Of a DNA stretch of 42,506 nt, positions 1 through 42,506 are shown in pieces; position 1 is the first letter of the stretch, and the number at the start of each line of letters is the position of its first letter. Position numbers and translations under genes: made by a program. The notes beneath the pieces are model-generated. The model had not been told where the DNA came from and did no database searches. It worked only from the letters and a program-made list of their open reading frames with translations. The stretch covers positions 1 to 42,506 of the forward strand of contig JABUEW010000027.1 of NCBI GenBank assembly GCA_013314855.1, read 5' to 3'. This stretch comes from Bacillota bacterium (GTDB taxonomy: Bacteria > Bacillota > Clostridia > Acetivibrionales > DUMC01).

Positions 1-67
1 ATTTTATCATTTCTATATCTTCAGGACTAAATGTCCTACCTGAAAATGTTCTATTAGTATTGTTCAT
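1..67 (-). CDS. 5' fragment of unidentified gene (partial at window edge)
   Basis: Only the first 22 codons are present; the gene runs off the left edge. The peptide begins MNNTNRTFSGRTFSPEDIE. A purine-rich GGGGGAGG stretch lies upstream of the ATG, with rather long spacing. The GRTFSPEDIE pattern is reminiscent of the start of DUF4338 (DruA-like, often IS-associated) proteins, but 22 residues are too few to assign a family. Confidence 0.4.
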   Translation of the reverse strand, partial: MNNTNRTFSGRTFSPEDIEMIK

Positions 68-184
68 GACTTGATTACCTACCTCCCCCAAGTCTACTAT
101 ACAATACTAATCTTGTACGTGTCCAACTCGGTTTTGCGAAAATATTTTTTTGCTACTCTCTATAACTCTTGTTTTCTCTTTCTT

Positions 185-301
185 TTAAATTCGTGCTTCA
201 TCTCTGATGAATACTTTAACGAGTAACAGCAAAACTGCGATAATGGTACCGGCAATAAAAGCGCTTAAAACAGCTAAAAAGATATTGGTTAAAACATTCA
301 T
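185..301 (-). CDS. small single-span membrane protein (38 aa)
   Basis: A 38-residue ORF starts at an ATG preceded by GGGGGATTAACC, a good ribosome-binding site. Residues about 7-30 form one continuous hydrophobic segment ending in a basic/acidic tail (VKVFIRDEARI). It fits a short membrane peptide of unknown function. It lies downstream of the DUF1540 gene on the same strand, separated by a hairpin. No family is recognised; the RBS and composition make it likely real. Confidence 0.5.
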   Translation of the reverse strand: MNVLTNIFLAVLSAFIAGTIIAVLLLLVKVFIRDEARI

Positions 302-324
302 GGTTAATCCCCCGTAAATGGAGT

Positions 325-350
325 AAACGCCCTGGTTAAAGGGCGTTTTG
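325..350. terminator. hairpin terminator-like
   Basis: AACGCCC at 326-332 pairs with GGGCGTT at 341-347 and is followed by TTTTG on the plus strand. It sits between the DUF1540 gene and the small membrane protein gene, both on the minus strand. The T-run favours plus-strand reading, so the direction of action is unclear. Confidence 0.5.
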
Positions 351-366
351 ATCGATTATTTATCGA

Positions 367-528
367 TTATTTATTGTCTTTGAATGTTGTGCAGCAAGTA
401 CCATCGCTTGTATCCGCTCTGCCATTACCCTTTGCATTGACTTCTATGCTGTCTGCATGGCACATACGGCTTCTGTTATAATGGCAGTTTGTTACGCCAC
501 ATTTAACGTACATCTTCGGTGCGTCCAT
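367..528 (-). CDS. DUF1540 domain-containing protein (53 aa)
   Basis: A 53-residue cysteine-rich protein. The start ATG follows GAAGGAG. The Cys pattern VKCGVTNCHYNRSRMCHADSI, followed by a distal TCC pair, is the DUF1540 signature (V-x-C-x-V-x-x-C-x-x-N...C-x-A...I-x-V), probably a small metal-binding fold. These proteins are common in Clostridia and their function is unknown. It is divergent from murT. Confidence 0.85.
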   Translation of the reverse strand: MDAPKMYVKCGVTNCHYNRSRMCHADSIEVNAKGNGRADTSDGTCCTTFKDNK

Positions 529-654
529 TCTCCTTCACTTCCTTTCAATTTTACTCTTTTATTATTTTATCCACTTTTAGAACTATTAATGTGAACATGG
601 GCATTGCTACCGCTTAATGAACCAAGGAAGTTCAAACACAACTCTTTGAAAAGT

Positions 655-683
655 TTGTGTCAACGTCTTCCTTATGTTATAAT
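655..683 (+). promoter_or_regulatory. sigma-A-type promoter of murT-gatD
   Basis: TTGTGT at 655-660 and TATAAT at 678-683 are separated by 17 bp. The pair lies about 90 bp upstream of murT. The -10 is perfect and the -35 matches TTGACA at four of six positions. Confidence 0.7.
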
Positions 684-691
684 TATATTGC

Positions 692-706
692 TATGTTGCG
701 GAAAAT
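692..706 (+). promoter_or_regulatory. 15-bp leader motif shared with the 12.1-kb gene
   Basis: TATGTTGCGGAAAAT lies 9 bp after the murT -10 box, at about the expected transcript start. The identical 15-mer occurs on the opposite strand at 12,219-12,233, in the leader of the PLP enzyme gene. Its function is unknown. Confidence 0.4.
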
Positions 707-772
707 ATATTATGGAAATATATTGCAAAGATGATTTCTCAAGAAAAAATGGAGGTATAACTAAAAACAATA

Positions 773-2155
773 ATGAACATTAGGTTAATACTGACAATAA
801 TCATATCGAAAATTGCCGTTAAATTTTGCAGGCTGATACGCCGGGGGGGAACCAGCCTTCCCGGAGGAATTGCACTTACAATATATCCCGACGTGTTAAA
901 AGAGATTTCAAAAACATTTAAAATAATTGCAGTTACAGGTACAAACGGCAAAACTACTACCACACGGGTAATAGGTCAGATATTGAAAGAAAACGGCATC
1001 GGTTATATTACCAATAAATCAGGAGCCAACCTTTTGAACGGCATAACCACTTCATTTATCGAAGCAGTGGATCTTAAGGGAAGAAGCTTTATACCAACAG
1101 CTCTCCTAGAGATTGACGAAGCTGCATTCAATAAAGTTATGGAGCATTCTGAGCCGTATATAACAATAGTCACCAATTTCTTCAGAGATCAATTGGACCG
1201 TTACGGGGAAGTTTATACTACCTTGAATAGTGTCCTTTCCGGTATCCGCAAAACACCGGGTTCCATACTTATTTTAAACGCTGATGATTCACTCTGTGCC
1301 AGCCTCGGAAGGGAATCAAGCAACAGGGCAGTTTATTATGGTTTTTCTTCTACTGCATGGAGCAATACGGAGAATACCGTAAACAGCGATGCAATGTTCT
1401 GCCTGTACTGTAAGACCAGGTATAACTATGAAAACCACATATACGGGCATCTTGGCGGCTTCATATGTCCACAATGCGGTTACAGGCGTCCGGAATCAAC
1501 AATAACATGTCTTGAAGTTACTGAGCTTACCAGCAGTTACACCCGGATAAAACTCGATATAAATGGCACTACAGCTGATGCTAAAATAAATCTACCGGGC
1601 ATTTATAACATTTATAACTGTCTTGCAGGAGCAGCTTGTGGTGCTGTACTGAGATTACCATGCGACAACATTCTAAGGGCTTTAAGCACATTTGAGTGCG
1701 GGTTTGGGAGGATGGAAGCTATAATAACCGAAGGAAAAAGCATCAAGGTCATTCTCGTAAAAAATCCCACAGGATTCAACCAGGTATTGGATTATATTCT
1801 TACTGAAGATAAGAAAATGCAAATAGCTTTCTTAATCAATGACAGGGCAGCAGACGGAAGGGATATCTCATGGTTGTGGGACGTTGATTTTGAAAAACTG
1901 GAAAAAATCTATGATAAAATTATAACCGCTTACGTTTCAGGTATCAGAGGTCCTGACATGGCAGTAAGGCTTAAATATGCAGGTTTCAACCCGGAAAAGA
2001 TAAAAATCATGAATAATTACAGCCAGCTTATTGACAATGGCCTGGCGGGAACTCCGGAAGGCAGCACCTTCTATATCCTGCCTACATATACCGCAATGCT
2101 CGATATCAGGGATATGCTCAAAAAAAATTTTAAGCTAAAGGAGTTTTGGGAATAA
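773..2155 (+). CDS. murT: MurT, lipid II isoglutaminyl synthase, Mur-ligase subunit
   Basis: A 460-residue protein of Mur-ligase type. The ATP-binding loop GTNGKT is at residues 56-61. A four-cysteine zinc insertion (CLYC...CPQC, about 205-232) is typical of MurT. The C-terminal domain (from about 310) carries KNPTGFNQVL, the DUF1727 hallmark. In the family, MurT with GatD amidates the second-position D-glutamate of peptidoglycan lipid II to isoglutamine, at the inner membrane face. gatD follows after 4 bp, so they form one operon from the promoter at 655-683. A GGAGGT lies 16 bp before the chosen ATG, longer than usual; no better in-frame start was found. Confidence 0.95.
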   Translation: MNIRLILTIIISKIAVKFCRLIRRGGTSLPGGIALTIYPDVLKEISKTFKIIAVTGTNGKTTTTRVIGQILKENGIGYITNKSGANLLNGITTSFIEAVDLKGRSFIPTALLEIDEAAFNKVMEHSEPYITIVTNFFRDQLDRYGEVYTTLNSVLSGIRKTPGSILILNADDSLCASLGRESSNRAVYYGFSSTAWSNTENTVNSDAMFCLYCKTRYNYENHIYGHLGGFICPQCGYRRPESTITCLEVTELTSSYTRIKLDINGTTADAKINLPGIYNIYNCLAGAACGAVLRLPCDNILRALSTFECGFGRMEAIITEGKSIKVILVKNPTGFNQVLDYILTEDKKMQIAFLINDRAADGRDISWLWDVDFEKLEKIYDKIITAYVSGIRGPDMAVRLKYAGFNPEKIKIMNNYSQLIDNGLAGTPEGSTFYILPTYTAMLDIRDMLKKNFKLKEFWE

Positions 2156-2159
2156 TATT

Positions 2160-2906
2160 ATGTATACTGTTGATATATGCCACCTTTATCCTGATCTGTT
2201 GAACTTATATGGCGATATGGGAAACATAATAGCTTTAAAGAAGCGCTGTGAATGGCGTGGTATACAGGCTAATATACATAATGTTTCACTCGGTGAAAAC
2301 TTCACACCTGAAAATTTCGATATCATCTTTCTCGGTGGAGGACAGGACTATGAACAGGAAATCATTAAGGACGACTTCTTAAATAATAAGGGTAATGAAA
2401 TAAGGAACGCTATAGAATACGGCAAGGTTTTTTTATGCATCTGTGGCGGATACCAGCTTCTAGGCAAATACTATAGGACATGGGACGGAAAGGAAATGGA
2501 ATTTTTGGGTGCTCTTAATCTGTGGACCATAGGCTGCAAAAAACGTATGATAGGGAACATGGTATTCGAATGCGAATTTCTTATTTCGGAAGACTTCAAT
2601 GGCAGGGTTGTAGGTTTTGAAAACCACTCCGGAAAGACGTATCTTGGCCCGGAGATAAAACCACTAGGCAGGGTAATAAAGGGATACGGTAACAATGGTG
2701 AAGACGGTTTTGAAGGTGCAGTCTATAAAAACACCTACTGTTCATATTCCCACGGAAGTCTCCTTCCAAAAAATCCAAGGCTTACCGACTATCTCATATC
2801 ATTGGCATTGAAACAGAAATACAAGGACTTCACAAGCCTGGATAAACTGGATGATTCCATTGAAGAAAAGGCGCGTATTTCAGTTATCAGGAATGTATTA
2901 AGGTAG
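2160..2906 (+). CDS. gatD: GatD, lipid II isoglutaminyl synthase glutaminase subunit
   Basis: A 248-residue class I glutamine amidotransferase of the cobyric-acid-synthase-like group. The nucleophile cysteine is in CICGGYQ (second Cys, about residue 95). The histidine is in SYSHGSLLP (about 196). It supplies ammonia from glutamine to MurT. It starts 4 bp after murT. Its last 9 bp overlap the 3' end of aroB on the opposite strand, so the two transcription units converge tail to tail. Confidence 0.95.
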   Translation: MYTVDICHLYPDLLNLYGDMGNIIALKKRCEWRGIQANIHNVSLGENFTPENFDIIFLGGGQDYEQEIIKDDFLNNKGNEIRNAIEYGKVFLCICGGYQLLGKYYRTWDGKEMEFLGALNLWTIGCKKRMIGNMVFECEFLISEDFNGRVVGFENHSGKTYLGPEIKPLGRVIKGYGNNGEDGFEGAVYKNTYCSYSHGSLLPKNPRLTDYLISLALKQKYKDFTSLDKLDDSIEEKARISVIRNVLR

Positions 2907-4013
2907 CACTAATACTTCTGAAAGGACTCTCATTATAAGTTTTTCATCATCTACAAAACACCGCATTACATCACCGATAGCGCGGGGCAGTATAAATAAA
3001 AGCCTGCCCCCTTTTACTTTTTTGTCATAAAACATTTTTTCATATACCTTTTCAGGGCTAATGCCTTTTACTACCGTGGGTAACCCTGCTTTTTCCAGTA
3101 GGTTGGTTACATCATTTACTGCTTCCTTATTTATCATTCCCATATAGTAAGCCATTCTAAACGCTCCTACCATTCCGACAGAAACACATTCCCCATGCAG
3201 GAGGCCAAAACCGGAAACACTTTCTATTGCATGGCCGATAGTATGACCAAAATTAAGTATGGCTCTTAAACCGCTTTCTTTTTCATCCTGTTCAACTACA
3301 TTGCCTTTAATTGAGCAATTAACCTTAATTACGTGTTTCATTACATCTTCATTATACTCAAATATTTTATCCAAGTTATTTCCAATGTAATTAAAAAACT
3401 CACTGTCCATAATAAGCCCATGTTTTATAACTTCTGCCATACCGGACTTGAATTCCCTCAGTGGGAGGGTTTTTAAGGAATTCACATTTATATAAACCAA
3501 CTTTGGCTGATAAAAGGTACCAATGACATTTTTTACTCCCTCAAAATCTATTCCCGTCTTCCCTCCCACACTGCTGTCTACTTGGGCCAATAAGGTTGTA
3601 GGAACCTGTATGAAATCAATACCCCTTAAATATGTGGAAGCGGCAAATCCCGTAATATCCCCCACAACACCGCCTCCGAGAGCTATAATGACGGATTTCC
3701 TGTCTAGTTTCAGTCCTATTAAAAACCTGTATATATCCTCTACGGTTTTTAGGTCCTTGCTTTTTTCTCCCGGCATAATAACATACTTATCCGGTTTATA
3801 ACCGGCGCTTTCCAAAGCCTCCATGAAGCAAGTTCCATAGAAACTATCGACATTCTTATCGGTTATAACAACAAGCTTGCCATCCACATCTATACCTGCT
3901 TCCCGGAGGCACATACCCATACTTTTGTAATCGGTTGTAATATATATGGGATAACTCCTTTCACCCAACCCAATAGTTAAATTAATTAGTTTTGACAACT
4001 GCAAATTTGACAT
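2898..4013 (-). CDS. aroB: 3-dehydroquinate synthase
   Basis: A 371-residue NAD-dependent enzyme that makes 3-dehydroquinate from DAHP in the shikimate pathway. Visible motifs are DKNVDSFYG, the glycine-rich GGGVVGD NAD site, IPTTLLAQVDSSVGGKTGID, and the metal-binding histidines in LNFGHTIGHAIE and LLHGECVSVGM. I placed the start at the ATG giving MSNLQLSK, inside the last 32 bp of ileS. A longer reading to 4070 would run deeper into ileS and lacks family support. Overlap with ileS implies co-transcription. No other shikimate genes are nearby. Confidence 0.93.
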   Translation of the reverse strand: MSNLQLSKLINLTIGLGERSYPIYITTDYKSMGMCLREAGIDVDGKLVVITDKNVDSFYGTCFMEALESAGYKPDKYVIMPGEKSKDLKTVEDIYRFLIGLKLDRKSVIIALGGGVVGDITGFAASTYLRGIDFIQVPTTLLAQVDSSVGGKTGIDFEGVKNVIGTFYQPKLVYINVNSLKTLPLREFKSGMAEVIKHGLIMDSEFFNYIGNNLDKIFEYNEDVMKHVIKVNCSIKGNVVEQDEKESGLRAILNFGHTIGHAIESVSGFGLLHGECVSVGMVGAFRMAYYMGMINKEAVNDVTNLLEKAGLPTVVKGISPEKVYEKMFYDKKVKGGRLLFILPRAIGDVMRCFVDDEKLIMRVLSEVLVLP

Positions 4014-7000
4014 TCTCCCCATTAATATTCCACTCCTTGCTGTATGCTTCACAAGGGCCTTCACCTTCACTTACCTCATTTGCAAGTACTTCTTCCGAAA
4101 TAATATCCTTGTTCTTCTCAATTATGCCGGCAATCCGTTTATTTTCTTTATAGAACAACCTTATCCTGTCTTCCACTTCAAAGTCCGCCTCTTTTCTCAT
4201 TGTCTGAACTTTGCTTATTATTTCTCTCACAAAGCCTTCTTCAATAAGTTCAGGAGTAAGGTTTGTATCAATCACTACAGTAACTCCATAATCAGTTGTA
4301 GATACAAAACCTTCTTTTTGGGTTACTTCAACAAGTACATCAGCTTCAGCCAGTTCAATCTTTTCCCCCTCAACTTCCAATACAAAGGCTTCACCTTTTT
4401 TAAACGTCTCTACTGCTTCCAAACCGTCAGCTTCACTTAAAGCCTTACTTATTTTCGGCACAAGTTTCCCAAACTTTGGCCCCACCGTCTTAAGTTGAGG
4501 TTTAAGCTTATACTCGGTAAAATATTTCGTATCCTCTGTAAATACTACTTCCTTAACATTCAATTCCTCTTCAATGAGTCTTACAAAACTGGGAGGAAGT
4601 TTAAATTCGGCTTTTACATACATCTTTCCCACAGGCTGCCTTGTCTTTATGTTAGCAGTGTTTCTTCCTGCACGGCCTAGAACGACAATTTTCAAAACAG
4701 TATCCATGTTTTCCTCCAGTTCTCTATCAATACATGCCTCATTATATACGGGAAAATCACACAAATGGACACTCTCCGGAGCAGACAGGTCAATGGTTCT
4801 TGTAAGGTTTTGATATATTTCCTCAGCCATAAAGGGAACAAAAGGCGCAGACAGTTTTGTTACAGCATCAAGTACTATATAGAGAGTCATGTAAGCATTA
4901 ATTTTGTCCTGTTCCATACCCTTTTGCCAGAAACGTTCCCTGCTTCTTCTCACATACCAATTGCTCAAATCATCGACAAAATCCTGTATAGCCCTTGCAG
5001 ATTCAGTAATACGGTAGTTTTCAAGGTTTTTGTCTACATATCTTATCAACGAGTGGAGCTTTGACAGGATCCATTTGTCCATAACCGAAAGCTTTTCATA
5101 CTCCAGCTTATAATTAATAGGATTAAACTTGTCAATATTGGCATACAGAATATAGAAGGCATAGGTATTCCATAATGTACCCATAAATTTACGCTGTGCT
5201 TCACTTACAGCCTCTTCATAAAAACGGCTTGGCAACCATGGGGCGCTTCCTGTATAAAAATACCAACGAACTGCGTCTGCTCCCTGTTTATCAAGAACAG
5301 TCCACGGATCCACTACATTCCCCTTGTGTTTGCTCATTTTCTGGCCGTCCTTATCCTGCACCAATCCCAAAACAATGCAATTTTTGTATGCAGGCTGGTC
5401 AAAAAGCAGTGTAGATATTGCGTGGAGTGTATAGAACCATCCCCGGGTCTGGTCAAGGGCTTCACTTATAAAGTCTGCCGGGAAGTTATCATTAAAAAGC
5501 TCATGGTTTTCAAAAGGATAGTGCCACTGGGCAAACGGCATTGCTCCCGAATCAAACCAGCAGTCTATAACTTCAGGTACTCTTTTCATCTTCCCCGTAC
5601 TACATTTTGGGCACTTTAATAAAACACTATCTATATAAGGCTTATGGAGCTCTATATCATCAAGGACATTTTCACCCATCTCTTTTAGCTCAGCAATACT
5701 TCCTACCATATGCCGGTGGCCGCACTCACACTCCCATATGGGCAACGGCGTACCCCAATACCTTTCACGGCTCAAAGCCCAGTCTATATTATTCTCTAAG
5801 AAATTTCCAAACCTTCCGTCTCTTATGCTTTCCGGCAACCAATTAATCTTTTTGTTGTTTTCAAGCATATTCCCTTTGACAGCAGTAGTCTTTATATGCC
5901 AAGTGTTTCGAGCATAATACAAAAGAGGTGTATCACATCTCCAGCAGAAGGGATATGAGTGTTCATAATCCATTGTTTTGTACAGGAGGTTTCTCCTGTC
6001 AAGGTCCTTAATTATTTGAGGGTCGGCATCTTTCACAAAAATGCCCTTCCATGGGATTACATCATCAATGAATTTACCCTGTTCATTTACCAGTTGGATA
6101 AAAGGCAAGTTGTATTTACGCCCAACTCTTGCATCATCTTCGCCAAATGCCGGAGCAGTATGGACTATACCTGTACCCTCAGTTAAAGTTACATAATCGT
6201 CCGCAACTACGAAAAATGCTTTTTTATCAACTTTAGCAAAATTAAACAGTGGTTCATACTCTATACCAACCAATTCATTGCCGATTTTCTTCTCCAGTAT
6301 CTCATATTCTTCTGTTAAAACTGTCTCTAATAGAGTTTCAGCAAGAATATACACCTCTTCTCCACATTTAACCTTGACATAGGTTTCTTTTGGATTTACA
6401 GTAAGACCCACATTAGACGGCAGAGTCCATGGGGTTGTGGTCCATGCCAGAAGGTAAACCCCAGGTTCTCCCTTAACCTTAAATTTAACATATATCGATG
6501 GCTCCTTAACATCCTTGTAGCCCTGGGCAACTTCATGGCTTGACAATGATGTACCACATCTGGAGCAATAAGGAACAACCTTATGCCCTTTATAAATAAG
6601 GCCTTTATCCCAAATCTGCTTCAATGCCCACCATACCGACTCAATATAACTGTTGTGGTAGGTTACATATGGATTATCCATATCAGCCCAAAAACCTACC
6701 CTGTCGCTTATTTTTCTCCATTCTTTTTCGTATTTCCATACACTTTCCTTGCATTTTTGAATAAAAGGCTCTATCCCGAACTTTTCAATCTCAGGTTTCC
6801 CATTTATACCAAGTTCTTTTTCAACTTCAAGTTCAACAGGCAATCCATGGGTATCCCAACCCGCCTTTCTTAATACTTTGTAACCTTTCATTGTTTTATA
6901 TCTCGGTATAATATCTTTTATTACCCTCGTAAGTATATGTCCTATATGTGGTTTACCATTAGCTGTAGGCGGCCCGTCATAAAAAGTAAATGTGGGGCCA

Positions 7001-7110
7001 TCCTTTCTTATTTCAATACTCTTCTCAAATATTTTATTTTCTTTCCAAAACTCTAGAACTTTTAATTCTCTTTCAACAAAGTTTAAGCTTGTAGATACTT
7101 TTCGGTACAA
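3982..7110 (-). CDS. ileS: isoleucyl-tRNA synthetase (long, eukaryotic-like type)
   Basis: A 1042-residue class I synthetase that charges tRNA-Ile. The HIGH signature is at 55-58 (GKPHIGHIL) and the KMSKS counterpart is KMSKHKGNVVDP. The editing domain is recognisable (LAWTTTPWTLPSN). The length and the GPPTANGKPHIGH start fit the second, eukaryotic/archaeal-like IleRS type rather than the about 930-residue E. coli type; in the literature that type is often linked to mupirocin tolerance. It is regulated by the T-box leader upstream and overlaps aroB by 32 bp. Confidence 0.95.
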   Translation of the reverse strand: MYRKVSTSLNFVERELKVLEFWKENKIFEKSIEIRKDGPTFTFYDGPPTANGKPHIGHILTRVIKDIIPRYKTMKGYKVLRKAGWDTHGLPVELEVEKELGINGKPEIEKFGIEPFIQKCKESVWKYEKEWRKISDRVGFWADMDNPYVTYHNSYIESVWWALKQIWDKGLIYKGHKVVPYCSRCGTSLSSHEVAQGYKDVKEPSIYVKFKVKGEPGVYLLAWTTTPWTLPSNVGLTVNPKETYVKVKCGEEVYILAETLLETVLTEEYEILEKKIGNELVGIEYEPLFNFAKVDKKAFFVVADDYVTLTEGTGIVHTAPAFGEDDARVGRKYNLPFIQLVNEQGKFIDDVIPWKGIFVKDADPQIIKDLDRRNLLYKTMDYEHSYPFCWRCDTPLLYYARNTWHIKTTAVKGNMLENNKKINWLPESIRDGRFGNFLENNIDWALSRERYWGTPLPIWECECGHRHMVGSIAELKEMGENVLDDIELHKPYIDSVLLKCPKCSTGKMKRVPEVIDCWFDSGAMPFAQWHYPFENHELFNDNFPADFISEALDQTRGWFYTLHAISTLLFDQPAYKNCIVLGLVQDKDGQKMSKHKGNVVDPWTVLDKQGADAVRWYFYTGSAPWLPSRFYEEAVSEAQRKFMGTLWNTYAFYILYANIDKFNPINYKLEYEKLSVMDKWILSKLHSLIRYVDKNLENYRITESARAIQDFVDDLSNWYVRRSRERFWQKGMEQDKINAYMTLYIVLDAVTKLSAPFVPFMAEEIYQNLTRTIDLSAPESVHLCDFPVYNEACIDRELEENMDTVLKIVVLGRAGRNTANIKTRQPVGKMYVKAEFKLPPSFVRLIEEELNVKEVVFTEDTKYFTEYKLKPQLKTVGPKFGKLVPKISKALSEADGLEAVETFKKGEAFVLEVEGEKIELAEADVLVEVTQKEGFVSTTDYGVTVVIDTNLTPELIEEGFVREIISKVQTMRKEADFEVEDRIRLFYKENKRIAGIIEKNKDIISEEVLANEVSEGEGPCEAYSKEWNINGENVKFAVVKTN

Positions 7111-7165
7111 CTTAAAATGCCTCCTTTATTCCTTTAAATTTATCGCATTATTACCATTTTCACAC

Positions 7166-7425
7166 TAAAAAACCCTCTCATCCTGCTTAAGGGACGAGAG
7201 GGGATATTCTCACGCGGTACCACCCTAATTATTATGACTATGATATCATAATCACTTCATTTTATAACGGTTTTTGCCGGCCCCTCCTACTCTTGTAATG
7301 CAATTTTGTAATACAATTTCAGGGGGGCAACTCCTGGATGATTTTCAAAGGCCTACCTTACAGGATTTCCACCGCCACCTGCTCTCTCAAAAGGTTTTAG
7401 ACCTTCTACTCTTTCCAATCATCGT
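7166..7425 (-). ncRNA. T-box leader of ileS (isoleucine specifier)
   Basis: On the minus strand the leader contains AGAGAGCAGGTGGCGGTGG and GAAATCC, typical of Stem I. The specifier context GAAAATCATCC (AUC = Ile, at 7337-7342) follows. The T-box AGGGTGGTACCGCG is at 7213-7226. A terminator stem, CCCTCTCGTCCC paired with GATGAGAGGG and then TTTTTT, is at 7167-7203. Uncharged tRNA-Ile should favour the antiterminator and read-through into ileS. The 5' boundary is approximate. Confidence 0.93.
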
Positions 7426-7513
7426 TTTTTCAATATTAAATCACATATTAAATTATATTAATCGTAATAAGCTTTAAATTAATTTGAATTATACAACACA
7501 GGTTGTTTTAATG

Positions 7514-7975
7514 TCAAGCATCCTCTGAACCATCAAACATTTGCTTTAGAATTTCAAGTTGAGATAATAATAGTGCTTCTGCTTTCGACTTAAAAATATG
7601 CAATTTTTTTTTCAATTCCTCGTATTCAAATTTTATCCTCATTACTTCCTGGTTGGCATCATTTATCATTCTTTGTGCCTTTATTTCTGCTTCTTTAATA
7701 ATATTTTCAGCCTTATCATAGGAATTCTTCTTTATTTCTTCCCCTGTTTTCTGAGCAACTAAAAGAGCATTCTGTAAAGAGTCCTCTATGGTTTTGTAAT
7801 GCTGAAGGCCTTCATTTAGCACTGAAAGTTTATCTTTTAACTCAAGATTTTCCCTAATATATGCATTATAGTCTTCAATTATCCTATCTAATACTTCATT
7901 TACTTCGTCTTCGCTATAACCCATAATAGTTTTCTTAAACGTTAAATTTTGTATATCATTTGGTGTATAATTCAT
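7514..7975 (-). CDS. divIVA: DivIVA family protein
   Basis: A 153-residue protein. The N-terminus (TPNDIQNLTFKKTIMGYSED) is the membrane-curvature-binding DivIVA domain with its conserved GY-x-x-x-EV context. Residues about 30-145 are predicted coiled coil, rich in Lys, Glu and Leu heptads. DivIVA proteins mark negatively curved poles and septa. It is the last gene of the division cluster yggS-sepF-yggT-divIVA, just upstream of the ileS T-box, as in many Firmicutes. Confidence 0.9.
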   Translation of the reverse strand: MNYTPNDIQNLTFKKTIMGYSEDEVNEVLDRIIEDYNAYIRENLELKDKLSVLNEGLQHYKTIEDSLQNALLVAQKTGEEIKKNSYDKAENIIKEAEIKAQRMINDANQEVMRIKFEYEELKKKLHIFKSKAEALLLSQLEILKQMFDGSEDA

Positions 7976-7986
7976 ACTCCATCACC

Positions 7987-8262
7987 TCAAAAGAAAGAAG
8001 ATCTAAAAATAATATTTCTTATTAATCCAATTATTAAGAACGCTAGCACAGGAGAAAAATCAAATATCATATTACGCCCAATAGCCGATCTCTCGATTAG
8101 TTCCCTCAAAGGCGCCAAAATGGGCTCGGTAATTTGATACAACAACCTGATAATACTATTATTTCTCGGTATAGGTATCCATGAAATAATCACCCTTGCA
8201 AATATTGCATATTGTATAAATATTAATAAATAGTCTATTGCTCTATAAATTGTTCCAGCCAT
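7987..8262 (-). CDS. YggT/YlmG family membrane protein
   Basis: A 91-residue protein with two hydrophobic segments (about 8-28 and 65-85). Between them lies the conserved stretch ARVIISWIPIPRNN...LYQITEPILAPLRELI, diagnostic of the YggT family. These proteins sit beside sepF and divIVA across Firmicutes and Actinobacteria and affect division or membrane organisation in an undefined way. It is 11 bp upstream of divIVA and 12 bp downstream of sepF, so it is in the same operon. Confidence 0.9.
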   Translation of the reverse strand: MAGTIYRAIDYLLIFIQYAIFARVIISWIPIPRNNSIIRLLYQITEPILAPLRELIERSAIGRNMIFDFSPVLAFLIIGLIRNIIFRSSFF

Positions 8263-8274
8263 TATAATCCTCCG

Positions 8275-8730
8275 TTACTTCATCCAAGGAAATACCCCAT
8301 CGTTTTTTAATCCATCATTAAAATCTCCCAATACATCTACATTATGAGGCGCAATTAAAAAAATTGAACCGGATATCTTATAAATACTCCCATCAAGAGC
8401 ATAAACCGCTCCACAGAAAAAATCAACCACTCTTTGGGCAGAATCCTTTTCCAACAATTCCAAGTTAACAATAACAGGTTTCTTGTTTTTTAAATGGTCA
8501 CAAATATTCTGTGCCTCATCAAAATTTTGTGGTTGAATAACAACAACCTTAAATTGGGAAGACGAATGGATATTAACTACCTTTCCTTGCTGCCTTCTAT
8601 TATTTGTACTAAAGGAAAACCTCGGTTGTTCCTCCTCATCAGCCTGATCCCTTTCGGTATACTCCTCTTCCATTTCCTCTTCAGTCTCCCAACCTACAAA
8701 ATTCAACACTTTGTCAAATAGCTTTGCCAT
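8275..8730 (-). CDS. sepF: SepF, FtsZ-anchoring division protein
   Basis: A 151-residue protein. The N-terminal amphipathic segment (MAKLFDKVLNFVGW) fits the SepF membrane anchor. An acidic, low-complexity linker runs to about residue 50. The C-terminal SepF domain (about 60-145) includes KVVVIQPQNFDEAQNICDHLKN and VVDFFCGAVYALDG. SepF tethers FtsZ to the membrane and bundles the Z-ring. The RBS GGGAG precedes the ATG. It is in the operon between yggS and yggT. Confidence 0.93.
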   Translation of the reverse strand: MAKLFDKVLNFVGWETEEEMEEEYTERDQADEEEQPRFSFSTNNRRQQGKVVNIHSSSQFKVVVIQPQNFDEAQNICDHLKNKKPVIVNLELLEKDSAQRVVDFFCGAVYALDGSIYKISGSIFLIAPHNVDVLGDFNDGLKNDGVFPWMK

Positions 8731-8757
8731 AGTGTATGTACTCCCTTCTCTTTAGTA

Positions 8758-9459
8758 TTATCTTTTCCCAAATATGGCAGTACCTATCCTTACAATATTT
8801 GCGCCTTCTTCAATTGCAACTTCAAAATCATTACTCATTCCCATAGACAGGTAATCCATATCTATATTATCAATGTTTTCCCTGCTTATGTCAATAAATA
8901 TTTTCCTAAGTTCTTTAAAAACAAACCTTATTTCTTCGGGGTCGCTAACGAGAGGAGCTATGGTCATAAGTCCTTTTACCTTAATATTCCTATATTTGCT
9001 TATTTCTTTTATAAAATTCATAGCTTCATCTTTGGATATCCCAAATTTAGATTCTTCTCCAGCAACATTAACCTGCACAAGGACATCAATTATTTTTCCG
9101 GCTTTTTGCGCCCTTTTGTTTATTTCCTGGGCAAGTTCCACACTGTCTAAAGAGTGAATCATAACCACACTGTCAATTAAATACTTTACTTTGTTTTTTT
9201 GTAAATGGCCTATCATATGCCAGTTTACATTTTTATTAGCAGCCCTAATAGTATTTATTTTTTCCTGCAATTCCTGCACCCTGTTTTCCCCTAGGTCAAC
9301 AATTCCTGCATCAATTGCTTTAAGTATCCTAACAGGTTCCACGTTTTTTGTAACACCTATTATTTTAATGTCCTCAGGTTTTCTTCCTGCTTTTTTTGAT
9401 GCTTTTTCAATCCTTTCTTTTATTTTGTCTATGTTTTGCTTTATTAAATTATTTATCAT
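8758..9459 (-). CDS. yggS: YggS family PLP homeostasis protein
   Basis: A 233-residue alanine-racemase-fold protein with no second domain. The PLP lysine is in IIGVTKNV (about residue 37). Other hallmarks are WHMIGHLQKNKVKYL, SKFGIS and LSMGMSNDFEVAIEEGANIVRIG. It binds pyridoxal phosphate and buffers the free pool. Its start codon shares one base with the stop of the upstream HlyD-like gene (TAATG), indicating translational coupling. Confidence 0.93.
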   Translation of the reverse strand: MINNLIKQNIDKIKERIEKASKKAGRKPEDIKIIGVTKNVEPVRILKAIDAGIVDLGENRVQELQEKINTIRAANKNVNWHMIGHLQKNKVKYLIDSVVMIHSLDSVELAQEINKRAQKAGKIIDVLVQVNVAGEESKFGISKDEAMNFIKEISKYRNIKVKGLMTIAPLVSDPEEIRFVFKELRKIFIDISRENIDNIDMDYLSMGMSNDFEVAIEEGANIVRIGTAIFGKR

Positions 9460-10787
9460 TAATTTATCACCTGCCCATCCTGAATATTATGCGGATTTAA
9501 TATATATGTATCATAAAGGTATATACCCTTAGACCTATCCATAGCTTCAACTACTGCATATTCGTTATTTCTCCCTATTATTTTTACTTCTCTTACACTT
9601 GCTATATCACCTTTTAAAATCACAATTTCTGCTGTATTCATGTTTAAGTCGACATTTCTGAGGCTCTTTAAAGGTACTGTAAGGCCTTCATATGAAGATT
9701 TTACTAAATCAATATTAACCCTTCTCAAACCAGCTATCTCTCCTGTATATTTATCAGCTCTAATAGCAATTATTTGTTTTCCATCCTGTTCTTTTGATAC
9801 AAATTCAACAGTGCCTGTCATTTTCCTGTTTATATCATTAATCCTAATTAATAGTTTTTTCCCTTTTTCTAAAAGGGTATTTTGCTCAGATTTCAAACAT
9901 ACAACAATCTGATATTGAAAATCATTTATTACCTTGGCAAAAGGCTTATCTGCTTCAACTTTTCTATCGCTTATATCCCGTTCAACAGTTTTTTCTGTTA
10001 ATATGCTTTCAAACACTTCGGGTGTTAATTGCCCAATAGCCTGAGGTTTTAAAATACTTTCATAACCATCAACAATGTATGATACTATTCCGGATGAGTC
10101 TGTTTTTTTTTCTGATATACTCGTATTCATATTTTTCATCAATTTGTCTCTTTGTTCTTTTAGAGTTTTTATATAAATACTATCAATTCCATCATCTCCT
10201 ATTATTTCAGCTTTTTTTTTAATTAATTCATCTATTTCATATTTTATTTGTTTTATCCTGCTAAGCCTGTTACTATTCATTTCCGCAACAATTAATTTTA
10301 CTTTGCGTCCAATTTCATTCTCAATTTTTACTATATCTTGATTAAATATTTCTTTATTCTTATTTTTCTCTTTTTGGGCAGCAAGAATTTTTGTATTTAT
10401 ATCGTTTATTTCTTTCAGCAATTTTAAAGATGAATCATCTACAACTGTTGCAACTGTAGAATATGCAGAAATCTTGTTTCCTTCCTCAACATGAGGTATA
10501 TATTCTCCGTTAAAAGGAGCTTTTAATACTGTTTCATCCCGTACAAGCAATGCATTAACATTTATTGAATCTTCAATCTTCCCAATACGGATAATATCAG
10601 TTGCTATACTATTTCCATAAAACCAGTAAAAAAGAGAAGGTACATATATTAACGCAAATATAACTGTCAGCAATCTTCCCACTCTGAATTTTTTCCTGGC
10701 TTTTTTACGGTCTTTTTGACTATATGCTTCGTCTTCTGTATGCTTGTTTCTAACATTGTTTTTTAAATTTTTTCTTTTGTTTTCCAT
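9459..10787 (-). CDS. HlyD-like membrane-fusion/adaptor protein
   Basis: About 442 residues. A lysine/arginine-rich cytoplasmic tail (1-40) precedes one membrane segment (about 42-60). A biotinyl-lipoyl-like region (about 75-110), a long charged coiled coil (about 115-200), a second barrel-like half and a C-terminal domain follow. This is the architecture of HlyD-type adaptors, though no partner transporter is adjacent. I start at the ATG giving MENKRKNL, 5 bp after GGTGGGGAG; the upstream GTG at 10,799 is less likely. It sits in the division cluster, so a cell-envelope role is possible. Confidence 0.7.
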   Translation of the reverse strand: MENKRKNLKNNVRNKHTEDEAYSQKDRKKARKKFRVGRLLTVIFALIYVPSLFYWFYGNSIATDIIRIGKIEDSINVNALLVRDETVLKAPFNGEYIPHVEEGNKISAYSTVATVVDDSSLKLLKEINDINTKILAAQKEKNKNKEIFNQDIVKIENEIGRKVKLIVAEMNSNRLSRIKQIKYEIDELIKKKAEIIGDDGIDSIYIKTLKEQRDKLMKNMNTSISEKKTDSSGIVSYIVDGYESILKPQAIGQLTPEVFESILTEKTVERDISDRKVEADKPFAKVINDFQYQIVVCLKSEQNTLLEKGKKLLIRINDINRKMTGTVEFVSKEQDGKQIIAIRADKYTGEIAGLRRVNIDLVKSSYEGLTVPLKSLRNVDLNMNTAEIVILKGDIASVREVKIIGRNNEYAVVEAMDRSKGIYLYDTYILNPHNIQDGQVIN

Positions 10788-10799
10788 ATTTCTCCCCAC

Positions 10800-12119
10800 C
10801 TAAATATGGCATTTAATTTTTTCTTTCATTACCTGTATAGCTGTCATTACACCTAATTTAACGTGCTCAAAAACCAGGCCGCCCTGCAAATAAGCAATAT
10901 ATGGTGCCTTAACAGGTGCATCGGCGCTTAATTCTATGGAAGCTCCCTGGATAAATCCGCCGGCAGCCATTACTACCTGGCTGTCATATCCAGGCATGTC
11001 CCATGGTTGGGGCGTTACAAATGAATCCACTGGAGAACCTTTTTGTATCCCCTGGCAGAATAAAATCAGACTCTCCGGGTCACTAAACTTAATTGCCTGA
11101 ATTATATCTCCCCTTTCTTCATTTACGGATGGGGATACTTCAAATCCCAACTTTTCCATTACTGCTGCAGCAAATACCGCACCTTTTAAGCTTTCGGCAA
11201 CTACATGGGGTGCAAAAAATAATCCTTGAAAAAACAACCTGTTAATCCCCAGAGATGCCCCTACTTCTTTCCCAAGTCCTGGAGTAGTTAACCTGCATGC
11301 AGCATTCTTGACATATATTTCCTTACCAACTACATAGCCTCCGGTAGGTGCCAATCCTCCTCCAGGATTTTTGATAAGTGAGCCGGCGACTATATCCGCA
11401 CCTGCTTCAACAGGCTCTCTTTTTTCAACAAACTCCCCGTAGCAATTATCTACCAATACTATTATATCTTTTTTTAGTCTTTTTGCAAACTTAACAATAT
11501 TCTCAATATCACTAATCTTAAGGGACGGCCGCCAACAATATCCCCTTGAGCGCTGAATAAAAACCATTTTCGTTTTTTCATTTATTGTTCCCTTAATTTT
11601 TTCAAAATCCACTTTTCCATCAGGGAGTAAATCCACTTGCCTGTAACCTATCCCAAACTCTCTTAAAGAACCTTCTTTGCTTTCTCTTATACCTATTACA
11701 TTATCAAGGGTATCATATGGCTTCCCTGTAACCGACAACACTTCATCTCCTGGCCTCAGGTTACCATAAAGGCACAAGGCTAAAGCATGGGTACCTGAAA
11801 CAATTTGGTGCCTCACCAATGCATCTTCGGCTTTGAATATGTCTGCATATACCCCTTCCAGTATGTCTCTTCCCCTGTCATTATAGCCATACCCTGTAGA
11901 ACCTGCAAAATGGGAGTCGCTAAGTTTGTTCTTTTGCATGGCTTTTATAACCTTTAACTGGTTGTATTCCCTCACAGCATCGATACGTAAGAAAATATCC
12001 CTGCACTCTTTTTCGGCAATATGAGATATCTTACTAATACTTTCATCTATACCAAACTCTTGTTTAATAAAATCATCTATCTGAAACTCGCAATTTGCTT
12101 TGTAAGTATTATGATCCAT
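10800..12119 (-). CDS. aluminium-resistance/methionine gamma-lyase-like PLP enzyme
   Basis: About 439 residues of fold-type I PLP enzyme. The Schiff-base lysine is in GSLIKNPGGGLAPTGGYV. The substrate and cofactor region includes SGTHALALCLYGNLRPGDE and VLVDNCYGEF. These match the family annotated as methionine gamma-lyase or aluminium resistance protein; the true substrate is unknown. The start is uncertain: ATG at 12,119 with AAAGG upstream is preferred over GTG at 12,134. Its stop is 13 bp from the HlyD-like start, so it probably heads the operon running to divIVA. Confidence 0.85.
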   Translation of the reverse strand: MDHNTYKANCEFQIDDFIKQEFGIDESISKISHIAEKECRDIFLRIDAVREYNQLKVIKAMQKNKLSDSHFAGSTGYGYNDRGRDILEGVYADIFKAEDALVRHQIVSGTHALALCLYGNLRPGDEVLSVTGKPYDTLDNVIGIRESKEGSLREFGIGYRQVDLLPDGKVDFEKIKGTINEKTKMVFIQRSRGYCWRPSLKISDIENIVKFAKRLKKDIIVLVDNCYGEFVEKREPVEAGADIVAGSLIKNPGGGLAPTGGYVVGKEIYVKNAACRLTTPGLGKEVGASLGINRLFFQGLFFAPHVVAESLKGAVFAAAVMEKLGFEVSPSVNEERGDIIQAIKFSDPESLILFCQGIQKGSPVDSFVTPQPWDMPGYDSQVVMAAGGFIQGASIELSADAPVKAPYIAYLQGGLVFEHVKLGVMTAIQVMKEKIKCHI

Positions 12120-12218
12120 ATATAACCTTTGCACCCCTAATTTTTATATAAGTCCTGCGCTTTCTCCTATAACAACTTCCCAAACTTTATGTATAGCAAA
12201 ATATTACTACAGAAATTA

Positions 12219-12233
12219 ATTTTCCGCAACATA
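12219..12233 (-). promoter_or_regulatory. second copy of the 15-bp leader motif
   Basis: Read on the coding strand of the PLP enzyme gene this is TATGTTGCGGAAAAT, identical to the murT leader copy at 692-706. It lies about 100 bp upstream of the start codon. Confidence 0.4.
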
Positions 12234-12368
12234 TAAAGGCCACCGGGTGGAATTTCTTTTTAAAGTACCTAAAATTCACAAAATTTTAACAAATTATTCA
12301 TGTACTAGTCAAATAAATTGGGTAGAATAAAAATGCCAATAAATAATCGAAGGAAGGAGGTGAACAAA

Positions 12369-13286
12369 ATGAAAAAGAAATTAGTTATATTCTTGGTTCT
12401 TGCTATGGTCATTGCAATACCTTTTTCCGTATTTGCAGCCACTTCTGATACCCAAGCAGCAAAAGCGGTAAGAGGATTTTTGGGGATAGATGTTTCAAAA
12501 CTCAACGAACAACAGAAAGCAGATGTTGAAGAATACTCCAAAAAGATGGCGGATTTGAAAAAGGAATTTATTAACAAGATGGTTGAAAATGGTTCAATAA
12601 CAAAAGAAAAAGGAGATGCTGCCATAGAAAAGATTGATGAAATGCTTGAGAATGGATTGGAAGGTTTTGCAAACTGGTTTGGAGGTTTTAAGTGTTTTGC
12701 TAAGGGAAGAAGTTTTAATAATAGCAGAATTGACGTTTCTAACCTTACTGATGAGCAAAAAGCTGATTTAAAGGAGTCTATAGACAAGATAGTTGAACTT
12801 CAAAAAGAACTGATTAACAAGATGGCTGCAAATAGTTTGTTGACCGAAGAACAAGCAAATGCTATTACCCAAAAGCTAGACAGTATTATTAGTAATGACG
12901 AAAATTTAGCCTATGGTTTGCTATTAGGGGAAGGCTTATGCGGTAACTTCGGCTTTTGGGGTATAAACGGTATTAAAATCTATGCTCCAAAGGTCTCTGA
13001 GCTCACAGAGCAACAAGAAAAAGATTTAATAGACTATTTCAATAAAATGGCTGATCTAAAGAAAGAACTGGTCAACAAGATGGTTACTTACAGTTTAATA
13101 ACTAAAGAGCAAGGAGATAACTGCATCCGGAAAATTGATGAAGTGCAAAAGGACATCAATGAAAACGGATTGCCTGACAACCTTGGGTGGTCAAACGGCA
13201 AGACAGCCAAAAAGGGCGGTTTTAGAGGTGCTATAAAAAAAGGTGCTATGCCAAAAGGCAACTCTGGTTTGAATAATATACAATAA
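12369..13286 (+). CDS. secreted protein with three DUF2680 repeats
   Basis: A 305-residue protein. A signal peptide (MKKKLVIFLVLAMVIAIPF, cleavage near VFA-A) is followed by three copies of a roughly 50-residue unit: about 38-82, 119-162 and 215-258. Each unit runs V-x-x-L-[TN]-EQQK-[AD]-D...MADLKKELVNKM and then a TKEQ helix. This is the DUF2680 pattern of exported helical proteins in Clostridia. The linkers are glycine/aromatic-rich and the tail is very basic. The ATG 7 bp after AAGGAGGTG is preferred over an upstream in-frame ATG at 12,318. Function is unknown. It is monocistronic, with its own terminator. Confidence 0.85.
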   Translation: MKKKLVIFLVLAMVIAIPFSVFAATSDTQAAKAVRGFLGIDVSKLNEQQKADVEEYSKKMADLKKEFINKMVENGSITKEKGDAAIEKIDEMLENGLEGFANWFGGFKCFAKGRSFNNSRIDVSNLTDEQKADLKESIDKIVELQKELINKMAANSLLTEEQANAITQKLDSIISNDENLAYGLLLGEGLCGNFGFWGINGIKIYAPKVSELTEQQEKDLIDYFNKMADLKKELVNKMVTYSLITKEQGDNCIRKIDEVQKDINENGLPDNLGWSNGKTAKKGGFRGAIKKGAMPKGNSGLNNIQ

Positions 13287-13321
13287 TATGAGTATGCTCT
13301 CAGTACACAAATTGTAAAGAA

Positions 13322-13380
13322 AAGGATAAAGTAAGGGTAAGGATATGGGTTTAATCCTTATCCTCCCTTATTTTTATCCT
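13322..13380 (+). terminator. terminator after DUF2680 gene
   Basis: A long stem: AAGGATAAAGTAAGGGTAAG pairs with a matching ATCCTTA...CCCTTA...TTATCCTT arm around the loop ATGGGTTTA. The inner 3' arm is followed by TTTTTA. It lies 36 bp after the stop codon. Confidence 0.75.
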
Positions 13381-13501
13381 TACTTATTTTGTTCTCACCG
13401 ATTATTTTAATTTGCCAATGATATACACAAGATTATTCACAAGATTATTTCCAGAGCCAATTTTTGATTTTACAAATATAAACATTTCCAAATTTTTATA
13501 G

Positions 13502-13507
13502 TATAAT
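13502..13507 (+). promoter_or_regulatory. -10 box upstream of the GT8 gene
   Basis: A perfect TATAAT lies 40 bp before the GTG start, in an AT-rich stretch. No convincing -35 was found at 17 bp. Confidence 0.4.
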
Positions 13508-13546
13508 AAAAGCTACGGATATATTTTGAGGAAAGGGTGTGTATCT

Positions 13547-14359
13547 GTGAATATACTGGTTACTTTAAATGCTGCTTATATTTCACCGCTCAAGGTTATG
13601 CTCAAATCACTGTTTGATAATTGCTCCGAAAGCCTTGATATTTACCTTATGCATGCTGATATAAGAGAAGCAGAGATAAACCAGCTTTCCAAATTTGTCA
13701 CAAGGCATGGGCATACCTTGTATCCATTGCTTGTTGATAAAAATGTGTTTTCTGATGCTCCGGTTAACTCCTACTATTCAAAAGAAATGTATTACCGCCT
13801 GATTGCACATACCTTACTGCCGGACCATGTCGATAAAGTGCTCTATCTTGATCCGGATATATTGGTCCTTAACCCTATTGAACCATTGTACAGGATCGAA
13901 TTAGGAGATTGCTTTTTTGCGGCTGCTGCACATGCAAAACCAATGATAAGCTACATCAATAAAATTCGTCTCAAGACAGAGTCTAACAGGTATTATAACT
14001 CCGGTGTGCTGCTCATCAATGTAGCACGACTGCGAACCGAAACTGACGTTTCTCAGTTGTATAACTATATTAAAAAACATGTCAATGAGCTTATACTACC
14101 CGATCAGGATGTTCTCAACGGTCTTTATTGGGATAAAATCAAGCCCCTGGATGAATACTTGTACAACTATGATGCACGCCGCTACCGCTCATATCTAATT
14201 TCATCGAAGGGGCGGGTAAATATAGATTATATCATTCACAACACAGTTATTCTACACTTCTGCGGCAAACACAAGCCTTGGCACCGCAATTATCCGTATC
14301 GTTTCGGCATTCTTTACAAACACTATCAGAAGATGTCGGAAAGAGCGGATACTTCATAG
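13547..14359 (+). CDS. glycosyltransferase family 8 protein
   Basis: About 270 residues. The GT8 fold is indicated by an N-terminal NILVTLNAAYI strand, the metal-binding DxD in KVLYLDPDILVLN, YYNSGVLLINV, LPDQDVLNGLYWDKI, and the closing HFCGKHKPW histidine motif. Such enzymes transfer glucose or galactose from nucleotide sugars to lipopolysaccharide-like or other acceptors. The acceptor is unknown and no glycan genes are adjacent. I chose GTG at 13,547 (RBS GGAAAGGG) over an in-frame TTG at 13,526. It is convergent with the ABC importer operon. Confidence 0.9.
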   Translation: MNILVTLNAAYISPLKVMLKSLFDNCSESLDIYLMHADIREAEINQLSKFVTRHGHTLYPLLVDKNVFSDAPVNSYYSKEMYYRLIAHTLLPDHVDKVLYLDPDILVLNPIEPLYRIELGDCFFAAAAHAKPMISYINKIRLKTESNRYYNSGVLLINVARLRTETDVSQLYNYIKKHVNELILPDQDVLNGLYWDKIKPLDEYLYNYDARRYRSYLISSKGRVNIDYIIHNTVILHFCGKHKPWHRNYPYRFGILYKHYQKMSERADTS

Positions 14360-14373
14360 CCTTAAAGAAAATA

Positions 14374-15177
14374 CTAATTTTTCAATCCTAACATAACCCT
14401 GTCTTCATCAAATTTCCTGTGTGCAGCGCGCTCAAACATATCCACCAACTCATCTACGGTAAGTGATGTTTTATCCAAACCTTTTATATCCAGTACTATT
14501 TGCCCCTTGTCCATCATTATAAGACGATTGCCCATTTTAATGGCATGTTCCATATTATGCGTAATCATAAGCGTAGTTATGCCTTTCTGAAGAACGATTC
14601 TTTCTGTGAGATCGTTTATCAGGCGGACGGTAGACGGATCCAGTGCAGCAGTATGCTCGTCTAGAAGAAGCAGTTTCGGCTTTACCATGGTGGCAATAAG
14701 CAATGTCATGGCTTGCCGTTGACCCCCTGAAAGCAGTTTAACCTTGGAGTCCATGCGGTTCTCCAACCCTAACCCCAGCTCAGCCAACCTCTGTCTAAAT
14801 GTTTCTCTCAGTTCCTCGTTAAGACCCCACTTGAGTCTGCGGGGCTTATCACGGCAGTATGCCATCGATAGGTTTTCCTCTATGGTCATAGACGGAGCAG
14901 TACCCATCATGGGATCTTGAAAAACCCTGCCGATAAATTTAGCCCTTTCATATTCAGGCAGCCTGGTAATATCCCTGCCATCGAGTAATATGCATCCCCC
15001 ATCAACAGGATATACACCTGCTATAACATTTAAAAGCGTAGATTTCCCTGCACCGTTGCTTCCAATTATAGAAATAAAATCACCATCGTTAACATTAAGG
15101 TTAAGGTCGCGGAGTACGGCATTCTCATTAACTGTCCCAATATTAAAGATCTTTGTTACTCCTTTTAATTCCAACAT
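14374..15177 (-). CDS. ABC importer ATPase (TrpZ-like)
   Basis: A 267-residue ATPase. Walker A is GSNGAGKSTLLN, the signature is LLSGGQRQAMTLL, Walker B is LLLLDEHTAALD, and the switch histidine is in MITHNMEHA. The alanine-rich DEHTAALDP context is typical of the ATPase paired with ABC_sub_bind-type binding proteins (TrpXYZ / COG1101). The start follows AGGAGG. It is the third gene of a binding protein-permease-ATPase operon. Substrate is unproven; amino acids such as tryptophan or tyrosine are known for relatives. Confidence 0.9.
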   Translation of the reverse strand: MLELKGVTKIFNIGTVNENAVLRDLNLNVNDGDFISIIGSNGAGKSTLLNVIAGVYPVDGGCILLDGRDITRLPEYERAKFIGRVFQDPMMGTAPSMTIEENLSMAYCRDKPRRLKWGLNEELRETFRQRLAELGLGLENRMDSKVKLLSGGQRQAMTLLIATMVKPKLLLLDEHTAALDPSTVRLINDLTERIVLQKGITTLMITHNMEHAIKMGNRLIMMDKGQIVLDIKGLDKTSLTVDELVDMFERAAHRKFDEDRVMLGLKN

Positions 15178-15188
15178 AAAAAATCCTC

Positions 15189-16061
15189 CTATGCAGCACT
15201 GCGAATCAACTTTCTTATCTTGGGCGTACCTAATGCTATTATCACCAGTATCGTAGTGAGCAGCTTTAAATCGGTTGCTGCAAAACCTAACCTCAATGCG
15301 ATACCGATACTCAGCCTATAAATGAAAGATCCGAGCAGAGCTGAAAAAGTGGCAAAGCCTACACTTTTTTCTCCCATGATCATTTCTCCTATTATTACCG
15401 ACGCCAAACCGGCCACGATAGTGCCTACACCCATGCCTATATCGGAAAAACCCTGGTACTGTGCCACAAGTGCTCCGGAAAGTGCTACCAATCCGTTTGA
15501 TATGGATAGCCCCAACATTTTCATGGCATCAGTATTTACACCCAGGGCTCGCGCCATGCCAGGGTTGTTGCCTGTTGCCCTAAGCGCAAAACCAAGCTGG
15601 GTTTTCAAAAAACTATCAAGCAGGATCTTTATTATGACAGTTGCAATTACGAATGCTGTCATGAATACCCATTGGCGGGGTATGCCCCAGTCTTCAATAT
15701 ATGTGAATATTGTCTTGGCATTTAGCAGCGTAACATTGGATCGCCCCATCACGCGCAGGTTTATAGAGTAAAGAGCTGTCATAGTCAAAATACCTGCAAG
15801 CAGCCCGGTTATCTTTCCTCGTGTGTTGAGGAAACCGGTAATATAGCCGGCAACCATGCCGGCCGCTGCAGCCAGAAGCAATGCAAAAAAGGGGTTACCT
15901 CCGTTGAATATCAGGATGGAAGCTACCGCTGCTCCGAGCGGAAAGCTTCCATCTACCGTCAGATCAGGAAAATCAAGTACTTTAAACGTAATATAAACAC
16001 CAAGCGCCATTATGCCAAACACAAGTCCCTGCTCCAAGGACGTAGCCACTAGGCTGAACAA
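15189..16061 (-). CDS. ABC importer permease (TrpY-like)
   Basis: About 290 residues with eight or more hydrophobic segments. FKVLDFPDLTVDGSFPLGAA is diagnostic of the permease partner of ABC_sub_bind proteins. I prefer TTG at 16,061 as start (5 bp after GAGGTGG, giving MFSLVATSLEQGL, which fits the family N-terminus) over GTG at 16,070. It sits 11 bp before the ATPase gene. Confidence 0.9.
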   Translation of the reverse strand: MFSLVATSLEQGLVFGIMALGVYITFKVLDFPDLTVDGSFPLGAAVASILIFNGGNPFFALLLAAAAGMVAGYITGFLNTRGKITGLLAGILTMTALYSINLRVMGRSNVTLLNAKTIFTYIEDWGIPRQWVFMTAFVIATVIIKILLDSFLKTQLGFALRATGNNPGMARALGVNTDAMKMLGLSISNGLVALSGALVAQYQGFSDIGMGVGTIVAGLASVIIGEMIMGEKSVGFATFSALLGSFIYRLSIGIALRLGFAATDLKLLTTILVIIALGTPKIRKLIRSAA

Positions 16062-16077
16062 TCGAACCACCTCATAA

Positions 16078-17055
16078 TCATTCTATAACCTCATCGGCTT
16101 TATCCAGTATATCCTTCGGTATGGTCAGGCCAATGGTTTCAGCCGCCTTTTGGTTAATTATAAGAGTGACAACCTTGGACCCTTCTATCGGTATATCCTG
16201 GGGTTTTTTACCCTTTATAATCTCTACAGCTATCTGGCCGGTCTGCTTACCCAGCTCCCTGTAATCTATTCCTTTTGTCGCTATGGCTCCTGCATCTACC
16301 TGACCCCGCTCCGAACCTATAACCGGTATCTTGTTATCATTTGCAACTTTTATAACTGCCCCTATGGAGGAAACTATGGTATTGTCAGTAGGAACGTAAA
16401 TAGCATCCACTCTTCCCATTAGCGACTGCGTAGCCTGGTTGACCTCACTACTATTACTAACAGTGGCTTCCACTAAAGTTAAACCAAGAGCAGCAGCGGC
16501 TTCCTTTGCTATATCTACTTGAATCTTGGAATTGATCTCACCGGCATTGTACAGTATACCAACTTTTTTGGCCCCCGGTATCAGGTCCTTGACCAGCTTA
16601 ATCTGCTCGGCTACCGGGTTCATATCGGTTGTTCCGGTTACATTGCCACCAGGTTTCTCGAGACTCTCAGCTAAGCCTGCCGATACCGGATCGGTCACCG
16701 CCGTAATAAGTATGGGTATATCCTTAGTAACATTGGCTGCGGCTTGGGCTGCCGGTGTAGCTATGGCAAGTATCATGTCCACCTTTTCATCAACAAATTT
16801 ACGGGCTATGGTCTGGGCATTGGTTACATCACCTTGTGCATTTTGAAGATCAATCTTAATGTTCTTACCATCTTCATAGCCAGCTTCCTTGAGTGCTTCA
16901 ATAAAGCCTTCACGTGCGCTATCCAGGGCAGGATGCTGTACTAGTTGCGATATACCTATTTTGACTACCTTGTCCGAAGATGTGCCGCTGCATGCGGCAA
17001 AACTAATTGAGATGAGCATTATTACCAAGGCAATAGCAATTACTTTTTTAGACAT
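16078..17055 (-). CDS. ABC importer substrate-binding lipoprotein (ABC_sub_bind family)
   Basis: A 325-residue lipoprotein. The signal peptide ends in a lipobox (SFAAC, Cys at about 22). The mature part contains VKIGISQLVQHPALD, ILAIATPAAQAAANVTKDIPI, VTGTTDMNPV, KKVGILYNAGE and DAIYVPTDNTIVSS, all typical of COG2984/TrpX-like binding proteins. It is probably anchored outside the membrane and feeds the permease. It is the first gene of the operon, with promoter at 17,140-17,168. Confidence 0.92.
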   Translation of the reverse strand: MSKKVIAIALVIMLISISFAACSGTSSDKVVKIGISQLVQHPALDSAREGFIEALKEAGYEDGKNIKIDLQNAQGDVTNAQTIARKFVDEKVDMILAIATPAAQAAANVTKDIPILITAVTDPVSAGLAESLEKPGGNVTGTTDMNPVAEQIKLVKDLIPGAKKVGILYNAGEINSKIQVDIAKEAAAALGLTLVEATVSNSSEVNQATQSLMGRVDAIYVPTDNTIVSSIGAVIKVANDNKIPVIGSERGQVDAGAIATKGIDYRELGKQTGQIAVEIIKGKKPQDIPIEGSKVVTLIINQKAAETIGLTIPKDILDKADEVIE

Positions 17056-17079
17056 AAAAAATCCCCCTTCTTTTTATTG

Positions 17080-17168
17080 ACGGAGGGAATATGGAAGTTT
17101 ACATTTTTCCCTACCGTACTACCATTTTACTTATTATCTATGATAGCACATCAAAATTGTGAATTCAA
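17080..17168 (-). promoter_or_regulatory. promoter and leader hairpin of the ABC importer operon
   Basis: On the minus strand TTGAAT (17,163-17,168) and TATCAT (17,140-17,145) are 17 bp apart. The leader then forms a hairpin: ACGGTAGGGAA pairs with TTCCCTCCGT around an AT-rich loop (17,080-17,118). No T-box sequence (GGTGGTACC) or terminator T-run is seen, although relatives of this operon often have a tryptophan T-box. Confidence 0.5.
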
Positions 17169-17188
17169 GGAAATGTTCGGGTGCATTT

Positions 17189-18472
17189 TTATTTCTTTCT
17201 GTTAAACTTAATTTTAGCAGTAAGCACCCTGTCGGTAGTAAATATCTTCGCTGCTATAATTATAAGCAAAATCAATACAATTAACTGGTATATAATTCCC
17301 CATGTCACGGTCATGTACCTGCGAAAGAATATGCCCTGCGATACAAGAAATGAATGTGAAAATGGAATGGCGTAAACAAAATACTTAAGGGCCGGCGAAG
17401 CCGTGTCCAGGTTCATGAACATGGAAATAAAATATGGTATCATTACTATAAATATAATTGGAGCGATCAGGCTTTGTGCTTTCTTCACATCCTCTGAAAA
17501 GACTCCAAGGATCAGTGAAACGGCAAGCGCTATCAGTATGCTCAGGAAAAGTGAAACGCCTATAAGCAAATAGTCCGTGATACCAAGAGTCAGGCCAAGC
17601 TGGTTCAAGGCGCTAATCAACTTCTGGCTGGACTCGCTCTTGAAAGCGTCACCTGTTACCCCCCTTATATAATAGCTCATTCCGACCATATATACAGCTG
17701 CCATAATCAGAGATACGATGCCAGCAGCAGACATTTTAGCCGTCACCAGAGATGTCCTGCTTATCGGCGTGCTTAAAAGCGTTTCCAGGGTTTTATTCTC
17801 CTTTTCTGAAGCAATGGCAACCACCACTGTCTGAGATGCCATTATAATGATTACAAAAATAACAATGGGTATAAACATTGTTTGTGAATTGATAAAACCC
17901 ATCAGTTCTTCCAAGCTCACATTTGCAGTCTTACTGCCTAATACAACCAGATTCTCAGCAGTAATAGGATTTTTTAATTCTTCTGGGTTTTCCGATAAAG
18001 CCTTTTTCATAATTAACATATTGCTGAAGTGTTCATTTATAATCTTAAATGCCCGCGTACCCGAACCGGAGCTCATTAAACCGGAAACTGAAAATCCCTG
18101 TAGGATATTATAATTTTCAATCCTCTGAGGCTTGAATTCCAGAAGGCCCTTCTCAAAACCTGAGGGGATGGATATTACATTGTATATATTCTTCTCCTTT
18201 GCTTCTTCAATAACTAAATCAACCGTTTCTTCGCTATACAGAAACACCTGGTACCCTGCAGATTCTAAGATATCTGCAACCATTTGTGAAGTGGGGGAAG
18301 AATCGAGGTCATGAACTATAATGCTTTGTGAACTACTTGCTTTCCTGCTCTCTTTTCCGACCACATTCCCTATAAACACAAAAATCATTATGCCAATTAA
18401 TAACGGTAAAATCATTTGGAGTGTCAGGAGCTCTCTTATCTCCTTCTTAAATAATGCCATAAATCTATTCAT
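17189..18472 (-). CDS. ABC-2 exporter permease (NatB-like)
   Basis: A 427-residue permease. A first membrane segment (about 20-40) is followed by a large extracytoplasmic region (to about 200) and a C-terminal bundle of about five membrane helices. ASEKENKTLETLLSTPISRTSLV is the conserved coupling-helix motif of the NatB/ABC-2 exporter family. Its start overlaps the ATPase gene by 4 bp (ATGA). Relatives export Na+, drugs or peptides; the substrate here is unknown. Confidence 0.88.
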   Translation of the reverse strand: MNRFMALFKKEIRELLTLQMILPLLIGIMIFVFIGNVVGKESRKASSSQSIIVHDLDSSPTSQMVADILESAGYQVFLYSEETVDLVIEEAKEKNIYNVISIPSGFEKGLLEFKPQRIENYNILQGFSVSGLMSSGSGTRAFKIINEHFSNMLIMKKALSENPEELKNPITAENLVVLGSKTANVSLEELMGFINSQTMFIPIVIFVIIIMASQTVVVAIASEKENKTLETLLSTPISRTSLVTAKMSAAGIVSLIMAAVYMVGMSYYIRGVTGDAFKSESSQKLISALNQLGLTLGITDYLLIGVSLFLSILIALAVSLILGVFSEDVKKAQSLIAPIIFIVMIPYFISMFMNLDTASPALKYFVYAIPFSHSFLVSQGIFFRRYMTVTWGIIYQLIVLILLIIIAAKIFTTDRVLTAKIKFNRKK

Positions 18473-19191
18473 CTTGCCACCTCCGCAAACACTTCTTCAA
18501 GATTCTGCGCTCCAAATTCCTTCTTTAATTCCTCAGGGGTTCCAACTTCTAGTATTTTACCTTTATCGATTATGGCAACCCTGTCGCACAGGTACTCAAT
18601 CTCGAGCATGTTGTGGCTTGAAACCAGGACTGTCATACCGGATTTTGCAAGCCTTTTTATGGTATTTCTTATTTCAAGCGCATTTATTACGTCCAGCCCG
18701 CTAGTAGGTTCATCCAGTATTGCCAGCTTAGGCCTAGTCATCACTGCCCTGGCCAGCAACAATTTCCGCGTCATACCTTTACTGAATGTGGATATCTTAT
18801 CTTTCAACCTGTCCCCAAGATCTGCAATTTCCGAGGCAACCCTCACATATTCCTCGCAGGTTCTTTCATCCGGTGCAAAAAGGCTTGCCATAAAACGCAA
18901 ATATTCCTTTCCGGTTAAGTTCTTATATGCCCCAGCTTCTTCGGGAAGATAGCTTATTATGTTTCTAATTTTATCCGGCTGTTTTTTTACGCTTATACCG
19001 TAAATGTATACGTCGCCACCATCCGAAGAAAGAATTGTTGCAATAATCCTTAAAGTTGTCGTTTTCCCAGCTCCATTGGGTCCAATCAGGGCAAAGATTT
19101 CACCAGGGCTTACATCAAAACTGATTCCTTTTAATGCTTTAAGATTACCGTAATTCTTCTCAAGATTTTCTACCACAAGAGCCTTCTCCAT
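18469..19191 (-). CDS. ABC-2 exporter ATPase (NatA-like)
   Basis: A 240-residue ATPase. Walker A is GPNGAGKTTTLR, the signature is FSKGMTRKLLLAR, Walker B is LAILDEPTSGLD, and the H-loop is VSSHNMLEIE. SKGMTRK instead of SGGQ-type is usual for this subfamily. It forms an operon with the NatB-like permease. Confidence 0.92.
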   Translation of the reverse strand: MEKALVVENLEKNYGNLKALKGISFDVSPGEIFALIGPNGAGKTTTLRIIATILSSDGGDVYIYGISVKKQPDKIRNIISYLPEEAGAYKNLTGKEYLRFMASLFAPDERTCEEYVRVASEIADLGDRLKDKISTFSKGMTRKLLLARAVMTRPKLAILDEPTSGLDVINALEIRNTIKRLAKSGMTVLVSSHNMLEIEYLCDRVAIIDKGKILEVGTPEELKKEFGAQNLEEVFAEVAR

Positions 19192-19236
19192 AACTGGTCC
19201 TCCTTTCGTACGTACTAAATAAAAGATAATATAATA

Positions 19237-19265
19237 ATTATATGAAAGTTTGGAAACCTATGCAA
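19237..19265 (-). promoter_or_regulatory. promoter of the NatAB-like operon
   Basis: On the minus strand TTGCAT (19,260-19,265) and TATAAT (19,237-19,242) are 17 bp apart, about 46 bp before the ATPase start codon, which is preceded by GGAGGACC. Confidence 0.65.
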
Positions 19266-19312
19266 CTGCTTAGAAAATTAATTTAAAGGAAACTTACCTC
19301 TTCATGGATCTA

Positions 19313-19471
19313 TCATCTTTCAAGTTCAATCCATTCAAGCTCTTCCAGGAAATAGAACAAATCTTCAATCGAATGGGCAAGGGTGGATATATTGTTAAAG
19401 AGCATCACCACAGAAGAACTCTTTATGGTGTGCATTATTCTGAATATTTCGTTTATTGCGTGCTGTTCATC
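19313..19471 (-). pseudogene. CheA HPt-domain fragment
   Basis: About 50 codons end in TGA. The peptide includes INEIFRIMHTIKSSSVVMLF and LAHSIEDLFYFLEELE, the four-helix histidine phosphotransfer domain of CheA with the phospho-accepting His in MHTIKSSS. There is no start codon, no kinase domain and no chemotaxis neighbour. A stop lies directly upstream in frame. It is a remnant, joined on its upstream side to a GGDEF fragment. Confidence 0.65.
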
Positions 19472-19562
19472 GTTTCAACTCAACATTCAATTTCGCTCTG
19501 TTATATGTTTCACACAGAGGGTCTGTCATTGAAAGCCTGATTAGTTCCTTATTATTAAGAAA
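19467..19562 (-). pseudogene. GGDEF-domain start fragment
   Basis: About 30 codons read NNKELIRLSMTDPLCETYNR and then AKLNVELKR before TGA. The LSMTDPLTGxYNR pattern is the entry to a diguanylate cyclase GGDEF domain, but the catalytic GGDEF loop is absent. It overlaps the CheA remnant by a few bases in another frame. Confidence 0.6.
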
Positions 19563-19915
19563 CAAAATACGGCAAAAACATGAGCGATTGGGTCGTCTTT
19601 TTGTAAAATCTGCAGGGAATATCCGCCAGAAGTATTGCTGTAAATATCTAAAGAGCATTTGCGATAAAGATAAAAATAAACGCCAAATTATACAGAACGG
19701 TATTTCTCGTTATGGTCCAGAGAGAGCCTGATTCATACAGGTATCTGAAATTCTCAAAACTTATGAACGGGCTGCCGAAAATACCGCCTCTAAAATCATA
19801 CCGTGTGAAAGCAAGATATATACCGAACATTGGCATATATGAATTGAATAAAAAAAACAGAACTGCCGGTATTACCATTATATATAGTTTTCTATTTTTG
19901 AAGATTTCATAAGTG
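19555..19915 (-). pseudogene. sugar ABC permease (LplB-like) N-terminal remnant
   Basis: The reading frame KNRKLYIMVIPAVLFFLFNS, then MPMFGIYLAFTRYDFRGGIF and FENFRYLYESG, is the N-terminus of LplB/YtcP-type carbohydrate permeases. It is interrupted by an in-frame TAG after FIFIANAL and resumes with IFTAILLADIPCRF and FLPYFVS before a stop. About 110 of the usual 300 residues remain. Its first codons overlap the 3' end of the ArsR-type gene in a different frame. Confidence 0.7.
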
Positions 19916-20372
19916 AATCCTTGTATTTTTTCATTTTTTCATTTACAACAAACTTCCTTGGTATGAGTATATACTTTTTATAACTGCTGTAATTATTGAA
20001 TATTTCCAAAATATGCCTATCATCAAATTCTTCTATATTCTGGATTATTTCCCGGGTTGTATTTCTGTCCTTGTATGTATGCTTATCACATTCGTCATCT
20101 GCAGGAGTTACACATGACAATTCGATGATTTTATTGGCTACATCCTTCAAAAGCTCCCGGTCTACCCAGTAATGAGTATAATATCCCCGTTTATCTCCCT
20201 TTACGATTCCAGCATTTCTCAGGACTTTAAGATGTTGAGATACAGCAGATTCTGAAATATTCAACTGTTTGGCTAATGCTCCAACGCAATAATCATGACT
20301 TACAAGAAGTTTAACAAGACTATAACGGGTTTCATCAGATAGTGCTTTCAAGATTTCTATTAATTCAGTCAA
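19878..20372 (-). CDS. ArsR-family transcriptional regulator
   Basis: About 164 residues. A winged helix lies at about 8-75: LSDETRYSLVKLL, then ALAKQLNISESAVSQHLKVL (recognition helix) and the wing GIVKGDKRGYYTHYWV. A cysteine/histidine pair region (LSCVTPADDECDKH) may be a metal or thiol sensor. The C-terminal 60 residues are charged and have no recognised domain; the extreme end runs into the permease remnant, so the natural 3' end may be lost. The start is a TTG, best at 20,372 (7 bp after GAGGTG). Likely autoregulated through the dyad upstream. Confidence 0.85.
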   Translation of the reverse strand: MTELIEILKALSDETRYSLVKLLVSHDYCVGALAKQLNISESAVSQHLKVLRNAGIVKGDKRGYYTHYWVDRELLKDVANKIIELSCVTPADDECDKHTYKDRNTTREIIQNIEEFDDRHILEIFNNYSSYKKYILIPRKFVVNEKMKKYKDSLMKSSKIENYI

Positions 20373-20388
20373 TAACAATCACCTCGCA

Positions 20389-20429
20389 TTCAATTAAGTA
20401 TATACTAAATTAAATTATAAATACTTGAA
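20389..20429 (-). promoter_or_regulatory. candidate ArsR operator dyad
   Basis: TTCAATTAAGTATATA and TATAAATACTTGAA (plus strand) form an imperfect inverted repeat spanning 41 bp, directly upstream of the ArsR start, where autoregulatory operators of this family lie. Confidence 0.45.
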
Positions 20430-20511
20430 TTATTTTTGTCAACACTTTATACCAAGCTAAATCCTTGACTTTTTGAAGCCCCACTTTCCCAACATCACGG
20501 AAAACAAATAA

Positions 20512-20541
20512 TTGTAGAAAAACTATTTTCTGTGGTATAAT
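20512..20541 (+). promoter_or_regulatory. promoter of the Rpn-like gene
   Basis: TTGTAG at 20,512-20,517 and a perfect TATAAT at 20,536-20,541 are separated by 18 bp, 58 bp upstream of the ATG. Confidence 0.55.
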
Positions 20542-20599
20542 AGCATTAGGTGAATATATTGCTAATACTAATAGGGTGAATTGGTAGAAAGGACTGTAT

Positions 20600-21553
20600 A
20601 TGAGTATTATAAACAAGCCACATGATAAGTTTTTTAAAGAAACTTTAAGTGATCTTGAAACTACAAAAGATTTCATGCTCAACTATCTGCCCAAAGAGTT
20701 ACTAGAAATAATTGATCTAGATAGTATTTCGGCTGAGAAAGATAGCTTTATTGACAAAGAATTAAAAGAACTATTTTCAGATGTATTATTTAAGACCATT
20801 ATTAATGGAAAAGACGGATATATTTATTTTTTATTTGAACATAAAAGCTATTTATCAGAGAGAACACCTTTACAGTTATTAAAGTATATGATTAGAATAT
20901 GGGAACAAAAAATTAATAAAGAAAATATTAGTAAGTTACCCATAATTATTCCTTTAGTAGTTTACCATGGAGAGGATAAGTGGAACATAGATATAAGATT
21001 TACAGGGATGATAGAAGGGATAGGGGACTTGCCGGAAAACATTAGAAAATACATTCCCCACTATGAATATATTCTATATGACTTATCACCCTATGGAGAA
21101 GAAGAAATAAAAGGAAATGTAAAACTTAGGATTTTTTTAGAGATACTAAAGGCAATATTCAATGAAAACTTTGATGAATTTATAAAAACTCTGGAAAGGT
21201 CATTTGAAGCCTTAGAAAAACTGGAACATCAGGAAAAAGGCATAGACTATTTTGAGACTTTTGTTAGATATATTATGAATGCAAGAAACGACATCAATAT
21301 AAAAGATGTCTATGAAGCAGCAAAAAAAATCTCTTTAGAAAGGAGCGAGGAGATTATGACAATAGCAGAACAACTTATTAAAGAAGGAATGCAAAAAGGA
21401 ATGCAAAAAGGAATGCAAAAAGGAATTATAGAGGGAAAAAGAAAAATAGCTAGAAACCTTTTGAAACTGGGATTTTCAGCAGAACAAGTAGCAGAAGCTG
21501 CTGAGTTGTCTACTGAAGAAGTTTTGCAGTTAAAAATGAAGGTTGAAAATTAA
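20600..21553 (+). CDS. Rpn-family recombination-promoting nuclease / transposase_31 protein
   Basis: A 317-residue protein beginning INKPHDKFFKETLSDLETTK, the Rpn/PF04754 N-terminal signature. The PD-(D/E)xK nuclease core is visible as an acidic residue in LFSDVLFKTI followed by YFLFEHKSY, where E-x-K is the catalytic pair. The C-terminus carries three direct repeats of GMQK, then a helix ending in a helix-turn-helix-like LKLGFSAEQVAEAAELS. Rpn proteins are DNA endonucleases that promote RecA-independent recombination and are highly duplicated in Clostridia. It has its own promoter and a hairpin after the stop. Confidence 0.88.
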   Translation: MSIINKPHDKFFKETLSDLETTKDFMLNYLPKELLEIIDLDSISAEKDSFIDKELKELFSDVLFKTIINGKDGYIYFLFEHKSYLSERTPLQLLKYMIRIWEQKINKENISKLPIIIPLVVYHGEDKWNIDIRFTGMIEGIGDLPENIRKYIPHYEYILYDLSPYGEEEIKGNVKLRIFLEILKAIFNENFDEFIKTLERSFEALEKLEHQEKGIDYFETFVRYIMNARNDINIKDVYEAAKKISLERSEEIMTIAEQLIKEGMQKGMQKGMQKGIIEGKRKIARNLLKLGFSAEQVAEAAELSTEEVLQLKMKVEN

Positions 21554-21561
21554 AGAAATAT

Positions 21562-21606
21562 AGCACGGGAGGAGACTGTACCGACAGCCTCAGTACTTTC
21601 CCGTGC
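21562..21606 (+). terminator. hairpin after the Rpn-like gene
   Basis: GCACGGGA at 21,563-21,570 pairs with TCCCGTGC at 21,599-21,606, around a loop containing CTGTACCGACAG. A T-run (ATTTTTTAAA) follows 9 bp later. It is terminator-like, but the loop is large. Confidence 0.45.
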
Positions 21607-21807
21607 AGCCCTAACTATTTTTTAAAATTACCAATTTTAGTAAATTTAACTTTTTTCAACAATATTTGGTCTTGTGGATTTTTACGTGAATATCTATTTT
21701 TTGAACTGTCGGTACATCATTCATAGATGGATAAAGTATGGCTACAGTTTTATTCCCTATGCCGCTTATCGCATAAATTGCCAATTGATAAAGCATCTCT
21801 CTTGGCA

Positions 21808-22155
21808 TTACCAAACTGTTTCTGTGTCCAGGTTGGAAAATCTAATGCTAGTAGTCCTGAATCCTGTTCTATTGATAATGTTCACAAAAGTTGCTTTATC
21901 ATCTTTATACTTTGACCATTCGGACGGAGTATATATAACAATGTCTAAATCTATATCGTATTCAATCTCAACAAGCATTTCTCTTAATGTTTTTCTCTTG
22001 TCTTCTGTCTCAAGGATTACGTAAATATCTATATCGCTACCACGCTTAATAGAACCTTTTACACATGAGCCAAAAAGGATTATATCTTCAGGGTCGTATT
22101 TTATTAGAATCTGATTCTTAACTTTTTCATTCTCATTATAATAAGGATAAATCAA
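21808..22155 (-). CDS. MNT-type nucleotidyltransferase domain protein
   Basis: A 115-residue protein with the minimal nucleotidyltransferase motif GSCVKGSIKRGSDIDIYV (G-S-x(n)-SDID) and a third acidic residue in DIDLDIVIY. Such proteins usually pair with HEPN proteins; here no HEPN partner is visible and it follows a RelE-type toxin. The last 20 residues (NRTGFRTTSIRF...) do not look like the usual family end, suggesting a 3' truncation. It starts at TTG, overlapping the RelE-type stop by 4 bp. Confidence 0.8.
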   Translation of the reverse strand: MIYPYYNENEKVKNQILIKYDPEDIILFGSCVKGSIKRGSDIDIYVILETEDKRKTLREMLVEIEYDIDLDIVIYTPSEWSKYKDDKATFVNIINRTGFRTTSIRFSNLDTETVW

Positions 22156-22502
22156 TCAATCATATCCTTGAATACATTATCACCATATTTTCTCTTACGC
22201 TTTGCAGCAGTTTCATAACAGTAGGTTTCATCTCGTTTAGATACTACCACTATATTCATTACTTTTACATCTCTTACCAATGTATATACTACTCTTATAC
22301 CAATTCCTTTATATTTAATTTTAAAAAAGCCAGTTAGATTATTCCCGCCCTTATTCCCAAGAGGCTTACCATACCCACCTTCACTCTGTGACAGAGGGTT
22401 TTGTCTGACTTTTTTAATACCTGCCAATACAATCTCCCGTAAATCTGGATCAAGTTTATCAAGGTCATCTTTTGCCTCTTTTAAATATTTATCCTGCCAC
22501 AT
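22152..22502 (-). CDS. RelE/ParE-family toxin
   Basis: A 116-residue protein. Helix-rich KYLKEAKDDLDKLDPDLREI, then NPLSQSEGGYGKPLGN, FKIKYKGIGIRVVYTL and KVMNIVVVSKRDE match the RelE/ParE fold, which cleaves mRNA at the ribosome or inhibits gyrase. It lies directly after the antitoxin gene (stop and start adjacent) and overlaps the nucleotidyltransferase gene, making a three-gene unit. Confidence 0.85.
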   Translation of the reverse strand: MWQDKYLKEAKDDLDKLDPDLREIVLAGIKKVRQNPLSQSEGGYGKPLGNKGGNNLTGFFKIKYKGIGIRVVYTLVRDVKVMNIVVVSKRDETYCYETAAKRKRKYGDNVFKDMID

Positions 22503-22847
22503 TTATTCAATCTCCACTGTCTCCATAAGTTTATCGAGCCGCTCTTCACTAATATTATATTCTTTTATTATATCATCGCGGGTTAGGGTTTCATTCTGGT
22601 TAAAATTTTTTATTCTTTCATTTGCCATCTTCAAAAGCTCAAAGTTCTCCTTTGTTTCCAAAAGATCTGTATATTCATCAACAGACAGTATTATCGCCTC
22701 TGGTTTATTGTTTTTTACAATAATATACTGCTCTTTGTTTTTCCCAACCCGTTGTATAATCTTTGAAGCCATGCCTCTGCTTAAATCAGAAACAGATATA
22801 AGTCTGCCGATCACATCTCTTAAATCAAGTTTTACTGTGTCAGGCAT
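22503..22847 (-). CDS. Phd/YefM-like antitoxin
   Basis: About 114 residues. The N-terminal half (LISVSDLSRGMASKIIQRV, then KNKEQYIIVKNNKPEAIIL and SVDEYTDLLE) is the Phd/YefM DNA-binding and dimerisation fold. The C-terminal half is charged and probably binds the toxin. The ATG at 22,847 follows GAGGTGG; a TTG one codon earlier is less likely. It is the first gene of the toxin-antitoxin unit and is expected to be autoregulated. Confidence 0.85.
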   Translation of the reverse strand: MPDTVKLDLRDVIGRLISVSDLSRGMASKIIQRVGKNKEQYIIVKNNKPEAIILSVDEYTDLLETKENFELLKMANERIKNFNQNETLTRDDIIKEYNISEERLDKLMETVEIE

Positions 22848-22850
22848 CAA

Positions 22851-23191
22851 ACCACCACCTCTTTATATGAGTTAAAACTAATCATCTCTAATTATAGTAT
22901 ATGCTAATTCATATATATTTTCAATGTAATTTTCATGAAATTTATATTAAGAATATATCTTGATTATAAACAATACTTTTAGTTTCTAACCATAATCGTC
23001 GAATTAAAGGATGAGAAAATTAATAAATTATTTCAATTAAGTTTTATTTTTGAACAGCATTTAGGATTCGCTATATCCCCAGTATCCAGTTATTTTTTCT
23101 AATAATGTAGGTTTATTGGGGGAAGGGGAGACTGCTGATTTAACTATCAAGTGCATATCAAGTACAGAAATATCCAATTTGCCCAACTTTC
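22851..23191. other. AT-rich intergenic stretch
   Basis: This 340-bp gap holds the antitoxin promoter region: TATAAT on the minus strand near 22,890, with no clear -35. It also has AT-rich repeats around TATATATGAATTAGCATATA. On the minus strand a short open stretch (about 23,066-23,180) reads KSAVSPSPNKPTLLEKITGY, which may be an unrecognised coding remnant. No gene can be supported. Confidence 0.3.
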
Positions 23192-23400
23192 TCACCCTTC
23201 CCTCTTAAAAATCTTATCCACGCTTTTTTGGATATAGTCTATCAATCCAGTCTCAAAAAGCCGTAACACAATGGTTTTAAACGGTACTGCGAATACATCC
23301 ATCAACCTTATTATATCGATGAGTTTCAAATGTACCGTGTCTATCTTTAAAATCCCTATCTGTTCTTTTAACAAATTTCTTGGGACAAGTAAAAGTATAC
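23192..23400 (-). pseudogene. ImmA/IrrE-type metallopeptidase C-terminal remnant
   Basis: About 68 residues include LLVPRNLLKEQIG, IDIIRLMDVFAVPFKTIVLR and LFETGLIDYI. This resembles the C-terminal half of ImmA/IrrE proteins (FLMP...DI-x-x-LA-x-x-F-x-V...RL). The HExxH half is absent. The upstream side abuts the ECF-transporter remnant, which reads the other way. Confidence 0.5.
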
Positions 23401-23598
23401 ATATCACTTATCGGAAGCATGATTGCAGGCAGGATTGTTGCAGGTATCGCTGTTTGGGTTCTTGCAACCTTTTTTACAGCCAACCTACCGGGACCTATCG
23501 TGTTCATTATCGGCAGCGTTACCAAAGGCATACCTGGTATCATCATTAATATGGCCATACCCAATTTATACCTACAAACCGCAGTAGGATTACCGTAG
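23395..23598 (+). pseudogene. ECF transporter S-component C-terminal remnant
   Basis: The frame reads YISLIGSMIAGRIVAGIAVW...PGPIVFIIGSVTKGIPGIII, the last three membrane helices of an ECF vitamin-transporter S component. The N-terminal half is missing and the 5' end meets the ImmA-type remnant tail to tail. It ends 2 bp from the convergent DUF89 gene. A fragment, unlikely to function alone. Confidence 0.55.
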
Positions 23599-23599
23599 C

Positions 23600-24457
23600 C
23601 TATCTAGCAAAAAACACCACATCACCAAATTCTGCTCCCGCTACCTTACTGACCTCTTGACATTTAATCTTCAAAAGAAAGAAAACCTTATCTTTGACTA
23701 AAGCCTCTTCCTCTAAAGATTCAAAATTGGCCTGTCCTTTGGATAAAACCAGTTTAGCATTTTCAAGCCTATTTAGAAAAGTCTTGGAAAGCCGCTTTAG
23801 ACTAATTCCTAAAAAATTAGTTCCTGTAGTTATTACATCCGCTATTTTATCCATACCGACATAAATGGCATCACACATAGTTGCATCGTTTAAAATAGGC
23901 CCTTCTTTAACTGCATATATTACCTTTTTTCCCCTTCGGACCAATTCCTCGACCAGTATTTTGTCAAATACAATCTCGCCGGCATTATCCCCTAAAAACA
24001 GTACCTCTTCAACGATATTAAGTTTTTTTATAAAAGCTGCATAATCATCCTTTGAAAACCCAATCTCTAAACTATGTTTTAAGCCTGCATCTATATCGTA
24101 GCTCCTATTGATACCAAGGTCAATGACGTTTCCGGCAACCGCTACCTTCAAAGCCTGATATAAACTGTCATTGGAATCTTCTACAATTGCCTTGAGTTTT
24201 GGATATAGTGAAAGTGCTATATCGTTAGATTCCCTTTTGGCTCTTTTGTATGGATCATTCACTCCAATCATTTCATACGCTTTCAGGATGGCTTTAGTTG
24301 AGTTTTCGGCAGGGGAATCATTTCTATCAAAACTCTTTACATAGTCCATCAGCTTATAAATAACTTCATATTGGGTATCCTCATCTACTCCTGCAAGGTT
24401 CATACAGGTAACTACCTGCTTTAGATAACAGTGTACGCAATCTATATATGATCTCAT
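23600..24457 (-). CDS. DUF89/ARMT1-like phosphatase-type protein
   Basis: About 285 residues, starting MRSYIDCVHCYLKQ with a CxxC pair. The DUF89 core has VAGNVIDLG, LFLGDNAGEIVFDKILVEEL (metal-binding D and N in GDNAGE), a conserved KEGPILNDAT and an LVLSKGQANFESL motif. The family includes metal-dependent phosphatases acting on damaged sugar phosphates and related metabolites; the substrate here is unknown. I start at the ATG 9 bp after GGAAAGGGAAG rather than at 24,514. Confidence 0.88.
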   Translation of the reverse strand: MRSYIDCVHCYLKQVVTCMNLAGVDEDTQYEVIYKLMDYVKSFDRNDSPAENSTKAILKAYEMIGVNDPYKRAKRESNDIALSLYPKLKAIVEDSNDSLYQALKVAVAGNVIDLGINRSYDIDAGLKHSLEIGFSKDDYAAFIKKLNIVEEVLFLGDNAGEIVFDKILVEELVRRGKKVIYAVKEGPILNDATMCDAIYVGMDKIADVITTGTNFLGISLKRLSKTFLNRLENAKLVLSKGQANFESLEEEALVKDKVFFLLKIKCQEVSKVAGAEFGDVVFFAR

Positions 24458-24544
24458 ACTTCTTCCCTTTCCATGTATGTATTGATTCCTAACATTGTCC
24501 ATTATAACATGCAATATACCGGTATTACAATTCTTTCTCCCCTG

Positions 24545-24742
24545 TTATTTTCTCTGAGGAATAATTTCAATCCAATATCCGTCAGGGTCTTCAATAAAGT
24601 AAATCCCCATAGACTTGTTTTCAAAACATATACACCCCATATTCTTGTGACGTTCATAAGCAGCATTATTGTCAGTTTCTATTTTATGAGATGATTCTAT
24701 TTTCTCACTACAACAACATTTATTTAATTTTTCATTTGTCAT
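24545..24742 (-). pseudogene. truncated glyoxalase-I-like (VOC) protein
   Basis: A 65-residue ORF. The C-terminal 40 residues (AYERHKNMGCICFENKSMGI and DPDGYWIEIIP) are the last strand-helix module of lactoylglutathione lyase, including the metal-ligand Glu in YWIEI. The first 25 residues (MTNEKLNKCCCSEKIESSHK) are unlike any VOC N-terminus, and a full protein is about 125 residues. A ribosome-binding site (GGAGGG) is present, so the shortened product might be made. Confidence 0.6.
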
Positions 24743-24809
24743 TTTATACTTCCCTCCAAGATAAATAATGTAAACGCATCTTTTTCATCAGGTCCATCCT
24801 AAAATTATA

Positions 24810-25457
24810 TCATGGCATCCGAAGCATTTTCCATCCGCTGCTTATAAAATATACTGAAAATACTATAATAAATATACCTAACAATAAAATAATCCAGCGA
24901 TATACAGTATCACTTATCAGTTTCTTGCCTCTGGAAAATGCTATGGAAATTGCTGAATACCACACAAAGTCCGATAAAATATGTCCTATAAAAAAGAACA
25001 AAACACCAATTAACCCTAAAGTATAAGACTGGCGTATTGACTCCATCCCCGTTGACGCCCACCAGAGAATGAAGTAAGGATTAGTAGCGCTTACAAGTGC
25101 TCCCGCTAATACAAGATTTTTCATACCTGCACTATTCCCTGCTCTTTGGTTCTCCAGAGAAACTGACTTATTTATACCAGACTTGATCATTCCATACCCC
25201 ATCCATGCAAGAAAAGCACCGCCAAATAATCCAATAAATCCCGCAACTGTCGGATTAGAGAAAAAATCTTTAAGTCCGAATGTCATGATGATAATTAGTA
25301 TAAATTCCAGGATTCCATGTCCTAATACTGTCAAAGGGCCTGCTGTCCACCCTTTTTTAAGGCTGCCATCAATCGTGACCCCCAACATAGGCCCAGGCAT
25401 TAATGCTCCTGAAAAGCCTATTAAAAAAGCACTAATGAAAATCCCCCACAAAACCAT
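24810..25457 (-). CDS. LysE-family exporter
   Basis: A 215-residue membrane protein with six hydrophobic segments. The N-terminus GFSGALMPGPMLGVTI is the LysE/RhtB signature and FLAWMGYGMIKSG is conserved in the family. A second motif, LVSATNPYFILWWAS, marks the repeat half. Members export amino acids or other small solutes; the substrate is unknown. Monocistronic, with no adjacent LysG-type regulator. Confidence 0.85.
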   Translation of the reverse strand: MVLWGIFISAFLIGFSGALMPGPMLGVTIDGSLKKGWTAGPLTVLGHGILEFILIIIMTFGLKDFFSNPTVAGFIGLFGGAFLAWMGYGMIKSGINKSVSLENQRAGNSAGMKNLVLAGALVSATNPYFILWWASTGMESIRQSYTLGLIGVLFFFIGHILSDFVWYSAISIAFSRGKKLISDTVYRWIILLLGIFIIVFSVYFISSGWKMLRMP

Positions 25458-25551
25458 GTTAATTAACCTCTCTTAATCAAAAGTAACTTTTTTACAGTGA
25501 GAGATATTCTTTTTTAAAAAGTTTTCATTCTCCTTACTATCCCCCATACTT

Positions 25552-26106
25552 TTACTTTATCATCTTCAATGCATAATTAACTTCATCCACACTAAATTCT
25601 TCAGGGTCAAAAGAACCACCCACCCATTCAAGCATGAATTCATGCTCTGGATGCTGCGGGTCTTGTATTGCTTCAAGGAAATCTTCATATCCCCATGGTC
25701 CCCCTACATCTTCAGGCGGGCAGTTTCTTTTACCACCGATACATATTGGATATTTAACGCCTTCTTCTGGATCAAGCACCTTCTCAACAACAATGTCATG
25801 TCTCCAGTCATCACCAAAATCGTAAACATATCTGAATTTATCCTTGGGCGCAAAGTTCATACTGCTTAACTTTACCCTCTTTGCACTTTTTACTTCATAT
25901 CTGCTGTTAAAGTCCCAATCATCATCTTTTTCCCCTATAATCATATCTCCCAGACTGAACTCATAAAGGTGGGATTCAAACCATCCCATCGCATACTGGA
26001 TTATCCTGTGGAGTTTATAAAACGTGATATCGTCTTTAACCAATACCCTTCTTCAGACAGGAGGCTTTACGTCTTTTAATGTTATTTTCAACTGAAGAAT
26101 TTTCAT
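25552..26106 (-). pseudogene. plasmid pRiA4b ORF-3-like protein with premature TGA
   Basis: From the ATG at 26,106 the frame reads MKILQLKITLKDVKPPV, TGA (26,053-26,055), RRVLVKDDITFYKLH. In this family the equivalent position is tryptophan (PPVWRR), so a TGG to TGA change at codon 18 is the simplest explanation. The rest is intact to the stop: YVYDFGDDWRHDIVVE, the CIGGKRNCPPEDVGGPWGYE motif and an FDPEEF tail. Re-initiation at a GTG or TTG near 26,043 could give a 163-residue product. Function of the family is unknown. Confidence 0.8.
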
Positions 26107-26165
26107 AACCTCACGGCTCCTTTTACTTGTATTGATGTACTTCTATTTTGTTATTTCTCTATATT

Positions 26166-26318
26166 CTACAATAGTAAAAACAATATTCTATTATCATTAT
26201 ACATTATTTTTTTATTTTCCAAAATATAGAAATCCATTCCTAAAATTTTTCTACTTCTCTCTTTCGCTATTTCAATTTTATCGTATTTTTTAATACTTTC
26301 AGGAATCTTTACTTCCAT
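26166..26318 (-). CDS. hypothetical 50-aa ORF
   Basis: Reads MEVKIPESIKKYDKIEIAKE, then RSRKILGMDFYILENKK and a hydrophobic end. It begins inside the last codons of the preceding short ORF (shared ATGGAAGTAA, different frame). A small DNA-binding or antitoxin-like product is possible, but I recognise no family. It has no clear RBS of its own, so coupling is required. Confidence 0.3.
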   Translation of the reverse strand: MEVKIPESIKKYDKIEIAKERSRKILGMDFYILENKKIMYNDNRILFLLL

Positions 26319-26389
26319 GGTTTTTTATTAAGGTGCTTTGTCTCTTCGACGATTCTTTTTAAATCCTCTATCGTTAATTTCTTTTCCAT
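26309..26389 (-). CDS. hypothetical 26-aa ORF
   Basis: Reads MEKKLTIEDLKRIVEETKHL then NKKPWK. The ATG follows AAGGAAGTGA. The helical, charged peptide resembles the start of small regulators. Together with the next overlapping frame it may be one gene split by a frameshift. Low certainty. Confidence 0.3.
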   Translation of the reverse strand: MEKKLTIEDLKRIVEETKHLNKKPWK

Positions 26390-26457
26390 ACTATTCACTT
26401 CCTTTATAATCTCCTTATACAATCCTTTCGGTTTTTTCTTTTGGTTTTGTTGACATA

Positions 26458-27099
26458 CTATGACTCCTTAATATTTTTCATAATGATTACAGGTTCATAA
26501 TAAACGTCCGTAGTAATCCCTATCTTCTGTACCCGCCATTCAATTAATTCCTGCCTGACACAATCTTTTTCTACTAAATCTATGGCTTCTTTTTCTGAAT
26601 CAGAGATAACTATAAATCTAATTGACGGCTCTGAAATCTTTTCTTCAACTTGATATATGTATAATTTAGGATTTACATATCTTTTAGTGCCTATTATTCT
26701 CTCTATCATCTTTTCAAATGCTGTCAGGCTATCATCTATCAAAACATGTCCATAATAGTGGTCAATTTCTTTGGTTTTCCCATTAGAATACTTTACTGTA
26801 GTGATGCAAGAAGGACAGTCGGTAATAAACTCATCCCCTGGCTCATATATGAAAGACTCAAATCCAAATTCTACAATCAAATCATTTAACTGTTTCACTT
26901 TTCTCATTGATATTTTCCAGTGATGCTCATCGCTTTTATATACAAACATTTCTCCATAATATTTTACGTTTCCCTCTTTGTCTACTGTCACAGTATAAAC
27001 AGGGCATGTTCCAAAACACATTGTTCTTTGTAATTTTACATATTCGAACAGGATAATCCCTCCAATTAATGCACGTAATAAGAATAGTATGATTTTCAC
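26458..27099 (-). CDS. DUF6438 domain-containing membrane-anchored protein
   Basis: A 213-residue protein. One membrane segment is at about 3-20. The DUF6438 domain follows (about 22-120: LQRTMCFGTCPVYTVTVDKE with two cysteines, then GNVKYYGEMFV, LIVEFGFESF and SCITTVKYSNGKTKEIDHYYG). A second domain (about 145-213) has no recognised family. It starts at GTG immediately after the DUF998 stop (TGA-GTG), so translation is coupled. Function unknown. Confidence 0.7.
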   Translation of the reverse strand: MKIILFLLRALIGGIILFEYVKLQRTMCFGTCPVYTVTVDKEGNVKYYGEMFVYKSDEHHWKISMRKVKQLNDLIVEFGFESFIYEPGDEFITDCPSCITTVKYSNGKTKEIDHYYGHVLIDDSLTAFEKMIERIIGTKRYVNPKLYIYQVEEKISEPSIRFIVISDSEKEAIDLVEKDCVRQELIEWRVQKIGITTDVYYEPVIIMKNIKES

Positions 27100-27732
27100 T
27101 CACTTATTTTCCTTAAAAGTATAGTAGTAAGAAAGCACAAACATGAGCACTTGTATAGTGTAAATAACTAATCGTTCTGTTAAACCTAATATATTTAGTT
27201 TCAAATTCATAGAAATTGGATTAAATACTCCAAATACAGTAATAAGTATAGCCATTACTAAGGTGAATTTTCCAAGCCCTTTCATTTTCTCCTGTTTTAA
27301 ATACCCAAATGAAATTAAAAAAGATGAAGCGATTGTTGTAAACACTACAATAACTGTCACAATAATGTGCATGATATTTTGAAAATTCATCTCTGTTTTA
27401 TCCCCACTTAGTGGAAATAAACTATAACCAAATATTGAAGTTAATTGCATTATCATTAAAACTATATATCCAGTTTTTAATAGGCTATGATATTCGCTGA
27501 ATGATTTTTTAATCAGTCCCACTATAAATAAAACCATGCAAATGCCATAAATAAAAGTAAGCATTCGTAATAAATGTGCATTAGGTGCTCCATCAGCGGT
27601 AAGAGAACTGATATCCATTGTAATTGGATTATATTCTTTCCACAAAATTCTCCCTAAGATGGTATGCGTAAAATAAAATAGTACGCCAATCATTCCAAAT
27701 GGCATTAAAAATTTTTTGAGTTTTCCTATCAT
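27100..27732 (-). CDS. DUF998-type six-helix membrane protein
   Basis: A 210-residue protein with six hydrophobic segments starting at about 12, 55, 85, 120, 150 and 185. The extracytoplasmic ILGRILWKEYNPITMDISSLTADGAP loop is typical of DUF998 proteins. Function unknown. Operon with the DUF6438 gene. It is the last gene before the block of transposon ends. Confidence 0.7.
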   Translation of the reverse strand: MIGKLKKFLMPFGMIGVLFYFTHTILGRILWKEYNPITMDISSLTADGAPNAHLLRMLTFIYGICMVLFIVGLIKKSFSEYHSLLKTGYIVLMIMQLTSIFGYSLFPLSGDKTEMNFQNIMHIIVTVIVVFTTIASSFLISFGYLKQEKMKGLGKFTLVMAILITVFGVFNPISMNLKLNILGLTERLVIYTIQVLMFVLSYYYTFKENK

Positions 27733-27800
27733 AATACCTCATACCTCCATAAGTGTTAAATCTTTGTTTCGTAACATTCTACTTTTATACATTAAATTTA

Positions 27801-27920
27801 TTAACACAACTTCATTATCTATATGATAAAACTTTATTATTTTTAACGCAACTTTTTTATCTTTAACACGACTTTATTATTTCTAACATAACTTTTTTAT
27901 CTCTGACACAACTTTTTTAT
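27801..27920 (-). repeat. six tandem 20-bp repeats (Tn7-type right-end sites, R0)
   Basis: Units begin at 27,801, 27,821, 27,841, 27,861, 27,881 and 27,901. Typical units are TTTTAACGCAACTTTTTTAT and CTTTAACACGACTTTATTAT. Read on the minus strand the core is ATAA[AT]AAAGT-YGTGTTA, which resembles the Tn7 TnsB-binding core ACAATAAAGTC. Close tandem packing is typical of a Tn7 right end. A possible terminus (TGTTTTATTC on the minus strand) ends at 27,958. No matching left end was found to its left. Confidence 0.65.
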
Positions 27921-27970
27921 TTTTCCCCTTATCCCTTTGCCCTTTTTAGAATAAAACATAGTCCTAACTA

Positions 27971-28403
27971 TGTATATACATAAAAAACTCATGTCAAAAC
28001 CCAACACTCCTCAACCCCTTGTCCCATCTATCCTTAACCCTATTCTTCTAATTACTTCCAGATAAAAAAGTCATGTCAAAAATCACCCATTTTCCTTGTC
28101 TCTTTCTCCTAATATTTTCCTATTTTAAGCCTCATTTTAGATAAAAAAGTCGTGTCAAGAATAGGGAAAAGTTAAAAGGAAAAAGGGGAAAGTTTAATCA
28201 ATATCTTTCATCAATACACCTTTCAAATCCTTCAAAATCAATACTTTTACCCTTATCCCTTACTCCTTAACCCTAATAATCCTAACAAAAAATCATGGCT
28301 CCAATAAGGTTTTCTACCCTATTTTCACCATGACTTTTAACACAACTTTTTTATTTTTAACACGACTTTTTTATTTGTGACACGAGTTTTTTTGGGTTAT
28401 ACA
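27971..28403 (+). mobile_element. miniature Tn7-like element 1 (no genes)
   Basis: The left terminus TGTATATACATAAAAAACTC (27,971) and the right terminus, on the minus strand TGTATAACCCAAAAAAACTC (from 28,403), match at 20 of 25 positions over the full inverted repeat. Left-end sites GATAAAAAAGTC[AG]TGTCAA are widely spaced (about 27,981, 28,062, 28,140). Right-end sites are three 20-bp tandem units (28,335-28,394). This copies the asymmetric end design of Tn7. The 433-bp element encodes nothing visible and would need TnsABC in trans. Confidence 0.65.
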
Positions 28404-28408
28404 CATGG

Positions 28409-28922
28409 TGTATATTTAAAATAATCTCCACTCCACCCACACCCCTCAAACCCTTGATTTTCCTATATCCTAATTTCTACCAGATAATAAAGTCCGCTCT
28501 AAAATTCCTTAATTTCATCCCATTTATTAACATTTTTACCTTAATTCTTGTAACAATTTTTAAAATAAAGTTGGTTCTAAAAAGGGATGTTTTGAAAGGA
28601 AAATAGGGTCAAGTTTCATGGATAAAGGTTAAGTCTTTATTTTACTTCTTCAGTTTTTTGTATCAATATTATCTTCAATACAGAAGTCAATACTTCTCTC
28701 AATCCCTTTAAAATCAATAGTTTTAAGGCTGTAACCAATAAAGAATTCTAATGAAAAATCTAATCCACTCAACCCTTACACCTTAGCCCTTTCCCCTGTA
28801 AAAAAAGCAAACCCCGCAGCAAAACAGGAATTATCCTGCATTTACTACGGGATTTGGGAACGAACTTTATTATCATAGAGTCAACTTTATTATCATGGAG
28901 TGGAGTTTAATTGTATTATACA
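28409..28922 (+). mobile_element. miniature Tn7-like element 2 (no genes)
   Basis: The left terminus TGTATATTTAAAATAATCTC (28,409) and the right terminus, on the minus strand TGTATAATACAATTAAACTC (from 28,922), match at 21 of 26 positions. Internal left sites are GATAATAAAGTCCGCTCTAA (28,483) and AAAATAAAGTTGGTTCTAAA (28,561). Right sites are three 20-bp units (28,861-28,920) with core GATAATAAAGTT. The interior resembles element 1 but is diverged. It starts exactly 5 bp (CATGG) after element 1 ends. Confidence 0.65.
28800..28857 (-). terminator. terminator-like hairpin inside right end of element 2
   Basis: CAAACCCCG (28,808) pairs with CGGGATTTG near 28,848-28,856, with an inner stem CAGGA-ATTA-TCCTG. 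On the minus strand it is followed by TTTTTTTAC. It would stop transcription entering from outside the right end. A hairpin in the equivalent place lies inside the right end upstream of tnsA. Confidence 0.6.
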
Positions 28923-29050
28923 TAGTTAGGTTCAAGAAGACTTGGGATAAGGAAAAAGTATTTTTATACCTGTTGCGCAATATAAAAAATTTACAACATA
29001 GAGGTCATTATTTGAAAGTTTCCTACGGAAATAAAGCCTTCTTCAACTCT

Positions 29051-30075
29051 CTATAATAGATGCAGAGTTTCCTCTTTATTTTGAGTAATACTACTAAATA
29101 TATCCTTAATCTTCTCGAATAGTAACCTAAATTTTTCAAACTCTTTAGGTTCTAAATTATTTACCTCCTGTGCAAATTCTTTTTTTTATTATTGATTTTA
29201 AATACAGATGTTCCTAATATATTGCTCCCATACATTGAATGTCTTTTTAATATATCATCAGAAAAATAGTGTTCAATAACAAAATATCTTTGTGTTATAT
29301 CATCGTCTGTAACAAAAAGTTTTCTTTCGTCAGGTACTGGTAATAACATACCCCAAATATTGTTATGTATGTGTTTTCTTAAAGAGTTTTTTATATCTTA
29401 TTTTCAAATATTTTTTTTACTTAAGGATTTAAATTGTTCATTTCCTTCTCTATCATTATCAAACAATCCAATTATAGGTCTGGTTGCTATAGTTGATAAA
29501 TGCTCAAGTTTTCTTCTTACACTGTCAGCATTTCCTTTCCTTTCATCTTCTTCAAATTCTATTCCAGAGGATTGACATTCAAAAAACATTTGTGTTTTAG
29601 GATAAAGTTTTTGCCAAGCAGTTTCAATTAATATTACATCTGTTTTTCCTTCTGTAATAACTAAAGGTCTTGTTAATTGTGATATATAATTTTTAAGTTC
29701 TTGAATTTCAAGAGGTTCCGTACCTTTACCTACCCCTACAGATATACTCAAAGCATTTTCTATTTTTTTTAAAACAGCATCATTAACTGTTCCTATCTTT
29801 TGTCTTAACATTTTTTTATCTAAAGTGAAAATCTGTTCAAGTAAAACTACTGAATCTTTAGATAACCCAAATTCTCCCGAAAATATGGCAACATGAGTAG
29901 GTAATTTTGCCTTATTCAACTGTGATGTAATTGCTGCCACTACTACTGTTGGTGAGTATTGGTTTCCAATATCATTTTGAATAACGATAACTGGTCTTAT
30001 ACCTTTTAGTACTGCTCCTACTCCACTCCCTAAATCCGCATAAAATATATCCCCTCTTTTAACCATAACACTCAT
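29051..30075 (-). pseudogene. MazF-like endoribonuclease fused to a TOPRIM domain, frame-broken
   Basis: Residues 1-115 are a MazF/PemK fold: KRGDIFYADLG, IRPVIVIQND, VVVAAITSQ, VVLLEQIFTLDKK. From about 136 a TOPRIM domain follows, with catalytic-type Glu in PLVITEGKTDV and the DxD pair in LFDNDREGNEQF. The frame then hits TGA at 29,404 just after an 8-A run, resumes as IHNNIWGMLLPVPDERKLFV to about 29,180, breaks again at a second 8-A run, and ends with EVNNLEPKEFEKFRLLFEKI before a stop at 29,051. MazF cuts mRNA; the TOPRIM part suggests nucleic-acid chemistry. No MazE-like antitoxin is adjacent. A truncated MazF-plus-partial-TOPRIM product of 223 residues could still be made. Confidence 0.75.
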
Positions 30076-30200
30076 ATCATTCGATTCCCCTTTAATTCAA
30101 ACTTTACCTAAATATCTATATTCTTATCTTAATCATACAATTAACGTACACAATTATAAAAAATATTTAATGCGACGAAATATTATATAAGTGCAAAAAT

Positions 30201-32147
30201 TTATATATTCTGCTTATACTCAATAAATAAATTTCCTGATTTACTTTTTATTATTACCGAGGAGTTTTTTTCTTTTTCATCTAACACCATATTTTGAGTT
30301 TCTATATAAGCATCATCACAGTGAATATGCGGACGACCTAATGTCAATTCAGTGCCAAAGAGTTCTATAGTTTCTTCATCCTCACCCACTATATCAAATT
30401 CAAACACATCACTTTTTTCTTTATTATGTAAAGCAATTATCTTTTCATCTGAAATTGGTAATTCCTTAATATATAATTTACCATCGTTTTTAACAATACT
30501 GCTTAATCTATTAATTTTATCAATATCATCATATAATATATTATCTGGCACTTTAAAATTCACATGATAATATCTTTGTATTTTTACAAGATTAGAATAA
30601 ACATACTCTTGTAGTTTAAACGATTCAACAAATTCTTTCAAATTATCTTTTTCAACCGATATATCAGGCAAATCAAAATGAATACTGTAATCGTCTGCTT
30701 TATATAATGACACTTTTTCCCCATTAAACCATTTCAAAAGCAACTTTGAAATTTTACTTCCTTCAAATATATCTGAAGGTTTTAACCATTGAATATTAAG
30801 TTTTTTGTCATCAATTTTACTATGATGCTCGTCAACACTTATTAGCGAAAACTTGAATACTATTTTAAAACTTTTATGATTTATTTCAGTTTGTATTAAA
30901 TACTTAGAAACATATCTTTTAAATATGACATTTTCAGGTTCATCTATGTCTTGAAAATATAGATGTCCTGCATATTCCTCCTCTGGATAAGGAGATAGAT
31001 AGAAACTGGTAAACTTCTGTAAATTTTGTGAAACTGGATTTATGTTATAGCCATTAATTTTACTATCAACTCCCTTAATAAACTCGCCAGGTATAGTAAT
31101 AGGTTCAAAACTCTTACCATTTAAAAAATCATATAATTTTTTCATTGTATTAATATACTCTTCGTCTTTTTTATTATTTTCGAAACTAATACTAACATTC
31201 ATGTCAACGTTATCAGCATTACCTTTTAATAAACCTATAGAAGATAAATATGGGTTCTGTCCAATAATTTGAAAATCCAATTTAATACCTTCGTTTTCAA
31301 AAACCTTTTTTACTTTCTGAAAGTCTACTAATCGTTTACTACAATCCTCTATTAATTTATCTTTAATATCCTTTTCTAATTTGGGAATAATTTCTTCTGC
31401 AGTCATTGGAATATACGATATATTTTTTGTAGATAAATTAATTTGTTTATACTCTGGTAATTGTGGGCTTGCTAAAAAACATTCATTACTAAATTGTCCC
31501 AACTTCTCAATTATCTTATCAAAAATAAATTGGATATTAGGGTCTTCTAAAGAATATCCAACAAAGAAAATTGATTTTTTGGCAATAATAGATTTTATCT
31601 CTGTCCATAATGGCCTGTATATATCGCCATCAAAAAATTTCAGATAATCAGATTTTGTTATTATAATTAAATCTGGATTAGTAAAATCAGAATGTATTTT
31701 AAATAATTTAACTTTGTCAGAATTAATCGATGAAAATGCTGTAGCAATAGATTCATCTCTAATAATTACCTCTATATCGTTTCCATATGCTTTTTCGAAT
31801 AAATCATCAAAATTTGTCGTAATTATTGTTTGTATTTGCGGTATGTTTTTTAATGAATTATGTACATATAAATCTGAAATATTAATATTTACTTGTAAAG
31901 CACTTTTAATTATTGAAAATAACTCTGTTTTTTTATTATTACGCATTTTCACAAATTCTTCTGCTACTTCTGGTAAAGTGTTATAATAACTCAACAGTTC
32001 CTTTTCACTTGGCGTTGCATATGATTTAATTTTCTGTACTAATTCTCCTCCCGTCGGCACTCCTGCATATTTAGAGAATCCTGCTCCTACCCAAAGAACT
32101 ACTTCATTATTTCTAATTTTATTTAATAGTTTCTCATAGTTATGCAT
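30201..32147 (-). CDS. SIR2-domain protein, candidate defence NADase
   Basis: A 648-residue protein. The SIR2-like fold covers about 1-270: WVGAGFSKYAGVP (NAD loop, 20-31), TTNFDDLFEK (Asn 112, Asp 114), the catalytic-type His in LFKIHSDF (152) and FFVGYSLEDPN (GYS, 197-199). Residues 270-648 form a large beta-rich region with no recognised family, probably a sensor or effector. Stand-alone SIR2 proteins with long C-terminal domains are known antiphage NAD-depleting systems. It lies between the tns operon and the MazF-TOPRIM gene, all on the same strand, so it is likely transposon cargo. The RBS AAGGTGAT precedes the ATG. Confidence 0.85.
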   Translation of the reverse strand: MHNYEKLLNKIRNNEVVLWVGAGFSKYAGVPTGGELVQKIKSYATPSEKELLSYYNTLPEVAEEFVKMRNNKKTELFSIIKSALQVNINISDLYVHNSLKNIPQIQTIITTNFDDLFEKAYGNDIEVIIRDESIATAFSSINSDKVKLFKIHSDFTNPDLIIITKSDYLKFFDGDIYRPLWTEIKSIIAKKSIFFVGYSLEDPNIQFIFDKIIEKLGQFSNECFLASPQLPEYKQINLSTKNISYIPMTAEEIIPKLEKDIKDKLIEDCSKRLVDFQKVKKVFENEGIKLDFQIIGQNPYLSSIGLLKGNADNVDMNVSISFENNKKDEEYINTMKKLYDFLNGKSFEPITIPGEFIKGVDSKINGYNINPVSQNLQKFTSFYLSPYPEEEYAGHLYFQDIDEPENVIFKRYVSKYLIQTEINHKSFKIVFKFSLISVDEHHSKIDDKKLNIQWLKPSDIFEGSKISKLLLKWFNGEKVSLYKADDYSIHFDLPDISVEKDNLKEFVESFKLQEYVYSNLVKIQRYYHVNFKVPDNILYDDIDKINRLSSIVKNDGKLYIKELPISDEKIIALHNKEKSDVFEFDIVGEDEETIELFGTELTLGRPHIHCDDAYIETQNMVLDEKEKNSSVIIKSKSGNLFIEYKQNI

Positions 32148-32346
32148 TCTTATATCACCTTCTCTTTAAAGAAAGTCTATCATATTATCTTATACAACCA
32201 TATAATTAATTATAATTAATATTTCGTCATTAACCTTTATTTTCCTGCTTTTCTTGCAGGAATTCATAATTCCAATCACTAAACAATAATATAAATAATA
32301 GCACAACTAACAAGTATATAACCATATTTATTGCTCTTGTAACTAT

Positions 32347-34221
32347 TTACTCTTCATCCCTTTTACTAAATTCAAATTTATATTCCTCCCTTATTCCAGC
32401 CTTCCTCATTATCTTCCACAACTGAAGTTCTTGTCCTTCTTTTTCTAATTCTCTAACTGCCCAGCGCATCCTCCTCAAACGAAAGTCACGATTAGTCTCT
32501 TTAACAGAGTCCAGATATGCCTTTGTCTTTGGCATTTTATCTAAATGCTTTTCAAGCAAGCCCCTTACACCTAATTTACCGCCAATTAGACTAACAGTAA
32601 TTCTTTCAGGCTTTCCATCTGAATTTAGTATCTTATCAACAATCTCTTTTACCTGAGACAATATCACATTATCCCTTTGGTTCCAGTCAACTCTGCTATT
32701 AATAGTATTAGTCGTCTTTTTATCAGGCGAGTTCCGGTTCAACCACTCCCTGTCATTTCTATAAAGCCAAGAAAATAAAGCCTTATCCATTTCCCGTAAT
32801 TGCGTCTTCCCCATCTCTGGGTGCTGCATTCTTAATTCCTTCCACTTCTGTCTGTAATAACTCCTTTCCAAATTCATTGAAGAAGTATTATTACGATTGC
32901 TATCACATTCTTTATCGGACTCACTCCGCTTTTCCCAGTAGGTAGTTAACCCAAGTTTCTTGGTATACTTCTTGACCGTATTAGCGTCTACACCTAATAA
33001 CCTCGCTGTTTCTCTTAAACTCAACTTTTGGTTTACTAATTCTTTAAGTCTCTCCTCCCACACTTGCCCAAATTTTTTTATCCTTCCAAACCTATATCTT
33101 GCATCCTCAGACTCATCTGGTCCACTCCTTGTATAAACAAATCCGCAAGTGCAAGAAAAAGTCCCAACAGGACATTTCAAATCCGTACTGTATGAGACTT
33201 TTAAGTCAGAAACAACTGGTTTTAGGTAGTGGTCTGACGCTGCATTCAGGCAAGGCCATGGTCCATCTCCGAAAGGCTGATATTCCATCTTTTTATAAAA
33301 TAAATCAGGAAGAGAAATACCAAGAAAACGGGACAAAAGCAAATGTCTGATAGGATGAGCAGTCTTGTTTTTCTTCCTTATCATATCCATTAGCCAATTT
33401 GAATTGTTATCGACATCAACCCTGGACTGAACAATTTCTAAAAATTTTTCGCCATAATAATCAATAAACTCTTTTATAAACTCCTTTTGATGCACTTTTC
33501 CGTTTGAAGTTGCAAATCCCATTTCCATCATCTTTGCAAGATACTGCTCTTTATACCATTCTATATCTCTCTTTTCAAAGTCGCTGTTAAGCAAAACCTG
33601 AGCATCCTCTGCGAGCCTAATCAGTTTTTCAAAAACATCATCAGAGTAGTTGATAACAATATCGGGTTCTACACAGTTCTCCTCGCCAGCAGCCCGATAT
33701 TCGTGTTTATTATATCCCCTGATAGGCACCTGGCTGTCATATAAAGGAACATGATGTTTTGGACATATCAGTACTCCAGGAATTTGATGAACCCTATGCC
33801 AGTATAACTCTCCATACCGCAATTTATCTTCTTTAACACAGACAGGGCAGAACTTAAAATATTGGTTTAATGTAATGGAACTGGCCATAATTCCAATTCG
33901 GCTGTATATGCCACCTCCCTTTTCCCCTATCATTGATTTAAAAATCTGTTCTGCACGTTTTGGAGGCAAAAAGGCAGAGTAGAAGGGAAAAAGTGTATGG
34001 CTTTTTATGAGATATTCTTCTGTATATCGGGAATTAAGGGGCATATTATTAACAAGGTTCTGTATATTGGAAGGCAGGTCCATCACTGCTGTTACGGAAG
34101 TTGAACCGAAAAGGTCTTTCATTGTCGCCTTATAACTTGTATTTCCACTTCGCACATGGTACCTTGCAAGGACGCTATATAATACTTCATCCTCATAAGG
34201 CACAGGAAAAAACGTCATCAT
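32347..34221 (-). CDS. tnsD: TnsD/TniQ-family target-site selector
   Basis: A 624-residue TniQ-domain protein. The start FFPVPYEDEVLYSVLARYHV is the TniQ hallmark. Zinc-binding residues are Cys125-x-x-Cys128 (FCPVC) and Cys153-x-x-His156 (CPKH). A second cysteine cluster is CPVGTFSCTCG near 360. A helix-turn-helix, LSLRETARLLGVDANTVKKY, follows near 400. TnsD binds a specific attachment sequence and recruits TnsC and the transposase. Last gene of tnsABCD, 6 bp after tnsC. Two ATG codons are adjacent; either could be the start. Confidence 0.9.
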   Translation of the reverse strand: MMTFFPVPYEDEVLYSVLARYHVRSGNTSYKATMKDLFGSTSVTAVMDLPSNIQNLVNNMPLNSRYTEEYLIKSHTLFPFYSAFLPPKRAEQIFKSMIGEKGGGIYSRIGIMASSITLNQYFKFCPVCVKEDKLRYGELYWHRVHQIPGVLICPKHHVPLYDSQVPIRGYNKHEYRAAGEENCVEPDIVINYSDDVFEKLIRLAEDAQVLLNSDFEKRDIEWYKEQYLAKMMEMGFATSNGKVHQKEFIKEFIDYYGEKFLEIVQSRVDVDNNSNWLMDMIRKKNKTAHPIRHLLLSRFLGISLPDLFYKKMEYQPFGDGPWPCLNAASDHYLKPVVSDLKVSYSTDLKCPVGTFSCTCGFVYTRSGPDESEDARYRFGRIKKFGQVWEERLKELVNQKLSLRETARLLGVDANTVKKYTKKLGLTTYWEKRSESDKECDSNRNNTSSMNLERSYYRQKWKELRMQHPEMGKTQLREMDKALFSWLYRNDREWLNRNSPDKKTTNTINSRVDWNQRDNVILSQVKEIVDKILNSDGKPERITVSLIGGKLGVRGLLEKHLDKMPKTKAYLDSVKETNRDFRLRRMRWAVRELEKEGQELQLWKIMRKAGIREEYKFEFSKRDEE

Positions 34222-34227
34222 TTTGTG

Positions 34228-35883
34228 CTACACCGCCTTGAAAAAATCATTTTCCACTTGCCTGATAAGTCCTTTTTCTTTTAATGATTCATAGGCTGAT
34301 TTTTTATTTCTCCTGCCTTCTTCCACAATAAACCTTATATCATTTTCATCCATCTTCTTTGCTTTACTCTTTTCCTTTCGCTTTGGTTTATCATTGGTTG
34401 ATATCATCTGCACAGCCTTTATTACAATCTCTGAGACTTCAAGTCCTTCTTCACCATCAAGAACCTGCTCTACTGCTTTTTGAGCCTTTTTTGCATCAAT
34501 ATTTAAGTCCAATAATTTTAAAATCGCCTGTTCCTTCCTGTAAAGGTTCACTTCCTTTTCTTTTTCCTTCTGCTGCCTTTGGAGCATCTTCATCCTCATA
34601 TCCCATTCTAATGATTGTTTGCTTTTGTCTACAAATCCCAGAAAATCAATGTCTACAGTACAAATATCCTCATACTTGGCGATTTCTTTAATGTTTCCCG
34701 ATTTTAAGGCTTCCAGCATAGGGCGGACCAATTTCAAATTATCCTTTGCAACCTGCTTAATCAGATTTACAGTAATATCCTCCCTGCCTGAGAGGATTGC
34801 CCGTATTTGGGACATAGCATAAAGTTTTACCGCAATGTCAATGATGCCCTGTGACTCTTCATAAATTACATCGTTTAATTCAGGTGTTAAAGGTACTTCC
34901 TTTTTGGTCCACTGATAGTCCCAAAGTGCATTGATTAGCAGTTCCCAACTTTTATCTTTGCTCAGCCTTTCCCAAATCATATCCCCCTGACCGCTGCCTC
35001 GCCTTGCCTGACGGAATTCCGATTGTAGAACCGATAATGCTTTTGTAGTTCCGATAAGTATGACTGGTACTCCAATGGTATTGACAAGGGTTACAAAAAA
35101 GTTAAGCATCTTTTCATCCCCACCGCTTTTTGACCCATTCAAATGCTGAATCTCGTCTATGACCAATACGCCTAAGGCTGTATTTCTGGCTATCTGGGAT
35201 ATTATAGAGAGCATATTGTCTACGGTTTTCCTCCCTACCCCGAACTTCTTATAATAATCCGTACCCAACAGGTCGTCTACCTTATGGAAAAACTCTATAC
35301 AGAGCCCCTTCAAAGAGCCGTCAAAAGGACAGTCTAATTTCAGCCAAACCAGTTGGTACATGCTAAAATTGATATTCTTATATTGTGAATGAACAATTAT
35401 CTGAGGAAAAAGGGATAATACACGGTTGATAGCCGTTGTCTTGCCCATTCCGCTTACCCCTATCATCGTAAAGCCTGCTGCAGTAGTCCTGAAGGACTCA
35501 TTGCTGCTTAATTCCCATTTCAGGCTTTGTATCGCCTTATATCCATCCTGAAGACTTTCAGCATAGGAAGGTTTAAATGGGTTACGTGCCAGGTATCCCT
35601 GCCTTATAACCCTGCTTATCCTGCTTTCAAGGTCAAGATGAATACCAAGCGGCTGGAAACACTGGAACAACCGCTGAACCATATGGATGCGGTAGTGGCT
35701 TTCCAATTGCCTTTCTTCTGGGTTATAGCGCGGATAAAGTGCAAGTTTCTCCACTACTTCTTCCTGGGAATAAATTGGTGGCAGTGCTTCAATAAACGGG
35801 TTTCCGCAGTATTCAGGTATCAACTGTTCCTTGTATTCTGCAACTACAGCATTAGCGCCATTAGGTATTATCACTTTATTCAT
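34228..35883 (-). CDS. tnsC: TnsC, AAA+ transposition regulator
   Basis: A 551-residue AAA+ ATPase. Walker A is GVSGMGKTTA (142-151) and Walker B is GVLVIDEIQHLN (about 240-251). Sensor regions follow, including GVPVILIGTTKALS. The C-terminal 130 residues are highly charged and coiled-coil-like. TnsC links target selection by TnsD to the TnsAB transposase. Its start overlaps the end of tnsB by 8 bp. Confidence 0.93.
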   Translation of the reverse strand: MNKVIIPNGANAVVAEYKEQLIPEYCGNPFIEALPPIYSQEEVVEKLALYPRYNPEERQLESHYRIHMVQRLFQCFQPLGIHLDLESRISRVIRQGYLARNPFKPSYAESLQDGYKAIQSLKWELSSNESFRTTAAGFTMIGVSGMGKTTAINRVLSLFPQIIVHSQYKNINFSMYQLVWLKLDCPFDGSLKGLCIEFFHKVDDLLGTDYYKKFGVGRKTVDNMLSIISQIARNTALGVLVIDEIQHLNGSKSGGDEKMLNFFVTLVNTIGVPVILIGTTKALSVLQSEFRQARRGSGQGDMIWERLSKDKSWELLINALWDYQWTKKEVPLTPELNDVIYEESQGIIDIAVKLYAMSQIRAILSGREDITVNLIKQVAKDNLKLVRPMLEALKSGNIKEIAKYEDICTVDIDFLGFVDKSKQSLEWDMRMKMLQRQQKEKEKEVNLYRKEQAILKLLDLNIDAKKAQKAVEQVLDGEEGLEVSEIVIKAVQMISTNDKPKRKEKSKAKKMDENDIRFIVEEGRRNKKSAYESLKEKGLIRQVENDFFKAV

Positions 35884-38041
35884 GGATTTTCTTTAAGGCC
35901 TCCTTCTGTTTCCTTATCAAAAGGTCTATTGTGTTATTCTCGTTCAACTGTTCCTTCTGCTTTGTCCTATTAAACGATATAATTTCTGCGTTATTTCCTA
36001 TATCTTTTCTATCCAGTTCAAAGGCTTCCTTTTCTCTATTTATCATTTTCTCTAGCCTTCTATTATTTCTAATGCCTTTTTTACGCTTCGAATCGCTTTC
36101 ATCTGACTTTTCTTCTTTGAAGGATTTCTCTGCTTCTTTTGCTATATTTTCAATCTCAGCAATTAAATCAACCTTAGCCTGAAGTTCCTTATCTTCTGCC
36201 ATCTTTAGATGAAGTTTCTCCTCCTCAAGAAGGTATTGAATTTCCTCAAAATTTTTATCCTTATACCTGTTTTGGTGTTCCAGGAGAAAACATTTCTCAA
36301 AGTCCATACCATTTTGGTCCTTAATATAAATAAAGTTCATATTGCGGGGGTCATAGGATACATCAATTTTCCATGTCCCTTTATTCCTCGCCTTTTCAAA
36401 CCACCTCTCCTTGAGAGTTTTTTGGGAAGCATAATACAAGCCCTTAAATTTTATTCCCTTTGCTGTTACTGTTGCCGTATCCGAAGGCATGAGATTTAGT
36501 TTAACAATATCCTCTGGTACACTCCGCAATCTGCCTGCACGGTTTGCAATTCCCCAGTTCCATATTTCCCGTGGGATGCATTCTACTTCATCAGCAACCA
36601 TCAACTCTTCCCTGTCATAATTTTTAAGGTAATACTGGTTATTTTGGTACAGGGCACATTTGATAATAATCTGTGTAAACTGGTAAATATCCAGTTTGGC
36701 ATCCAGTCTGTAATCCCTGTCGCCTCGTTCCCGAATATCAGGGTTTACAGTACCAGGCAAAAGTGGTTTTACCCTTAAATTGGTTATTCTGAAATGCTGT
36801 TCAATAACCGCTTTCCAATCTGCCCTATACGGAGGAGTATTCTGTACTTTTATATGTAAGGAATTTATGATGTTTTCAACATTCTTACCTTCAAGTTTCC
36901 CTCTGTCCGCCAAAATAGCCTCTGGAAGATGGTGGACTGGCCAGTCCTTTTCTTCAATATCTATTCCATACTCCCTGCAAAAGGCAACTTTATCGGCTGC
37001 AGCATTAGCCAGAGCCATCATGGCTCCTATCCAACTGGGACCCTCTAAACCAACATAAATACCAACAACCATTCGGCTAAAAACATCTATAACCCCATAA
37101 ATCACTGGTCTTCCAATTATCCAGTTCCTGTTAAAGCGGCTTACAAGATAAATGTCTCCTACAGTTGCATCGATTTGATAGATGCTTCCTGGTGCAATGG
37201 CTTCTGAAGTTGAATTTCCCAGAAGAGGCCTGTATTGCTGTTCATATTTTTTGTTGCTCTGTCTGGATGTGATTTGTTTTTTATAGTTCACATTTTTATA
37301 ATACCAATAACGAAATTGTGCATATGTAGGTACATCACCCACAGGTTTTATAACAGGAACTTTTATGCCGTTTTCTATTTTGAATTCATCGCTGAAAAAT
37401 TCTTTCCTCATCAGTTCATATGCAAGTTTAAGAGTATTTTTAGTACCTGTGTGATAGTATTTATTGATAGCGATATTAAATATCTTTTTAATTTCTTCAT
37501 CTACATTGATTCCATCACCCATCAGTTCCACATTTTTCCGTCTTCGGCCACGCTTTTTATCTCCTGCCCGTCTTTCTTTACCTGGACCTCCGCATAAATA
37601 GTAGTCTGGAAGTAAAGCGTTCTTTATTTTCCCTCTCTTCCAGAATCTTTTAAGATAATTTAAAACAGTTTTTTCATGTAGGTTATAAATAGACGAGACT
37701 TTTAAAACTAGTTCTCTCCGTTCTTTCTTATCAAAAATAGCAGGTTCAAGTCTAACAAGTTCTTTAATAAATTCCCATGCTTTATCCCGTATTTGTCTTG
37801 ATTTCTCTGACAATTCTTCTTCATGAACAACCTTAACAAATGGGTCGTTTTCCAATATAAATGCAATTTCCTGCTTTATGCCCTCTTCGATATCAGAAAT
37901 ACTTCTTGGGAAAGGACTTTCATTTAAATATATGTTTATAACGTATGCAAGGTTTTGCTGCCTATTAAGCCACAAAATCCTTTCCACACTTTCTTTACCA
38001 TTATCCTGTACCCACTTAATTAGTGTATTTACTGCAATCAA
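35876..38041 (-). CDS. tnsB: TnsB, DDE transposase
   Basis: A 721-residue protein. N-terminal helix-turn-helix modules (about 90-140, VSSIYNLHEKTVLNYLKRFW) bind the end repeats. The rve/DDE core has the first Asp in YQIDATVGDIYLV (about 277), the second in ILADRGKLEGKN (about 365) and the Glu in VIEQHFRITN (about 400). A mu-type beta-barrel and a charged C-terminal tail (TnsC contact in relatives) follow. It cuts and joins the 3' ends. It starts at TTG overlapping the tnsA stop (TTGA), behind GAGGGTGGGGG. Confidence 0.93.
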   Translation of the reverse strand: MIAVNTLIKWVQDNGKESVERILWLNRQQNLAYVINIYLNESPFPRSISDIEEGIKQEIAFILENDPFVKVVHEEELSEKSRQIRDKAWEFIKELVRLEPAIFDKKERRELVLKVSSIYNLHEKTVLNYLKRFWKRGKIKNALLPDYYLCGGPGKERRAGDKKRGRRRKNVELMGDGINVDEEIKKIFNIAINKYYHTGTKNTLKLAYELMRKEFFSDEFKIENGIKVPVIKPVGDVPTYAQFRYWYYKNVNYKKQITSRQSNKKYEQQYRPLLGNSTSEAIAPGSIYQIDATVGDIYLVSRFNRNWIIGRPVIYGVIDVFSRMVVGIYVGLEGPSWIGAMMALANAAADKVAFCREYGIDIEEKDWPVHHLPEAILADRGKLEGKNVENIINSLHIKVQNTPPYRADWKAVIEQHFRITNLRVKPLLPGTVNPDIRERGDRDYRLDAKLDIYQFTQIIIKCALYQNNQYYLKNYDREELMVADEVECIPREIWNWGIANRAGRLRSVPEDIVKLNLMPSDTATVTAKGIKFKGLYYASQKTLKERWFEKARNKGTWKIDVSYDPRNMNFIYIKDQNGMDFEKCFLLEHQNRYKDKNFEEIQYLLEEEKLHLKMAEDKELQAKVDLIAEIENIAKEAEKSFKEEKSDESDSKRKKGIRNNRRLEKMINREKEAFELDRKDIGNNAEIISFNRTKQKEQLNENNTIDLLIRKQKEALKKIHE

Positions 38042-38883
38042 AGTACCCCCACCCTCTCTGGCAAACTTTGTTGTGCAATTTCTATACTTTGGGTCGAATC
38101 ATTAATGTCTATTTTCTTATTCATGTCCACCATTATTCTTTTAAGGGCAATTAAACGCTTGAATATATACACCCCTGACCCTGTATCCAAGTTAAATAAC
38201 CTGTCAAATTGGATAGCGAAATTTCTAATCGAAGTATTGCTTCCTGCCAATTTTTCAACAAAAGCATTGCAGTAATAGTCTGCTTCTTCATCTGTAAATC
38301 CTCTTTCATCAGTAGGATATAAGGATGAGTGAATCCATTCGATATTCTTTGCTTTAACTACTGGAATCTCTTTTTGTGTTACTATTCCCCAATCAATGTT
38401 TTGGCTCTGCCAGTATCTTCTTTCAATTTCCAGCCTTTCTAGGGCTGTCTTTCGTTCAAGTTCATAATCCGCTTTAAGACTTCTTGCAAGATACGTTATT
38501 TTGCCGTTTGGTTTTTTCAATGTTATTAAAAATGATGTAGATAGAATATAAGGGGTTCCTGTATCTTTATCTTTAAATAAGTCAAAATTTAAACCAGCCT
38601 TATTTTCTATCACTTCTTCACAGTTGAATAAAGGAAAATGTTCCCTGATATCCAATACATCATCTTGCCATTCAAGCAAATAAAAATATCTTGTCTCTGT
38701 ATCCGTGAAAAAGTGATGCGTTCTTTTTGTTTTCCATCCAAATATACGTGTAACCCTTCCTTTAGAAGGGAAGTCCTGGACAGTAAGCCAGGGCTTGTAG
38801 TCTTTTCCTTTTCCCTGCCCCCTGCCCTCCTGTATCCATTTATTTAATTTATTTTTATCCCAACTTATATTTCTTTTAGCCAT
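38038..38883 (-). CDS. tnsA: TnsA, transposon-end endonuclease (possibly impaired)
   Basis: A 281-residue TnsA: N-terminal endonuclease domain to about 165, then a winged-helix domain (IVTQKEIP...). The start is the ATG giving MAKRNISWDK, 8 bp after GGAGGTG; an upstream extension to 39,000 lacks support. By alignment to the E63/D114/K132 triad of Tn7 TnsA, the glutamate is present (LLEWQDD, Glu 71) and the lysine is present (ARSLKADYEL, Lys 137), but the aspartate position reads LSTSFLIT, Ser 117, where DFL is usual. TnsA cleaves the 5' strands; loss would shift Tn7-type elements toward replicative transposition. First gene of the operon. Confidence 0.88.
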   Translation of the reverse strand: MAKRNISWDKNKLNKWIQEGRGQGKGKDYKPWLTVQDFPSKGRVTRIFGWKTKRTHHFFTDTETRYFYLLEWQDDVLDIREHFPLFNCEEVIENKAGLNFDLFKDKDTGTPYILSTSFLITLKKPNGKITYLARSLKADYELERKTALERLEIERRYWQSQNIDWGIVTQKEIPVVKAKNIEWIHSSLYPTDERGFTDEEADYYCNAFVEKLAGSNTSIRNFAIQFDRLFNLDTGSGVYIFKRLIALKRIMVDMNKKIDINDSTQSIEIAQQSLPERVGVL

Positions 38884-38985
38884 GCAAACACCTCCGTAAT
38901 AGGGATTAGAGACTAGGTTTATGGGGGCAAGAATTAGTATAATGGTAATAGTCCTTATCCCTGAACACCTAAATTTCAAAACAAA

Positions 38986-39040
38986 AAATGCCACTGACAA
39001 CAGTTGAACACCTCTAAGGGTGTCTGTGTCAATGGCATTT
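38986..39040 (-). terminator. hairpin inside the right end upstream of tnsA
   Basis: AAATGCCACTGACA (38,986-38,999) pairs with TGTGTCAATGGCATTT (39,025-39,040), and the inner arms AACACC and GGGTGT extend it. On the minus strand a T-run (ATTTTTTG) follows, so it reads as a terminator for transcription coming from outside toward tnsA. Position and layout match the hairpin in element 2. Confidence 0.6.
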
Positions 39041-39100
39041 GAACCATTTATTGTGTGTATAATATTTTATCACAAATTTATTTTGTTTTAAACGTAAAAC
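39041..39100 (-). repeat. candidate right end of the tns-bearing element (R-tns)
   Basis: Three roughly 20-bp units start at 39,041 (GAACCATTTATTGTGTG), 39,061 (AATATTTTATCACAAATTTA) and 39,081 (TTTTGTTTTAAACGTA). On the minus strand the inner unit reads CACAATAAATGGTTCAAATG, close to the Tn7 core ACAATAAAGTC and to the inner unit of element 2, which is likewise followed by a hairpin. No clean TGT terminus is visible; the end may be degenerate near 39,095. Confidence 0.4.
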
Positions 39101-39206
39101 CTTCCTTGAAATGCTATATAGGAAATATGTAAAATTCTATAACTCTATGACTAAGGAGGTATTTTATGAGGCATAGTGTTTTTTGACTATAAAATTGGTA
39201 ATTCTC

Positions 39207-39356
39207 ATGAGCATATTTTTAATACCATTTACTGTAATTGCAGAAAATATAATTATTCGCTTTATTGCAGGTTCTTTATTAGGCATGTCACTTATTATAT
39301 TTCTTTCTTTTACCGCAAAAGTTCAATCGGTCTTTGAGAAAGATAAGGAACATTAA
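39207..39356 (+). CDS. small membrane protein (49 aa)
   Basis: Reads MSIFLIPFTVIAENIIIRFI then AGSLLGMSLIIFLSF and AKVQSVFEKDKEH: two hydrophobic segments with a charged tail. An in-frame TTG lies four codons upstream. The best RBS (AAGGAGG at 39,154) serves a six-codon frame (MRHSVF) that stops before it, so translation may be coupled. A strong terminator follows. Divergent from the tns operon; function unknown. Confidence 0.5.
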   Translation: MSIFLIPFTVIAENIIIRFIAGSLLGMSLIIFLSFTAKVQSVFEKDKEH

Positions 39357-39365
39357 AGTTATGAG

Positions 39366-39407
39366 AAAAAGGTTTTAGTAGGCTTAAAATCTACTAAAAC
39401 CTTTTTG
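39366..39407. terminator. bidirectional terminator
   Basis: AAAAAGGTTTTAGTAG (39,366-39,381) and CTACTAAAACCTTTTT (39,391-39,406) form a perfect 16-bp stem with A and T tracts on both sides. It ends both the small membrane protein gene (plus strand) and the PIN-like gene (minus strand). Confidence 0.85.
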
Positions 39408-39423
39408 CTATAGTCCAGTATAT

Positions 39424-40278
39424 TCAAAAGATTAAATGTATCGTGCTGTCCTTTAACATCTCTAAAAATGCTGCATTATCTATCAATTTGTCTTGTTCCT
39501 CAATTGAATTATCCTGCTTTTTTCTCGTGAATTTTATTCTTCTCGTTTGCCTGTAACTGTCCACAAAGGTATGAATATTTTGCTCATCTATATACCCAAG
39601 CCTTGTCCATTCATAAATCAAAAAGTCATTCGATTTGAAAGTTATGGAAGTATTGCTTCTGTCTTTAAAGCGCTCGTCTTTATAAAGTATTTCTTTAGCC
39701 TTAGAAACAAATTCATATGTATCCCTGTCACTGCTGAAGATAGTTATAATATCAATGCTTCCACTGTAATAATAGGAAAGGATGTAACTTAAAATGGCAA
39801 TTGAAATCTCTCCTGCATTCTTCCTTTGAATTCTGCCGTTTGAAAGTTTTCTTTGGTCTAGTCCCTCTTCATAAAATACACCAAGCCATTCCTCATAAGG
39901 GTCTAAATCCTCTACAGGTCTATTTTTTAAGATGTTTTTCTTGATAAAACTAACAAGCCTGCTCACATTGTAACAGCAGTACAGGAACAGATAGTATAAT
40001 TCTGCTTCTTTGTAATCCACCAATGTTAAATAATCAACTTCATCTATAATTTGGACCTTCGAATAATGTTTTAGATCATTTATGTAACTTTTTCTATTTT
40101 CGCTATCACAAACCTCAGTCCATACCCATTGGGGAATAAGAATCATATCATACTGGCTAAATATCTTTTCAAGGATGACGTTCTTGCGTACCCATGTCAA
40201 AAATTCAACAGAGTTATTATCCAGGATGCAAATTTTGAGAGACTTACCTATGGAAAGGTATTTTTTTAAGTCATTCAT
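39424..40278 (-). CDS. PIN-like domain protein
   Basis: About 284 residues. A PIN-like arrangement of acidic residues is visible: Asp in KICILDNNSVEFL (residue 20), Glu in PQWVWTEVCDS (about 55), Glu in RKNAGEISIAIL (about 165) and Asp in IFSSDRDTYEFV (about 188). The C-terminal 70 residues are basic. PIN domains are metal-dependent RNases. The ATG at 40,278 (5 bp after AAAGGAG) is preferred; the upstream ATG at 40,293 would overlap the peptidase gene. Third gene of an XRE-ImmA-PIN operon. I recognise the fold, not the specific family. Confidence 0.65.
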   Translation of the reverse strand: MNDLKKYLSIGKSLKICILDNNSVEFLTWVRKNVILEKIFSQYDMILIPQWVWTEVCDSENRKSYINDLKHYSKVQIIDEVDYLTLVDYKEAELYYLFLYCCYNVSRLVSFIKKNILKNRPVEDLDPYEEWLGVFYEEGLDQRKLSNGRIQRKNAGEISIAILSYILSYYYSGSIDIITIFSSDRDTYEFVSKAKEILYKDERFKDRSNTSITFKSNDFLIYEWTRLGYIDEQNIHTFVDSYRQTRRIKFTRKKQDNSIEEQDKLIDNAAFLEMLKDSTIHLIF

Positions 40279-40289
40279 GCTTTCTCCTT

Positions 40290-41084
40290 TCATTTGGCAA
40301 ACCCCTCCACTCCTTTTTTAATTTTATTCTTTAGCGTCAATAAAAACTGATAGTTATCTTTATGGTGGGAAACATCTGGGTTCTCCTTCATAACACTTTG
40401 TATTTTCTTCTCCAATCCACCTAAACTTACAACATAGGAGGGTTTTACTAACTCTGAATCTAGTTCTAAATCTATAAATTTTTGCACTAAATCCTCAGGC
40501 TTATTATCGAAATGCTCAAGAATTTTTTCTTTTAAATCTATATCATTATATTTTGTAACGGCTTCTTCAAACAGTTCTATCAGTACTGCCTTATATGGTG
40601 CCTTATATACATCCATGCATTTTATAACTCTATCGATAAAATCCTCATCATCTAATGAATAGTAGTAGTCGTACACATTGCCAAAAATCATTTTTGCAGC
40701 AAAATAATCTGCTCTTCTTTCATTTAAATCCATATCAACGGCAATATTATGGGTCTCATCTCTTAAACTGAGGTCATAGAACAAATGATATATTTCATGC
40801 CATGCAACAAAATATTGATAGACACGGGGCTGGGCTGTATTGATAACTGGTATTTTAATATTTCCCTTTGTAATAATAGCCCCGCCCCAATATTCATCAT
40901 CGATGGGAATCTGGATTAAATGGTTCTCCTTTAGTACCGAAAAAGATAGTTTATCCTGCCCCGTTACTCCCGACTTATTAAACCTGACTGTAAAATCATT
41001 TGTTAATCTTAACATATCATCTTTAATCAGTTTATTCTTTTCAATAACCTGCTCAAGGTTATTACTCGTTATCAATTCCGACAT
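40290..41084 (-). CDS. ImmA/IrrE-family zinc metallopeptidase
   Basis: About 264 residues. The zinc motif HEIYH lies at 96-100 (FVAWHEIYHLFYD), followed by the third-ligand helix NERRADYFAAKMIFG. A C-terminal region rich in charged helices (about 160-264) has no recognised domain. ImmA/IrrE peptidases cleave a partner repressor. The ATG at 41,084 follows AAGAAGGTGCGG, 13 bp after the XRE stop. The adjacent XRE regulator is the natural substrate candidate. Confidence 0.85.
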   Translation of the reverse strand: MSELITSNNLEQVIEKNKLIKDDMLRLTNDFTVRFNKSGVTGQDKLSFSVLKENHLIQIPIDDEYWGGAIITKGNIKIPVINTAQPRVYQYFVAWHEIYHLFYDLSLRDETHNIAVDMDLNERRADYFAAKMIFGNVYDYYYSLDDEDFIDRVIKCMDVYKAPYKAVLIELFEEAVTKYNDIDLKEKILEHFDNKPEDLVQKFIDLELDSELVKPSYVVSLGGLEKKIQSVMKENPDVSHHKDNYQFLLTLKNKIKKGVEGFAK

Positions 41085-41097
41085 AATCCGCACCTTC

Positions 41098-41472
41098 TTA
41101 ATTGTAATACAGTTCATACATATGAACTATATCCTCTAAAATACCAAACATCTCTTGAGCCTTAGGGTTCAGGGCATGATTCTCTGGAGCATTGTCAGAC
41201 AGTGCAAAAACAAGTTCCTTTTTTGCATTATACTTTGGAACATAGTTTAGTAGTTGTTCTTCATCCATGCCCTGTGTTTCCAAGATTTTTCGAACATGAG
41301 TTTTAAATGTGGCAAGGCTGTCAACTTCTCCTTTTATTAATTTATCCAAAGTAGGTCTTGAAATATTAGTAAGCCTTGAGAAGGAAGACTTTGTATATCC
41401 ATTATCTTTAATGATGTTTAATATATTTTTGCCAATTAGTTTTCGATTTTCGAATAATAATTCCATGCTCAT
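41098..41472 (-). CDS. XRE-type helix-turn-helix regulator
   Basis: A 124-residue protein. The HTH lies at about 18-48 (NGYTKSSFSRLTNISRPTLD, then KLIKGE), in XRE style. The remaining 70 residues are acidic and may be the region cleaved by or binding the peptidase. RBS GGAGGTG. The first gene of the operon, with a promoter and two dyads immediately upstream that would allow autoregulation. Confidence 0.85.
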   Translation of the reverse strand: MSMELLFENRKLIGKNILNIIKDNGYTKSSFSRLTNISRPTLDKLIKGEVDSLATFKTHVRKILETQGMDEEQLLNYVPKYNAKKELVFALSDNAPENHALNPKAQEMFGILEDIVHMYELYYN

Positions 41473-41492
41473 TTTTTACACCTCCTACTTTA

Positions 41493-41547
41493 TTATACAC
41501 CAAAAGTGTAAAAAAAAATACAGTTTGTAAAAAATATTTTTACAAAC
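41493..41547 (-). promoter_or_regulatory. promoter -10 and two operator-like dyads of the XRE operon
   Basis: On the minus strand a TATAAT -10 lies inside the dyad TTACACTTTTGGTGTATAA (41,493-41,511). A second near-perfect dyad, TTTGTAAAAATATTT/TTTACAAA, lies at 41,524-41,547. The half-sites of the two dyads share TGTAAA/TTTACA. The arrangement fits repression by the XRE protein. Confidence 0.5.
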
Positions 41548-41622
41548 CTTTTGGTTATCTTTTCAGTTGTAAAATTTCCTACCCTTTCTTTTTCACTAAA
41601 CTACAGGCTAAATCTAATAAGA

Positions 41623-41667
41623 AGAAAAGCATTGGCAGAATTTAATTCCTGCTAATGCCTTTTTTCT
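41623..41667. terminator. hairpin terminator
   Basis: GCATTGGCAG (41,629-41,638) pairs with CTGCTAATGC (41,649-41,658) and is followed by CTTTTTTC on the plus strand and by CTTTTCTTCTT on the minus strand. On the minus strand it follows the remnant gene ending at 41,673. Confidence 0.65.
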
Positions 41668-41672
41668 ATTGC

Positions 41673-41862
41673 TTAATGAAGAATGCAACCTTTCATTTTG
41701 TAATTCTTAATATAATCCCAGTATACTTTTATTTCGTCCTGCTCTAACATTTCATAGATGCTTTCAATTTCATCGTAAAATTCTTTGTATACTTTTAGAA
41801 TGTGGGGCTTCTGCGTATTCCGGTTTATCCGGACAGTGAATCCGGAGGCATCCGGACACTAA
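41673..41862 (-). pseudogene. unidentified 3' coding remnant
   Basis: An open frame with no start codon, ending in TAA, followed by a terminator. It reads CPDASGFTVRINRNTQKPHI, then LKVYKEFYDEIESIYEML and KVYWDYIKNYKMKGCILH. The helix-rich end looks like real protein, but I cannot name the family. A TAG closes the frame upstream within the TCCGGA repeat cluster. Confidence 0.35.
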
Positions 41863-41884
41863 ACCGGAAACATCCGGACACCTT
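41818..41884. repeat. cluster of TCCGGA-centred repeats
   Basis: Within 67 bp the motifs TTATCCGGACAGT, GAATCCGGAGG, GCATCCGGACACT, AAACCGGAAAC and ACATCCGGACACC follow one another every 11-16 bp. The flanks are AT-rich. Multiple short terminal repeats of this kind occur at ends of IS21-like elements, but no istA or istB is visible, so the identity is open. Confidence 0.5.
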
Positions 41885-42054
41885 GTCGAGTGTTTTAATT
41901 TTACATTTTTAAATCATATTTTTCAATAGGTTTTTACAATTTTCATACGAATGCATGTAAATAATAAAGTTCAATTTTGTATAAAAGAGCTCATAAAATT
42001 AAAACCTCTATATCATTTTGTTTTTTAGAATAGCATATAAAGTAGTAGTCATAG

Positions 42055-42234
42055 TACCTGTGGAGCTTGTGGGTAACCTGCCGTTTTGAGGCTGTGCGAT
42101 AAGGTGTGGGAAACTTGTGAATTGGGTGTGGGTAACACGGTTTTTGTTATCCATACCCAATTCAAGCTTTAGCGTCAAGTTTTCCATGCATTATCCATCA
42201 GACTCTGGCAGGTTACCCATCAAATCCACAGGTA
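42055..42234. repeat. 180-bp imperfect palindrome built from ten short repeats
   Basis: The outer arms TACCTGTGGA (42,055) and TCCACAGGTA (42,225) are perfect inverted repeats. Inner arms GGGTAACCTGCC (42,071) and GGCAGGTTACCC (42,207) are perfect, and AATTGGGTGTGGGTAAC (42,120) matches GTTATCCATACCCAATT (42,147) at 15 of 17. Five units of type [CTG]TGTGGGTAAC on the left face five of type GTTATCCATAC on the right. The unit resembles a DnaA box (TTATCCACA) or a transposon-end iteron. No gene is seen. Confidence 0.6.
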
Positions 42235-42281
42235 TTAATATCAGAAAGCCAAATTTTACTCCTCGGTAAAACTTAAATAAT

Positions 42282-42343
42282 TATGTATATACTATCGCAT
42301 AAGCTTTAATAAAATCCGAAGGATGTTTTATACATACATAAAA
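42282..42343. repeat. AT-rich inverted repeat
   Basis: TTATGTATATAC (42,282) and TTTTATACATACATAA (near 42,326-42,341) are imperfect inverted repeats 35 bp apart. No gene was found from 42,235 to the window end. Chance similarity is possible because of the AT content. Confidence 0.25.
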
Positions 42344-42506
42344 GCATAGGCTCTGACTTTCTATTTATTGTTTGATTCTTGTTATAGGACAGAATAATTT
42401 TCAGTAAAAGCAATATTTTAAGACAATTTAATCTTCAGTGACATATTCCAGCATGGAAAATAGCTGGTACAAAATCATTACAGTATTTTATCAGGTGCAA
42501 TTAAGG

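Follow-up and report, generated by a model that had tools for sequence, protein, structure and literature searches.

What are two gene-less units with Tn7-like ends doing head to tail, exactly 5 bp apart, in the same contig as a set of tns genes? The question is raised by a block at 27971-28922 of a 42,506-bp stretch of DNA from a Bacillota bacterium. This stretch, called the window here, is the whole of contig C27 in a 252-contig assembly. An earlier note, made from the sequence alone, had described the block as two non-autonomous mini-Tn7 elements inserted repeatedly at one attachment site. On recheck the coordinates of the units, their lengths of 433 and 514 bp and the CATGG spacer all hold. 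Units of this kind are called minis below; handles beginning with G, C and L stand for genomes, contigs and loci, and X and Y are the large elements that are read as lying to the left and right of the block. Its features are the following.

27802-27920, minus strand: array of six TnsB-like sites at about 20-bp spacing, read as the inner right-hand array of X
27963-27970, plus strand: CCTAACTA, inner junction of X with its right-terminal mini
27971-28403, plus strand: unit 1, a 433-bp mini of type E1, read as the right terminus of X
27980-28157, plus strand: three spaced left-end-type TnsB-like sites of unit 1, at 27980, 28062 and 28141 (matrix scan)
28290-28337, plus strand: possible hairpin of unit 1, AATCATGG...CCATGACTT, seen by eye
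28338-28394, minus strand: three tandem right-end-type TnsB-like sites of unit 1, at 28338, 28358 and 28378 (matrix scan)
28404-28408: CATGG, the 5 bp between the units, read as the attTn7 target duplication between X and Y
28409-28922, plus strand: unit 2, a 514-bp mini of type E2, read as the left terminus of Y
28484-28578, plus strand: two spaced left-end-type TnsB-like sites of unit 2, at 28484 and 28562 (matrix scan)
28810-28856, plus strand: hairpin of unit 2, CCCGCAG...CTACGGG, from a single-sequence fold
28857-28893, minus strand: two tandem right-end-type TnsB-like sites of unit 2, at 28857 and 28877 (matrix scan), followed by a degenerate terminal site seen by eye
28923-28930, plus strand: TAGTTAGG, inner junction of Y with its left-terminal mini

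The inverted repeats reported at the unit ends are real. The arms of unit 1 (27971-27999 and 28375-28403) match at 79% over 29 nt and those of unit 2 (28409-28435 and 28896-28922) at 81% over 27 nt. In addition, a perfect 14-bp inverted repeat, CCTAACTATGTATA and TATACATAGTTAGG, spans the outer borders of the block (27963-27976 and 28917-28930). Neither this repeat nor the array at 27802-27920 had been noticed in the earlier note. The clusters of TnsB-type sites that had been claimed for both units were recovered by the matrix scan as predicted sites, which are spread out on the left and arranged in tandem on the right, as in Tn7. Site scores range from 11.4 to 23.1 within the block and the best score elsewhere in the window is 11.8, but the matrix was built from 13 sites of the block, so that the block scores are partly circular. 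Outside the block, 23 matches score above 8, a number within the 11-27 obtained from each of 10 mononucleotide shuffles. The hairpin motif of unit 2 was recovered in 32 of 51 mini copies by copy-by-copy folding; the E1 copies have a different possible hairpin.

Both units are found in other genomes, and this recurrence is independent proof that the block is real. Matches to unit 2 occur in 20 of 58 genomes of the order and, at E<=1e-15, in 34 of 391 genomes of the class, the genome of the window being included in both counts. End-to-end copies with exact ends (query 1-514) are present at 13 places in 6 genomes of the order set, the window among them. Unit 1 is matched in 14 of 60 relatives (own genome included), and 5 of the matching places, in 3 genomes and again with the window, cover the full unit. 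A profile made from 14 full copies detects unit 1 as a distant member (E 5.9e-28, whole length). The pattern of the left end of unit 2 was met in 38 stretches of named genomes, which include Lutispora, Herbinix, Fonticella, Thermoclostridium, Acetivibrio and Thermoanaerobacterium. Two minis from different genera, at L029 3101 (G035) and L034 10469 (G039), have an identical 20-bp left flank, GACAGACAAAACGTTCAAAA, that falls in neither of the flank classes described below; it is perhaps a shared insertion site. The block as a whole is matched in 24 of 60 genomes, 13 of which have no TnsB match, so many minis are orphans. The earlier note had held that repeats lying away from any tns genes, as regulatory sequence, would speak against it. 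Minis are indeed present in the absence of tns genes, but the precision of their ends, the duplications and the position at glmS favour transposon ends and their remnants over regulatory sequence. Regulatory repeats or chance can be dismissed, as both units recur with exact ends and the relatives show duplications and empty sites.

The sequences that flank the minis give an indication of what the block is. The 51 distinct full-length minis fall into three groups: in 22 the left flank ends in AACTA, in 7 the right flank starts with TAGT, and 22 show neither; none has both. In the AACTA class the flank mostly lies within CC(C)TAACTA and is often preceded by an array of right-end-type sites, and the right flank is varied; arrays resembling the one at 27802-27920 precede many minis of this class. 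In the TAGT class the flank is mostly TAGTTAG and it is the left flank that is varied. The simplest reading of these flanks is that the minis would form the right and left termini of large elements. Unit 1 belongs to the AACTA class and unit 2 to the TAGT class, and unit 1 would thus end element X on the left and unit 2 start the tns element Y on the right. The outer flanks in the window are conserved inner sequences of larger elements, CCTAACTA immediately before the block and TAGTTAGG immediately after it, and the two 5-bp flanks of each unit agree at 1 of 5 positions. The conserved inner sequences account for a caveat of the earlier note, that AACTA and TAGTT are not direct repeats. A single 1-kb element ending at 27971 and 28922 is disfavoured, since AACTA and TAGTT are inner junctions in other copies. 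Inner junctions of the forms CTAACTA/TAGTTAG or CTATCTA/TAGATAG were also seen to form an inverted repeat around minis, even in families with no match to unit 2.

There is good support for reading the block as the place where two large Tn7-like elements meet, X on the left and Y with tnsABCD on the right, serially inserted at attTn7. For the window, serial insertion rests on CATGG and the flank classes across two contigs. CATGG recurs on contig C70 of this genome, where it follows a mini of the AACTA class that ends at 6146 and precedes the 3' terminus of glmS; there it is 21-25 bp beyond the stop codon and adjacent to a right terminus. C27 and C70 are separate contigs that are not physically joined. 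The C70 mini is only 77% identical to unit 2, so that it is probably not the right terminus of Y but part of another element. Among the stretches fetched for their minis there are 22 distinct glmS loci, and in 19 of these a right end begins 25-27 positions beyond the stop codon. The three exceptions are L076 (none), L066 (1118) and L041 (166); one further row, the partial second glmS of L097, is left out of the count. At that locus (G209:C39) the 25 bp after the second glmS 3' fragment, which is 46% identical, are those that also follow the intact gene, and it looks as if the attachment site had been duplicated.

Other loci bear on the junction as well. Of the distinct left ends, 64 in all, 11 have a right end no more than 12 bp away, with gaps of 2, 3, 4, 5 (six times), 8 and 10; thus 6 of the 11 lie at exactly 5 bp, a peak that is explained by serial insertion at one point. 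Genome G035 aligns over both units in one stretch (query 231-1197, 66%). Had the whole 1-kb block been found as one unit with different boundaries, the earlier note would have been contradicted. The G035 stretch, however, keeps the internal boundaries, with two minis 5 bp apart (ACACG) followed by TAGTTA, and is a similar junction and not a different unit. The left mini of this stretch has no flank of the AACTA class, which suggests that a solo mini can take the place of X at such a junction. The Tn7 type, the repeated insertion at one attachment site and the 5-bp target duplication between the units, as proposed in the earlier note, are right. The proposal that the minis are free-standing non-autonomous elements stands in part: family members occur alone, but the units of the window are most likely termini, their outer flanks being conserved inner junctions.

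What do X and Y contain? For X, no second full E1-type mini that could mark its left end was found in the window or in the rest of the assembly, and neither the left terminus of X nor the right terminus of Y was found. The genome has only one TnsB match. For Y, the genes to the right of the block are as follows.

29404-30075, minus strand: PemK/MazF-like gene, presumed cargo of Y
30201-32147, minus strand: SIR2_2-domain gene, weakly similar to the defence protein Dsr1, presumed cargo of Y
32347-34221, minus strand: tnsD (TniQ and TnsD domains), the target selector of Y
34228-35883, minus strand: tnsC (AAA / TniB)
35876-38041, minus strand: tnsB transposase, E = 1.2e-119 to the solved Tn7 TnsB
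38038-39000, minus strand: tnsA, with Ser at the position aligned to the catalytic Asp114

The PemK/MazF-like and SIR2_2 genes occupy the stretch between unit 2 and tnsD (29404-32147). TnsB keeps its acidic residues, judged by eye in the alignment, and TnsA matches the solved Tn7 TnsA at E 8.4e-44. Two repeats were noticed by eye to the right of tnsA, namely short ATCCGG(ACA) repeats in an intergenic stretch (41820-41885) and a long inverted repeat near the contig end (42057-42232, cctgtgga...gggtaacctg and caggttaccca...tccacagg).

Complete elements in relatives show how such an element ends. In four relatives (G045, G035, G046 and G219) elements of 57.7, 70.8, 52.8 and about 55.8 kb have terminal minis that are direct repeats, 99-100% identical, around tnsABCD, with 5-bp duplications outside. 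These elements, and a small composite in G045, are listed here.

G045, 1324844-1382494: element of 57,651 bp, duplication TTATC, 451-bp minis 100% identical
G045, 1382535-1383875: composite of 1,341 bp, duplication AATAC, 528-bp minis 100% identical
G035, 154494-225305: element of 70,812 bp, duplication ACTTC, 435-bp minis 100% identical
G046: element beside glmS, duplication ATCAC, 405-bp minis 100% identical, inner junctions CCCCTAACTA and TAGTTAAAAGG
G219: element with duplication AAAAT, 657-bp mini alignment 99.7% identical, inner junctions CTATCTA and TAGATAG

The duplications in G045 and G035 were assessed in a flank test of 108 end pairs (3 of them twice), where 8 matched at 5/5 positions against about 0.1-0.2 expected. 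The CATGG pair, which spans two contigs, is one of these matches, and two others, ACAAC (2,449 bp, G243) and ACTAC (L060), are discounted because their left flanks overlap a neighbouring end. Excising the 57,651-, 1,341- and 70,812-bp inserts together with one duplication restores empty sites with gap-free matches to paralogous minis (100/100, 116/116 and 405/429). Of the four elements only that of G046 is at glmS; those of G045 and G035 lie inside other minis, and no glmS was found in 120 kb around the G219 element. The minis of different elements in G045 are 66-73% identical between three types, and two 504-bp copies are 96% alike.

Variations on this arrangement have also been observed. An outer pair in G045 carries GGAGT over 64,103 bp, with an incomplete right mini. 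The element at G039:160k has AAAGT on both sides, terminal minis that are only 87% alike and a third copy inside. At G035:285k there are minis at both ends with no clean duplication, and it is into the left one that the 70.8-kb element is inserted. In G230 a 254-bp, 89% repeat flanks the tns genes and the 5-bp flanks do not match. Two minis, at G039:C1 148494-148954 and at L186 10211-10658 (G137), are bordered on either side by sequence resembling an inner junction, an arrangement that tandem integrations or a circle junction would produce.

The interiors of the large elements were compared by clustering. The tnsABCD genes are common to all six, that is, to the interiors of G045, G035, G046, G219 and G039 and the partial one in the window. 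A ParM-like actin is present in four and a tyrosine recombinase in three of the five complete interiors. A gene of the 23S-IVP type, resembling that of the 23S rRNA intervening-sequence protein, was observed in all five (G045, G035, G046, G219 and G039). Pfam was run for the 23S-IVP-type and ParM-like genes in G045 and G219 and for the tyrosine recombinase in G045 and G046. The two actins searched match structures of the ParM/StbA family and of ALP12, and one ParM match of the G045 actin is itself described as genome-borne. The G219 interior also encodes a DUF3991-Toprim protein and a RecD2-like helicase. These genes and the actin are typical of autonomous circles, though they are no proof of one. 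In the G045 and G046 elements tnsA lies 34-49 kb from the right end.

Why would a Tn7-like element end in two copies of a complete mini? A possible answer is found in TnsA. The nuclease residues of Tn7 TnsA are Glu63, Asp114 and Lys132. In the alignment the TnsA of the window has Ser in place of Asp114 and keeps Glu63 and Lys132. The TnsA set was drawn from 27 loci; two gave no TnsA and two were too short (G199:C9, 75 aa; G211, 33 aa), which left 23 informative proteins. The position of Asp114 is Ser or Thr in 16 of these, counting the Ser of the window, and Asp in 7. Position 63 is Gln in seven of the 16 as well, and position 132 is Arg in the G219 protein. Nuclease activity thus appears, from the alignment, to be lost in the TnsAs that lack Asp114. 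Within the order set, unit 2 has matches in 7 of 8 genomes with an Asp-less TnsA, the exception being G046, and no match in five Asp-retaining genomes (G005, G022, G037, G049 and G053). Since the elements are related, the correlation with residue 114 is not a count of independent events.

Terminal repeats were predicted from the loss of Asp114 and then checked in further relatives. The prediction was borne out fully in two genomes (G046 and G219) and partially in two (G039 and G035) and it failed in two (G004 and G137), where no terminal mini pair was found in 229 kb and 100 kb, respectively. Only G046 and G219 are clean predictions, because other minis had been found in G039 and G035 before. 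G110, also with an Asp-less TnsA, is represented by two contigs, one of which ends beside the tns genes and the other of which has no pair in 40 kb. In the Asp-retaining G005 the element is of the classical form: it measures about 11.6 kb, its ends are single, and TACAT flanks it at either end. G362 and G230, which also retain Asp, were searched as 80-kb stretches with the ends of both elements unmapped; no pair flanking tns was found in G362 (repeats of at least 100 bp, 85%), and in G230 only the 89% repeat that has no duplication. In these three Asp-retaining elements no identical terminal repeats were seen. TnsA mutants and cointegrates were reportedly treated by May and Craig in 1996. According to PMC8188705, a CRISPR-associated transposon (CAST) with TnsA D90A gives more than 95% cointegrates, in which duplicated mini-transposons flank the donor backbone. 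Loss of the tnsA gene is discussed in PMC8649781, whose section 11 does not mention a substituted active site in a retained tnsA.

It is suggested that, without cutting of the 5' strand by TnsA, TnsB would join the 3' ends only, and transposition would be replicative. A circle with the tns genes, cargo and one mini could then be pasted whole into a target as a cointegrate. Both ends would then consist of the same mini, in rough analogy to proviral LTRs, and recombination between the two copies may free the circle, with a solo mini remaining behind. The adjacency of X and Y would be possible because target immunity need not act between elements that have different site types and probably different TnsBs. 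X has site type E1 and Y has E2, and in G035 type E1 accompanies a TnsB 64% identical to that of the window; a differing TnsB could let Y ignore the immunity of X. Taken as a whole, with the serial junction of X and Y at attTn7, the mini-flanked elements and the cointegrate integration of a one-mini circle, this account is considered probable. Identical minis could also be kept so by gene conversion. A free circle with one mini was not found in a plasmid collection or in viral contigs. Of the plasmid records, 1,295 were matched with TnsB, all below 60% identity, and none with unit 2; the pattern scan of viral contigs gave 2 contigs, and the profile detected no mini in their fetched stretches.

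An alternative is that the elements are composites of the TIME-COMP kind, in which two minis came to flank tns genes and cargo and the outer ends move the whole; identity of the minis would then reflect recent assembly or gene conversion. The architecture matches that of TIME-COMPs, among which PMC4133298 describes one whose two end copies are identical, and the 1,341-bp composite in G045 fits as well. The inner junctions, CTAnCTA before a mini and TAGnTAG after one, recur however in G045, G046 and G219, although unit 2 has no match in G046 and none at E<=1e-15 in G219. The arrangement therefore looks old, and yet the paired minis are identical. A TnsA without the catalytic Asp also argues against cut-and-paste, and assembly as composites is judged rather unlikely.

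Solo minis bring in a second alternative, that the block represents two independent MITE-like mini-Tn7 elements inserted in succession and that the large neighbour is no part of the element of unit 2. A 540-bp solo mini in G243 (L085 4606-5145) has a perfect GCTGG duplication and interrupts an open frame. By eye this frame resembles an IS transposase gene, and the joined flanks give a 552-nt open frame. The solo mini in L060, flanked by ACTAC, is less clean, as one of the five matching bases belongs to a neighbouring end. The many genomes with minis, over half of them lacking a TnsB match as noted above, fit independent movement too, and so does the G035 mini with neither conserved flank, which precedes a left terminus by 5 bp. 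The outer flanks of the two units in the window are nevertheless the conserved inner junctions of large elements, and CATGG pairs with the glmS-adjacent site and not with the outer flank of either unit. Independent insertion is thus very doubtful as an explanation of the block.

It has also been considered that circles integrate into a resident solo mini by homologous recombination and not by transposition. This would likewise yield mini, interior and mini inside an old target duplication, and the minis in G039 and G137 with inner junctions on both sides are expected from tandem integrations of this type. By itself it leaves unexplained the insertions at new sites with TTATC, AATAC and ACTTC and gap-free empty sites, as well as the identity of both terminal minis, and it is held to be quite improbable. 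The preferred account remains replicative integration of a one-mini circle.

The elements resemble known systems in several respects. Like Tn7 and the Tn7-like transposons of attTn7, they have homologues of TnsA, B, C and D, insert some 25 bp downstream of glmS, towards which the right end points, make a 5-bp duplication and have asymmetric clusters of predicted TnsB sites and ends of the TGT...ACA type. They differ from Tn7 in that the termini in the relatives are a complete left-right mini repeated at both ends and in that TnsA lacks Asp114. The single non-repeated ends of Tn7 are absent in G045, G035, G046 and G219; Y in the window is incomplete. According to the portion of PMC4133298 consulted, the TIMEs and TIME-COMPs of the Tn3 family share gene-less minis, solo or paired around DNA, and 5-bp duplications, but they depend on Tn3 machinery and their cores have no transposition genes, whereas the interiors here carry tnsABCD and are Tn7-like. 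Cointegrates made with TnsA absent or dead (type V-K CAST and VchTnsA D90A, in the excerpt of PMC8188705) also have the donor backbone between duplicated mini-transposons; there the mutant is engineered or tnsA is absent, and here natural elements retain a tnsA with a substituted active-site residue. The comparison with LTR retroelements and proviruses is an analogy only. Identical direct terminal repeats, solo-repeat remnants and a short target duplication are shared, but no reverse transcription is involved and the transposase is of the Tn7 type. In the literature surveyed, consisting of parts of papers including PMC8649781, PMC10293859, PMC10969869, PMC4133298, PMC8188705 and PMC11406308, with subscription papers mostly outside, neither terminal direct mini repeats in Tn7-like elements nor a natural TnsA lacking Asp114 is described.

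There is about an even chance that a plasmid-like lineage in Clostridia and their kin has made Tn7 into an integrase. In such a lineage the mini would be the cassette, the Asp-less TnsA would be kept, perhaps for a structural role, and the whole circle would enter attTn7 or other targets replicatively and acquire LTR-like ends. A cycle of release and reintegration with solo minis as scars would, if true, be a lifestyle that is not described for relatives of Tn7 in the same partial survey. If the account is true, a natural Tn7-like lineage keeps TnsA with its cutting apparently lost, and identical ends like those of cointegrates are its genomic signature. This makes a role of TnsA beyond cutting testable and shows that several large cargo elements can be stacked at one attTn7. 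It also means that the calling of boundaries in Tn7 islands can take terminal minis for whole elements, and the natural integration of entire circles beside glmS could interest genome engineers.
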